The position numbers were made by a program, and so were the translations under genes. Below, piece after piece: positions 1-41,965 of a DNA stretch of 41,965 nucleotides (position 1 is the stretch's first letter; each line of letters opens with the position of its first letter). Location: the IMG/VR virus record IMGVR_UViG_3300047444_001061, positions 1 to 41,965 of that record; one strand, given 5' to 3'. This DNA is from a virus. Below the pieces are notes generated by a model, which worked only from the letters and a program-made list of their open reading frames with translations, had not been told where the DNA came from and did no database searches.

Positions 1-2
1 CT

Positions 3-101
3 AGAATTGTCATCACTGAAAAAATACGTGCAAATGTAAAAAAAGAAGACGTTATTTTACAGGCTCATCATGAGCCTGTAAATGAAATCCGAAATGACTA
101 A
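3..101 (+). CDS. 3' end of an upstream gene (partial)
   Basis: An open frame enters from the left edge and ends at the TAA at 99-101. It encodes about 32 residues, hydrophilic and charged, ending in NEIRND. No family can be recognised from so short a tail. The segment 56-82 inside it is a perfect 12-bp hairpin, so the last codons are constrained at the nucleic-acid level. Confidence 0.45.
   Translation, partial: RIVITEKIRANVKKEDVILQAHHEPVNEIRND
56..82 (+). other. Perfect 12-bp stem-loop in the 3' end of the partial gene
   Basis: Bases 56-67 pair perfectly with 71-82 around a TCA triloop. No T-run follows directly; the nearest, TTTTTTATT, begins about 30 bases downstream. It may be a transcript-stabilising or processing hairpin, or a weak terminator for the upstream gene. 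The structure is seen directly; its role is inferred. Confidence 0.4.
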
Positions 102-177
102 ATTAAAAAATCTTTTTTATTGCAAAAATTAACCAAATCCAGCAAAAAAGAGATTAGAGAAAAAAGGAAAATACCCC

Positions 178-447
178 ATGACTCCAAATTCTTTCACGCC
201 ATTTTTAGCCCTCACAAACGTACTACAACAACAAAATCTTCTAGAAACAAGAATCACAAATAATGCAAGCGGTCAACCCCTATACGTGGGATGGAATTTA
301 ACCCCAAATGCCTCTGTGAGCAGCCCGACGTGGTACATTGTGAAGATGTCATATGACACAAACGGCTTTTTAGATCGCGTGCAATTGCCAGATTTGGGAC
401 CGGGATTTTTCTTTGAATGGTCGATACAGTCAACATATTTTTCATAA
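178..447 (+). CDS. Small conserved phage virion-associated protein
   Basis: An 89-residue protein without signal peptide or membrane segment. It has a phrase of the type ITNNASGQPLYVGW, followed by a predicted beta-rich remainder. Proteins of this look are encoded next to phage tail-fibre genes, which fits the neighbours to the right. The start is supported by a Shine-Dalgarno-like AAAAGGAAAA about 10 bases upstream. The function is unknown; a fibre-associated or minor virion role is an inference from position. Confidence 0.6.
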   Translation: MTPNSFTPFLALTNVLQQQNLLETRITNNASGQPLYVGWNLTPNASVSSPTWYIVKMSYDTNGFLDRVQLPDLGPGFFFEWSIQSTYFS

Positions 448-456
448 AAGGTTACT

Positions 457-1002
457 ATGTCAATTCAGCCATCAGTTGTTTTTAACCCCTTTACTGGCGA
501 GCTAGATTTTGCGAATACAGACGCAGGATCTGGTGGAATTACTTCTATTCAAACTGATTCAGGCACAGCACATGCAATAGGCGATGCCTTTGTGATGAAT
601 GGATCCGGTGCAGCTACTGTGTCAAGCCCTTCGGGAAATAACATTTTGGTAACAGTTTCACCTCTTGGTGGCTTATCTGTAGTACAAATATCTAGCTCTC
701 AAACACTTATAAAAAATCGTATCTATTTTTGCAACTCGCCTGGCGGGGCATTATTACTTGCTTTGCCTTCGATTGCCAGCACAACACCGGGCGATCAAAT
801 TATAGTCATGCTTGATGGCGCCACTTCTTTTCAGATCACCCAAGTAACAGGGCAACAGATTTTATATGGTGATACGCCAACAATGTTAGGCGCAGGCGGA
901 TATTTGCTAGGTGATACTCTAGGTGACTCTGTGAATCTAATCGCACAAACTACTAGCCGATGGAACGTTATAAGTCCACTGGGTAGCGTAGGAGTAAATT
1001 AA
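457..1002 (+). CDS. Tail-fibre-like protein, first of a paralogous series
   Basis: A 181-residue Gly/Ser/Thr-rich protein with low charge. Residues 1-70 hold a GITSIQTDSG...MNGSGAATVSSPSGN segment typical of phage fibre and spike shafts. Residues about 75-180 form a beta-rich domain (LPSIASTTPGDQI, then GQQIL.G, then GDSVNLIA...WNV) that recurs in the next two genes. The stop TAA overlaps the next start (TAATG). Probably a receptor-binding or fibre component. The exact role cannot be read from sequence. Confidence 0.6.
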   Translation: MSIQPSVVFNPFTGELDFANTDAGSGGITSIQTDSGTAHAIGDAFVMNGSGAATVSSPSGNNILVTVSPLGGLSVVQISSSQTLIKNRIYFCNSPGGALLLALPSIASTTPGDQIIVMLDGATSFQITQVTGQQILYGDTPTMLGAGGYLLGDTLGDSVNLIAQTTSRWNVISPLGSVGVN

Positions 1003-1391
1003 TGAAACAAGCTAACGCATTAAATATTGCAGGAACAGGATTTGTTGTAGCAGATGGCGCTGGAAATTTTCCAACAATGACAGCCACAGATACTTCTGGA
1101 GCAGTTCTAGCGGTTTCTTTTAACACTTATATTATCACAACAACTTGCACATCCACTTTGCCCGCTTCACCTAAAAACGGTGATTTAATACAGTATTTAG
1201 TTGATACATCAAGTATTTTGACAATTCAAGCTAATACAGGGCAATTTATTCGCATAGGAACTGCAAAGTCAATATCCGCTGGTATTTGCACAAATACTTT
1301 TCAAGGTGATTCAATTAATCTCATGTACCATATTGCCACAACTTCTTGGTGTGCATTAGGTTCTCCTGAGGGTTCATGGATAGTAACATAG
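1002..1391 (+). CDS. Tail-fibre-like protein, paralogue 2
   Basis: A 129-residue protein starting in the TAATG overlap with the previous gene. The N-terminal ALNIAGTGFVVADGAGNF matches AINCSGSGYVVADGVGGF of the next gene. The C-terminal part (LPASPKNGDLIQYL...GQFIRIG...GDSINLMY...W) matches the C-terminal domain of gene 457-1002. No hydrolase motif or coiled coil is visible. It is probably a virion surface component. The tandem arrangement suggests gene duplication followed by divergence. Confidence 0.6.
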   Translation: MKQANALNIAGTGFVVADGAGNFPTMTATDTSGAVLAVSFNTYIITTTCTSTLPASPKNGDLIQYLVDTSSILTIQANTGQFIRIGTAKSISAGICTNTFQGDSINLMYHIATTSWCALGSPEGSWIVT

Positions 1392-1398
1392 GTTTAAA

Positions 1399-1818
1399 AT
1401 GTCTCAATTAGCAAATGCAATAAATTGCTCAGGATCTGGTTATGTTGTAGCTGATGGAGTAGGTGGGTTTACTACAAAACCATCAGGAATTATATTTTTT
1501 ACTGATGTATCTGCAACACCACAAGTGATGGCCGTTAATAATGGCTATACCTCAAATGATGGTAGTAATCTAGTAACTTTTACACTTCCTGTCACGGCAG
1601 CTTATGGGTCAATTTTTGTAGTTCAAGGTAAAGCTTCTGGATTATGGACTATAACATATAATTCTGGACAAATCATTCATTTTGGTGCTGTCAATACAAC
1701 TACAACATCCGGAAGTCTTTCAAGCACAGGACAATATGATAATGTGACGTTATTGTGTACGGTGGCAAATACAGAATTTACTGTCTTACAATCATTTGGT
1801 AATCTTACATACGTTTAA
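1399..1818 (+). CDS. Tail-fibre-like protein, paralogue 3
   Basis: A 139-residue paralogue of 1002-1391. It has the same N-terminal VVADGVGGF motif and the same C-terminal beta domain (FTLPVTAAYGSIFVV...GQIIHFG...YDNVTLL). It begins 7 bases after the previous stop and has no signal peptide. The series of three proteins with one shared C-terminal domain suggests alternative or heteromeric fibre tips. That reading is inference. Confidence 0.58.
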   Translation: MSQLANAINCSGSGYVVADGVGGFTTKPSGIIFFTDVSATPQVMAVNNGYTSNDGSNLVTFTLPVTAAYGSIFVVQGKASGLWTITYNSGQIIHFGAVNTTTTSGSLSSTGQYDNVTLLCTVANTEFTVLQSFGNLTYV

Positions 1819-1824
1819 GGTAAC

Positions 1825-2442
1825 ATGGCTACAAACAACGCAGCGAATCAAAAAAATACTGGCATACAGTCTTTAAATAGTTCAGGTGTTTTTTCTGGTG
1901 TTACAATAACAGGTACAGCTAATCAGGTTGCAGTAACTAATGGTAACGGAATATCTGGAAATCCAACATTAGCTTTGACTAGTTCTATTTATGTTTCCGG
2001 AGTATCTTTTAATAGTGGAACAAATGTTCTTTCAGCATTTACAGAGGGAACATGGACACCATCAATTTCTAGTACTGGAAGTGCTCCTACTGGGATAGTC
2101 TATACCTCTCAAGTAGGGAGATATTCGCAAGTTGGAAATGGAATAAATATTCAATGTTTAGTCATTATGAGTGCTTATACAGCTGGCACAGGAAATGCAA
2201 CCATTATTACTTTGCCTTTTACACCTGCCGCAGTGACAAATCAAAACTATATGTGTCAATCTGCTTTTAATACTGTCACTTTTGGAGCAGGCGTAGTATG
2301 GTATAATGCAATGATAACTCAATCATCTACTTCAATTACATTTATTGGCAGTGTTTCAGCCACAACAGTCTATACAGCACTATCAACTGATTTAGTAGGT
2401 TCCACTAATATTGCTTTAACGGGGTGGTTTTCAATAGCATAA
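1825..2442 (+). CDS. Tail-fibre/virion protein with GTANQ..GNP motif, paralogue A
   Basis: A 205-residue protein. The N-terminal GIQSLNSSG...GTANQVAVTNGNGISGNPTLALTSSIYVSGVSFNSGTN is a fibre-type repeat seen widely in phage and viral structural proteins. The C-terminal ~120 residues are a beta-rich globular domain (EGTWTPSISSTGSAPT...). A good Shine-Dalgarno (AAGGTAAC) precedes the ATG. It is paralogous to the next gene over its whole length. Confidence 0.6.
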   Translation: MATNNAANQKNTGIQSLNSSGVFSGVTITGTANQVAVTNGNGISGNPTLALTSSIYVSGVSFNSGTNVLSAFTEGTWTPSISSTGSAPTGIVYTSQVGRYSQVGNGINIQCLVIMSAYTAGTGNATIITLPFTPAAVTNQNYMCQSAFNTVTFGAGVVWYNAMITQSSTSITFIGSVSATTVYTALSTDLVGSTNIALTGWFSIA

Positions 2443-3065
2443 TGTCAAATAATAATTTATTGAACCAAAATTCTGTAGGCATTCAAGTATTGAATAGTTC
2501 CGGTACATACAATGCAAGATCTCTTGCCGGCACCGCTAATCAATTAGCAATTGCAAATGCCAATGGTACCTCTGGAAATCCAACATATTCATTAACGAGC
2601 CCTATTTATGTTACAGGAGTTTCTTTCAATAGTGGTACAAATTCTCTTGGAATATACACAGAAGGGACTTTTGTTCCAATATTCAATACCAATGGAACTG
2701 CCCCAACTTTGACATATGCTACTAATGGTCAAAAGGGGCGATATAGACAAATGGCCCATTGTATTTCTGTTACATATTACATGGCTTTATCAGCAAATTC
2801 TGGGGGTACCGGAAGCTCAGTAGGTGTAGGGTCAATGCCTTTTACATCAGCTAATGTTAATAATCAGAAATTTTCTCATACTATGTCTATACAAAATTCT
2901 ACTTTTCCAGCGACCAGAGTTAATGGATATGGCGTACAACTTAGCAATTCTACACTTTCAACAATGACTTTGCAAAAATCTGCTGCTACAGCACTTGCAT
3001 TAACGTATGCAGAAACATCTGCAACTACAATAGTAATGGGGACAGGTTGGTTTTCAACTGCTTAA
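2442..3065 (+). CDS. Tail-fibre/virion protein, paralogue B
   Basis: A 207-residue full-length paralogue of gene 1825-2442 (GIQVLNSSG, GTANQLAIANANGTSGNPTYSLTSPIYVTGVSFNSGTN, then EGTFVPIFNTNGTAPT). I place the start at the ATG at 2442, which overlaps the upstream stop as TAATG, because the sequence then aligns with MATNN of the paralogue. A start at 2424 would add six residues. No Shine-Dalgarno is seen at 2442, so translation is probably coupled to the gene before. Confidence 0.6.
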   Translation: MSNNNLLNQNSVGIQVLNSSGTYNARSLAGTANQLAIANANGTSGNPTYSLTSPIYVTGVSFNSGTNSLGIYTEGTFVPIFNTNGTAPTLTYATNGQKGRYRQMAHCISVTYYMALSANSGGTGSSVGVGSMPFTSANVNNQKFSHTMSIQNSTFPATRVNGYGVQLSNSTLSTMTLQKSAATALALTYAETSATTIVMGTGWFSTA

Positions 3066-3080
3066 CAAAATAGGGATATT

Positions 3081-3470
3081 ATGGACTTTTTTCAAGCACA
3101 AGAATTTTTTAATGAAATGTATCCGGGAAAAGAACTCACTTATGAGTTTGATGATACATGCCATAGAACATGTGAGATTATTTTTACCCAAGGTAAACCA
3201 AATTTAATTCATCACATTGAATGCAATAGACTTAAAGTAAATATTTCTGGTGAATCATCTAAATATGTGCCAATTTCTCCTCACCGAATGAATACAACAT
3301 GGGCAGCAGTAAAAAAATATATGGGAAATCAACAAGATGTTTTTATTCATCCCCAAGATATTGAAGACTATAAAAATGCACAAACAGATTTAGATAAAAA
3401 ATCTATTCTATCTAGATTGTGCGAACACTCAGGGCTATCTGAAAAACAAATTTTGGAAAATTTAAAATAA
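3081..3470 (+). CDS. Hypothetical protein
   Basis: A 129-residue soluble protein with mixed charge. It has one Cys-containing stretch (TCHRTCEIIF) and a helical C-terminus (KSILSRLCEHSGLSEKQILENLK). It follows the fibre genes closely. Not recognised. It could be a fibre chaperone or an accessory factor by position only. Confidence 0.5.
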   Translation: MDFFQAQEFFNEMYPGKELTYEFDDTCHRTCEIIFTQGKPNLIHHIECNRLKVNISGESSKYVPISPHRMNTTWAAVKKYMGNQQDVFIHPQDIEDYKNAQTDLDKKSILSRLCEHSGLSEKQILENLK

Positions 3471-3493
3471 ATATTTTTTTAAAAGAGTAAAAA

Positions 3494-3667
3494 ATGTCAA
3501 TACAACCCGTTCCTAGATTTACTGAAAGTCCAGATTTAACAATTGACGTTGATTTAAATAAAATTAATGATTATAAGAGTGTAAAGCCAGAAGATAAGCA
3601 AAAAACTCCAGAAATTTCTAAACCTGAACCCAAACTAAAAGATGGTGGACTAAATTATGTCTGGTAA
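3494..3667 (+). CDS. Small hypothetical protein (57 aa)
   Basis: An uninterrupted frame of 57 codons starting MSIQPVPRF and ending LNYVW. It is Lys/Pro/Asp-rich in the middle (KPEDKQKTPEISKPEPKLK) and likely unstructured. The first four residues, MSIQP, equal those of gene 457-1002. Its last 11 bases overlap the next start, which supports translational coupling. No family recognised. Confidence 0.45.
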   Translation: MSIQPVPRFTESPDLTIDVDLNKINDYKSVKPEDKQKTPEISKPEPKLKDGGLNYVW

Positions 3668-3929
3668 AATCTCGAAAAATGACATTATCGCATCAGCAAA
3701 ATTTAAAAAGACTATTGAACAATTTGCCATAGGTTCTTTAAAATCTCCGAATGGCAATCCCGTAGCATCACTAGAAGAAGCAAAAGATTTAGCAGCGGTA
3801 AAAACTGGACAAAGTTATAATCAAAAACAATATGCGGACACTCAAAAAAAAAGAAAATCAGCGGATCGCTACGGCAATGCTACTAGAGAAGAAATTGCGG
3901 AAGGCGAGAGAACTTCATCATCTTGGTAA
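3657..3929 (+). CDS. Small basic hypothetical phage protein
   Basis: A 90-residue hydrophilic, Lys-rich protein. It has a helical N-terminus (FKKTIEQFAIGSLKSPNG) and a disordered-looking C-terminal half (YADTQKKRKSADRYG). Proteins like this (residue-poor, basic, no hydrophobic core) are common between the fibre and terminase genes of phages. Function unknown. Confidence 0.5.
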   Translation: MSGKISKNDIIASAKFKKTIEQFAIGSLKSPNGNPVASLEEAKDLAAVKTGQSYNQKQYADTQKKRKSADRYGNATREEIAEGERTSSSW

Positions 3930-3995
3930 AACATGTCAAGATATGTCAAATTAGTTTGAAATAATCTCTAAAACAAATTAAATTTAGGTGAAATT

Positions 3996-4343
3996 ATGCC
4001 TCTGTTATCAGGAAAAAAAAATATGGGTCGAAATATAGCAGAACTTGAAAATTCTGGATATAAACCGAAACAGGCGATTGCGATTGGTTATAAAAAGGCG
4101 GGAGAGAGAAAAAGTGATTCTGAAACTATCATCCCATCTAGCAAACCAGGGAATATAAAAAATCCAGGTGCCAATCAAAAGTATGTGAATTCAAGACAAG
4201 GTGGTCCATCAGAACAGCGACAGACTAAGTTAAAGAGCATCAAGCATGAAAACCCAGAATTTTTTAAGCGTCAATCTGATCGCAAGAAAATGGATCAAAC
4301 AGGGTTTCAAGAAAAAGAATTTTATAAAGGCAACAAATACTAG
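3996..4343 (+). CDS. Small phage protein with the KQAxAIAY motif
   Basis: A 115-residue basic protein. Its N-terminal 35 residues (GKKNMGRNIAELENSGYKPKQAIAIGYKKAG) match the short phage motif of the form N-x-x-L-x-x-x-G-x-x-x-K-Q-A-x-A-I-A-Y. This motif is very common in small phage proteins of unknown function. The rest is Lys/Gln-rich and probably disordered. A Shine-Dalgarno TAGGTG precedes the ATG. Confidence 0.55.
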   Translation: MPLLSGKKNMGRNIAELENSGYKPKQAIAIGYKKAGERKSDSETIIPSSKPGNIKNPGANQKYVNSRQGGPSEQRQTKLKSIKHENPEFFKRQSDRKKMDQTGFQEKEFYKGNKY

Positions 4344-4352
4344 GAGTTTTAA

Positions 4353-4982
4353 ATGACAAATCCAGATCTTTTCCCAAAGGGTACAATTTTAGTCGGTTTT
4401 GATGGCGGAAGTGCGCAGCTACAACTGCCCGCAGGTCTATCCGGCACAGCTTTAACAATTGATGATACACAACCAACGGGCTTGGCATGGGCAGCAGTAG
4501 GTAACGGTTCAGTAGTGGGACCCGGATCATCTACAACTCACAATCTCGCATCTTTTGCAGATACAACAGGTGCTTTACTTGAAGATTCTGGTATTGCACG
4601 AGCTACAGTTGCGCTTGGCATTGGATCATCTACAGATGATAGACTCGCTAGATTTAACGGGACTTCAGGAGTACAGCTAGATCAAGCAGCCGGAACAACT
4701 TTAAGCGATACTGATAAAATGTTGTTTCCAGCTAATGGTGGCACCGTTTACACCGCAGGATCAACAAAAGGTTCTTTTACTTTTAATGGTTCTGGAACTC
4801 ATACCAAAATTTTAACTGCAAACGCAGTGACTGGTTGTTTAATTGTCTTTACTGTAGTAAGTTTGGGGACTGTTACAGCAGCGCAAGCAATCTTGGCGAC
4901 TATTGATACAGGCGTTGGTTTTACTCCAGTTTCAGCAGATGCAACAGATGCTTCCGTGGTCAATTGGGCGATTGTAGCTTAA
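4353..4982 (+). CDS. Tail-fibre-like virion protein
   Basis: A 209-residue, Gly/Ser/Thr/Ala-rich protein. Residues about 55-115 carry fibre shaft repeats (STTHNLASFADTTGALLEDSG; STDDRLARFNGTSGVQLDQ). The C-terminal ~80 residues form a beta-rich domain ending in VNWAIVA. A good Shine-Dalgarno (TAGGAG) lies 9 bases upstream. It is probably a fibre or spike component on the virion surface. Confidence 0.6.
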   Translation: MTNPDLFPKGTILVGFDGGSAQLQLPAGLSGTALTIDDTQPTGLAWAAVGNGSVVGPGSSTTHNLASFADTTGALLEDSGIARATVALGIGSSTDDRLARFNGTSGVQLDQAAGTTLSDTDKMLFPANGGTVYTAGSTKGSFTFNGSGTHTKILTANAVTGCLIVFTVVSLGTVTAAQAILATIDTGVGFTPVSADATDASVVNWAIVA

Positions 4983-5001
4983 AATAATTTATAGGTATAT
5001 A

Positions 5002-5199
5002 ATGATTATGACATTTTTTCTTTTTCTTTTTTTAGGAGTTTTTATTTTTATAAGTTGCTCACTTAGAAATCAAGAAATGGCTTCTGAAATGATTCACGAA
5101 GCAGAAATTGTAGATGAGCAAATCAATAAAGACATAAACGATTCAAAAAATATTGTTACAACACAAGATCCAACAACAATTCAAAAAGATAAATATTAA
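5002..5199 (+). CDS. Putative small lipoprotein
   Basis: A 65-residue protein. Residues 1-19 are a hydrophobic signal-like segment (FFLFLFLGVFIFISC) ending in a Cys that could be a lipobox. The rest is hydrophilic and acidic. An in-frame ATG at 5008 would remove two residues and is equally possible. Outer-membrane lipoproteins of this size include outer spanins, but no inner-spanin partner is adjacent, so I do not assign that role. Confidence 0.5.
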   Translation: MIMTFFLFLFLGVFIFISCSLRNQEMASEMIHEAEIVDEQINKDINDSKNIVTTQDPTTIQKDKY

Positions 5200-5474
5200 T
5201 GTCAAGCCCAGTTCATAAAGGTTGCGGTGTGCTAGCGTGGTTTCACAAACCTCGATCGATAACACTGCAACCAGAATCTACAGAAGATAAAACAAAAAAA
5301 GTTATGTCCGAAATAGAAAAAATCGATGGAGATTTTATTTCTACGAAATCGAGAAATTCTCTAGTTAGATCTCCGGGTTTTGAAGATTTGCGAAATCCAT
5401 GTAATGGAATGACGCCCGCCGAAGAAATGCTATATCGAGCTAAACAAGTTCAAGCAGGTAATCTCAGTGATTGA
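5199..5474 (+). CDS. Hypothetical protein
   Basis: A 91-residue soluble protein. It starts in a TAATG overlap with the lipoprotein gene, so the two are probably translated together. The N-terminus has GCGVLAWFHKP and the C-terminal half is acidic. No family recognised. Confidence 0.5.
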   Translation: MSSPVHKGCGVLAWFHKPRSITLQPESTEDKTKKVMSEIEKIDGDFISTKSRNSLVRSPGFEDLRNPCNGMTPAEEMLYRAKQVQAGNLSD

Positions 5475-5670
5475 ATGGCACAAAATTATTGACGGGGATA
5501 TGTCCGTTTTTGATTACCATTTGGTAAGTCAAGAGTATTTATGTTTTAATAAATCTTTAGAATCTATGTATATTTGTTCGTTGCATGACGGAGAATTTAG
5601 AGATCACGATTTATATTTAATGGATGGGATCACACATTGGGCTTTTAAACCCGAAGATCCCAAAGATTAA
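5467..5670 (+). CDS. Small hypothetical protein (GTG start)
   Basis: A 67-residue protein starting MIEWHKIIDGDMSVFDY from the GTG at 5467, overlapping the previous gene by 8 bases. It has aromatic and acidic residues and no membrane segment. It is the last rightward gene before the oppositely oriented cluster. No clear terminator is visible in the 8 bases between the converging genes. Confidence 0.5.
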   Translation: MIEWHKIIDGDMSVFDYHLVSQEYLCFNKSLESMYICSLHDGEFRDHDLYLMDGITHWAFKPEDPKD

Positions 5671-5678
5671 AATAATTA

Positions 5679-6134
5679 TTACATAAAAGGATATTCTTGC
5701 ACTTGCGCAGTTAATGGGCTTACTTGTTTATTAGGTGAAGGTGCTTCTGCTTGATATTTTGATCTATATACATCTTTCGGTGTAATCGTTCCTACATCAC
5801 CATGTGAAGCACTTTTCATTTCTTGTTTTGCCCTTAAAACTGCTTCACGACGCGGTACGTTTTCTCCCAAAAGTTCTTTGATTCTTTCATGCATACCGAC
5901 ATGGTTAATTTTTCCATTTGGAGAATAAGAGTTTTTTTCCGAGTTTTTCTCCATTCTGAATATATCTGGGGGAAGTTTCAGCTCTTGATTGCGTCCGGGA
6001 TTATATTGTTGCTTATGCTCAGCACTTGGGTGATTTTTATAGTAATCAGCTTTTCCGGGCTGGCTCTGCTCGCCATGCCCTTGCAATACGTCTACACCTA
6101 AGTTTACAGTTCCCCACTTAGCTTGTTCCGGCAT
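5679..6134 (-). CDS. Hypothetical hydrophilic phage protein
   Basis: A 151-residue, Gln/Lys/Pro/Asn-rich protein, last gene of the leftward cluster. A central helix (ERIKELLGENVPRREAVLRAKQEMKSA) stands between disordered-looking ends, and the C-terminus reads VQEYPFM. It lies 7 bases after the small membrane-protein gene. Not recognised; possibly an internal virion or scaffold-like protein. Confidence 0.5.
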   Translation of the reverse strand: MPEQAKWGTVNLGVDVLQGHGEQSQPGKADYYKNHPSAEHKQQYNPGRNQELKLPPDIFRMEKNSEKNSYSPNGKINHVGMHERIKELLGENVPRREAVLRAKQEMKSASHGDVGTITPKDVYRSKYQAEAPSPNKQVSPLTAQVQEYPFM

Positions 6135-6141
6135 ATATTTC

Positions 6142-6294
6142 TCACGCGTAAAATTCGTCGATTAGAATTAATTTATCATATCGACTAGGTTTCAAAATTT
6201 CGCTCAAAGACGGCTTAACTTGGATCTTTCCAAGTCCTGCTATCATCAAAGCAAAAACGGTAATAATTGCATATGGTTTTATTTTTTTAATCAT
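6142..6294 (-). CDS. Small membrane protein (50 aa)
   Basis: An uninterrupted frame of 50 residues. Lys-rich N-terminus (MIKKIKPY), one hydrophobic helix at about residues 8-21 (AIITVFALMIAGLG), then a hydrophilic tail ending DEFYA. Its ATG overlaps the stop of the gene before in an ATGA overlap, good evidence of translational coupling. Probably an inner-membrane anchored phage protein with N-in topology. Role unknown. Confidence 0.5.
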   Translation of the reverse strand: MIKKIKPYAIITVFALMIAGLGKIQVKPSLSEILKPSRYDKLILIDEFYA

Positions 6295-6599
6295 TTTTTT
6301 GGCTTCTCTTTAACGTATTTTTTTCTTTCTGCTGTGTTCATCTCAAGATCCTGGTAGTTTTCACAACGGTAACTTGTGTAGACTGTATAATTTCCCTTGT
6401 TTCCACGGCTTTGATGGTAGTTTCTGTCTGGTTGAGTTTTGAGATCAACTCCGAAAAAAATGTCCAGATCATCTTCTGCTTCCGGAAGATGTACAATGCT
6501 CATTCTTGGAACAGGGTAAGAATAATAATTGATATACCCTTTTAGTCCTACGGTTAGCATAATTACTGCAATTATAATTTTAAATTTGTGTTTTTTCAT
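6291..6599 (-). CDS. Membrane-anchored or exported hypothetical protein
   Basis: A 102-residue protein starting MKKHKFKIIIAVIMLTVGLKG, a signal-anchor-like N-terminus. A periplasmic-type part with several Tyr/Arg and one Cys follows, and a very basic end (KKYVKEKPKK). The ATG at 6599 has a strong GGGGAA Shine-Dalgarno; an in-frame start at 6653 would place extra residues before the signal and is unlikely. The stop overlaps the next gene as ATGA. Confidence 0.55.
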   Translation of the reverse strand: MKKHKFKIIIAVIMLTVGLKGYINYYSYPVPRMSIVHLPEAEDDLDIFFGVDLKTQPDRNYHQSRGNKGNYTVYTSYRCENYQDLEMNTAERKKYVKEKPKK

Positions 6600-6698
6600 T
6601 TGTTCCCCTTTTTTGTTAAATGGAATGTTATATAATAGGTTATCAAAAAGCAAAATATCGAAAATGCAACTAAAGTATCACCTTGCAAATTATCACCT

Positions 6699-6935
6699 CT
6701 ATAAGTCTATGTTTATTTCACGCATGACACTATCTAGAAATTTGACCGCTGATTTTTCATTTTTGAAAGTTCTTTTTAAGAAAAGTTGAGTTCCTGCTTC
6801 TACGGAATCAGTTGAATTTAGCAAGACCATCGCTATTATGCACCATGTATCAGAATCTGGCTCTCTTTGTGTCTTCACAGAATGAATAAAATTGCAGTTA
6901 ATCCAAATGTTATTTTCAAATTCCATGAAGCTCAT
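6699..6935 (-). CDS. Hypothetical protein
   Basis: A 78-residue soluble protein (MSFMEFENNIWINCNFIHSV...) with two Cys residues and a helical C-terminus (SAVKFLDSVMREI). It overlaps the stop of the preceding gene by four bases. Not recognised. Confidence 0.5.
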   Translation of the reverse strand: MSFMEFENNIWINCNFIHSVKTQREPDSDTWCIIAMVLLNSTDSVEAGTQLFLKRTFKNEKSAVKFLDSVMREINIDL

Positions 6936-7246
6936 TTTGTACCTTTTGAACCTTTGGTTTCCTTGGCAGATTTTTTTTCTTTCAGCGCTTTTTCAATCCA
7001 TTCAATGTCTTTTCGTATGTCTTCCAATTCTTTTTTTATCGCATCTAAAATTGCATTTGGAACCGGTCCAAAATGAAACTCTTCATTTTTTAAATAGGGA
7101 TTGAAATTTGATCTCTCAAGAAGATTAAATCTTTTCTTGAGCGCTTGAATTTCTCTGTTTTGGTTATTTATCAGTATCAGGGAGACAGTGCCAAAAATGA
7201 ATACTGTTAAAAATGTAAGTATAACATAGAAATTACTTGAAATCAT
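6932..7246 (-). CDS. Single-pass membrane protein with coiled coil
   Basis: A 104-residue protein. Residues 5-26 are a transmembrane helix (FYVILTFLTVFIFGTVSLILI). Residues about 30-90 are predicted coiled coil (REIQALKKRFNLLE, AILDAIKKELEDIRKDIEWIEKALKEKK), and the end is Lys/Gly-rich. The topology (short N-terminus, one helix, long charged coiled coil) resembles inner spanins, but no lysin or holin is nearby. It is the first gene of the leftward cluster. Confidence 0.5.
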   Translation of the reverse strand: MISSNFYVILTFLTVFIFGTVSLILINNQNREIQALKKRFNLLERSNFNPYLKNEEFHFGPVPNAILDAIKKELEDIRKDIEWIEKALKEKKSAKETKGSKGTK

Positions 7247-7352
7247 GCGTATCTCTCACTTTTTATAAACGTATTTTACAGTATTTAAGTTTAAATATTC
7301 AACACAAAAAAACGACTTGCAAAATATTTATGCCCTACGCTAGAGTGAGTTC
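7247..7352 (+). promoter_or_regulatory. Divergent promoter region
   Basis: This 106-bp gap separates leftward and rightward genes. Rightward: TTGCAA at 7316-7321, an 18-base spacer, then TAGAGT; the same -35 and spacer are used by the two early promoters at 35283 and 38452. Leftward: TTGAAT, 18 bases, TAAAAT on the minus strand. A near-palindrome TATTTAAGTTTAAATA lies between and could be an operator. Promoter calls are by eye. Confidence 0.4.
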
Positions 7353-7685
7353 ATGAAGATAAAGATTAAAAAAGTAATAAACCATAAGTTCGGCGCGGTC
7401 AAGTGTCAACGAGATGGGAAGAAGTTTCCAAGTCGACTAGAGCGAGCTTACTATGATCAGCTTAAATTGCGACAGGAGACCGGCGAGGTCCTTTTTTTTC
7501 TTTGTCAAGTACCTTTCGATCTACCGGGAAGGACAAAATATGTAACCGATTTCGCGGTTTTTCTAGCAGACGGTACGGTTGAATTTGTGGATACAAAAGG
7601 CAGAGATTTGCCAATGGGGATTTTAAAGAGAAAGCAAGTCGAAGAAATCTACCCAGTAGAAATAAAAATTGTAACTAGAGTATAA
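7353..7685 (+). CDS. DUF1064 phage protein (nuclease-fold family)
   Basis: A 110-residue protein with the DUF1064 pattern: KFGAVKCQRDGKKFPSRLERAYYDQL, then FDLPGRTKYVTDFAVFLADGTVEFVDTKG, then KRKQVEEIYPVEI. The family has a restriction-endonuclease-like fold with a D...E-x-x-D-x-K arrangement (DF...EFVDTKG here) and is found beside replication or packaging genes, where it is usually annotated as a putative nuclease. It is the first gene of the long rightward operon. Confidence 0.8.
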   Translation: MKIKIKKVINHKFGAVKCQRDGKKFPSRLERAYYDQLKLRQETGEVLFFLCQVPFDLPGRTKYVTDFAVFLADGTVEFVDTKGRDLPMGILKRKQVEEIYPVEIKIVTRV

Positions 7686-7686
7686 A

Positions 7687-7935
7687 ATGGACGGGCCAGA
7701 ACTTTCTTTAGGTTTAAACTATGAAAACGATTCACAACTTTTTGTTTTCAATTTTAAAAAAGATGGGGAACTTGTTTTTGAACTTCGAATGAATGTCGAA
7801 CAATTTGAGCTACTAAGCTGCGACATGATACGATTGATTAAGCATGTAAACTTACAACAGATTAAAGATTATAATGAACGCCAAGCAAACAAACTCGAAA
7901 ATTTCGTGGACCCTGAAAAAGATCAAACTTGCTGA
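7687..7935 (+). CDS. Hypothetical protein overlapping the methyltransferase gene
   Basis: An 82-residue acidic protein (MDGPELSLGLNYENDSQLFVFNF...). It begins one base after the DUF1064 stop. Its last 62 bases overlap the methyltransferase start in another frame. Beta-strand-rich first half, helical second half. No family recognised. The close spacing supports expression with DUF1064. Confidence 0.5.
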   Translation: MDGPELSLGLNYENDSQLFVFNFKKDGELVFELRMNVEQFELLSCDMIRLIKHVNLQQIKDYNERQANKLENFVDPEKDQTC

Positions 7936-9157
7936 TTTAAAAGATTATGGTAAAAATCCACGATCTCTTAACGAAAAGCAAAAGAATGATCTTAAAAAAT
8001 CACTGGACAAGTTCGGGCTGATTGATAAACCAATCGTTAATACCGACAATGTCATTATTGGTGGTCATCAGCGCGTCCATGTTTTACAAGATACATCAGA
8101 AAAAGAAATTGAGTGTTGGTTTCCCGATCGTACACTTAAAGAAAAAGAAGTAGAAGAACTAAACATAAGACTTAACAAAAATACTGGTGAATGGGATTTT
8201 GATATACTAGCTAATGAATGGGAAGTAGATGACCTTTGCTTGTGGGGTTTTAGCAATTCTGAACTTGGAATTGATGATGCATTAGATGCAGATGATGAAG
8301 AAGGAGAAGCAAATGAAACTCTTGAGCCAGGCAAAGACGAAGATGCAAAAGTCAAGCTTGGCGATATCATTGAACTCAACTCTCATAGAATAGTATGCGG
8401 AGATAGCACATTAAAACAGAATACCGATCTTTGTATGAATGGAAATAAACCTATTTTGATGGTTACAGATCCACCTTATGGCGTAGAATATGACCCAAGT
8501 TGGAGAAAAAATATACATGAAAAGAAAGGTGTAGCTGCGAGAGCTGTTGGTAAAGTACAAAATGATGATAAAATTGACTGGACTGCTGCTTGGTCTTTAT
8601 TCCCTGGATCAACTTGCTATGTATGGCATGCGGGAAAATATTGCAGTGAAGTACAAAAAAGCTTAGAAAATTGTTCTTTTGAAATGGTTTCTCAAATTGT
8701 ATGGATCAAACAGCATTTTGCATTATCAAGAGGCGATTATCATTGGCAACATGAACCTTGTTGGTATGCTGTCAAACGAGGAGAAAATCACAATTGGCAA
8801 GGTGCACGTGATCAAAGTACAACGTGGCAGATCAATAATCTTAATGCTTTTGGTGGATCTAGCGAAGAAGGTGAAGAAAGAACAGCTCATAGTACTCAAA
8901 AACCTCTTGAATGCATGTCTAGACCAATGAGGAATAATTCCAAAGATGGAGATAGTGTTTATGATCCTTTTCTGGGTTCTGGCACTACTCTTTTATCCGC
9001 TGAAAAATTAAACAGAATCTGTTATGGACTTGAACTTAGCCCGGCTTATTGTGATATAATTATCCAAAGATGGGTAACACATATGATAAAAAACAATTTA
9101 GAATTTTCTGTTAAAATTAACGGAGAAGAAGTTGAGTTTGACAATGAAACAGATTAG
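7874..9157 (+). CDS. ParB-like domain / DNA methyltransferase fusion
   Basis: A 427-residue two-domain protein. Residues about 15-75 are a ParB/sulfiredoxin-type domain (KLADLKDYGKNPRSLNEKQKNDL...DNVIIGGHQRV). Residues about 160-400 are an amino-methyltransferase with catalytic DPPY at 199-202 (motif IV), HSTQKP at 339-344 and FLGSGTT at about 366-372 (motif I). The order IV then I indicates the beta class (N6-adenine or N4-cytosine). An acidic linker (residues 133-157) joins them. No restriction enzyme gene is adjacent, so it is likely an orphan phage methylase protecting phage DNA. Confidence 0.88.
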   Translation: MNAKQTNSKISWTLKKIKLADLKDYGKNPRSLNEKQKNDLKKSLDKFGLIDKPIVNTDNVIIGGHQRVHVLQDTSEKEIECWFPDRTLKEKEVEELNIRLNKNTGEWDFDILANEWEVDDLCLWGFSNSELGIDDALDADDEEGEANETLEPGKDEDAKVKLGDIIELNSHRIVCGDSTLKQNTDLCMNGNKPILMVTDPPYGVEYDPSWRKNIHEKKGVAARAVGKVQNDDKIDWTAAWSLFPGSTCYVWHAGKYCSEVQKSLENCSFEMVSQIVWIKQHFALSRGDYHWQHEPCWYAVKRGENHNWQGARDQSTTWQINNLNAFGGSSEEGEERTAHSTQKPLECMSRPMRNNSKDGDSVYDPFLGSGTTLLSAEKLNRICYGLELSPAYCDIIIQRWVTHMIKNNLEFSVKINGEEVEFDNETD

Positions 9158-9359
9158 AAGGTTTAATTTGTTAAAACCGGAATATTTCGACGGTATCTTA
9201 ACAAATATAAATATTGCATCAGGTATTATGCTACTAGATGGAAAAATTGTTTTGCAATGGGCAAAGCGTCCGAGATCAATTATAATTTTCGATGGTCTAG
9301 AACATATGCGCATTGAATGCATGGAAGGATCATCAATAATTTTAGATTGGTTAGATTAA
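9144..9359 (+). CDS. Small hypothetical protein
   Basis: A 71-residue protein (MKQIRRFNLLKPEYFDG...) starting inside the last codons of the methyltransferase and ending directly before the TerS ATG. A TTG at 9132 could add four residues. Mixed alpha/beta composition without motifs. Not recognised. Confidence 0.45.
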   Translation: MKQIRRFNLLKPEYFDGILTNINIASGIMLLDGKIVLQWAKRPRSIIIFDGLEHMRIECMEGSSIILDWLD

Positions 9360-9758
9360 ATGCCTAGACCAAAACCGGCAAAGCCTAGAAAAGCTTGTAG
9401 ACCTCAAAAAATTATAGACTGGGAAATGGTTGACAGAATGCTTATCGCAGGTTGTTACGGCTCATCCATTGCTGAAAAAATGTCAATGCACCCTGACACT
9501 TTATATATTAGATGTGAGCTAGAAAAGGGAATGGGTTTCACGGCTTATGCTCAAAAAAAACTTGAAGTTGGCAACGACATACTTAGACAAGTTCAATTCA
9601 GTAAAGCTTGTAAGGGAGATAATCCTATGTTAATTTGGCTAGGTAAGAATAGAATGGGTCAAACAGATAAGATTGAACAAAAAGTAAAAGCAGACGTTGA
9701 AGTCAGTCAAAAATCAGTTTTAGAATTGCCAGATGACGGAATGCAAAAAAATGACTAG
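9360..9758 (+). CDS. Terminase small subunit
   Basis: A 132-residue protein. It begins with a basic Pro-rich tail (MPRPKPAKPRKACRPQK). Next is a helix-turn-helix (MVDRMLIAGCYGSSIAEKMSMHPDTLYIRCE), then the small-terminase signature QFSKACKGDNPMLIWLGKNRMGQTD. It recognises packaging sites on phage DNA and delivers them to TerL as an oligomer. It lies about 0.5 kb upstream of the large-subunit gene, with two small genes between, the usual order. Confidence 0.82.
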   Translation: MPRPKPAKPRKACRPQKIIDWEMVDRMLIAGCYGSSIAEKMSMHPDTLYIRCELEKGMGFTAYAQKKLEVGNDILRQVQFSKACKGDNPMLIWLGKNRMGQTDKIEQKVKADVEVSQKSVLELPDDGMQKND

Positions 9759-9942
9759 ATGGGCAGTGCGTTATGAAAAATGCCGATATTGCAGTGCTAC
9801 AGAAATTCCGCATAAAGCTCGCGGTCTTTGCATAAAGTGCTACAAATTTATTACACGATCATTAAACAGAAAAATACGCTCTCAAATGCATGATGACTTT
9901 AGAAAAATATTTGATCAACATATAAAAGGGAACTATGAATAA
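9751..9942 (+). CDS. Small zinc-finger protein
   Basis: A 63-residue basic protein with two Cys pairs (CRYCSATEIPHKARGLCIKC), the pattern of a CxxC...CxxC zinc ribbon. It overlaps the TerS stop by 8 bases from the ATG at 9751; an in-frame ATG at 9733 is also possible. It may bind nucleic acid; its place between TerS and TerL suggests a packaging or HNH-like accessory, but no HNH residues are seen. Confidence 0.55.
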   Translation: MTRWAVRYEKCRYCSATEIPHKARGLCIKCYKFITRSLNRKIRSQMHDDFRKIFDQHIKGNYE

Positions 9943-10123
9943 CTTTACTTTAATTGGAAACTCGCTGGTGAACTTATCAAAAGTAAATTGTATAAGTATT
10001 TTACAAAATAAACTGGTTATTGGCTTGGAAGATGGAGAGTTAGAAGTTATTTTTGCAAATAATGAAGAATGTGATAATAAATTTGTAGATATATGTTCTA
10101 GATTACTTTTAAAGAAAGAATAG
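9935..10123 (+). CDS. Small hypothetical protein
   Basis: A 62-residue protein (MNNFTLIGNSLVNLSKVNCISIL...) overlapping the zinc-finger gene by 8 bases, with a GGGAAC-like Shine-Dalgarno. Beta strands followed by a Lys-rich helix. Not recognised. It is the last gene before the ~165-bp gap upstream of terL. Confidence 0.45.
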   Translation: MNNFTLIGNSLVNLSKVNCISILQNKLVIGLEDGELEVIFANNEECDNKFVDICSRLLLKKE

Positions 10124-10149
10124 CCCAACGACTGATAATATAGCTTATG

Positions 10150-10177
10150 TTGTAAATCTCTAGAGAGAGAATAATAT
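10150..10177 (+). promoter_or_regulatory. Possible promoter upstream of terL
   Basis: TTGTAA at 10150-10155 and TAATAT at 10172-10177 are separated by 16 bases. The spacer includes the palindrome TCTCTAGAGA. The gap 10124-10289 otherwise contains only a weak 46-codon frame. By-eye call, no -10 extension. Confidence 0.3.
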
Positions 10178-10218
10178 TTTAACCTAAACTTGTTCGCCTT
10201 AGAAAATAATTTAAAAAG

Positions 10219-10359
10219 ATGACAAAAAGCAGACCAAGTAAAAAAAGCAAACGATCAAAACCTAAAAATTTACGTCCACTTAGGGAACTATGGCAAAAAA
10301 ATACACCGCTCAAGCAGGCCCACAAACTCAATTCTTCCGAAATAGGGCAGATATTTTGA
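10219..10359 (+). CDS. Small basic ORF upstream of and overlapping terL
   Basis: A 46-codon frame starting MTKSRPSKKSKRSKPKNLRPL, extremely Lys/Arg-rich at first, overlapping the terL start in another frame. No good Shine-Dalgarno is seen. It lies in the same phase as terL downstream of the 40-base insertion, but a stop at 10357 prevents a simple read-through. It may be a leader peptide or chance. Confidence 0.25.
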   Translation: MTKSRPSKKSKRSKPKNLRPLRELWQKNTPLKQAHKLNSSEIGQIF

Positions 10360-11679
10360 TTTATGGGGGGTCGGCCGGAGGCGGTTCAAGTCCCCTAGGT
10401 TAAGGTACTTAGGGGACTAATAGATAAAACTTACGCACTTCTTCTTAAAGCATTATGGCATCATGACTGCCCGGGATTCACCGGAGTAATCTTTCGAAAA
10501 ACATCTAAGCAAGCTAAAAACGCCGGGGGCATTTGGGATGCATCTTTAGAGATATATCAAGATTTCGGTGGAGAAGCAAAGCATACTACCTTGGAATGGG
10601 AGTTTAAATCCGGCGCAAAGATTATGTTTGGTCATCTAGATCATGAATCAGATAAGTATGATTGGCAAGGAGCTGGCATTTGCTTTATTGGGTTTGATGA
10701 GTTGACTCATTTTTCTTGGGGTCAATTCATGTACTTACTTTCTAGAAACCGTTCCACATGTGGCGTAAGGCCACATATTAGGGCTACTTGTAATCCTGAC
10801 CCTGATTCTTGGGTGCGCAAATATATTGATTGGTGGATTGATCCGCAAACCGGTTTAGCTATTCCTGATAGAAGCGGAAAGATCCGTTGGAATATTTGCA
10901 AAGAAGACGAGGTGATTTGGGCAGATTCGAAAGAGGAACTTGAAGAAAATTATCCTGGCTGTTTCCCTAAGTCTGTTTCTTTTATCGCTTCTACTATATA
11001 CGATAACAAAATACTACTTGAAAAAGATCCTGGCTATTTAGCCAATTTGCACGCTCTTCCAAAATATGAACGCGAACAGTTACTTCACGGAAATTGGAAT
11101 ATCAGACCAACAGCAGGAATGTTTTTCAGACGTGACTTTTTCGAAGTTATCGATGTTCTACCGAAAAATCTAACATTTGTAAGATATTGGGATAGAGCAG
11201 CTACACAAAAAAATGAAACTAACGACCCAGACTATACTGTAGGGGTTAAATTGGCAAAAGATCGTGACGGCGTTTTTTATGTGTGTGACGTTGTCAGAAT
11301 GCAAGAAAGTCCACTGAAAGTACAAAATGCAATCAAAAACTGCGCATCTTCCGATAGCAATTATACTCGAATTGGACTAGAACAAGATCCAGGCCAGGCC
11401 GGAGTTAGTGAAGTTGATCTTTTGATTAGAAACCTTTCCGGATACAATGTAAGGGCATATAAAGTAACAAAAGATAAAGTTACACGTGCTAGTCCTGTTA
11501 GTGCCCAAGCAGAGGCCGGTAACATAAAAATCTTAAAAGGTCATTGGAATGAGCATTTTTTCCGTGAACTAGAGAATTTCCCCGAAAGTGCGCATGATGA
11601 CATAGTTGATGCTTTTAGCGGTGCTTTTTTGATGCATACTGAGAGCTCTTACGATATCATGCAGTTAACAAAAATTTAG
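10290..11679 (+). pseudogene. Terminase large subunit, interrupted in Walker A by 40 bases
   Basis: The ATPase-nuclease that pumps DNA into the capsid. From the ATG at 10290, MAKKYTAQAGPQTQFF... runs to GGSAGGG (codons to 10385). The frame then hits TAA at 10401. At 10426 the missing part resumes in another phase as KTYALLLKALW. Deleting 10386-10425 (40 bases) gives one 449-residue terminase with Walker A GGSAGGGKT, Walker B ICFIGFDE (DE at about 123-124), and nuclease Asp residues in RYWDRAA and HDDIVDAF. Every other motif is intact and the rest shows no decay. So either the segment is bypassed or removed, or the gene is newly broken. Confidence 0.85.
10386..10425 (+). other. 40-base hairpin insertion inside the terL Walker A codons
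   Basis: The segment lies exactly between the last Gly codon (GGT, 10383-10385) and the Lys codon (AAA, 10426) of the P-loop. Bases 10389-10400 pair with 10407-10418 as a 12-bp stem (one G-T wobble) around the hexaloop TAAGGT. In-frame stops lie in the loop and the 3' arm. No target-site duplication is visible. The resemblance is to bypassed segments such as that of T4 gene 60 and to small palindromic insertions. Confidence 0.7.
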
Positions 11680-11686
11680 GTATAAA

Positions 11687-13192
11687 ATGAAAATTTTCGA
11701 CATGTTTAAATCGAAAAAACAGTCTCCTACATATGTTCAAACGCAAAAAAGCACGATTGATAAAATCAGCGCAGTACATGGCGATAATCAGGTGCGCGGT
11801 GACGGATGGATGAATGTTTTGACCGGACTTGGCATAGGTGGACGAGATAAAAAACAGGGCGGATTTTTTCGCATATCTAAAATTTTCGATCGAGCCGAAC
11901 TCGATCAATTATACCGCTCAGATGGTCTTATGAGACTCATTGTAGATATTTTTGCTCATGAAATGGTACGCCAAGGATGGGTAGTAGAAGGTGATCAAGA
12001 GGGCAAGATTATTGGTAAGCTAGAAGAGCTACGAGTAAACGAAGCGATGATTAATTTAATTAAATGGGCTAGATTATTCGGTGGATCTATTTGTATAATG
12101 GGTGTAGCAGATGGGTTACCACTTGATCAACCTGTTGATGAAGCGGGCTTACGTGATATTCAGTGGCTACGAGTTTTCGACAGATATCAAGCTTACAGCC
12201 GCGACGGTACTTTTGAAAGTGATTTAAACTCTCCAAACTATGGGTTTCCAAATGTATATACTGTTAATGACAACCGAACAGGCGCAGTATTCTACGTGCA
12301 TTATTCGCGAGTATTGCGGATGGACTGGAATATACTTCCTCCCCGATGGCAGAATTTCAACCAAGGCTGGGGAGATCCTCTGGCCCAATCCATCTACGAG
12401 GAACTTAGGAACTACTCTACAGCCTTTTCTAACACCGCTACCATCTTTGAGGATTTTGTCAACTCAGTGCTCTATATACCCCGACTTTCTGAAATTATAG
12501 CATCACAATGCGGTGATCAAACTGTGCTTAAACGTTTGAATATCATGGCTTTAACTAAATCTAATACTAACACAATTATTTGTGACGAAAACGAAAAGTA
12601 CGAAAAAATGACAACCAACGTTTCAGGCATATCTGAATTGCTTGATCGCTTCATGACTGCGTTGAGCGCCGTTGCTAGAGTACCTGTTTCTTTGCTTTTT
12701 GGTCGTAGCGCTGCTGGACTAAATGCAACAGGTGATAATGATGTGAGGAATTTCTACGATGCGGTTAAACAAGAGCAAGAAAGTAAGCTTAGACAGTGTC
12801 TTGAGAAGCTTATTCGATATATAATGATAAGCAAGGATGGCCCTTTCAATGGTGTAGAGCCCGAAGATTGGAGCTTGCAGTTTGTCCCTCTTTGGCAAAA
12901 CACCGAAGAACAAGACGCGATTGTGCGAAAAATAGTAGCCGAAACAGATTCAATGTATATCGATAGAGGTGTTCTAGATGCATCTGAAGTGGCAATTTCT
13001 AGATTCAGCGGTAACAAATGGTCGATGAATACTGAGATTGATTTAAGTTCGCGTGAACGCGAATCTCAAAATCCAGAAGAACTACATCAGTTAGAAAAAG
13101 AAAAACAAGAAGTCTATAAAGAGCAACCAAGTGAGGGACCAGATTATATTGGTACTGGATTGCCTGGCAGAGCAACGAGGATCAACTATTGA
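11687..13192 (+). CDS. Portal protein (DUF1073 family)
   Basis: A 501-residue protein of the DUF1073 portal family. Visible marks are FDRAELDQLYRSDGLMRLIVDIFAHEMVRQGW near residues 65-95, WARLFGGS..IMGV at about 126-140, and the C-terminal FMTALSAVARVPVSLLFGRSAAGLNATGDND at about 322-352. Portals form the dodecameric ring at the packaging vertex, bind terminase and later the neck. It starts 7 bases after the terL stop. The C-terminal ~60 residues are Glu/Gln-rich and probably flexible. Confidence 0.88.
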   Translation: MKIFDMFKSKKQSPTYVQTQKSTIDKISAVHGDNQVRGDGWMNVLTGLGIGGRDKKQGGFFRISKIFDRAELDQLYRSDGLMRLIVDIFAHEMVRQGWVVEGDQEGKIIGKLEELRVNEAMINLIKWARLFGGSICIMGVADGLPLDQPVDEAGLRDIQWLRVFDRYQAYSRDGTFESDLNSPNYGFPNVYTVNDNRTGAVFYVHYSRVLRMDWNILPPRWQNFNQGWGDPLAQSIYEELRNYSTAFSNTATIFEDFVNSVLYIPRLSEIIASQCGDQTVLKRLNIMALTKSNTNTIICDENEKYEKMTTNVSGISELLDRFMTALSAVARVPVSLLFGRSAAGLNATGDNDVRNFYDAVKQEQESKLRQCLEKLIRYIMISKDGPFNGVEPEDWSLQFVPLWQNTEEQDAIVRKIVAETDSMYIDRGVLDASEVAISRFSGNKWSMNTEIDLSSRERESQNPEELHQLEKEKQEVYKEQPSEGPDYIGTGLPGRATRINY

Positions 13193-14034
13193 AAATCTCA
13201 GCTTTTTTTCTAGAAAAAGTAAGAATGCGACAATCGCAAAAGAAAAAGCGCTCTGTAGTCCCCGCAAAATGGCTTTTTCCGAATTCACAAGAAAGAGAAT
13301 ACCAGCGAGATTTAAAATCTCTCACAACTGAATTGCGAAGAAAAATAAAAGAGGTTTTGCTTCCTGAAATTCCGGGAATGATTCGAGAAGTTCAGGGGCA
13401 TATTTCTATAGATCGCTCCGATGATTTCATCGGAAGATTAAAAGGGTTAATTCTTTTTATCGAATCGTCAATGCTTCCAAAGGTCGAAAGCACGATAAGA
13501 GAGGCCGAACAAGTCGGAAGAGAGATAAACTACTTCAACAAGCGACAATTCGACAAACTCAATGAGCAAGTGTTTGGGATTGATCTTTTTGTTAATGAAC
13601 CTTTTTTGTCTGATCAACTGAAAATTTTCTCTGCTGAAAATAGTCAACTCATTAAATCATTGCCCACACAAGAACTAGAGCGGGTTTCTGGAATTATAGA
13701 AAGAGGCTTGCAACAAGGTGAATCTTATAGTACAGTAGCAAAAGAGATACAAAAAAGCTTCGGCATCACAGATAGACGATCAAAACTCATTGCTAGAGAC
13801 CAAACGCAAAAACTAAATAACAGTCTCACAAAGCTACGTCAACAGGAAATAGGAGTTGAAGAGTATATTTGGGAAACATCTGGAGATGAAAGAGTTAGAC
13901 CATCTCATAAAGCAAACAACGGCAAAAAGTTTCGTTGGGATAAACCACCAGCAAAAACCGGACATCCAGGCCATGATGTCAATTGTAGATGTATTGCAAG
14001 GCCAGTTTTAGATAAAATCTTAGATTTAGGTTAG
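13189..14034 (+). CDS. Head morphogenesis protein (SPP1 gp7 / Mu F-like)
   Basis: A 281-residue protein. The C-terminal ~90 residues carry the gp7/MuF domain signature: RSKLIARDQTQKLNNSLTKLRQ, then YIWETSGDERVRPSHKANNGKKF, then GHPGHDVNCRCIARPVL. The N-terminal part is helical. It acts as a minor head protein near the portal, sometimes ejected with DNA. The start is a TTG at 13189 overlapping the portal stop (TTGA), with AGGA 8 bases upstream; the ATG at 13222 is an alternative. Confidence 0.85.
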   Translation: MKISAFFLEKVRMRQSQKKKRSVVPAKWLFPNSQEREYQRDLKSLTTELRRKIKEVLLPEIPGMIREVQGHISIDRSDDFIGRLKGLILFIESSMLPKVESTIREAEQVGREINYFNKRQFDKLNEQVFGIDLFVNEPFLSDQLKIFSAENSQLIKSLPTQELERVSGIIERGLQQGESYSTVAKEIQKSFGITDRRSKLIARDQTQKLNNSLTKLRQQEIGVEEYIWETSGDERVRPSHKANNGKKFRWDKPPAKTGHPGHDVNCRCIARPVLDKILDLG

Positions 14035-14036
14035 AC

Positions 14037-14321
14037 ATGAAAGAACCAGAAAAAGGCAAAGGCGAACTGAGTAAAATTCGCGAAAAACCAGGTGAAAGCA
14101 GTGCTTTTTCTTATAAAACGAAAGGGCCTTTTGCAGGTCCCGATAAAACCTTTCCAATTAACACAGAAAAACGCGCGAGAAATGCTTTATCAAGAGCACA
14201 CTTTGCAAAAAATCCCGAATCAGTTAAAAGTAAAGTTTATAGCGAATATCCCGGATTAAAAAAACGTCATGAAGAAAGAGCAGAAAATGATCAACGATAC
14301 AAAGCTTACAAATCTAAATAA
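14037..14321 (+). CDS. Small phage protein (FAGPDKTFPI motif)
   Basis: A 94-residue basic protein. The motif FAGPDKTFPINTEKRARNALSRAHFAKNPESV is shared by a widespread family of small phage/prophage proteins (DUF6582-like) found near head genes. The rest is Lys/Glu-rich. Its gene overlaps the prohead-protease start. Biochemical role unknown. Confidence 0.6.
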   Translation: MKEPEKGKGELSKIREKPGESSAFSYKTKGPFAGPDKTFPINTEKRARNALSRAHFAKNPESVKSKVYSEYPGLKKRHEERAENDQRYKAYKSK

Positions 14322-15756
14322 CGTCAATCGTTTTGATCGTGGAGTTTTGCCGTATGAAATTGAAGTCACGGATGAAGGATATATTAAGGGTAGGTGTATT
14401 GTTACTCGGTGCGGGGTTTTTCTGTACAAAAATGTTGACGGAACTATCCGAAAAGAGCTCAGAAGTCCAGAAGAAGTAACAGACCCCGAAAGTCTTAAAA
14501 CAATTAAAATGATACCTGTAGTAGATGGCCATCCGCCAGAAAAATTGGTTAATGCCGAAAATGTAAAACGATTATCTGTCGGATATACAGGGGAAGACAT
14601 TGAAGATGATTACCCATATGTGATATCAAATTTAGTTATCACTGACAAAGCTACTGTGGAAAAAATAAAAGACAAAAAAAAGAATCAACTATCTTTAGGA
14701 TATACTGTGGACCTGATTCCTGAATCTGGCTCGTATAACGGTGAGCCTTATGATTTTGTGCAAAAAAATATCCGCTACAATCACCTCGCTTTAGTCGATG
14801 AAGCAAGGGCAGGACCAGAGGCGAGAATTGCGCTTGATGGTGAAGATGCAATTGAAATCTTAAAAGAGGGCCCAAAAATGGCTGTTAAAAAACAAAGAAA
14901 GCTTAAATTTGACGACACACACGAGTATATGGTCGATGATGACGTCGGTAAAAAAGTTGAATCTATGATGCAAGAAAAAATGCAGCTTGAGAAAAGATGC
15001 GAAGATTTAAAAAATGAAATTGATCGCGCTCACGCTGAACGTGATAGTATGAGAGACAAAGATCATCATAACCCGAACGCAGTTCATGAAGGCAGAGAAG
15101 AAGATCGTGAGTATGAAGAATTAGAAGAAGAAATGGATGATCGCGAAGGGATGAAAATGCCTTCTCATATGCTTACAGAGTCAGAAAGAGAAAAGGGCGG
15201 TCGGGATTCTCACATGAAAATGCGAGAGCATCCAGAAGAAGACGAGATCGGTGAAAACGGAAAAGAGATGATCGATCCTTACGATTCATACGGCATGCAA
15301 TCGCATGTCAGAGATTACGAAAAACCATCACACATGAGGGACCACGTTGTGAGCGAACCAAAAAATAAACACTATCCGCACGATTTGCCACACGTTGCAA
15401 AAGTGGATCAAGCCGAATTTAATCGCAGAGTCAAGCAGCGAGTACGTTTGCAAAAGCTCTCAGAGAGATATTTAGATAAAGAGACTCTATCACGTTTTGA
15501 TAGTCTTTCCGATCTAGACATCAAAAAGAAAATCATTCTTGGCATTCAAAAAAATGCGCAACTTGATGGACGAAGTGCAGCTTATATCAATGCTCGGTTT
15601 GATTCTGTAATGGAAGATCTACCACGTGAAAAAGTAATTGCTACACCATCTAGAATGGATGAAAACTCAATTAAAGATCAAGCAGATGCAAAAGAAGCGC
15701 GACTTGCAATGATCCAGAGACAAAAAGAAGCTTACAAACCAAAAGCAAGGGTATAA
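14287..15756 (+). CDS. Prohead protease (DUF2213) fused to scaffold-like region
   Basis: A 489-residue protein. Residues 1-190 match DUF2213 (YEIEVTDEGYIKGRCIVTRCGVFLY, then PVVDGHPP, then QLSLGYTVDLI, then HLALVDEARAGPEARIAL), a capsid maturation protease family with Ser in the LSLGYT strand and His in HLALV. Residues about 195-400 are extremely charged coiled coil rich in Glu, His and Met, the look of a scaffold, and the end is a basic helix. The ATG at 14287 is preferred; 14269 would add six residues. An internal start at 14878 could give separate scaffold. Confidence 0.82.
   Translation: MINDTKLTNLNNVNRFDRGVLPYEIEVTDEGYIKGRCIVTRCGVFLYKNVDGTIRKELRSPEEVTDPESLKTIKMIPVVDGHPPEKLVNAENVKRLSVGYTGEDIEDDYPYVISNLVITDKATVEKIKDKKKNQLSLGYTVDLIPESGSYNGEPYDFVQKNIRYNHLALVDEARAGPEARIALDGEDAIEILKEGPKMAVKKQRKLKFDDTHEYMVDDDVGKKVESMMQEKMQLEKRCEDLKNEIDRAHAERDSMRDKDHHNPNAVHEGREEDREYEELEEEMDDREGMKMPSHMLTESEREKGGRDSHMKMREHPEEDEIGENGKEMIDPYDSYGMQSHVRDYEKPSHMRDHVVSEPKNKHYPHDLPHVAKVDQAEFNRRVKQRVRLQKLSERYLDKETLSRFDSLSDLDIKKKIILGIQKNAQLDGRSAAYINARFDSVMEDLPREKVIATPSRMDENSIKDQADAKEARLAMIQRQKEAYKPKARV
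14866..14880 (+). promoter_or_regulatory. Internal ribosome-binding site and ATG for a scaffold product
   Basis: GAGGG at 14866-14870 lies 7 bases before an in-frame ATG at 14878, just where the protease domain ends and the coiled-coil part begins (MAVKKQRKLKF). This is the arrangement of lambda C/Nu3, in which scaffold is made separately from an internal start. Sequence-supported, not proven. Confidence 0.45.
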
Positions 15757-15759
15757 AAA

Positions 15760-16557
15760 ATGACTATTGCATCCGGAGGTCAAACCTCTTATAATTTTTT
15801 AATGAATGTTGCTAGCCAAGGTCAGCTTTATGATATCGGCTTTAACAACGTTCTTACTCCAGTAACACCTATTGAAACAATTCTAATGGGTCTTGGAGTT
15901 GCTAAAGTAATCGGCGCTGATTATCAAGTACGACTTCCTCATCAGGACATCGTAACTTTAACAGAATCAACTTCACTTGTTACTTCTAATTCTACAATTG
16001 TCACACTCAATGGCATTGCACTTACCCCAGTTGTTTATGCAACTAGTAATGCTGCAACTCTTACAGCAATCGCAAATTTGATTGCAGCTCAACCTGGAAT
16101 TGCGACAGCAGTATCAGACGGTACTAGCGTAATAACAATTACGGCAGATCAAGGTTTCGCAGTAACTGCTACGGCAGTAACTACTTCGGGAAGCGGTCAG
16201 CCTACATGGACACCAGCATATTCAAACGACAACGTTTTTTATGGCGTTGCTTTGTACATCCAGAACAAGCAAAACCTGCTTGGAGTTACTGGATCAGCTG
16301 GACCAGCTCCATATTTCCCTGGTCAACCAGTATCTACACTTACACGTGGGCGTGTTTGGGTAACGGTAGAAAATACAGTTACTTCTGATAGCCCTGTGTA
16401 TTGGAGAATGATTCCAACTGTTTCTTTCCCGCAAGTAGGTGGATTTAGAAGCGATTCTGACAGTGGAAATGCTATTTTGATCAGCTCTACACAAGCTAAA
16501 TGGATTCTTGGCGCTTCTGCTGGTGGTCTTGCTGTACTTGATATCAACCTCTCATAA
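15760..16557 (+). CDS. Capsid decoration/cement protein with inserted beta domain
   Basis: A 265-residue protein between protease and major capsid genes, the place of the head decoration or structural cement protein. Residues 1-60 and 156-265 (NDNVFYGVALYIQNKQ...RGRVWVTVENTVTSDSPVYWRM...) look like the cement family. Residues about 64-155 are an extra beta domain (VTLNGIALTPVVYATSNAAT, then IAAQPGI, then VITIT) also present in three other virion proteins here. It probably trimerises on the capsid surface. Confidence 0.7.
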   Translation: MTIASGGQTSYNFLMNVASQGQLYDIGFNNVLTPVTPIETILMGLGVAKVIGADYQVRLPHQDIVTLTESTSLVTSNSTIVTLNGIALTPVVYATSNAATLTAIANLIAAQPGIATAVSDGTSVITITADQGFAVTATAVTTSGSGQPTWTPAYSNDNVFYGVALYIQNKQNLLGVTGSAGPAPYFPGQPVSTLTRGRVWVTVENTVTSDSPVYWRMIPTVSFPQVGGFRSDSDSGNAILISSTQAKWILGASAGGLAVLDINLS

Positions 16558-16574
16558 TTAAAGGTAAAATTTAA

Positions 16575-17516
16575 ATGGATAAAATTATTTCCACAAAGTT
16601 GGATGCGAACGAAACATTTTTCTTCGCAAGGGAATTGGAGTACATCAAGAGTAAGTCTTATGATATTGAATTTCCAGAGATGAAAGCTTTTAAGCACATC
16701 CCGATTTCTACAGAAGCCGGCGAAGGTGCTTTAAGCATCACCTACGCACAATTTGAAGAAGTGGGTTTAGCTCGTGTTATCGAATCTTATGCTGATGACC
16801 TTCCACGTGCAGATATTCGCGGTAAAGAATACACCCAACTAGTTAACAGTATTGGTGTATCTTATGGCTACTCTGTTCAGGAAATACGTGCAGCAGTGTA
16901 CGTAGGAAGATCATTGACACAAAGACAAGCTAACGCAGCTCGTCGTGCTAATGACCAGAAAATTAATCGTCTTGCATGGTTTGGTGATGATCTTTACCAA
17001 ATTCTAGGATTGATTAACAATGCCAACGTGCCTTCTGCTACTGTTCTAAACGATGGTATAGGTGCTACAACTCAGTGGGTTAACAAAACGCCAGATCAAA
17101 TTTTGGCTGATATGAACACACTTGCTAATAGCATTTCTTTTGTTACAAAAGGTGTTGAGATGCCTAACACTCTTCTCTTACCAGTTGCACAGTATACTTT
17201 GATTGCTTCAACACCAAGAAGCACTACAAGTGATACCACCATCCTTGAGTACTTTATTCAAAATAACCCTTTCATCACAACAGTTGATTGGGTACCAGAA
17301 TTGACGGGTGCAGGACCTGTGGTTATGGGCACACCAACTGACATCATGATTGCATATGATAAAAACCCAGATAAACTCACTATGGAAATCCCAATGCCCT
17401 TCACTCAATACCCACCTCAAGAGCGTGGTTTAGAGTTTGTAGTGCCTTGCGAATCTCGATATGGTGGGATTATTATTTACTATCCATTGTCTCTCAGCAT
17501 AGGATTTGGCATATAA
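16575..17516 (+). CDS. Major capsid protein (DUF2184 family)
   Basis: A 313-residue protein of the DUF2184 major capsid family (HK97 fold). Visible marks are ARELEYIKSKSYDIEFPEMKAFKHIPIS, DIRGKEYTQLVNSIGVSYGYSVQEIRAA, RQANAARRANDQKINRLAWFGD and the C-terminal FVVPCESRYGGIIIYYP. It forms the capsid shell, processed with the DUF2213 protease upstream. Its stop overlaps the next start (TAATG). The length is normal for the family and no insertion is present. Confidence 0.88.
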   Translation: MDKIISTKLDANETFFFARELEYIKSKSYDIEFPEMKAFKHIPISTEAGEGALSITYAQFEEVGLARVIESYADDLPRADIRGKEYTQLVNSIGVSYGYSVQEIRAAVYVGRSLTQRQANAARRANDQKINRLAWFGDDLYQILGLINNANVPSATVLNDGIGATTQWVNKTPDQILADMNTLANSISFVTKGVEMPNTLLLPVAQYTLIASTPRSTTSDTTILEYFIQNNPFITTVDWVPELTGAGPVVMGTPTDIMIAYDKNPDKLTMEIPMPFTQYPPQERGLEFVVPCESRYGGIIIYYPLSLSIGFGI

Positions 17517-17887
17517 TGGCTTTAATATCATATGTTGGCAAAAATCTTTTGACTATCAACGCTAAGGGTGTGGATCCTCAAATGTTTATGCCGGGAATTA
17601 ACGAAGTATCAGAAAAAGCGCTGGAATGTATGCAATTGCATCCAGCTTTTAACGCTTTAGTCGAGCAGGGTAAACTTGTAATTTTACAAGAGAATAAGCC
17701 CGATCCCGACGGTAAAAGATCTGTAAAAGATATGCTATCCTATATTCCAAAAATATTTGATAGCAAGCTTTTAAAAAAGATAATAGATAGCGATGGTCGC
17801 GATCAAGTTATATCTGCTGCAAAAGATCAACTTGCTTCGTTTAAGAAAAAAAAGGAATCGTCAGAAGACGAAAACCATTTTTCATAA
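17516..17887 (+). CDS. Hypothetical head-region protein
   Basis: A 123-residue protein (MALISYVGKNLLTINAKGVDPQMFMPGINEVSEKALECM...), starting in the TAATG overlap with the capsid gene; an in-frame ATG at 17447 lies inside the capsid gene and is unlikely. The C-terminus is Lys/Ser/Glu-rich. By position it is a head or connector accessory protein of the DUF2184 cluster. Confidence 0.55.
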   Translation: MALISYVGKNLLTINAKGVDPQMFMPGINEVSEKALECMQLHPAFNALVEQGKLVILQENKPDPDGKRSVKDMLSYIPKIFDSKLLKKIIDSDGRDQVISAAKDQLASFKKKKESSEDENHFS

Positions 17888-17894
17888 GGAATAA

Positions 17895-18344
17895 ATGAAC
17901 ACATCATTTAATAATGTATTGTCGGCGCTATTTTTGATAGCGCCACAATTTGTATCTGCTGATCCTACTGTGCTTGCTAACTACCAAGCACTTTATAATC
18001 TCGTGTCTTGTCAAGTTAATAGTAGTGTTTTGTCATGCTGTGGAGTAATGGTTTTTGCTTTTTTGATGGCTCACTATTTAACTATAGCAGCAAATCAAAA
18101 TATTGGAATGAATTCGAACATGACCGAGGGGCAACTCTCGATAGGTTTTAACGTTGCACCTGATATGACAGCGCTTAACTTGACACCCTATGGTCGTAGT
18201 TATATCGATTTAATTCAACGTACAGTTGTCGGTACTACTGTTACAAATCTTCCTCTGGTTTTGGGAGGAGTTTCACCAAACATCCCTTTCGGTATTGCAA
18301 ATGGAAATTTTGGATTTGGGGCATGGCCTTTTGCAGGTGTTTAG
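17895..18344 (+). CDS. Head-tail connector protein (DUF4054 family)
   Basis: A 149-residue protein with the DUF4054 pattern: APQF..ADPTVLANYQALYNLVSCQV, CCGVMVFAFLMAHYLTI, GMNSNMTEGQLSIGFN, and YGRSYIDLIQRTVVG near the end. The family is a gp6-like adaptor that binds the portal. Three Cys residues lie in one stretch (SCQVNSSVLSCCG). AAGGAA precedes the start. Confidence 0.78.
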   Translation: MNTSFNNVLSALFLIAPQFVSADPTVLANYQALYNLVSCQVNSSVLSCCGVMVFAFLMAHYLTIAANQNIGMNSNMTEGQLSIGFNVAPDMTALNLTPYGRSYIDLIQRTVVGTTVTNLPLVLGGVSPNIPFGIANGNFGFGAWPFAGV

Positions 18345-18783
18345 CGACTTGGAAAAATATTCTAAAGCTTATGTGATTGTTGGATTTCCAAACGGGACAA
18401 AAACAAAAACTGAGACTAAAGATGGTCGCAAAAAAAAAGGCGGCGAATCAATGGCAGAAATAGCTTTTGAGAATGAATTTGGAAAAGGCAAAACACCCGC
18501 ACGATCATTCATGAGAACAAGTTTTGATGAAAATTTGTCAAGATTGCAAAGTATTTTAGACAAAGAATATGACAAAGTTTTGGAAGGGAAAAGAACGGTT
18601 GAATTTAGCCTAAATGCAATTGGGTTATACGTGAAAGACCTTATTCAGAAAAAGATTACAGATATACATGAACCACCAAACTCACCAGTCACCATTAAAC
18701 TAAAAAAGAGCTCAAAACCCTTAATTGATTTTGGACAGATGCGAGCATCAGTACAGCACAAAGTAATTTTAAAACCATCTTAG
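18301..18783 (+). CDS. Neck / tail completion protein (HK97 gp10-like)
   Basis: About 160 residues. The core reads VIVGFPNGTK, MAEIAFENEFG, TPARSFMRTSFDE, LNAIGLYVKDLIQKKI and KPLIDFGQMRASVQHKV, matching HK97-gp10-type tail completion or neck proteins. The start is uncertain: ATG 18301 overlaps DUF4054 by 44 bases, while TTG 18331 or GTG 18337 overlap it by 14 or 8 bases and would suit the tight spacing of this operon better. It joins connector and tail. Confidence 0.7.
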   Translation: MEILDLGHGLLQVFSDLEKYSKAYVIVGFPNGTKTKTETKDGRKKKGGESMAEIAFENEFGKGKTPARSFMRTSFDENLSRLQSILDKEYDKVLEGKRTVEFSLNAIGLYVKDLIQKKITDIHEPPNSPVTIKLKKSSKPLIDFGQMRASVQHKVILKPS

Positions 18784-18789
18784 GATACT

Positions 18790-19443
18790 ATGTCAACGCC
18801 TTTTGAGTTTTTTAGAACGCCTATACAAATTCGACGATTTACTCAAGGTTTCTATTTTAACGGTATTTGGCAAGATGGCTCACAGATAGTTTTAGGGGGT
18901 GTTTTAGTCACTGGCAATGTCATTAGCATATCTCTAAATGGAATTCCACTCACTCCCATCACATTCACAACAAACTCATTAACGACTCTAGGACTAATTC
19001 AGAGCGCACTTGCAGCTCAACCAGGAATTTACCAAGTCGATTTATCCGGAACAAATAGCCTGACAATAACAATCGTACCCGAACTTTCGCTTCTTACAAA
19101 TGTAGACTATTTTCTCGTCACAGGGGGTGCCTCACAGCCTTTTGTAACTATTTTCAACAGTCCATTTATTTTTGGGGCAACTGCCTCAGTACAGCCACAG
19201 GGAGGGCGTGAGCTTATTATGCTTCCTGAAGGGCGCAGAGACAAAGAAAGCTATATAATGTTTACATCTACAGAAATTTACGACCTTACAACACAAAATC
19301 CCGATCAAATCACGGTGTTAAAAGGACCTTTTACAGGAATAGTTTTTGAGACCATGCGAGTTGATGACTGGCAAAATAATTCTAATTTTAATATAACAAA
19401 TCATTATAAGTACGTCGCTTTCAGATTGAGGAACATTGAATGA
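18790..19443 (+). CDS. Head-tail joining protein with inserted beta domain
   Basis: A 217-residue protein. Residues 1-33 (FEFFRTPIQIRRFTQGFYFNGIWQDGSQ) and 128-217 (ATASVQPQGGRELIMLPEGRRDKESYIMFT...WQNNSNFNITNHYKYV) together match a phage neck/joining family. Residues about 34-127 are an insertion: the same beta domain as in the cement protein (SLNGIPLTPITFTTNS, then LAAQPGI). A 20-base stretch at 19010-19029 is 19/20 identical to 16082-16101, pointing to DNA-level duplication. Confidence 0.7.
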   Translation: MSTPFEFFRTPIQIRRFTQGFYFNGIWQDGSQIVLGGVLVTGNVISISLNGIPLTPITFTTNSLTTLGLIQSALAAQPGIYQVDLSGTNSLTITIVPELSLLTNVDYFLVTGGASQPFVTIFNSPFIFGATASVQPQGGRELIMLPEGRRDKESYIMFTSTEIYDLTTQNPDQITVLKGPFTGIVFETMRVDDWQNNSNFNITNHYKYVAFRLRNIE

Positions 19444-19571
19444 TCAAAACTAAAACTGTTTTTTCTATTATTTTATTTTTTATAAGTATTTGCTGCTACA
19501 TGAACGGCGACAATGAGGAAGCGATAATTTTTGCTCTTTGGTTTCTATGCCTTAACAATGTGACTTTATGA
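19440..19571 (+). CDS. Very small membrane protein (43 aa)
   Basis: A 43-codon frame from ATG 19440 to TGA 19571. It has a hydrophobic N-terminal helix (VFSIILFFISICCYM) and a second hydrophobic stretch (AIIFALWFLCL). Its start overlaps the previous stop (ATGA) and its stop overlaps the next start (ATGA), so it is stitched into the operon. It also fills a 124-bp gap that would otherwise be unusual here. Role unknown. Confidence 0.5.
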   Translation: MIKTKTVFSIILFFISICCYMNGDNEEAIIFALWFLCLNNVTL

Positions 19572-20107
19572 CTTTATCAATAGCAGCGCTTAGAACAGTA
19601 ATGTATAATTGGGCAGTGGCAAATGTACCTTCAGGAAAGCCAGTAATTTATTTATACAATAATGGCCCTCGTCCAGACGTTGAATACGTTACATTATTTA
19701 TTTCTACTTTGGTAGAAATAGGTCGTGACTATACCCAGAGCCCTTTATCTACAAGTGCACCCGAGACAATTGTAGGCGATAGAGAGTTTACTTTGCAAGT
19801 TGTGGCATATGGTGACGACCCATTTACTGTGTGCGAAAATTTAAGATGCTCCTTGCAAAAACAAACAGTTTTGAGTACATTGAGGGCTAATGGCGTAGCG
19901 TATGTAAATTGGTTTCCCATAGTCGATACAACTACAATTGTTGACACGGGATATGAGCAGCGCGCATCGATGGATTTGCTTTTTAGAGTTGCGAATGTCT
20001 ATAGCGATATTTCAGGAGACATTGAGACAACACAAATAGAAGAAAAATTTTTGTTCCCGGGGGGATCGATTGCCTCCGATATTACTGTAACAATTCCACC
20101 AGGTTAA
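19568..20107 (+). CDS. Tail terminator / neck protein
   Basis: A 179-residue protein. VMYNWAVANVPSGKPVIYLYNNGPRPDVEYVTLFI, FTLQVVAYGDDPFTVCENLRCSLQ and QRASMDLLFRVANVYSD match the gp12-like phage neck terminator domain found before DUF3383 sheath genes. It caps the tail tube and sheath and docks to the head. Its start overlaps the small membrane-protein stop. Confidence 0.72.
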   Translation: MTLSIAALRTVMYNWAVANVPSGKPVIYLYNNGPRPDVEYVTLFISTLVEIGRDYTQSPLSTSAPETIVGDREFTLQVVAYGDDPFTVCENLRCSLQKQTVLSTLRANGVAYVNWFPIVDTTTIVDTGYEQRASMDLLFRVANVYSDISGDIETTQIEEKFLFPGGSIASDITVTIPPG

Positions 20108-20111
20108 AATT

Positions 20112-22268
20112 ATGTCTTTAGATAGTATAGTTAACGTAACAATCACAAGCCAAACTCAATCAATTTCTGAGCCAGGCTTCGGCACCCCATTAATTTTAGG
20201 TACAAATAAAACTTTTACCGATCTTGCGCGTGCTTATAGTAGTATTTCGGGAGTAGCTGAAGATTTTACACCACAGCAACTTGAATATATAGCAGCTCAA
20301 GCGGTCTTTTCGCAAAATCCTACAGTGGAACAATTGTATATCGGTCGCAGAGATGTTCCAGTCGTCACAATGAATGTTACTACTCCTTTGTTAAATCAAA
20401 GCTATACAGTTGCTGTGAATGGTGCTCCTGCTACAATTGCAAACTCAAATAGTTTACAGCAAAAATCAGTTGTGACAATGAGCGCTGACTTTGTATCAAA
20501 TAACTTGATTAATGTAGTTGCTAACGGAATTGTTTTAGGAACAATTACAAGTAAAATAGTTTATAGCGCTGATTTTGGAACCGATAACATAATTACAACT
20601 TTTGTAAATGGCATAGAACTTACACCCGTTACTTGGACATCAAGTCAATCTAATACTTTGGTATTGATTGCAGCAACTATAGCAGGAGCGGCAGGTGTTA
20701 CAAGTGCAACTCCAGGAACTGATTCGATTACAGTTGTGTTTACTTCTCCAGGGGCAAATACCGTTAACTCTAGTATTGCAACCGGTACGACTCCTCCTAC
20801 AACAGTTATTTCTGAAGGTGGTTTCACTTTTACATCAACCCAAGCAGCGACGATGGCACTAATTGTAACGGCTCTTGAGGGACTATCGACGGTAATGTCT
20901 GCATCAGCTACAGGCGATGTATTAACAATTACCTCTAATGCGATGCAGATTACAACTGTAAATAGTGTAAATGTTTATTTGGGTGTTTCTCAAGCCACTG
21001 CGACAATTGTTAACGATACTCTCGCTGCAACGATTGCAAAAGCTCTAGTCGTTGCTATAAATGCTCTTCCTGCTGTTGCAGTCACCGCTGCTTATGTGAC
21101 ATCGCCGGACGGGACATTTACCACAACAGCTAATGTCTTGACTACGGCATATACTATTGGTGTATCGACAAATATTGGAGATCCTAACGTTTGTATAGTA
21201 GAAATTACCGATGCAATAGTTAATCAAAATTATTTTGTTACATTAAAAGGCGTGACGTTAACTTATACTGCCGTACTTTATGATACGGAAGAAACAATTG
21301 TTTCTCAGTTAGTTAATAAAATAAATTCATATACACCTTCTTTAAATATTACAGCAGTAAATAATTCTGACAATACATTTACTTTAACTAATAATATTTT
21401 CACTGAAACATTTAGTATCTCTGTATCAGCGCAAGTTATGGCTATAATTAAAGGTATAAATATTTTACCTTTTGTAGCTGCTGGTGATGTCACCACAAGA
21501 TTAAATGATATTTTGAACCTAGATATTGATTTTTATGCAGTAGCATGCACAGATCGCACTGTTGGAATTGTACAAGCTATAGCCAACTGGGCACAGGCGA
21601 ATATGAAAATATTTGGCTCATCTTCAAATGATCCAAATATAATTGGGCAAGCTCCAGGTGATGATGTCACCTCAATTGCTGCTTATTTTCAAGATAATAA
21701 TTTAACTCGCTCATTCTGTCTTTATCATGAAGACGCAGCCGAAGAATTTCCGGAGTGTGCTTGGATGGGCAACGTATTGCCACTCGCTCCAGGGTCTGAA
21801 ACTTGGAAATTTAAAACTCTTGTTGGTGTTCAACCTTCTATGTTGACTACAAATCAAACTAATAATGCACTTGGAAAAGATTGCAATATTTACACTTACG
21901 TTGGCGGGATTGGTATAACTCAAAATGGCACCATGGGAAGTGGGGAATTTATCGATATTATTCGCGGGATTGATTGGCTACAATCAATCATCACAATCAA
22001 TGTTTTTGGCTTGTTAGCTAAAAGTCCAAAAGTTCCTTATACTGACGCAGGGATTGCTGCAATCGAATCGGAAATTAAAAGAGCATTACAACAGGGGATA
22101 GACCAAAATTTCTTGTCTAACAATCCTTTTCCGGTTGTAACAGTTCCTTTGGCTGCTAATGTATCGACCAACGACAAGAACAATAGAATTTTGAAAAATG
22201 TTACCTTTACTGCCACACTTGCAGGAGCTATTCATTCGGTGACAATTAATGGAACATTGACAGTATAA
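20112..22268 (+). CDS. Tail sheath protein (DUF3383), with large insertions
   Basis: A 718-residue protein. The N-terminal ~85 residues (SIVNVTITSQTQSISEPGFGTPLILG...VEQLYIGRRD) and the C-terminal ~270 residues (DVTTRLNDILNLDIDFYAVACTDRT...PKVPYTDAGIAAIESEIKRALQQGID) match the DUF3383 contractile sheath family. The middle ~360 residues are repetitive beta-rich material, including the VNGIELTPVTWTSSQ...TLVLIA domain at about 156-232 shared with other virion proteins. The protein is much longer than plain DUF3383 sheaths; the insertions should decorate the sheath outside. Confidence 0.85.
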   Translation: MSLDSIVNVTITSQTQSISEPGFGTPLILGTNKTFTDLARAYSSISGVAEDFTPQQLEYIAAQAVFSQNPTVEQLYIGRRDVPVVTMNVTTPLLNQSYTVAVNGAPATIANSNSLQQKSVVTMSADFVSNNLINVVANGIVLGTITSKIVYSADFGTDNIITTFVNGIELTPVTWTSSQSNTLVLIAATIAGAAGVTSATPGTDSITVVFTSPGANTVNSSIATGTTPPTTVISEGGFTFTSTQAATMALIVTALEGLSTVMSASATGDVLTITSNAMQITTVNSVNVYLGVSQATATIVNDTLAATIAKALVVAINALPAVAVTAAYVTSPDGTFTTTANVLTTAYTIGVSTNIGDPNVCIVEITDAIVNQNYFVTLKGVTLTYTAVLYDTEETIVSQLVNKINSYTPSLNITAVNNSDNTFTLTNNIFTETFSISVSAQVMAIIKGINILPFVAAGDVTTRLNDILNLDIDFYAVACTDRTVGIVQAIANWAQANMKIFGSSSNDPNIIGQAPGDDVTSIAAYFQDNNLTRSFCLYHEDAAEEFPECAWMGNVLPLAPGSETWKFKTLVGVQPSMLTTNQTNNALGKDCNIYTYVGGIGITQNGTMGSGEFIDIIRGIDWLQSIITINVFGLLAKSPKVPYTDAGIAAIESEIKRALQQGIDQNFLSNNPFPVVTVPLAANVSTNDKNNRILKNVTFTATLAGAIHSVTINGTLTV

Positions 22269-22289
22269 CAATTTATTTAAAGGTTTTTT

Positions 22290-22724
22290 ATGGGACTATT
22301 TACTTACGATCCAAGCCAAGTTGTCATCACCATTGGCGGTGTTCCAATGTCCGGATTTACAGACGGCACATTTCTTGAAATTAATCGAAACGAGCCGACA
22401 TGGAACCTGGTTGTAGGAGCCGACGGATTCGCTACTCGTGGAAAAACAAATAACTTTTCCGGCACGATGAATCTTACACTTAAGCAATCATCTCCCTCAA
22501 ATGACGTGCTTAGTGGATTTCTAGCACTTGATGAGTTGTCAAATTCTGGAGTTGTCCCTATACTCGTAAAAGATGTCAGCGGAAACAGTCTCTATTTCTC
22601 TGCACAAGGTTGGATTTCTACATATGCCAACTCTACTTTTGCTAAAGAAATTACCGATAGAACATGGATAATCTCTCTTGCGGATGTTGATATTTTTGTC
22701 GGAAGCAATAACTTAACGGAATAA
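22290..22724 (+). CDS. Tail tube protein (DUF3277 family)
   Basis: A 144-residue protein starting MGLFTYDPSQVVITIGGVPMSGFTDGTFLEINRNEP. Then VVGADGFATRGKTNNFSGTMNLTLKQSSPSNDVLSGF, the signature of DUF3277 tail tubes. It forms the inner tube through which DNA passes. AAAGG precedes the ATG and it follows the sheath gene, the standard order. No insertion is present. Confidence 0.85.
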   Translation: MGLFTYDPSQVVITIGGVPMSGFTDGTFLEINRNEPTWNLVVGADGFATRGKTNNFSGTMNLTLKQSSPSNDVLSGFLALDELSNSGVVPILVKDVSGNSLYFSAQGWISTYANSTFAKEITDRTWIISLADVDIFVGSNNLTE

Positions 22725-22727
22725 AAA

Positions 22728-23183
22728 ATGATTGAAACTAGAGAAAAAGAAATCAACGGCGCTATTTATAGCGTAACTCAATTAACCGCTCGTCGTGCAA
22801 TTCGTCTAAAATCAAAGCTTATAAAATTGTTTGGCCCTGTTATTGCCCAAGTTTTTGTAAATGTTGCAGACGTAAAAAATGCTGAGCTTGAGAAAAAAGA
22901 TAATCTTGTGAAAGCTGTTGAACTTTTAAGCGAGCATTTAAACGACGTTGAACTTGAAAATATCATTGTTGACATTTTGCAGTCAGTTAGAAAAAATGGC
23001 GTAGAACTTGTCCCAGCTATTATTGATCTTGAATTTGCCGGTGACATTGGCACTCTTTATCAAGTATGCTGGTTTGCAATTGAGGCTAACTTTTCAAGTT
23101 TTTTTTCACTTCTGGGTATTGGAAACCAATCGACCGAGAACCCAAGCCCAGTCGTTACGAAAAAAATCTTCGGGAAGAAATAA
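22728..23183 (+). CDS. Tail assembly chaperone, short (G-like) product
   Basis: A 151-residue helical protein (MIETREKEINGAIYSVTQLTARRAIRLKSKLIKLFGPV...) at the place of the tail assembly chaperone between tube and tape measure. It ends ...VVTKKIFGKK at the TAA at 23181. The same gene yields a longer product by -1 frameshift (see the next entry). It coats the tape measure during tail assembly and is not in the virion. Confidence 0.75.
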   Translation: MIETREKEINGAIYSVTQLTARRAIRLKSKLIKLFGPVIAQVFVNVADVKNAELEKKDNLVKAVELLSEHLNDVELENIIVDILQSVRKNGVELVPAIIDLEFAGDIGTLYQVCWFAIEANFSSFFSLLGIGNQSTENPSPVVTKKIFGKK

Positions 23184-23365
23184 AAGAAGAGTACGAAATT
23201 TGGCGACTTATACTAGAAAAACTTGCTACTTTGCAAGAGTTAGAAACTCACTGGTCATATGATGATGTATTGAGAGCAACTGCGCTTTTAGATATGCAAG
23301 CTGACATAGAACACGAAACAAAACGACAGGCAGAACGTGACAATAATAAGAGAGCTCGTTACTAA
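22728..23365 (+). CDS. Tail assembly chaperone, frameshifted (GT-like) product
   Basis: The -1 frame relative to the short chaperone is open from 23090 to the TAA at 23363-23365. It encodes EEYEIWRLILEKL, LQELETHWSYDDVLRATALLDMQADIE, the typical second domain of tail chaperones, and has no start codon with a ribosome site of its own. Two slippery runs lie in the overlap: T8 at 23099-23106 (T TTT TTT in frame) and A7 at 23160-23166, directly before the zero-frame stop. I favour A7 because the zero-frame SFFSLLGIG ending looks native. Expected product about 212 residues. Confidence 0.7.
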
Positions 23366-24383
23366 ATTAAGTTTTAAACTAGATAGAGCCAAACTTGATA
23401 CATACCAAGGCGCAATAGCCAACTTTAAAAAAAGCATTGTTACATCTACCGGTGATATAGCAAATGTAATTGGTAAGACGATTGATTTTTTCAGAGATCT
23501 TGCCTCATCTACTCTAAATGTAAAAGATCTAGCTTCCTATGCTCGCATTGCTACAGACCAATTTGTTGCTATGCGACAGGCTGCAAAAGAACTTGGGGTT
23601 GATTTTGAGGTTTTTGATAAAGCAGCTCTGACTTTATCAAAAGGCATTGAAGATTCTTATGTAGGGACAGGAAAGCTTTTTAAACTTATTCAGCAATCAC
23701 GTGGAAGAATAAAATTACCTAATCTCAATGATCAAGCCAATAGTTTTAAAAATACCCTCGATGGAATTTATAAAGTCATTGGTGATTTGCCTACTCGTGC
23801 AGATAAACTAAGAGTCATTGGTGAAATATTCAATACTAATTTCCAAGAATCAGGAAAACTTTTACGAGCTTTCGATCAGGGCAAAGATAAATTTGATGAG
23901 CTCACTCGATCAAGCTTAGGACTTGGAAAAACTATAGAACAAAATGAACAAGCTGCGGAAAAATATGCGATAGCGATAAATAAAATTGAGGGAGCTTGGA
24001 GCAAAGTAACAGAAGTCGTAAAAGCAAATGTTATTCCTGTTTTGGGCGACATTTTTGAATTCTATGGCAATTTGCTAGATAAATTTATGCGTGACATAAG
24101 TTCAACGGGTAAAGGATTCGGTCAATTTTTGCAAGACGTAGCTTTTGCACCTTTTGAGATCAATGAGGTCAATGCTTATCAAAAATCTGGAGTTTTAGAA
24201 AGAGCAGGCGCAAACAATTTTTCTCCTTCGGTAGTTAGCAATAATAAAATTGAGATAAATGTTCCTCCAGGAACGACAGAAGCAGCAGCCCATTTTATGG
24301 CCGATGCTGTTCAAAATGCAATTGATCAAGCATTCCAACAGAATACTAGAGAGATTATAAATAACAACCCAATGTTTGAATAA
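23337..24383 (+). CDS. Tape measure protein (short)
   Basis: A 348-residue, largely helical protein at the tape-measure position between chaperone and Dit-like genes. It has long amphipathic helices, an Ala-rich C-terminus (GTTEAAAHFMADAVQNAIDQAFQQ), and SGVLERAGANNFSPSVVSNNKIEINVPPG before it, a common end of tape measures. 348 residues implies a very short tail of about 50 nm if 0.15 nm per residue holds. The start is a GTG at 23337 overlapping the frameshifted chaperone end. Confidence 0.7.
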   Translation: MTIIRELVTKLSFKLDRAKLDTYQGAIANFKKSIVTSTGDIANVIGKTIDFFRDLASSTLNVKDLASYARIATDQFVAMRQAAKELGVDFEVFDKAALTLSKGIEDSYVGTGKLFKLIQQSRGRIKLPNLNDQANSFKNTLDGIYKVIGDLPTRADKLRVIGEIFNTNFQESGKLLRAFDQGKDKFDELTRSSLGLGKTIEQNEQAAEKYAIAINKIEGAWSKVTEVVKANVIPVLGDIFEFYGNLLDKFMRDISSTGKGFGQFLQDVAFAPFEINEVNAYQKSGVLERAGANNFSPSVVSNNKIEINVPPGTTEAAAHFMADAVQNAIDQAFQQNTREIINNNPMFE

Positions 24384-25048
24384 TGGTACTAAGCTTAATT
24401 TACGGCAGAAAATATCCCCAATCTAGCATCGGGGGCTCAAGTTCTACAGTGGGTACCGTAACTTTTGATACCATGCTGACAGAAGAGCACCGTTTCACTT
24501 CTCGCATTACTTCTTACCCAGTGGAACGCGGCACAATAATTTCTGACCATATTTTAAATTTGCCCAATACAATTGTACTCTCAGGTTATGTTACAGACAC
24601 ACCTCTTACTCTTTTTGCACCTTTCAATCGTTCGATCGATGCTTTTAACCGACTTATACAAATGCATGAACAGAGAGAAGTAATCGAAGTTGTCACTGGA
24701 TTGCGTGTTTATCAAAACATGGCCATCGTATCAATGGATGTACCACGCAATATGAAAACAGGGCAAACCCTTACATTTAATATTGAGCTGCAACAGATAA
24801 ATTTTTCAGACGTTATCAACTTACCTTTATCTCAAGGTAACATTTTTGCAGGATCGCAAACAGTAAGATCAAACGAGATTATTTCTTCTAATTCAAACAT
24901 ACCTATCTTACAAAATGACCCTCAAAATAGCCTCAAGGACCAAGCTTCAACTCAAGTAAACACGGGGATTCAATCCACGGATGCAATCCCAACATCAATT
25001 TTATCTGTCATCCAATCTATGCAAACCGCAATTTTAGGAAGTTTATAA
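24383..25048 (+). CDS. Dit-like baseplate protein
   Basis: A 221-residue protein. HRFTSRITSYPVERGTIISDHILNLPNTIVLSGYVTD and VVTGLRVYQNMAIVSMDVPRNMKTGQTLTFNIELQQI match the Dit-like N-terminal domain of myophage baseplates. The C-terminal ~70 residues are Ser/Asn/Gln-rich and flexible. It links tail tube and baseplate hub. It overlaps the tape-measure stop (TAATG). Confidence 0.75.
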   Translation: MVLSLIYGRKYPQSSIGGSSSTVGTVTFDTMLTEEHRFTSRITSYPVERGTIISDHILNLPNTIVLSGYVTDTPLTLFAPFNRSIDAFNRLIQMHEQREVIEVVTGLRVYQNMAIVSMDVPRNMKTGQTLTFNIELQQINFSDVINLPLSQGNIFAGSQTVRSNEIISSNSNIPILQNDPQNSLKDQASTQVNTGIQSTDAIPTSILSVIQSMQTAILGSL

Positions 25049-25380
25049 TGCAAATTATTCCTTTCAAAACACCCGGATCTTGGATAATGCAGATATCGCT
25101 GACTGGACAAATATTTCTATTGCAATTTCACTGGAACGCACTAAACGCGTATTGGATCATGGACATTTTAGACGCCAATGGAAATGTCATCATTTATGGA
25201 ATAAAGGTAGTCCCGAATTTCGATCTTACAGCTCAATTTGTAATTGACAATCTGCCTGCTGGTGCTATTGTGTGCCAGAATATATTAGGTCAGTGGGGAG
25301 ATATAGAAAGATTTGACATGGGCGAAACTTGCGAATTAATCTACTACGAACCTGCGGAATTGGCGGTAATTCATGGTTAA
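25048..25380 (+). CDS. Baseplate plug protein (Pam3 gp18-like)
   Basis: A 110-residue all-beta protein. MQIIPFKTPGSWIMQISLTGQIFLLQFHWNALNAYWIMDILDANGNVI is the pattern of the baseplate plug of cyanophage Pam3 (gp18). It sits between the Dit-like and hub genes and overlaps both by one and eight bases. Inferred to close the hub channel. Confidence 0.72.
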   Translation: MQIIPFKTPGSWIMQISLTGQIFLLQFHWNALNAYWIMDILDANGNVIIYGIKVVPNFDLTAQFVIDNLPAGAIVCQNILGQWGDIERFDMGETCELIYYEPAELAVIHG

Positions 25381-26260
25381 ATTTCTTCGACAGGCAAAAG
25401 TCATCGTTAGTATCGTAGAGACACAAGGCCCTAATGCTTTTCAATCTTATAGGCAAAAATTTGAGATCAACGATTTAAGAATATCTTTTAATATCACTAA
25501 AAGTTTGGGATGGGCCACAAATAGGGGTGTACTAAAAGTCTGGAATTTGTCACAAGACCGAAGAAACGCCATAAATTTTTATGGCGATCAAATTGAAATT
25601 TGGGCAGGTTATGCAAAAGACGCGGGATTGCAAAAAATATACTCTGGTCAAACCTCAGCAGTGTATCACGCCTACGATCAGCCCGAAGTTGTTAGCACAT
25701 TCGAATGCGGAGACGGCGAACGCATCTTTAATAATATTATTGGATCTTTTTCATTCGCAGCGGGTACAACCGCCCAAACGATTCTTGAGACTATGGCAAA
25801 AAGTATTGGTCTTAGTATTGTTGAGTTTGCTGCTGCTGACAATTTAGTCTATCCATACGGGTTTAAAAATACTGGCCCTGTGCGAGAAGCAATTGTGAAA
25901 GTATGTGCAAAACTAAATCTTCAAGCAATCATTGAAAATGGGGATTTGTATATTTTACCAATCAAGGGGGTAGTTCCAGGGCTATTTTTTGAGGTAAACG
26001 AAAATACCGGCATGCAATCAATTCCCGAGCGTTTTGCTTATCGAAGACAGCTTGAATTTACGGCCGTACAAGCTCCGACAAGTGGATATAAGGTTAATTC
26101 TGTGCTATTACCCTCAGTTCGGCCAGGCTCACAAGTCAATCTATCATCTACTCATCTAGATATTTTGAATGAGCCCCACAGAGTAGAAACTGTCCGACAT
26201 TTTGGCGACACATGGGGGCCTGAGTGGGTATCTAATTTGGAGTTAACAGCGATAGCATGA
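25373..26260 (+). CDS. Baseplate hub protein (gpD/gp27-like)
   Basis: A 295-residue protein. RQKFEINDLRISFNITKSLGWATNRGVLKVWNLS, GYAKDAGLQKIYSGQTSAV, FECGDGERIFNN, QTILETMAKSIGL and a C-terminal PGSQVNLSS...RVETVRHFGDTWGPEWVSNLELTA follow the phage hub pattern of tandem beta-barrels. It forms the ring above the spike. It overlaps the spike gene by four bases (ATGA). Confidence 0.78.
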   Translation: MVKFLRQAKVIVSIVETQGPNAFQSYRQKFEINDLRISFNITKSLGWATNRGVLKVWNLSQDRRNAINFYGDQIEIWAGYAKDAGLQKIYSGQTSAVYHAYDQPEVVSTFECGDGERIFNNIIGSFSFAAGTTAQTILETMAKSIGLSIVEFAAADNLVYPYGFKNTGPVREAIVKVCAKLNLQAIIENGDLYILPIKGVVPGLFFEVNENTGMQSIPERFAYRRQLEFTAVQAPTSGYKVNSVLLPSVRPGSQVNLSSTHLDILNEPHRVETVRHFGDTWGPEWVSNLELTAIA

Positions 26261-26910
26261 CAACATCACCTGTAACCATGTCGGAAGCCATACGAAATGC
26301 CATACTTTATCAGCTTAATAACATTCATACGGCATTGCCAGGGCAAATTATATCTTATGACTACACTACTCAAAAAGCATCAATTCAACCTACGTTAAAT
26401 AAAGTATGGACAAATGTTTCACCAACAACAATGCCAGTTTTAGTTAATGTGCCAATAATTTTTCAAGAATCAGGCGGGGCTTCGCTTACTATGCCTATTA
26501 ATGTAGGTGATTCCTGCCTGATTCTCTTTATGGAAAGATCTATCGATGAATGGCTAACTCACGGCGGAATTGTCTCACCATCTGACCCTAGAAAATTCGA
26601 TCTTTCGGATGCTGTAGCTATAATGGGTTTACAACCTTTTAACGCTTCATTTCCTCCTCGTAGCAATAATACCGACATGATTTTAAACTATGCTGGATCA
26701 TCGATAACTATAACATCCACTGGAGCTATAAAAATAAATAGTTCTAGCACATTAGCACTGGGAAATTCTTCGATCGGCGTTGAATTAATCGCAAAATTAA
26801 TCACAGTGATGACAGCTTTATCCCTAGATAGTAATGTACAATCAGCAACACGAGCAGCCGCGTTATCCTTCGTCACTACAGTAACCCCATTAGATGGTAC
26901 TTTGCCATGA
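26257..26910 (+). CDS. Baseplate spike protein (Gp138/gpV-like)
   Basis: A 217-residue protein. The N-terminal ~130 residues (HTALPGQIISYDYTTQKASIQPTLNKVW, PVLVNVPIIFQESGGASLTMPINVGDSCLILFMERSIDEWLTHGG) match the Gp138 N-terminal OB domain. A beta-helix region (SITITSTGAIKINSSSTLALGNSS) follows, with no metal-binding HxH tip. It is the membrane-piercing spike at the tail end. Confidence 0.8.
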   Translation: MTTSPVTMSEAIRNAILYQLNNIHTALPGQIISYDYTTQKASIQPTLNKVWTNVSPTTMPVLVNVPIIFQESGGASLTMPINVGDSCLILFMERSIDEWLTHGGIVSPSDPRKFDLSDAVAIMGLQPFNASFPPRSNNTDMILNYAGSSITITSTGAIKINSSSTLALGNSSIGVELIAKLITVMTALSLDSNVQSATRAAALSFVTTVTPLDGTLP

Positions 26911-27266
26911 TTGATCTTGCTTTAGATCCACTCACAAACGATCTTTTGATCACTGATTTTGATTTGTCTTTTGTGGTTGATCTTGACCAGATCAACCAAA
27001 ACCTAAACATCAGACTTCGGTTTTTTTTAGGGGAATGGTTTTTAGACACAATGGCAGGCATTCCGTACTATCAATATTTCTTTATAAAGAATCCAAATCA
27101 AATCCAGATCGAAACATTTTTAAAAGACGAGATTTTTAATACGCCAGGAGTTACAAATATAACAGCTTTCACGAGTGCGTACGATGGCGCTTCACGAGCT
27201 TTTACGGTGACTTTTAGCGCAACTACAGAATCGGGAACAACCCTAATAGAGGTAAACTTGCCATGA
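26907..27266 (+). CDS. Baseplate wedge protein (gp25-like)
   Basis: A 119-residue protein with the gp25/DUF2634 pattern: LITDFDLSFVVDLDQINQNLNIRLRFFLGEWFLDTMAGIPYYQ, then FLKDEIFNTPGVTNITAF. Known family members nucleate sheath assembly on the baseplate. It overlaps spike and J genes by four bases each. Confidence 0.82.
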   Translation: MIDLALDPLTNDLLITDFDLSFVVDLDQINQNLNIRLRFFLGEWFLDTMAGIPYYQYFFIKNPNQIQIETFLKDEIFNTPGVTNITAFTSAYDGASRAFTVTFSATTESGTTLIEVNLP

Positions 27267-29242
27267 CATTTGGACTAACTCCCAATGGATTTAATCAAAA
27301 ACGCCTCGCTGATATAGTCACGGATCTAAATAATGCGTTCATTGCGCAATTTGGTGATATAAATACAACCCCACAATCTGTTTTCGGGCAAGTCATTGGA
27401 ATCATGGCTAAAATGTATGCCGATATATGGGAAGATTTAACTGATGTTTATTTTTCTCAATATCCAAATTCGGCTGCTGGCCCATCTCTAGACAATGTGG
27501 TTCAGCTAAACGGTCTTGTCAGAATGGCACAATCTCAAACCGAAGTTTTTGCTTCTTGTGTCGGTAATGAAGGAACATTTATCCCTCCCAATTCACTAGC
27601 AAAAATTCCAAATTCAAACAGCGTTTTTTTTACTCCGAACGGTGGATTTATCACTCGAGCAAATGCCGATTTGATAAATGTTAGTGTTTTGGCTACAGCT
27701 GCCCAAGTCTATACCGTGCAGATGAATTCTGTATCTTTTATATATTCCCTGCCGATAGTTACTTTTACGGGCTCTTTTGTGACATCAAATTCTATTGTTG
27801 TAAACCTGAATGGTATAAATTTAGCTGCCGTCCCATTTAATACATCGTCTGCACAAACGTTGACAGATATTGCAACAAAGATAGCCACAGATCCGGCTGT
27901 TTTTTCTGCAACTGCTGCCGGAAGTGCAATAAGTATCGTGCCGAATCTTGGCTTTAGCGTAACGATCAATTTTATTTCGATCACAGGTGGAGCAAGTCAA
28001 CCGACTTATGCCATCACATTTGCAGTGCCTGCTACTTTAGATACAATCAGTTCCTATCTTGTGGCTGTTCTAAATGCCAATACTCCTACCTGGACTGCTA
28101 CAGATTCCACAGGCACATTTTCAATAATGACAAATTCCGAAGAATCGCCTTTTAGTATAAATGTAGGGTCGAATTTAAGTATTACTTTCGTGTCATCTCC
28201 TATCACATTTTTATCTCAAGAATACGGACCAGTTGCTTGCCCTGTAAATTCTTTGACCTTGATTCAAACGCCTGTGGGAGGATGGGAAAGTATTACAAAC
28301 GTCGCAGCAGGTTTGCCAGGACAATTTACAGAAACTGACGCGCAACTTCGTTTGAGAAGACAAAATTCAATTAAGCTTCTTGGTTTAGGGACTGTAGATG
28401 CTATAGAGGCGCATTTATCTAATATTTCTGGTGTAGATTCTGCCATCGTTTACGAAAATATTTCACTCACTGAAACTGATCTTGTTATCACTTTTAGCGA
28501 TGTGATTTCATCAGGTCAAACAATTAACGTATCTTATAACGGAGGCGCAGGTTCATTTACTGTGGCTTTTATAACTGACCAAAATACAACTATGGCAGCT
28601 TTGCAAACAGCTTTTCAGGCGTTAGTTTTTGTATCTTCTACAGCCTTGAGCGGGGTAAATAATACTACCATAACAGTCTCAATGAACGTATTGCAACAGC
28701 TCACAATTATTACTGGGGATGTCACAGTTACTGGCTCAGGAACACTCCCAACTGCTATTGTAGACGGTGGACAGCCTTCAAAATCTATTCAGTGCGTAGT
28801 TGATGGTGGATTACAACAGGATATCGGGAATGAAATTTGGTTATCAAAACCAGCTGGAATTGAAACATTTGGAAATACCCAAATTACCGTTATCGATAGT
28901 CAAGGCAATGATCAATTCATCAATTTTCAGAGACCGACAGAAATATTTATCTGGGTGAAAGCGGTGCTCACACTATACCCAGAGGAAACTTTCCCTGCAA
29001 ACGGCAACGTAGATGTCGCTAATGCGATTTTAAACTATGGGCAAAGTTTGGGCATAGGTTTTGATGTTTTATGGCAGAGAGTGCTATCACAGATTTTCAC
29101 TGTTCCAGGGATAGCAAGCGCAGTTTTAACCATTGCAGCTACTCCAAGTATAAATACAGCGCCAATTTTCTCAGCTGCGGATATTTCTATAAGTGCAAGT
29201 CAGATAGGAAATTTTAATATTCAACGTATTACGGTGGCTTGA
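27263..29242 (+). CDS. Baseplate J-like protein with two inserted beta domains
   Basis: A 659-residue protein. The core is baseplate J: LTPNGFNQKRLADIVTDLNNAFIAQFGD, GPSLDNVVQLNGLVR, GLPGQFTETDAQLRLRR, SDISGV-type segment ISGVDSAIVYEN and KPAGIETFGN. Two extra beta domains interrupt it: residues about 165-255 (VNLNGINLAAVPFNTSSAQT, GGASQPTYAITF) and about 405-500 (DLVITFSDVISSGQTINVSYNGGAG...). The protein builds the wedge ring that triggers contraction. Confidence 0.85.
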   Translation: MTFGLTPNGFNQKRLADIVTDLNNAFIAQFGDINTTPQSVFGQVIGIMAKMYADIWEDLTDVYFSQYPNSAAGPSLDNVVQLNGLVRMAQSQTEVFASCVGNEGTFIPPNSLAKIPNSNSVFFTPNGGFITRANADLINVSVLATAAQVYTVQMNSVSFIYSLPIVTFTGSFVTSNSIVVNLNGINLAAVPFNTSSAQTLTDIATKIATDPAVFSATAAGSAISIVPNLGFSVTINFISITGGASQPTYAITFAVPATLDTISSYLVAVLNANTPTWTATDSTGTFSIMTNSEESPFSINVGSNLSITFVSSPITFLSQEYGPVACPVNSLTLIQTPVGGWESITNVAAGLPGQFTETDAQLRLRRQNSIKLLGLGTVDAIEAHLSNISGVDSAIVYENISLTETDLVITFSDVISSGQTINVSYNGGAGSFTVAFITDQNTTMAALQTAFQALVFVSSTALSGVNNTTITVSMNVLQQLTIITGDVTVTGSGTLPTAIVDGGQPSKSIQCVVDGGLQQDIGNEIWLSKPAGIETFGNTQITVIDSQGNDQFINFQRPTEIFIWVKAVLTLYPEETFPANGNVDVANAILNYGQSLGIGFDVLWQRVLSQIFTVPGIASAVLTIAATPSINTAPIFSAADISISASQIGNFNIQRITVA

Positions 29243-29988
29243 TGTTTGATTTATCAAATTTGTACGAAAGAGGAGTTGTACTTTTAGCTTCGCAATTTGC
29301 CGGCATTCCGTCTGCTACTACAAAAACAAATTTGCAAAAGATGCTGTATGCTTTGATTACATCCGGCCAAGACATCCAAACGCAAAATGTCCAACTCAAT
29401 ACTAATAGGTGGCTTGAGACAGCAGCAGGAAAGCAACTAGACGAACTTGGGACAATCTTAGGGCTTGCTAGAATCACAGATCAATCTGATACAGATTATA
29501 GAGAAGCTCTTACGTTTCAAATCTATCTAAACAATTCGTCAGGTACACCAGAGCAAGTTATTGCAGCAACAAAGTTTTTCACTAAAGCGCAAAAGATTTG
29601 GTATTTTGAAGACATTCCTGCTGCTTATCAAATCATTACAGATGGTTTAACATTCCCCACAAATCCTTCTGATCTTGTTTCAGGAATTCAAAGCTTGAGT
29701 CCCGCGGGCGTGCGATTTGTTGGATTAACAGCAACATATAATTTAGTCCCTTTTGTCTTTGCTGATGATGATGTGACAGCTCCTTTTTATGTAGTGCCTG
29801 ATCCAGCAAATCTATCTAGTGCAGCTCAACTTGAGATAAATACAACCAACCCCTTATATGCAGAAGTTGCTTTGACAGCATTATACGGTGGTCATTTTGC
29901 AGAATATGGATCTCCTATAGACACCACTGGTGCCGGACAACTTACAGAACAACTAACAATAAACGGAAATATTCCACCCCCATATTAG
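29242..29988 (+). CDS. Baseplate protein (DUF2612 family)
   Basis: A 248-residue protein. LASQFAGIPSATTKTNLQKMLYALITSGQDIQTQNVQL, LETAAGKQLDELGTILGLAR, DTDYREALTFQIYLNNSSGTPEQVI are DUF2612 marks, a family that follows baseplate J and plays the part of gpI-like wedge proteins. The ATG at 29242 overlaps the J stop (TGATG). Confidence 0.8.
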   Translation: MFDLSNLYERGVVLLASQFAGIPSATTKTNLQKMLYALITSGQDIQTQNVQLNTNRWLETAAGKQLDELGTILGLARITDQSDTDYREALTFQIYLNNSSGTPEQVIAATKFFTKAQKIWYFEDIPAAYQIITDGLTFPTNPSDLVSGIQSLSPAGVRFVGLTATYNLVPFVFADDDVTAPFYVVPDPANLSSAAQLEINTTNPLYAEVALTALYGGHFAEYGSPIDTTGAGQLTEQLTINGNIPPPY

Positions 29989-29996
29989 AGGTAAAA

Positions 29997-30524
29997 ATGT
30001 CACTATTAACGCCACCGAGCGAATTTCCAGTTTGGGCAATAAATGACCAGGTTGACCCTGTTTCAAATCAAAATAATGTAGTCGCTCCTCCGACTGAAAA
30101 ACAGCTCTTCGGATGGGCTAGAAGCGATTTCCCTCCTCGAAACTGGTTTAATTGGCTTGGAAGATTGACTAATAATTGGCTGCAATATCTTTCACAAAAT
30201 GATCCAAAATGCCAAACAATTTGCAGAACCAATCTAAGTTATGGGACTGCTTATACCATTGCTGATACACAGACACAGGGAAGACTTTTGCTTTTATATA
30301 TTCAAGATACAAGTTTTCCAACTGGTGGGAATGCTGGAGATAGATTTAGTGGTATGTGTGTACCATGGAGCCCTTCATCTTCTGATAGAACGGTTTATGC
30401 AATGGGAGCGTCTTCAAATATAACAGTTTCCCAAATTAGTAATGCGACAGGCCAAATCACTGTTTCAACTGGTGGAACTGGCACCTCATTTACATTAGTC
30501 GTTCAACAATTTATTCCGAGTTAA
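29997..30524 (+). CDS. Tail fibre N-terminal-like protein
   Basis: A 175-residue protein. The N-terminal part has FPVWAINDQVDP...PPTEKQLFGWARSDFPPRNWFNWLGRLTNNWLQYL, the motif by which many phage fibres begin at the baseplate. A Gly/Ser/Thr beta domain (GNAGDRFSGMCVPWSPSSSDRTVYAMG) follows. Probably a short adaptor fibre. A GAGGTAAAA Shine-Dalgarno precedes the ATG. Confidence 0.72.
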   Translation: MSLLTPPSEFPVWAINDQVDPVSNQNNVVAPPTEKQLFGWARSDFPPRNWFNWLGRLTNNWLQYLSQNDPKCQTICRTNLSYGTAYTIADTQTQGRLLLLYIQDTSFPTGGNAGDRFSGMCVPWSPSSSDRTVYAMGASSNITVSQISNATGQITVSTGGTGTSFTLVVQQFIPS

Positions 30525-30527
30525 AAA

Positions 30528-31163
30528 ATGGCATCACCTGTACAAATCCCAGATTTACCTTCGGCAACTATAGCAAATAACGCTGATACAACTATCTTGC
30601 GTCAAGGCTTGACAGATTATCAATGCACGATGGCTTTGATTCGAAATATCAATGTCCAAGCGTTGAATAATTTACCATCAACGGCACAGTCTTCAGATTA
30701 TTTTCTGATCTCTCGAATCATTTCATCGGTACCTACAAATTTCAAAATTCCTTTTTCGTCTGTAAGTCTGCCTATAAATACCCAGCAATGGTTTTATATG
30801 ACCAGTGCACAAATTACTTCTACGCTCGCGGGTTGGGCTTTAGTTCCAAATACCGGAGATAGCTTGCTTGCTTGTGCAGGTGGTACAACTTATGCAACAG
30901 CACAAACAGGCGCAGGAACATGGACACAGCCAAGTTTTACTTTAACTTTGGGTCAAATGCCGGCTCATGGCCATACCATGGCAACAAAAAGGGCAGGAGT
31001 CCCAGGAAGTTCAAATAGCTTTGTTTTAGCTGCAAGTGCTGCAACGGGTTCAAGCGCTGACGATTATACAACAGATAGTGTAGGATCAAGTACACCTGTA
31101 CAACCTGTAAATACTTGGCGTCCACTTGCACAAATTGGTAACATTTGCAAAAAAATAGTATAG
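30528..31163 (+). CDS. Tail fibre / collar-type receptor-binding protein
   Basis: A 211-residue protein. A shaft-like first half is followed by a C-terminal phage collar-type motif LGQMPAHGHTMATKRAG...VNTWRPLAQIGNICKKIV, as in tail-collar and fibre tips (the MPAHxHT motif). Residues GDSLLACAGGTTYATAQTGAGTW lie before it. It is the probable receptor-binding tip of the baseplate fibre. Confidence 0.75.
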   Translation: MASPVQIPDLPSATIANNADTTILRQGLTDYQCTMALIRNINVQALNNLPSTAQSSDYFLISRIISSVPTNFKIPFSSVSLPINTQQWFYMTSAQITSTLAGWALVPNTGDSLLACAGGTTYATAQTGAGTWTQPSFTLTLGQMPAHGHTMATKRAGVPGSSNSFVLAASAATGSSADDYTTDSVGSSTPVQPVNTWRPLAQIGNICKKIV

Positions 31164-31169
31164 AGGAAT

Positions 31170-31547
31170 ATGGAAAATACTTGCTGCGAAAATAACTGTC
31201 CTTACGTAAAAAATGGCATGTGCAAAGACGTAAAAGATTGTCCGCATTATCTTGAGAGTTGGTGGATTGAAGAAGGAAAAGAGAAACCAAAATTGCTTCG
31301 TGACTGTACTACAAAGCGTCTTTTACTTCAGCAGCAACACATGCAACTGAGATTAGAACAAATGCAAGCTTCTCTTGATACGGCTCGCACCGAATATCTC
31401 TTACTTGCAGTTCAGCTAAAAAACATGCTGGATATGACAAAAAGCATTTTAATTGAACATTCAAAAATCTTAAAAATAGAGAAAAAAAATGACGAAATTA
31501 ATTTTTCTAGCTGTATTGATGCTAGCGACATCGTGCACACACTTTGA
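31170..31547 (+). CDS. Cys-rich coiled-coil protein
   Basis: A 125-residue protein. Residues 5-24 hold five Cys (CCENNCPYVKNGMCKDVKDC) and a His, a likely metal site. Residues about 45-105 are a coiled coil (KRLLLQQQHMQLRLEQMQASLDTARTEYLLLAVQLKNML). No membrane segment. Its 3' end overlaps the following lipoprotein gene by 59 bases in another frame. Function unknown. Confidence 0.55.
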   Translation: MENTCCENNCPYVKNGMCKDVKDCPHYLESWWIEEGKEKPKLLRDCTTKRLLLQQQHMQLRLEQMQASLDTARTEYLLLAVQLKNMLDMTKSILIEHSKILKIEKKNDEINFSSCIDASDIVHTL

Positions 31548-31713
31548 TGAAGGACTTGCAAAAGATATCGATGATCTTGTCACAGATGAAGTTGTTTGTG
31601 TCAAAGTTGATAAAGCTGCGATGCAAAAAGACACGGACGTTGAGATCTCAGTAAAGATCACTAACAAAGAACCTCCGACAACTCCCGTTATAAATATACA
31701 TCCTCCTTCTTGA
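31489..31713 (+). CDS. Putative lipoprotein
   Basis: A 74-residue protein with a classical lipoprotein signal: MTKLIFLAVLMLATSC, lipobox ATSC at residues 13-16. The mature part is acidic, then Pro-rich at the end (TPVINIHPPS). Last gene of the late operon, a place where lysis genes occur. It could be an outer spanin, but the preceding gene has no membrane anchor, so this is not claimed. Confidence 0.6.
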   Translation: MTKLIFLAVLMLATSCTHFDEGLAKDIDDLVTDEVVCVKVDKAAMQKDTDVEISVKITNKEPPTTPVINIHPPS

Positions 31714-31740
31714 CTCTTATTTAGTCATGCACTATGCTAT

Positions 31741-31789
31741 AAAAAGCGATACGTAACAAGCTCCTTTTCTTTGTAAAGTATCACTTTTT
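31741..31789. terminator. Large hairpin between convergent operons
   Basis: Bases 31741-31752 pair with 31778-31789 over 12 positions with one mismatch. The outer end is A5/T5, so it has a T-run on both strands and can act as a bidirectional terminator between the late rightward and early leftward operons. Confidence 0.55.
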
Positions 31790-31801
31790 ATTTAGTAGTT
31801 G

Positions 31802-31834
31802 GAGAGGGTGTTATACGGCACTCTCTCTTTTTTC
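31802..31834 (+). terminator. Rho-independent terminator of the late operon
   Basis: Bases 31802-31810 pair with 31819-31827 (9 bp, one G-T) around an 8-base loop, followed by TTTTTT. It overlaps the last codons of the oppositely oriented recT gene. Confidence 0.75.
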
Positions 31835-32668
31835 TTTTTCCCATTTACTAAAACAGTTCTGGAAATTCTCAGGGTTTGACATTGCAAAATTGATTGCTTT
31901 TGTCAGAGATATATTTGACGAAATAGCAACTTGCTGCAAAAATTCATCTTCAAGAGTTCCTTCAGTTATATTATATTGCACGCAAAACTCATCAAATCCT
32001 AGATACTTTTCATCAATTTTGCTCTCAATTTCGAGGGTTGAAACTTCAATTTTTGCTTCTTCGAACTTCTCTTTTACTTCTTCGATCGGTTCAACAGTGA
32101 TGTCATCGTCTCCTGGGATTTCACCAAAAACGTATGCGTTCATGATGATGTCTGGCATAAACTTGCGGGCACCACCAGACAAACAACGAGCGTACAGCAT
32201 ATCTTTAGGGTGTTTTATCCAATTGTCTTTTACTTTTTGTGATTGGCCTGTTTTGGCATTGATACCGCCAAAGTATCCTGCGGTCTTTGCATCTTCAATT
32301 GTATAAGTATACTCGTCGGATTTATTTTTTCTGTCACATCGTGTAAATCTTATTTTACACTTAGTCTCGTCATGTTCGATAATGTCGGCGTAGTTGCCTG
32401 AAGAAATAATTAACATGCCCATCGTTTGAGCTGCCATCGTTACTTTTCCCTCGATGTTATGCAACCCACCGTTCAGGGCACACATAAACGGCATGTTTAG
32501 TTCTTTAGCTGTGAGAAAAATCGAAAGCACTCCTCCTACTCCTAATCTTGCATAAAATGGGGAGGAGGCCAGGCACTTACAAAAATCAACGATATCTGTA
32601 AGATCTTTGCCGTGTGGCATTGAAAAACAAGTACGATTTTGGGTGTTTGATTTGACTAAATTTGACAT
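31811..32668 (-). CDS. recT: RecT-family single-strand annealing protein
   Basis: A 285-residue recombinase. The core reads SPFYARLGVGGVLSIFLTAKELNMPFMCALNGGLHNIEGKVTMAAQTMGMLI, then KHPKDMLYARCLSGGARKFMPDIIMNAYVFGE, the signature of the RecT annealing superfamily. The C-terminal third is acidic and variable. It anneals complementary ssDNA and works with the exonuclease encoded at 36095-36658 in the same direction. Strong GGAG Shine-Dalgarno. Last gene of the leftward early operon. Confidence 0.85.
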   Translation of the reverse strand: MSNLVKSNTQNRTCFSMPHGKDLTDIVDFCKCLASSPFYARLGVGGVLSIFLTAKELNMPFMCALNGGLHNIEGKVTMAAQTMGMLIISSGNYADIIEHDETKCKIRFTRCDRKNKSDEYTYTIEDAKTAGYFGGINAKTGQSQKVKDNWIKHPKDMLYARCLSGGARKFMPDIIMNAYVFGEIPGDDDITVEPIEEVKEKFEEAKIEVSTLEIESKIDEKYLGFDEFCVQYNITEGTLEDEFLQQVAISSNISLTKAINFAMSNPENFQNCFSKWEKEKRESAV

Positions 32669-32689
32669 AAAAAGCTCCTTTAAAAAATT

Positions 32690-32833
32690 CTAATCTTTTT
32701 TTAGTAAATAATAAATTAACACAAGCAAGCCTAGAGGCGGGCACACATAAACAAGTACTAGCATTAAAATAAACGCCAAAATTGTTGCGAACATGTCACC
32801 TAAGACTGAGGCTATTGTACTAAATTTGCCCAT
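32690..32833 (-). CDS. Small membrane protein (47 aa)
   Basis: A 47-codon frame with almost entirely hydrophobic residues 8-43 (two helices around a CPP kink: FATILAFILMLVLVYVCPP, LGLLVLIYYLL), Lys-rich end. It starts 5 bases after the preceding stop and lies just before recT. Probably an inner-membrane phage protein. Function unknown. Confidence 0.5.
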   Translation of the reverse strand: MGKFSTIASVLGDMFATILAFILMLVLVYVCPPLGLLVLIYYLLKKD

Positions 32834-32838
32834 AAAAT

Positions 32839-33180
32839 TCAACCTTTTTTTGTTGTTAAGTTGCTTAATTCCACAACTTTAAGTTCTAGTTTTTCGATGC
32901 TTTTTTCAAGAAGATAAATATAATTATATATTGCATCCGCTTTTGTATCTAATTTCATGCTTATCTCTAAAATTAAATCTTCATTTTTATTAACTTGTCT
33001 CTCCATTCTTTTTTCTAACTCGTCGATAGCAACGAAAGTAGAATTTGCTTCTTTAACGAAATCTCTTCTTGATATTGTCTGGCTCAAAATCTCTTCTTTA
33101 TTTTCTTTCGCCCACTGTAAATAATCGTTAAACTCTTCTGTTTCTTGTAAGCGATATGGTTTCTGTCTTTGCCAATCCAT
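32839..33180 (-). CDS. Coiled-coil hypothetical protein
   Basis: A 113-residue, charged, mostly helical protein (residues about 50-105 coiled coil: FVAIDELEKRMERQVNKNEDLILEISMKLD...LEKSIEKLELKVVEL). No membrane segment. It starts at the base after the preceding stop. Member of the dense leftward early operon. Not recognised. Confidence 0.5.
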   Translation of the reverse strand: MDWQRQKPYRLQETEEFNDYLQWAKENKEEILSQTISRRDFVKEANSTFVAIDELEKRMERQVNKNEDLILEISMKLDTKADAIYNYIYLLEKSIEKLELKVVELSNLTTKKG

Positions 33181-33405
33181 TTATTTATATTCCTCAGTAT
33201 TTAAAGCACAGATTTCCAGTGTTTTAAGCCTGGATTCTAAAATACCTATCCTATAATTTTGCGCCTTTAGCAAGTTGATAAGTTCGCTATTTTTATTTTC
33301 ATAGTCTCTTTTTGTAACAAGTTGATGTACGAACGCTGCTTTTAAAGCAAATTCTTTACCATACATCTCTAATTTTCTTTCTCTAAGCCATTTAAACAAT
33401 CCCAT
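33181..33405 (-). CDS. Small basic helical protein
   Basis: A 74-residue protein starting MGLFKWLRERKLEMYGKEF from the ATG at 33405, one base after the preceding stop. An in-frame start at 33471 would add a Lys/Ile-rich stretch overlapping the upstream gene and is less likely. Helical, with an amphipathic N-terminus that could associate with membrane. Confidence 0.45.
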   Translation of the reverse strand: MGLFKWLRERKLEMYGKEFALKAAFVHQLVTKRDYENKNSELINLLKAQNYRIGILESRLKTLEICALNTEEYK

Positions 33406-33406
33406 T

Positions 33407-33655
33407 TTATTTATCTTTATTTTCTTTATCCATTTTATAAACTTCATCTTCGAATTCTTTAATTTTTGCAATCTTCATTTCTACATCAATTAAAAAAATA
33501 ATATTTTGTATAAAATTATCTACTTGTTTTTTTACTAAATTAAATTCATACTTAGTATATTTTTCTAAATCTATAATATCGGAAATTAGTTTTAATAAAT
33601 TTGTAATTGATTGGTTTATACATGAGGAAGGACCTGTGTAATCTTGGTTTTCCAT
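33407..33655 (-). CDS. Small helical hypothetical protein
   Basis: An 82-residue protein (MENQDYTGPSSCINQSITNLLKLISDIIDLEKYTKYE...) with coiled-coil tendency and a charged C-terminus. It starts at the base after the preceding stop. Not recognised. Confidence 0.45.
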   Translation of the reverse strand: MENQDYTGPSSCINQSITNLLKLISDIIDLEKYTKYEFNLVKKQVDNFIQNIIFLIDVEMKIAKIKEFEDEVYKMDKENKDK

Positions 33656-34234
33656 TTAATTTTTTACCCTTATGCTTATTTCTTCACGTTTGAAAATCTT
33701 AACGCCATTAATTTGACGTATGCCGTTTTTTATATCTGCCTCTATTGCTTTCTCATCGATCATCAAATATTCTCGAGGTAATGCAGTCTCAGAGTAAACT
33801 TCATATTCCCATACATCTTTTGTTTGTAGAGAACCATCTTCAACAATGATTTTATCCAGGTTAAAAAACGGGTTCTCTTTTTCTTTCTCACGCCATTCTG
33901 AAATTTTATCTATCAATCTATCTTCAATCTGCTGAAGTTTATATGCCAGATCTTTTGCAAGCGTGTTAACAGCTTTCGTAAAGTCCATATTTGGTCCAAT
34001 TATTTGCTTGCGACTACACTCGGCTTGATTCTTAATCTTCCTCGATTGTAGAGCCATTTCAAGAGCTAGACGAGCACTTCTTTCATCTGACACCACTATT
34101 AAACTCGATTCAAATTCGATCTGCTCAAGACCTATTGAGTCCGCAATCAAGTTAAAAGAATTTGTTATAGGTTGAGTATTCCCTTTGTCTATAGTGAGAA
34201 ATTCATTTGGACCTTCTGCCATTTTGTACTGCAT
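33656..34234 (-). CDS. Conserved phage protein of the recombination region
   Basis: A 192-residue protein. The N-terminal half is helical (ARLALEMALQSRKIKNQAECSRKQIIGPNMDFTKAVNTLAKDLAYKLQQIEDRL). The C-terminal part, VWEYEVYSETALPREYLMIDEKAIEADIKNGIRQINGVKIFKREEISIR, is a motif found in phage proteins encoded with RecT or RecE-type genes. Its biochemical role is unknown to me. It lies two genes upstream in the same operon as recT and small genes. Confidence 0.6.
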   Translation of the reverse strand: MQYKMAEGPNEFLTIDKGNTQPITNSFNLIADSIGLEQIEFESSLIVVSDERSARLALEMALQSRKIKNQAECSRKQIIGPNMDFTKAVNTLAKDLAYKLQQIEDRLIDKISEWREKEKENPFFNLDKIIVEDGSLQTKDVWEYEVYSETALPREYLMIDEKAIEADIKNGIRQINGVKIFKREEISIRVKN

Positions 34235-34242
34235 TTTTTACC

Positions 34243-34452
34243 TCATTTGGTTGATAAGAAAATTTCGTGGTTTTTTTTAATCTGGGTTAGTGGAAATTTT
34301 TTCTCAATTGACCCCTCAAACTTACCACAAAAAGTAAGTAAATAAAAATCTATAGTATCCACATTTTCGTACACTTTCCATTCTAGACCCTCTTCATCAG
34401 AGTATTTAAAAGAGTTTAGTGCGATTATTTGATACTTAAAAGGTTTCGCCAT
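34243..34452 (-). CDS. Small hypothetical protein
   Basis: A 69-residue protein (MAKPFKYQIIALNSFKYSDEEGLEWKVYENVDTIDFYLL...), beta-rich. It has a TAGGAAA Shine-Dalgarno and begins next to a 24-codon membrane-type frame. Not recognised. Confidence 0.45.
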   Translation of the reverse strand: MAKPFKYQIIALNSFKYSDEEGLEWKVYENVDTIDFYLLTFCGKFEGSIEKKFPLTQIKKNHEIFLSTK

Positions 34453-34453
34453 T

Positions 34454-34528
34454 TTATTTCCTATTTAAACAGTCTAAGTATAAAAACTTTATTGCAACGT
34501 AGGCAAAAAGAATTATAAAACACAGCAT
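34454..34528 (-). CDS. Possible 24-aa membrane micropeptide
   Basis: An open frame of 24 codons (MLCFIILFAYVAIKFLYLDC...) between the acidic protein gene and 34452. It is a single hydrophobic helix. Its ATG follows the previous stop by one base. The size makes it uncertain. Confidence 0.25.
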   Translation of the reverse strand: MLCFIILFAYVAIKFLYLDCLNRK

Positions 34529-34529
34529 G

Positions 34530-34709
34530 TTAGACAAACTCTCTCCAGTTCATCCCAAGAGATTCAAGGGTTATTGGATGCACCTTGTCAAATTCACCTT
34601 CGCTATCATCTTGAAAATCACAAAGACTATCATCTTGATATTCTTCAACAGGGTAATCTTGATAATCTAAACTATGTCCTCGAAACATTGAGTAGTCGAA
34701 ATTGTTCAT
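34530..34709 (-). CDS. Small, strongly acidic protein (59 aa)
   Basis: A 59-codon frame with an excellent Shine-Dalgarno (AAGGAGAAAAAA then ATG). Fifteen of 59 residues are Asp or Glu, against three Lys/Arg. YQDYPVEEYQDDSLCDFQDDSEGEFD is the acidic middle. Small acidic phage early proteins include DNA mimics; that is only a possibility here. No family recognised. Confidence 0.5.
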   Translation of the reverse strand: MNNFDYSMFRGHSLDYQDYPVEEYQDDSLCDFQDDSEGEFDKVHPITLESLGMNWREFV

Positions 34710-34741
34710 TTTTTTCTCCTTATATTATTTGTATATATAAT

Positions 34742-35173
34742 TTATTCACAATCTAACGAATCTTCGTGTACTTTCCCATCTACTGTATACCATCGATAAT
34801 GCTTATCACCGTATTGATCCGTAAAAAACTCTTTGTAAACTTTTCCATCACGTTCTTTGACTATTTCTTTACAAGTTCTTTGTGCATAAATCAAAGCAAG
34901 TTGAATTTCAGCCGCATTTTCTTCGTCTTCTCCTGTCCATTCAAGCATTTCATTTACTGTATCAAAATGATTTTTATCTTCTTCAGATTTTACCATTTCC
35001 CAAAGTTGCTTCTCAAATTCATGGTAAAACTTCATTAATTTATCTCGGCCATCTTTCCAGCCGGTTAAACGCCAAGGCTCCTCAATAAAATATTCATGCT
35101 CATATTTTAAGTATTCTTGCTCTAAATGTTGTCTCATTGTTCTCATTTCATGACCTACGGTTTTATTTTTCAT
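34742..35173 (-). CDS. First gene after the left early leader; hypothetical
   Basis: A 143-residue acidic, helical protein (MKNKTVGHEMRTMRQHLEQEYLKYEHEYFIEEPWRLTGWKDGRDK...) with a C-terminal EFFTDQYGDKHYRWYTVDGKVHED. Its ATG lies 7 bases after the structured leader element (35181-35252). A short DEYG / DGxxYxxRWY pattern is shared with gene 38589-38855, the first gene after the other leader copy. If the leader is nut-like, this would be a place to look for an antiterminator; no evidence beyond position. Confidence 0.55.
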   Translation of the reverse strand: MKNKTVGHEMRTMRQHLEQEYLKYEHEYFIEEPWRLTGWKDGRDKLMKFYHEFEKQLWEMVKSEEDKNHFDTVNEMLEWTGEDEENAAEIQLALIYAQRTCKEIVKERDGKVYKEFFTDQYGDKHYRWYTVDGKVHEDSLDCE

Positions 35174-35180
35174 CTTACTT

Positions 35181-35252
35181 ACAAGCTCGGTAACTGCTGC
35201 AACCTGCTCGCTTTGGTGGGCGAGTCACCAGGGAGTCGGTTACTTTGCTTAT
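35181..35252 (-). ncRNA. Structured leader element, left copy
   Basis: About 72 nt with nested helices: ATAAGC/GCTTGT, GTAAC/GTTAC, CCTG/CAGG and CTCGC/GCGAG around an 8-base loop. The same layout occurs at 38488-38560 on the other strand, with compensatory changes (G-C here against A-T there; T-A here against T-G there; one extra pair here in the last stem). It immediately follows an identical-type promoter, and ends 7 bases before a start codon. Candidate antitermination or translation-control RNA. Confidence 0.6.
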
Positions 35253-35258
35253 GAGTTA

Positions 35259-35288
35259 AATATACCAGATGCCGTTATATTATTGCAA
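35259..35288 (-). promoter_or_regulatory. Left early promoter (copy L)
   Basis: TTGCAA (35288-35283), 18-base spacer, TATATT (35264-35259) on the minus strand. The spacer is 16/18 identical to that of the right promoter (TAATATAACGGCAT shared). Promoter and leader are thus conserved together. Confidence 0.6.
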
Positions 35289-35316
35289 GTGATTTAATAT
35301 AAACTTAAAAACGCCC

Positions 35317-35604
35317 TCACAAATACTCTCCAAAGAACTTTTCTTCTGGGTTGACAATTTTTCGGAGGTTATCTTTGTAGAATTTCGAGAGAAATAAATA
35401 CCTTTCTCTCAGTTCTTTCAGAGTTTCAAAAGCATCTTCTTCTAGTTCATTTGCTAGTGATTGGAAACATTCCTCGTCATCCTCTAAAACATTACTTACT
35501 ATTATTATTCCGTCACCTATTCCGGCATTCATACCTTCTTTATATGACGCCTCTATCTCTTCTTCATACAGCTCAAAATCAATAAGTATTTGTTTTTTTA
35601 TCAT
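35317..35604 (-). CDS. Small acidic phage protein, paralogue family
   Basis: A 95-residue protein (MIKKQILIDFELYEEEIEASYKEGMNAGIGDGIIIVSNVLEDDEE...) paralogous at its N-terminus to the next gene upstream (KKEITIDFELYQEEL). It carries the YxEGxxxGIxDGI pattern also seen at 39184-39402. Helical, acidic. Function unknown. Confidence 0.5.
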   Translation of the reverse strand: MIKKQILIDFELYEEEIEASYKEGMNAGIGDGIIIVSNVLEDDEECFQSLANELEEDAFETLKELRERYLFLSKFYKDNLRKIVNPEEKFFGEYL

Positions 35605-35885
35605 AAATTATCTTTTTGATTATAAAGTTTGTAAAATTCGAAATATGTTAAAAACTTACCCCTAAGGTTTATCAAAATCATTAGATCATCTGTCCCGAAA
35701 AAATGTTGTATTAATGCATTTTGTGCAGGTATTCCGTGCAAAAAATCTGAAATTGTACTACCCAGATTATTCAAGCTTTTTAATTCTTGACCTTTAATAA
35801 ATCCCTCTCTAAATCCCAAATTTTTTTGGTTTGTTAGTTCTTCTTGATAAAGTTCAAAATCAATCGTTATTTCTTTTTTTGTCAT
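35601..35885 (-). CDS. Small phage protein, paralogue of the next gene
   Basis: A 94-residue protein (MTKKEITIDFELYQEELTNQKNLGFREGFIKGQ...). It overlaps the downstream gene by 4 bases (ATGA-type) and the upstream gene by 26 bases. It shares KKxIxIDFELYxEE with the neighbour. Function unknown. Confidence 0.5.
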   Translation of the reverse strand: MTKKEITIDFELYQEELTNQKNLGFREGFIKGQELKSLNNLGSTISDFLHGIPAQNALIQHFFGTDDLMILINLRGKFLTYFEFYKLYNQKDNL

Positions 35886-36102
35886 AAATACCTTTATTTT
35901 TTTCTAAACGCGATCTGAGGCATGAAACAAAATGTATAAAATTAAGTTCAACCATAGGATCGCATATTGTAAATTTGTGTTTAAAATTGTCTAAAGACTC
36001 AACGCAGCGGATAGCTTGACTGGCATGGAGAAGCGCGTCAGAATAGCCGGCGATGTAGCCGGCTTCTTCGTGAGCTTTTAAATTTTCGCTTTCATTATCC
36101 AT
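35860..36102 (-). CDS. Small hypothetical protein
   Basis: An 80-residue protein starting MDNESENLKAHEEAGYIAGYSDALLHASQA from the ATG at 36102, which overlaps the exonuclease stop by 8 bases. It has an EExxxxxGYxDxL pattern resembling the neighbouring paralogue family. Not otherwise recognised. Confidence 0.5.
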   Translation of the reverse strand: MDNESENLKAHEEAGYIAGYSDALLHASQAIRCVESLDNFKHKFTICDPMVELNFIHFVSCLRSRLEKNKGIYDKKRNND

Positions 36103-36658
36103 GGAAAAATCTATACAGCTCCAGAGCATTTAAGTATCTTTTTTCGTCTTTGTCGTGCTCTGTATATTCCACTGTCTTTGCTTTTCCACCTTCTTTTGGA
36201 AGCTTTAAAATAACGCGACGATCTACTTCGACACAAAGCTCATCTTGCACAAGCATTCGATAAGCTGCCGTTTGTAGCTGCCATTCTGGGACAGTCTGAG
36301 CGGGGGTTTTTAGATCTAAAATCGTTGCTTTTGTATCACCTTTTAAAATAACTAGCATGTCAAATTTTCCGGAAAGCCTATATTTTTCACTATTTATACG
36401 TTTTTCGTTCATAAGTAGCTTAGTTACAGATGTATCGAACCATTCTTTAAATGATTCTAAATAATTCTTGCAATCATCATCGGGCTCACATAAAAGCAGA
36501 TTCAGAGCGTATAGCTCGCAAAATCTGTGCGCTCTGCTGCCTCTATCTGCCGCTTTGGCTAAAATTTTCGGGTCGATGTGATCAAAGTTTGAGTAAGGCT
36601 TTAATACATCAGTTACTCTTAAATAACCTTCAGGGATAGTGTCAGGCTCATTGTTCAT
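36095..36658 (-). CDS. PD-(D/E)XK exonuclease
   Basis: A 187-residue nuclease of the PD-(D/E)XK superfamily. RGSRAHRFCE at 39-48, GKFDML with Asp100, ATILDLKT with Asp115 and Lys117, and QLQTAAYRML at 127-136 are the expected motifs I-IV (the QLxxY motif is typical of recombination nucleases). It should resect phage DNA ends to feed the RecT protein encoded downstream. Strong AAGGAG Shine-Dalgarno. The motifs sit close together, so the enzyme is small for its class but complete. Confidence 0.82.
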   Translation of the reverse strand: MNNEPDTIPEGYLRVTDVLKPYSNFDHIDPKILAKAADRGSRAHRFCELYALNLLLCEPDDDCKNYLESFKEWFDTSVTKLLMNEKRINSEKYRLSGKFDMLVILKGDTKATILDLKTPAQTVPEWQLQTAAYRMLVQDELCVEVDRRVILKLPKEGGKAKTVEYTEHDKDEKRYLNALELYRFFHG

Positions 36659-36674
36659 ATAGTTCTCCTTGTCG

Positions 36675-36692
36675 GGGGTGTGTGTGCACCCC
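36675..36692. other. GC-rich hairpin before the exonuclease gene
   Basis: GGGGTG at 36675-36680 pairs with CACCCC at 36687-36692 around a 6-base TGTGTG loop. It lies between two leftward genes and ends about 5 bases before the exonuclease Shine-Dalgarno. Probably an RNA-level control or processing site; no T-run follows on the minus strand. Confidence 0.35.
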
Positions 36693-36706
36693 TGATTTCA
36701 TTTTAG

Positions 36707-36922
36707 TTAACTTTCAAATCGTTTTCTAAATTCCTTCCCAAACTTTTCAAGCTCTTTCGTTTTGTCTAGTAAAACTTTTAAATCTTTCTCTGGCATTTTA
36801 TTGCCTAAATCTACGCACAGATACATTTTTTCTACAAGTCGAGCGTGTTGAGCAACTGTAAAAATATAGTCGTGCATATATCGATTGATATTAAGCTCTT
36901 GTAGATCAGATTGTTTTATCAT
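36707..36922 (-). CDS. Small helical hypothetical protein
   Basis: A 71-residue Lys/Glu-rich protein (MIKQSDLQELNINRYMHDYIFTVAQHARLVEKMY...), coiled-coil-like at the end. It begins one base after the preceding stop. Not recognised. Confidence 0.45.
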   Translation of the reverse strand: MIKQSDLQELNINRYMHDYIFTVAQHARLVEKMYLCVDLGNKMPEKDLKVLLDKTKELEKFGKEFRKRFES

Positions 36923-36923
36923 T

Positions 36924-37127
36924 TTATTTGCCTCCAGAGATCATCATTGCAAAACAAGCGCCTGAGACTATACCGCATAAAAAGCAAAGAGGCAAAAGAT
37001 AAAAAACCTTCTTAAACTCTATTTTGAGAGGGTTTTCAGAAATTGAATTAAAATACAGATTGTTTTTTTCATCATATTTTGATAAAATTGATTTGTTAGA
37101 GATTGAATTTGATTGATTTATACTCAT
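36924..37127 (-). CDS. Single-pass membrane protein, first leftward gene
   Basis: A 67-residue protein: Ser/Asn-rich N-terminus, then a hydrophobic helix at about 43-62 (VFYLLPLCFLCGIVSGACFAMMIS) containing three Cys, ending GGK. First gene of the leftward early operon, next to the divergent control region. Function unknown. Confidence 0.5.
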   Translation of the reverse strand: MSINQSNSISNKSILSKYDEKNNLYFNSISENPLKIEFKKVFYLLPLCFLCGIVSGACFAMMISGGK

Positions 37128-37427
37128 ATTGTACCTTGTTTTTTTTCATTCATTTTTGACCTAACGAAACGTCTGTTAAAATTTACGCTTGTGTCAAAAT
37201 CAAAACATAAATTTTAACTTAAGATATGCCCATCATATCTTTGTTTAGTCCCCATCGTAAAACATGGGGATATTTAAACGCAATATAAATATACAAAAAA
37301 GCTTAAATGTGTTATCGTGAGATAGGTGGAACTTGTGAACATCTCCACAAATAATGCTATTTGGAAAATATACATATATTTGTAATTCTAAACATAGTGA
37401 TAATTAACGCGATAATCGCGGGGTTTT
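37128..37427. promoter_or_regulatory. Divergent early control region with inverted repeats
   Basis: This 300-bp gene-free gap lies between divergent genes. It holds: an 11-bp perfect inverted repeat GTTAAAATTTA (37175-37185) / TAAATTTTAAC (37208-37218), centre spacing 33 bp; a hairpin 37249-37270 (TCCCCAT/ATGGGGA) within outer arms GTTTA/TAAAC; and CGCGA/TCGCG at 37408-37420, partly covering the GGGG ribosome site of 37428. A TTGACA lies on the minus strand at 37192-37197 but no good -10 follows. The repeats look like regulator sites. Confidence 0.45.
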
Positions 37428-38096
37428 ATGGAATCATTTTTTTATACAGTAGGTAACGAAAAGTTATTTGAACTTAAGCGTAGGAGATATGCACGACAAC
37501 TTACAGCTAGAGCAATCAAGAGGAAGGATCTTGTAAAAGATTCAAAATGTTTTTTATGTAAAAAGGAGAAGCACGATATAGAAGCGCATCATTGCGACTA
37601 CGGCAAACCATTTGATGTGGTCTGGCTATGCAAAAAATGCCATTCTTGCGCTCATCGTAAAGATCATGAGTTAAATCCCGATAACTGCGAACAAACGCAA
37701 ATTTCGGCGATCTATGACGATTCTACTCTTGTGCAAGTAACAGTCTTTTTGCCCATGGGAAATTTTGCGAAAATTCGAGAAGAAGCCGAACTGAAAAAAT
37801 GTACTGTAAATAAGCTTTTAAAAAAAATGATTATGAAAGAATATCCAGCATTTACTAACCAACTTTATTTTAATTTCGAGGATAGAAAAAATGACGACTC
37901 ATCAAATGTACAGAAGTCGAGAATATCGCGCTTGGCGCCGCATGAAGGGCATATGCTACAACAAGAATTCCACCGGATTTGCAAAATTTGGGGCAAAAGG
38001 GATCACAATTTGCAACTCATGGATAAAAAGTTTCCAGATTTTTATAAACGAAATGGGAGAAATGCCACTGACTTGCAATGGCTTAGAGTTGCTTGA
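37428..38096 (+). CDS. DNA-binding protein: zinc/HNH-like finger plus ribbon-helix-helix
   Basis: About 222 residues as an open frame. Residues 41-77 carry CFLCKKEKHDIEAHHCDYGKPFDVVWLCKKCHSCAH, a CxxC...HH...CxxCH zinc-binding unit common in phage regulators and HNH-like proteins. Residues about 100-135 (TLVQVTVFLPMGNFAKIREEAELKKCTVNKLLKKMI) look like a ribbon-helix-helix. The final ~69 codons overlap the next gene in another frame and are probably not a domain. Candidate early transcription regulator near the inverted repeats. Confidence 0.6.
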   Translation: MESFFYTVGNEKLFELKRRRYARQLTARAIKRKDLVKDSKCFLCKKEKHDIEAHHCDYGKPFDVVWLCKKCHSCAHRKDHELNPDNCEQTQISAIYDDSTLVQVTVFLPMGNFAKIREEAELKKCTVNKLLKKMIMKEYPAFTNQLYFNFEDRKNDDSSNVQKSRISRLAPHEGHMLQQEFHRICKIWGKRDHNLQLMDKKFPDFYKRNGRNATDLQWLRVA

Positions 38097-38388
38097 TGGG
38101 TGTAATGAGTTCGGAAAATTAACTTGCAAATGGAGCAAAAAAAAGGCCGGAAGAACCCCGAAATTGATTGACTTTAAATCTAAAAAAAAGCCCCGACCTG
38201 CTATCAAGAACCCGAAAAATATATGTTTGGTTATCGATAAAGACCAGCTGGATTACATAAAAAGGCAAGCGTTACAAAAATCCATCACTGAAGGCGTCAA
38301 TATCGAAGCGAACCAACTCATTAGAGAAGCAATCCAGCGATCTTTTCCTTTGCCAAAACAGCTAGATATGTTTGGCGCAAAAATATAA
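37891..38388 (+). CDS. DNA-binding protein with HNH-associated N-terminal domain and RHH-like C-terminus
   Basis: A 165-residue protein. MYRSREYRAWRRMKGICYNK...FGAKGITICNSWIKSFQIFINEMGEMP...LELLDGCNEFGKLTCKW fits the phage DNA-binding domain with pattern W..M..RC.N...Y.G.RGI.VC..W...F..F..DMG.RP, without the HNH catalytic residues. The C-terminus (ICLVIDKDQLDYIKRQALQKSI...EANQLIREAIQRSF) is ribbon-helix-helix-like and ends PKQLDMFGAKI, similar to the preceding protein's NQLYFNFED. Overlap with the preceding gene is 206 bases. Confidence 0.6.
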   Translation: MTTHQMYRSREYRAWRRMKGICYNKNSTGFAKFGAKGITICNSWIKSFQIFINEMGEMPLTCNGLELLDGCNEFGKLTCKWSKKKAGRTPKLIDFKSKKKPRPAIKNPKNICLVIDKDQLDYIKRQALQKSITEGVNIEANQLIREAIQRSFPLPKQLDMFGAKI

Positions 38389-38402
38389 AAACAGAAAAAA
38401 AT

Positions 38403-38433
38403 GCCCTCACACAATGTTTAGGGCTTATTTTTT
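38403..38433 (+). terminator. Rho-independent terminator after the two-gene regulator unit
   Basis: GCCCT (38403-38407) pairs with AGGGC (38420-38424) across a 12-base loop, followed by TTATTTTTTT. It separates the regulator genes from the next early promoter, which begins 19 bases downstream. Confidence 0.6.
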
Positions 38434-38451
38434 TATGGTTACATTTTAGTG

Positions 38452-38481
38452 TTGCAATAATATAACGGCATTTGCTATATT
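38452..38481 (+). promoter_or_regulatory. Right early promoter (copy R)
   Basis: TTGCAA (38452-38457), 18-base spacer, TATATT (38476-38481). The spacer begins TAATATAACGGCAT as in the left promoter at 35259-35288. Both are followed by the same structured leader. Confidence 0.6.
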
Positions 38482-38487
38482 AGGGGT

Positions 38488-38560
38488 ATAAGCAAAATAA
38501 CTGACTCCCTGGAGCCTCGATAATAGTAAACGAGCAGGTCGTAGCGGTTGTGGAGCTTGT
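38488..38560 (+). ncRNA. Structured leader element, right copy
   Basis: About 73 nt. Helices: ATAAGC/GCTTGT (38488-38493 with 38555-38560), ATAAC/GTTGT (38497-38501 with 38547-38551), CCTG/CAGG (38508-38511 with 38535-38538), CTCG/CGAG (38516-38519 with 38531-38534) around an 11-base loop. The pairs are kept while bases and loop differ from the left copy at 35181-35252, which supports a selected RNA fold. Position at the head of an early operon resembles phage nut or put sites. Confidence 0.6.
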
Positions 38561-38588
38561 GAAACAAAAACTAAACTTAGAGCACAAA

Positions 38589-38855
38589 ATGAACGAAACT
38601 ATAGATTACAAAAAACAATATGATGAAGCCATAGAGAAATATTCGTACGTCAGTGACGGCACAACACAATTAGCTATTATGCAAGAGCCCTATCTGTGTC
38701 AAGACGAATATGGCAAAGCTATTTATGGAGCATCTGGAATGGCGAGGGATGGAACAGAATATAATATACGATGGTACTGTGTCCCTGGATATGAAATATT
38801 TGAAGAATCCTCTGATCATTGTGACTGGGAAGATTTTTATACAAGAAAACTTTAA
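38589..38855 (+). CDS. First gene after the right early leader; hypothetical
   Basis: An 88-residue acidic protein (MNETIDYKKQYDEAIEKYSYVSDGTTQLAIMQEPYLCQDEYGKAIYGASGMARDGTEYNIRWYCVPGYE...). The ATG at 38589 lies outside the leader; GTG codons at 38550 and 38559 fall inside its last helix and are less likely. EYNIRWY is like HYRWYTVDG in the first gene of the left operon. Not recognised. Confidence 0.5.
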   Translation: MNETIDYKKQYDEAIEKYSYVSDGTTQLAIMQEPYLCQDEYGKAIYGASGMARDGTEYNIRWYCVPGYEIFEESSDHCDWEDFYTRKL

Positions 38856-38861
38856 TTGAAT

Positions 38862-38925
38862 AAAAAAGTACCATTTCGAGCAATACCTCTAAATGGTACA
38901 AATATTCTTAAAATAAGAGGAGAAA
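38862..38925 (+). repeat. Hairpin-plus-ribosome-site cassette, copy 1
   Basis: GTACCATTT (38868-38876) pairs with AAATGGTAC (38891-38899), followed by an A/T stretch AATATTCTTAAAATAAGAGG and AGAAAATG. The same module precedes gene 39184. The spacing and the end (TTAAAATAAGAGGAGAAA before ATG) are the same in both. Confidence 0.65.
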
Positions 38926-39117
38926 ATGGAAAAACAATTTGTTGGATTTGCAAAAGCAATAACTCTTGAACAAGCAAAAGAAGTTTGCCCTTGGGCTCGT
39001 GCGATAATAGAATGTGCAGGAGGATATAACTGCTTTGAGTCTGTAGATCATTACGAAGTAATTCAATTCGAGAAAGAAAGATCAAAAGACGACATATACC
39101 AATTATTTTTTTGCTAA
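38926..39117 (+). CDS. Small hypothetical early protein
   Basis: A 63-residue protein (MEKQFVGFAKAITLEQAKEVCPWARAIIECAGGYNCFESVDHYEVIQFEKERSKDD...) with three Cys. It is flanked on both sides by copies of the hairpin-ribosome-site cassette, so it looks like an exchangeable module. Strong AGAGGAGA Shine-Dalgarno. Not recognised. Confidence 0.55.
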   Translation: MEKQFVGFAKAITLEQAKEVCPWARAIIECAGGYNCFESVDHYEVIQFEKERSKDDIYQLFFC

Positions 39118-39120
39118 AAC

Positions 39121-39183
39121 AAAAAGTACCATTTCGTTGAACTGCACGAAATGGTAAAAATATTATTAAAATAAGAGGAGAAA
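39121..39183 (+). repeat. Hairpin-plus-ribosome-site cassette, copy 2
   Basis: TACCATTTCG (39127-39136) pairs with CGAAATGGTA (39147-39156), 10 bp, then AATATTATTAAAATAAGAGG and AGAAAATG. It is a second copy of 38862-38925. Loops differ while stems are kept, so selection acts on the fold. Confidence 0.65.
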
Positions 39184-39402
39184 ATGCGGAAAACATTAAT
39201 TGAATGGATGGTTGAGAAACCCAGACTAGCAACTACTTTAGAAGAATCTTATGAGGAAGGTTGGAGTCAGGGAATAGAGGATTGTTTGTTTTATCTTTCT
39301 GCAAATGAACAAGACGCCTTTAGTTTCTTATTTGGTGAAGATGAATCAGTCGAAGCAATAAAAAAAATGAAAGAATTTAGAAAAATTTTACAAAATAAAT
39401 AA
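39184..39402 (+). CDS. Small acidic early protein, paralogue family
   Basis: A 72-residue protein (MRKTLIEWMVEKPRLATTLEESYEEGWSQGIEDCLFYLSANEQD...) with the EExYxEGxxxGIxD pattern shared with 35317-35604 on the left side. Helical. Strong Shine-Dalgarno in the repeat cassette. Function unknown. Confidence 0.55.
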   Translation: MRKTLIEWMVEKPRLATTLEESYEEGWSQGIEDCLFYLSANEQDAFSFLFGEDESVEAIKKMKEFRKILQNK

Positions 39403-39411
39403 GAGGTTGTG

Positions 39412-39771
39412 ATGAACATAAGAATTATAAATCAATTTATTGAGATTATTTATAAAAAAAGCAAACAAATTCCTGTAGATCATTTTAATTGTCATAGAAT
39501 AGAATACGAAATGGTTATGGAACTTGTAAGATCTATAAGTATAGATACATGTGAGGACCCGAAATCTTGTTGCATAGCAGCATTGCAATCACAAACATTT
39601 GATTTTGTGCGATATTATGGGAATGATGAAATTATAAATTTGAAATCGAGGGGCATTTCCAAAGAATTAGAAACTATCAGTTTATTTGTTATTGCAATGA
39701 GATCAGAAATTGCAGAACTTAAAAATGAAATTGAAATTTTACAACACAGGACTAAAATAAATGAAATTTGA
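39412..39771 (+). CDS. Hypothetical early protein
   Basis: A 119-residue helical protein (MNIRIINQFIEIIYKKSKQIPVDHFNCHRIEYEMVMELVRS...), C-terminal coiled coil (IAMRSEIAELKNEIEILQHR). An AGAGG site precedes the ATG at 39412; GTG 39409 adjoins. The last bases overlap the next gene by 11. Not recognised. Confidence 0.5.
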   Translation: MNIRIINQFIEIIYKKSKQIPVDHFNCHRIEYEMVMELVRSISIDTCEDPKSCCIAALQSQTFDFVRYYGNDEIINLKSRGISKELETISLFVIAMRSEIAELKNEIEILQHRTKINEI

Positions 39772-40087
39772 ATACGAAAACGGCGACGGGACAGAATGGG
39801 ACGTTAGCACAGATGAAGGCCACGAATTACATTTTGCATTAGAGCAATTTTTAGTTGATGGATATGATGGTTGTATAAGTTTTGATCTACAAAAAACTTC
39901 AGATATTGATTCTGAAGTAGAGCATGAAAATTCAGATAGAAGTTGTATAGGTTATATTTACATGAAAGTAAAAAAAGGGGATAAATCAGATTGCGAACTT
40001 CTTTTGAAGCAGTATATTGATTTTGAAAGAGAAAGTGGTTTTCTTAAAAACCTTTTTGATTGCTTCGAGCTTGAGGAAATTGCTTGA
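39761..40087 (+). CDS. Acidic hypothetical early protein
   Basis: A 108-residue acidic protein (MKFEYENGDGTEWDVSTDEGHELHFALEQFLVDGYDGCISFDLQ...), beta strands then helices, ending FDCFELEEIA. It is the last gene before the stem-loop tract upstream of the replication gene. Not recognised. Confidence 0.5.
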   Translation: MKFEYENGDGTEWDVSTDEGHELHFALEQFLVDGYDGCISFDLQKTSDIDSEVEHENSDRSCIGYIYMKVKKGDKSDCELLLKQYIDFERESGFLKNLFDCFELEEIA

Positions 40088-40392
40088 AAATACCCACGTG
40101 CTAGACCGTTACTAGCACGTAAGTAAATATGAAAAAACAACTTTACGTAGTCCTCTTTACTTTTATCATATCGAGACATTTTTTTCTAGTGAAAAGTGAG
40201 AAAAAAGTGACAATTCGCAACAATTCCCTTGCGTTCATGTAGCAAGGGGATTATGGTCATGGGTAGAAATAGGAAAGCCCCGCACCTAATGTTTTGCTGA
40301 CTTAGTGCGAGGCTTGCAGCATTGCGCTAATCAAGATCTTAGCACAATGCAATAATTTTATCCTAGAAAAATCGATCTAAAAGGATAAAATT
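40088..40392 (+). promoter_or_regulatory. Gene-free tract with five stem-loops upstream of the replication gene
   Basis: Stem-loops: (1) 40096-40120, 9 bp, ACGTGCTAG/CTAGCACGT; (2) 40224-40250, 9 bp with one G-T; (3) 40275-40315, about 14 bp with one mismatch and one bulge; (4) 40319-40350, 12 bp with one mismatch; (5) 40354-40392, an 11-bp perfect stem whose 3' arm is the AGGA ribosome site of the next gene. No protein frame of note. Possible functions: origin, structured RNA, or a switch that hides the ribosome site. Confidence 0.5.
40354..40392 (+). promoter_or_regulatory. Ribosome-site-sequestering hairpin
   Basis: Bases 40354-40364 pair perfectly with 40382-40392. The 3' arm contains AGGA (40382-40385) and ends at the base before the ATG at 40393. 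In the folded state the ribosome site of the replication gene is double-stranded, which implies control of translation. Loop 17 bases. Confidence 0.5.
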
Positions 40393-41346
40393 ATGTTCGA
40401 CGCAGAGTTTCAAGAAGAAATATCACTTCATCATTACAGAACAGAAATACCTAATTGTCTTTATGATGCAAATTTAGATCCTTATGAATTTAGAGTTTAT
40501 TGCCACATAAAACGAGTTGCCGGCGATTCTAAAGAATGTTGGCAAAGTTATAAAACAATGGCAGAACGATGTAAAATGTCAAGAGATAAATTGATAAAAT
40601 GCCTGGGTTCTCTGTGTCACAAAAATGATGTTCTCAAAGTTCCACTGATAAAAAAAATAGCTAGATCTAAAGAAGATGGCAGCAAAGATACTTGCAAATT
40701 TATTATTTTAAATCTTTGGCCATTAAACATGCAATTTTATGAAAAAACATACATGGGGGGTAGTACGTCAGAAAGACTAGGGGTAGTACGCCAAAAAGAC
40801 CAGGGTAGTACGCCAAAAAGACATAAAGAAGAACCCATTAAGAAGAACCCATATAAGAACCCCCCTAACCCCCCAGAAAAAAAACCAGTCGATTTGCAAA
40901 GCATTGGCGGGGTTGATAAACAAAAAAAATATCTAAGGCAAAATGGTAGCGAAGCTTCTTACTCACGAGAAAACTTCTATGCTCGTCTTGAAGAGTTCGA
41001 TAAATCCATCGTTGACTTGGCAGTAAAAGAAATGGAAGCTTGCAAAAAACCTATATCGAACGTATTAAAATACACTCGGGCAATTTGCGAAAGGCTAGTA
41101 AAAGAAAAAAGTTTAATCTCATCCGTTGAAGACAAAGAAAAATCGCAAGTAATTAAAAATAAATCATTTGTAGAAAAAAATATCGGAAAATGGTATAATC
41201 CCAAAGCAGAAATAAAATTAAACGACGATTTTGTTTGGGTCGAAAATGCCAAGGGATATTGGGGAGGCATAAGACTCGACAGAGCTAGCTTTGAAAAAGA
41301 ATTTGAAAAATTATTAATGTCTAAGAAATTTGAAAAAACACAATAA
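40393..41346 (+). CDS. Replication initiator-type protein with N-terminal helix-turn-helix
   Basis: A 317-residue protein. Residues about 25-110 (LDPYEFRVYCHIKRVAGDSKECWQSYKTMAERCKMSRDKLIKCLGSLCHKNDVLKV) form a winged-helix of the phage replication-protein type. Residues about 122-170 are a Lys/Pro-rich linker (PIKKNPYKNPPNPPEKKP) whose DNA carries iterons (40758-40822). The C-terminal half (YARLEEFDKSIVDLAVKEMEACKKPISNVLKYTRAICERLV) is helical, as in DnaC/DnaD-binding parts. Lambda O has the same plan. Upstream hairpin hides its ribosome site. Confidence 0.65.
   Translation: MFDAEFQEEISLHHYRTEIPNCLYDANLDPYEFRVYCHIKRVAGDSKECWQSYKTMAERCKMSRDKLIKCLGSLCHKNDVLKVPLIKKIARSKEDGSKDTCKFIILNLWPLNMQFYEKTYMGGSTSERLGVVRQKDQGSTPKRHKEEPIKKNPYKNPPNPPEKKPVDLQSIGGVDKQKKYLRQNGSEASYSRENFYARLEEFDKSIVDLAVKEMEACKKPISNVLKYTRAICERLVKEKSLISSVEDKEKSQVIKNKSFVEKNIGKWYNPKAEIKLNDDFVWVENAKGYWGGIRLDRASFEKEFEKLLMSKKFEKTQ
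40758..40822 (+). repeat. Iterons, three 20-bp copies inside the replication gene
   Basis: Copies at 40758-40777, 40781-40800 and 40803-40822. Copies 2 and 3 are identical (GGGTAGTACGCCAAAAAGAC); copy 1 differs at two bases. Starts are 23 and 22 bp apart, about two helical turns. Copy 2 is read in a different reading frame from 1 and 3, so conservation is for DNA, not peptide. Probable initiator binding sites of a replication origin. Confidence 0.7.
40826..40852 (+). repeat. Second direct repeat next to the iterons
   Basis: A 13-bp sequence AAGAAGAACCCAT occurs at 40826-40838 and 40840-40852, 14 bp apart, then a partial copy follows before a C-rich run. The 14-bp period is not a multiple of three. 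It continues the repeat region beside the iterons. Confidence 0.5.
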
Positions 41347-41361
41347 AAAAGGAAGAATATC

Positions 41362-41856
41362 ATGAGCCCATTTGAATTTTTATCATACGAAAGTACACCG
41401 GGTGAGAAGTACTACGGCATTGCAACCGTTCGAGCCTGGGGTAAAATTATACTTAAATACAAGATTGTGCCCGGAAAAGACGGACAAGGCTTTTTCCCCG
41501 CCCCTGGAAGCTATAAAGTCGGTATTGACCCTCTGACTGGAAAAGATCGATACGATCGTATTTTCATGGTCGACTCAAGCTACGAAAACAAGCTTCTTGA
41601 GGATATGATCCGACATCATGTTACGCCTTACCTTTCAGGAGCTCCTCAAACCGGTCAAAATTCGACAATAGGGGGTCAGCCTATGCAATATCATCAATCA
41701 ACCCAGAAAATAGAATCTATGCCCAATACGAGCGGTTCTTATGCATGGCCAGGTGATCGTCAACAAGCTCCACAAAATAATCCTTTCCAACAATCTCAAT
41801 CTCCTTACGCAAATCAAACTCCGACAACTTTTACAGATGGAGAGTTACCATTTTGA
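41362..41856 (+). CDS. Single-stranded DNA-binding-like protein
   Basis: A 164-residue protein. The first ~90 residues (YYGIATVRAWGKIILKYKIVPGKDGQGFFPAPGSYKVG...) are a compact beta-type domain. The rest is Gln/Asn/Pro/Ser-rich and disordered. It ends in DGELPF, the acidic-hydrophobic tip (D-x-x-PF) by which bacterial SSBs bind partner proteins. It follows the replication gene with AAGGAAG as ribosome site. The OB fold itself cannot be verified by eye. Confidence 0.6.
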   Translation: MSPFEFLSYESTPGEKYYGIATVRAWGKIILKYKIVPGKDGQGFFPAPGSYKVGIDPLTGKDRYDRIFMVDSSYENKLLEDMIRHHVTPYLSGAPQTGQNSTIGGQPMQYHQSTQKIESMPNTSGSYAWPGDRQQAPQNNPFQQSQSPYANQTPTTFTDGELPF

Positions 41857-41965
41857 GAAATCCCTTTTTAGATGATATTCCAGAGGCTTTTATAAACCAT
41901 GAAAGTATTTATTCTGAAGAATCGAAACAAAAATTTGTAAACGATTCCACACGGTTTGATGACAA
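41853..41965 (+). CDS. Partial gene at the right edge
   Basis: An open frame from a TTG at 41853 that overlaps the stop of the SSB-like gene (TTGA). It reads (M)RNPFLDDIPEAFINHESIYSEESKQKFVND... and leaves the window after about 37 codons. Acidic and hydrophilic so far. The next replication-region gene; function cannot be told. Confidence 0.4.
   Translation, partial: MRNPFLDDIPEAFINHESIYSEESKQKFVNDSTRFDD

Follow-up and report, generated by a model that had tools for sequence, protein, structure and literature searches.

In the large terminase gene (terL) of a virus, the codons for the last glycine and the lysine of the Walker A motif (P-loop) are separated by 40 nt, which are probably (at a probability of roughly 0.7) an untranslated coding gap that is bypassed by ribosomes. 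The gene lies in a linear virus record of 41,965 bases with an intact myophage structural gene set, hereafter called the window. Translational bypass was the lead idea of an earlier, sequence-only reading of this DNA and is now the best-supported explanation, since interruptions at this very Gly|Lys boundary occur in at least eight phage lineages besides the window, mostly consisting of 4-5 nt that open with a stop codon. The best reading of these cases together is that phage TerL has a recurrent recoding site, which the window carries in a long form with a hairpin and of which a stop-hop over 4-5 nt would be the commoner form. To our knowledge, natural bypassing has so far been limited to T4 gene 60 and some yeast mitochondria, with one further case proposed in a Streptomyces phage terminase. 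A short bypass of the stop-first type that recurs at one invariant position would hence provide many independent natural experiments on ribosome hopping, with a natural range of gaps from 4 to 40 nt, of matched and mismatched landing triplets, and of sites with and without a hairpin. Gene finders would call such terminases broken or truncated, and the existence of natural stop-hops, as well as what they regulate, become directly testable.

Without the gap, the window TerL comprises 32 + 417 = 449 residues; both flanks are intact and conserved, and the Walker A, Walker B and nuclease motifs are all there, apart from the gap inside Walker A. The second open reading frame (ORF2) matches Terminase_6N (E 4e-22), Terminase_6C (E 5e-24) and, from profile position 179, phrog_979 (E 2e-159), and the genes for portal, capsid and tail nearby are likewise intact. 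The features of the locus are:

10290..10385, plus strand: TerL ORF1, MAKKYTAQAGPQTQFFRNRADILIYGGSAGGG, from ATG to GGT, 32 aa ending GGSAGGG, i.e., with the Walker A Gly codons; N-terminal motif as in relatives
10377..10381, plus strand: GGAGG, Shine-Dalgarno (SD)-like run formed by the P-loop Gly codons, possible stimulator, based on enrichment of GG[GA]GG in gapped TerLs
10383..10385, plus strand: GGT, last Gly codon before Lys, putative take-off codon, based on enrichment of GGT at that codon
10386..10425, plus strand: the 40-nt coding gap, TCAAGTCCCCTAGGTTAAGGTACTTAGGGGACTAATAGAT, not present in 76 relatives
10389..10400, plus strand: left arm of the hairpin, AGTCCCCTAGGT, from pairing and fold
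10401..10403, plus strand: TAA in the hairpin loop, first stop in the frame of ORF1, read from the sequence
10407..10418, plus strand: right arm of the hairpin, ACTTAGGGGACT, from pairing and fold
10414..10416, plus strand: GGA in the frame of ORF2, an alternative landing codon that would add Leu-Ile-Asp before Lys
10421..10425, plus strand: TAGAT, 3' end of the gap, resembling (a resemblance only) the entire 5-nt gap TAGGT of loci L237 and L239
10423..10425, plus strand: GAT, putative landing triplet adjoining Lys, by analogy with the other cases; two of its three bases fit GGY
10426..11679, plus strand: TerL ORF2, intact, resuming at AAA and reading KTYALLL...TKI over 417 aa, with Walker B (FIGFDELTHF) and the nuclease domain, from profile matches and motifs

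The coordinates, the 12-bp stem, the in-frame stop and the residue count given by the sequence-only reading all agree with the sequence. The stem consists of 11 Watson-Crick pairs and one G-U pair and closes a 6-nt loop, and the gap RNA folds with -23 kcal/mol, against a mean of -13.3 for shuffled sequences (z -3.35). Neither a second copy of the hairpin gap within the window nor a near-exact hairpin in IMG/VR was found.

The closest TerL relative covering the P-loop (L008; tblastn, IMG/VR) is 71% identical. The P-loop is unbroken in 76 of the 77 relatives in which it is covered, and these 76 show no broken frame across about 400 codons, while the sole broken TerL, L023, is interrupted at the very same Gly|Lys boundary (GGT[TAGC]AAA). 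The sequence-only reading had considered plain inactivation or an assembly error, such that the 40 nt either abolish TerL function in a defective phage or are not really there, and had pointed to uninterrupted or decaying relatives as the sign of it. Uninterrupted relatives are indeed the rule, and no relative is broken elsewhere in the gene. It had also proposed to align close relatives for the 40 bases, and none was found with them. This absence, the single metagenome contig and the fact that a TerL unable to bind ATP would be dead all speak for inactivation or error, which we nevertheless judge unlikely, given that the remaining TerL and the structural genes are intact, that the one broken TerL among the 77 relatives is broken at this boundary, that the stop-first 4-5 nt form recurs independently, and that plaque-forming Hautrevirus phages keep a gap at Gly|Lys (see below).

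The recurrence was established by pattern scans of IMG/VR within one terminase subfamily. For long gaps, the pattern Y-GG[SA]AG[GA]G followed by 25-55 nt and K[ST] was used, with TAT or TAC as the front codon, together covering about 61% of the sequence space of the subfamily. No match was obtained with the TAT front and one with the TAC front, namely L225, with a gap of 39 nt (GGC[TTATGACGCCCCGCGGCGCAATCTGCGGGGCACTGAAGC]AAG). The hairpin of L225 sits at the same boundary but differs in sequence from that of the window, and its 9-bp stem is weaker (z -1.67); a stem-loop is not applicable to gaps of 4-5 nt. The L225 gap begins with TTA followed by TGA, so that the stop is not directly 3' of the take-off codon. 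The L225 TerL is otherwise whole and is the only TerL found in its 149.8-kb record. The scan for short gaps, which accepted any 1-31 nt not starting with A at the boundary and reached about a third of the TerL subfamily sequence space, returned seven loci representing six different sites, all with gaps of 4-5 nt and none with 1-3 nt. The 5-nt gaps are GGC[TGAGC]AAA (L235), GGT[TAGGT]AAA (L237), GGT[TAGGA]AAG (L238) and GGA[TAGGT]AAA (L239), and the 4-nt gaps are GGT[TAGT]AAA (L236 and L241, with identical TerL sequence) and GGC[TGAC]AAA (L240). Including L023, TAG or TGA opens the gap directly after the Gly codon in 8/8 short-gap loci. In every case, joining across the gap restores GGGK[ST], and the frames downstream of the gaps are full length (420-488 aa). 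A control scan for insertions of 26-56 nt anywhere in the next ~15 codons gave 0 matches in IMG/VR, with a pattern carried by about 27% of relatives, compared with about 32% for the TAC gap scan. Most gapped cases are metagenome assemblies, and L237 and L240 are, as we take it from the numbering of their IMG records, isolate genomes. Pattern searches of 754 GTDB genomes revealed no gapped TerL, nor was one seen among the named phages of the window's TerL family that were examined. The TerL interruptions of phiTE and Listeria phage LPML1 were set aside, as coding sequence lies between their pieces.

The nine different gapped sites are scattered across the TerL tree and require 8 changes, at least 7 of which are forced by well-supported branches, and L225 with its 39-nt hairpin gap is sister to L238 with its 5-nt gap at 100/100 support. 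Gaps of both length classes hence look like variants of a single phenomenon. The pattern is unlike decay, as the 1-2 base indels at many places that would prevail in dead genes or after sequencing errors are absent.

The codons at the boundary would suit re-pairing of tRNA-Gly. The triplet before Lys is GGT, GGA, GGT or AGC in the 5-nt gaps, AGC, AGT or GAC in the 4-nt gaps, and AGC (L225) or GAT (window) in the long gaps, each of which offers tRNA-Gly two or three bases to pair with. The take-off and landing triplets are both GGN in L237, L238 and L239, while two of three bases match in the window (GGT/GAT), L225, L235, L236, L240 and L023. In 4-nt gaps, an opening TAG or TGA by itself creates a Gly-like triplet, and the landing is therefore tested by the 5-nt and long gaps only; GGN or AGC closes all four 5-nt gaps, so that the second base of the landing triplet is G. 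The take-off codon is GGT in 5/9 gapped versus 11/81 ungapped TerLs (p 0.008), and GG[GA]GG precedes the boundary in 8/9 versus 36/81 (Fisher p 0.014), in small samples of nine gapped sites and with p values that carry no multiple-test correction.

A stop codon beside a G-rich, SD-like run also recalls the +1 frameshift site of prfB, where a stop codon adjoins such a run, and the short gaps could be crossed by frameshifting with decoding, i.e., a slip of +1 (4-nt gaps) or of +2 or -1 (5-nt gaps) past the stop, after which the triplet before Lys is decoded and the P-loop gains one or two residues. The G-rich runs in L238 and L237 could permit -1 slippage, yielding ...LGKS and ...LGKT, respectively. 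However, different gaps would need different shifts, 39-40 nt are beyond the reach of frameshifting, pairing of tRNA-Gly is poor in the shifted frames, and the products would read S-K, D-K, LS-K or LG-K, in contrast to the invariant G-K of the relatives; we therefore rate frameshifting as slightly less likely again than inactivation.

Both the hop itself and the landing triplet are deduced from these sequence patterns. Under bypass, the ribosome would read ORF1 up to GGT at 10383-10385 and then stall, due to a stop codon in the A-site in the short-gap relatives and presumably due to UCA and the immediately following hairpin in the window; UUA, as in phiHau3, may be an alternative A-site stall codon. 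The peptidyl-tRNA-Gly would then release, the mRNA would slide, and the tRNA would re-pair on a Gly-like triplet before AAA (GAT at 10423-10425), so that translation would restart at Lys and produce the P-loop GGSAGGGKT. A 5-nt hop, as in GGT[TA(GGT)]AAA, would allow perfect re-pairing, and the SD-like Gly codons and the hairpin may have stimulating roles. Of all cases, that of the window is the least certain, as GAT matches GGY at two positions only, TCA rather than a stop stands directly 3' of the take-off codon, and a single contig is available. The earlier worry that GAT is not a GGN landing codon is thus real for the window, yet it is softened by the other sites, where two-position pairing recurs. 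The likeness of the window's TAGAT to a 5-nt TAGGT gap is suggestive only.

The closest parallel, which the sequence-only reading did not name, is the terminase of Streptomyces phage phiHau3 (Hautrevirus), a closer one than T4 gene 60. In the review passage on Hau3, bypassing in the terminase is called likely, with KGWG encoded before UUA (PMC5009743). In the phiHau3 genome (NC_018836), AAG GGT TGG GGC [TTACTCCGGT] AAG GAC encodes KGWG|KDPLLA, with 10 nt between the Walker A Gly and Lys codons, the position of the window gap, in a different terminase subfamily. GGC[TTACYCCGGT]AAG is common to three isolates, phiHau3, GreenWeasel and BroPlease, while Yosif is without the gap. Over the 96 codons after the gap that lie before a second indel, to which the comparison was limited, 22 codons differ synonymously and 2 non-synonymously between Hau3 and BroPlease, which argues for translation and purifying selection of the frame past the gap in plaque-forming phages. 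The phiHau3 case thus shares with the window the terminase gene and the Gly|Lys position, and occurs in viable isolates. Its own features are the hard-to-decode A-site codon UUA and a Gly landing triplet adjoining Lys; this combination is lacking in the window (TCA and GAT), while L225 has TTA. It differs further in the unrelated subfamily and host, the 10-nt length, UUA instead of a stop, the lack of a hairpin and a second UUA gap in the gene. That second gap (NC_018836, 2924-2933; TCT[TTAACGGTCC]ACG) is also 10 nt long, lies just before Walker B, has Ser take-off and Ser landing triplets, and is shared by GreenWeasel but is not found in BroPlease or Yosif.

The parallel to T4 gene 60, drawn already in the sequence-only reading, holds. 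T4 gene 60 uses GGA, UAG, stem-loops and GGA (PMC3014915, PMC11194080), hence a Gly take-off codon, a stop codon, a stem-loop and a landing site adjoining the resume codon, in a subunit of an essential phage enzyme; its gap has 50 nt, compared with 40 and 39 nt in the window and L225. In contrast, it concerns a topoisomerase, has perfectly matched GGA codons and a proven nascent-peptide signal, and is found in one lineage, whereas the TerL gaps are mostly 4-5 nt long and occur in many lineages. The byp elements of Magnusiomyces mitochondria likewise are short untranslated gaps that tolerate imperfect take-off/landing matches, but these are a mobile element family in many mitochondrial genes, while the TerL gaps hold one fixed protein position. 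Synthetic stop-hops (Weiss et al., 1987, with a +5 shift in the title) take place in engineered constructs, where the peptidyl-tRNA leaves one codon and re-pairs with a matching one beyond a stop; according to the review that cites this work (PMC5009743), natural in-frame stop-hops are not known.

The sequence-only reading had also raised a new mini-insertion and RNA or DNA excision, in which the hairpin, as a minute intron or a DNA element, would be cut out ahead of translation. Neither is needed for the 4-5 nt cases, and excision appears very improbable for the window as well, even though the hairpin is compact and the only target-site duplication is one base at most. Gaps of 4-5 nt at the same boundary cannot be introns, the window gap matches no Rfam family, intron or tRNA, it contains no group I or II intron core, and its length is far below that of any such intron; we know of none anywhere near as short as 40 nt. 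A spliceosome-like GT...AG in the window gap is not common to L225 and was attributed to chance, and an archaeal BHB intron, raised by a Methanoculleus virus match, was set aside since 4-5 nt gaps occur. The lack of Rfam and tRNA matches likewise led to the rejection of a tRNA fragment or Rfam element as the identity of the gap. A mobile repeat was also considered and rejected, as the AGTCCCCTA...TAGGGGACT hairpins that abound in unrelated genomes have other loops and flanks and were not seen in the P-loop of any TerL.

As to the purpose of the gap, the hop may restrict how much motor protein is made, or homing nucleases may be denied their target by an insert that disrupts the P-loop DNA but leaves the protein as it is. 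The latter role has been proposed for the T4 gene 60 insert (PMC5009743). No homing endonuclease adjoining terL was seen in the window. On balance, we favor, with somewhat less confidence than bypass in the window, that phage large terminases have a convergent hot spot of natural bypassing at Gly|Lys of Walker A, where hops ranging from 4 nt across a stop to 40 nt across a hairpin have arisen repeatedly, serving either to ration the motor or to make the P-loop DNA uncuttable by homing nucleases.

Several further observations were made along the way. In Chitinophaga sp. YR573, a long palindrome, GACTCCGTWAGG-AGTCCCCTA...TAGGGGACT-CCTWACGGAGTC, is present many times as a REP-like repeat family (L106, L112, L116, L136, L139, L142, L146, L166, L173, L175, L181, L182, L184), and the Coriobacteriales MAG S14M_St_47 contains repeated nested GGGGAC/GTCCCC hairpins (L108, L128, L137, L151, L160, L162). 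Upstream of the window's terminase genes lies a gene with a ParB domain and a DNA methyltransferase (7874-9157), and a similar gene is likewise placed in the phage of L225 (L232:15090-16499). Two adjacent, overlapping HNH endonuclease-like ORFs are located at 37428-38388, far from terL. Finally, in the region 22728-23262, the tail assembly chaperone ORF of the window ends at 23183, near a run of A at 23160-23166, and a plausible -1 frame reading from CGAAAAAAATC likely reflects an ordinary tail-chaperone frameshift.
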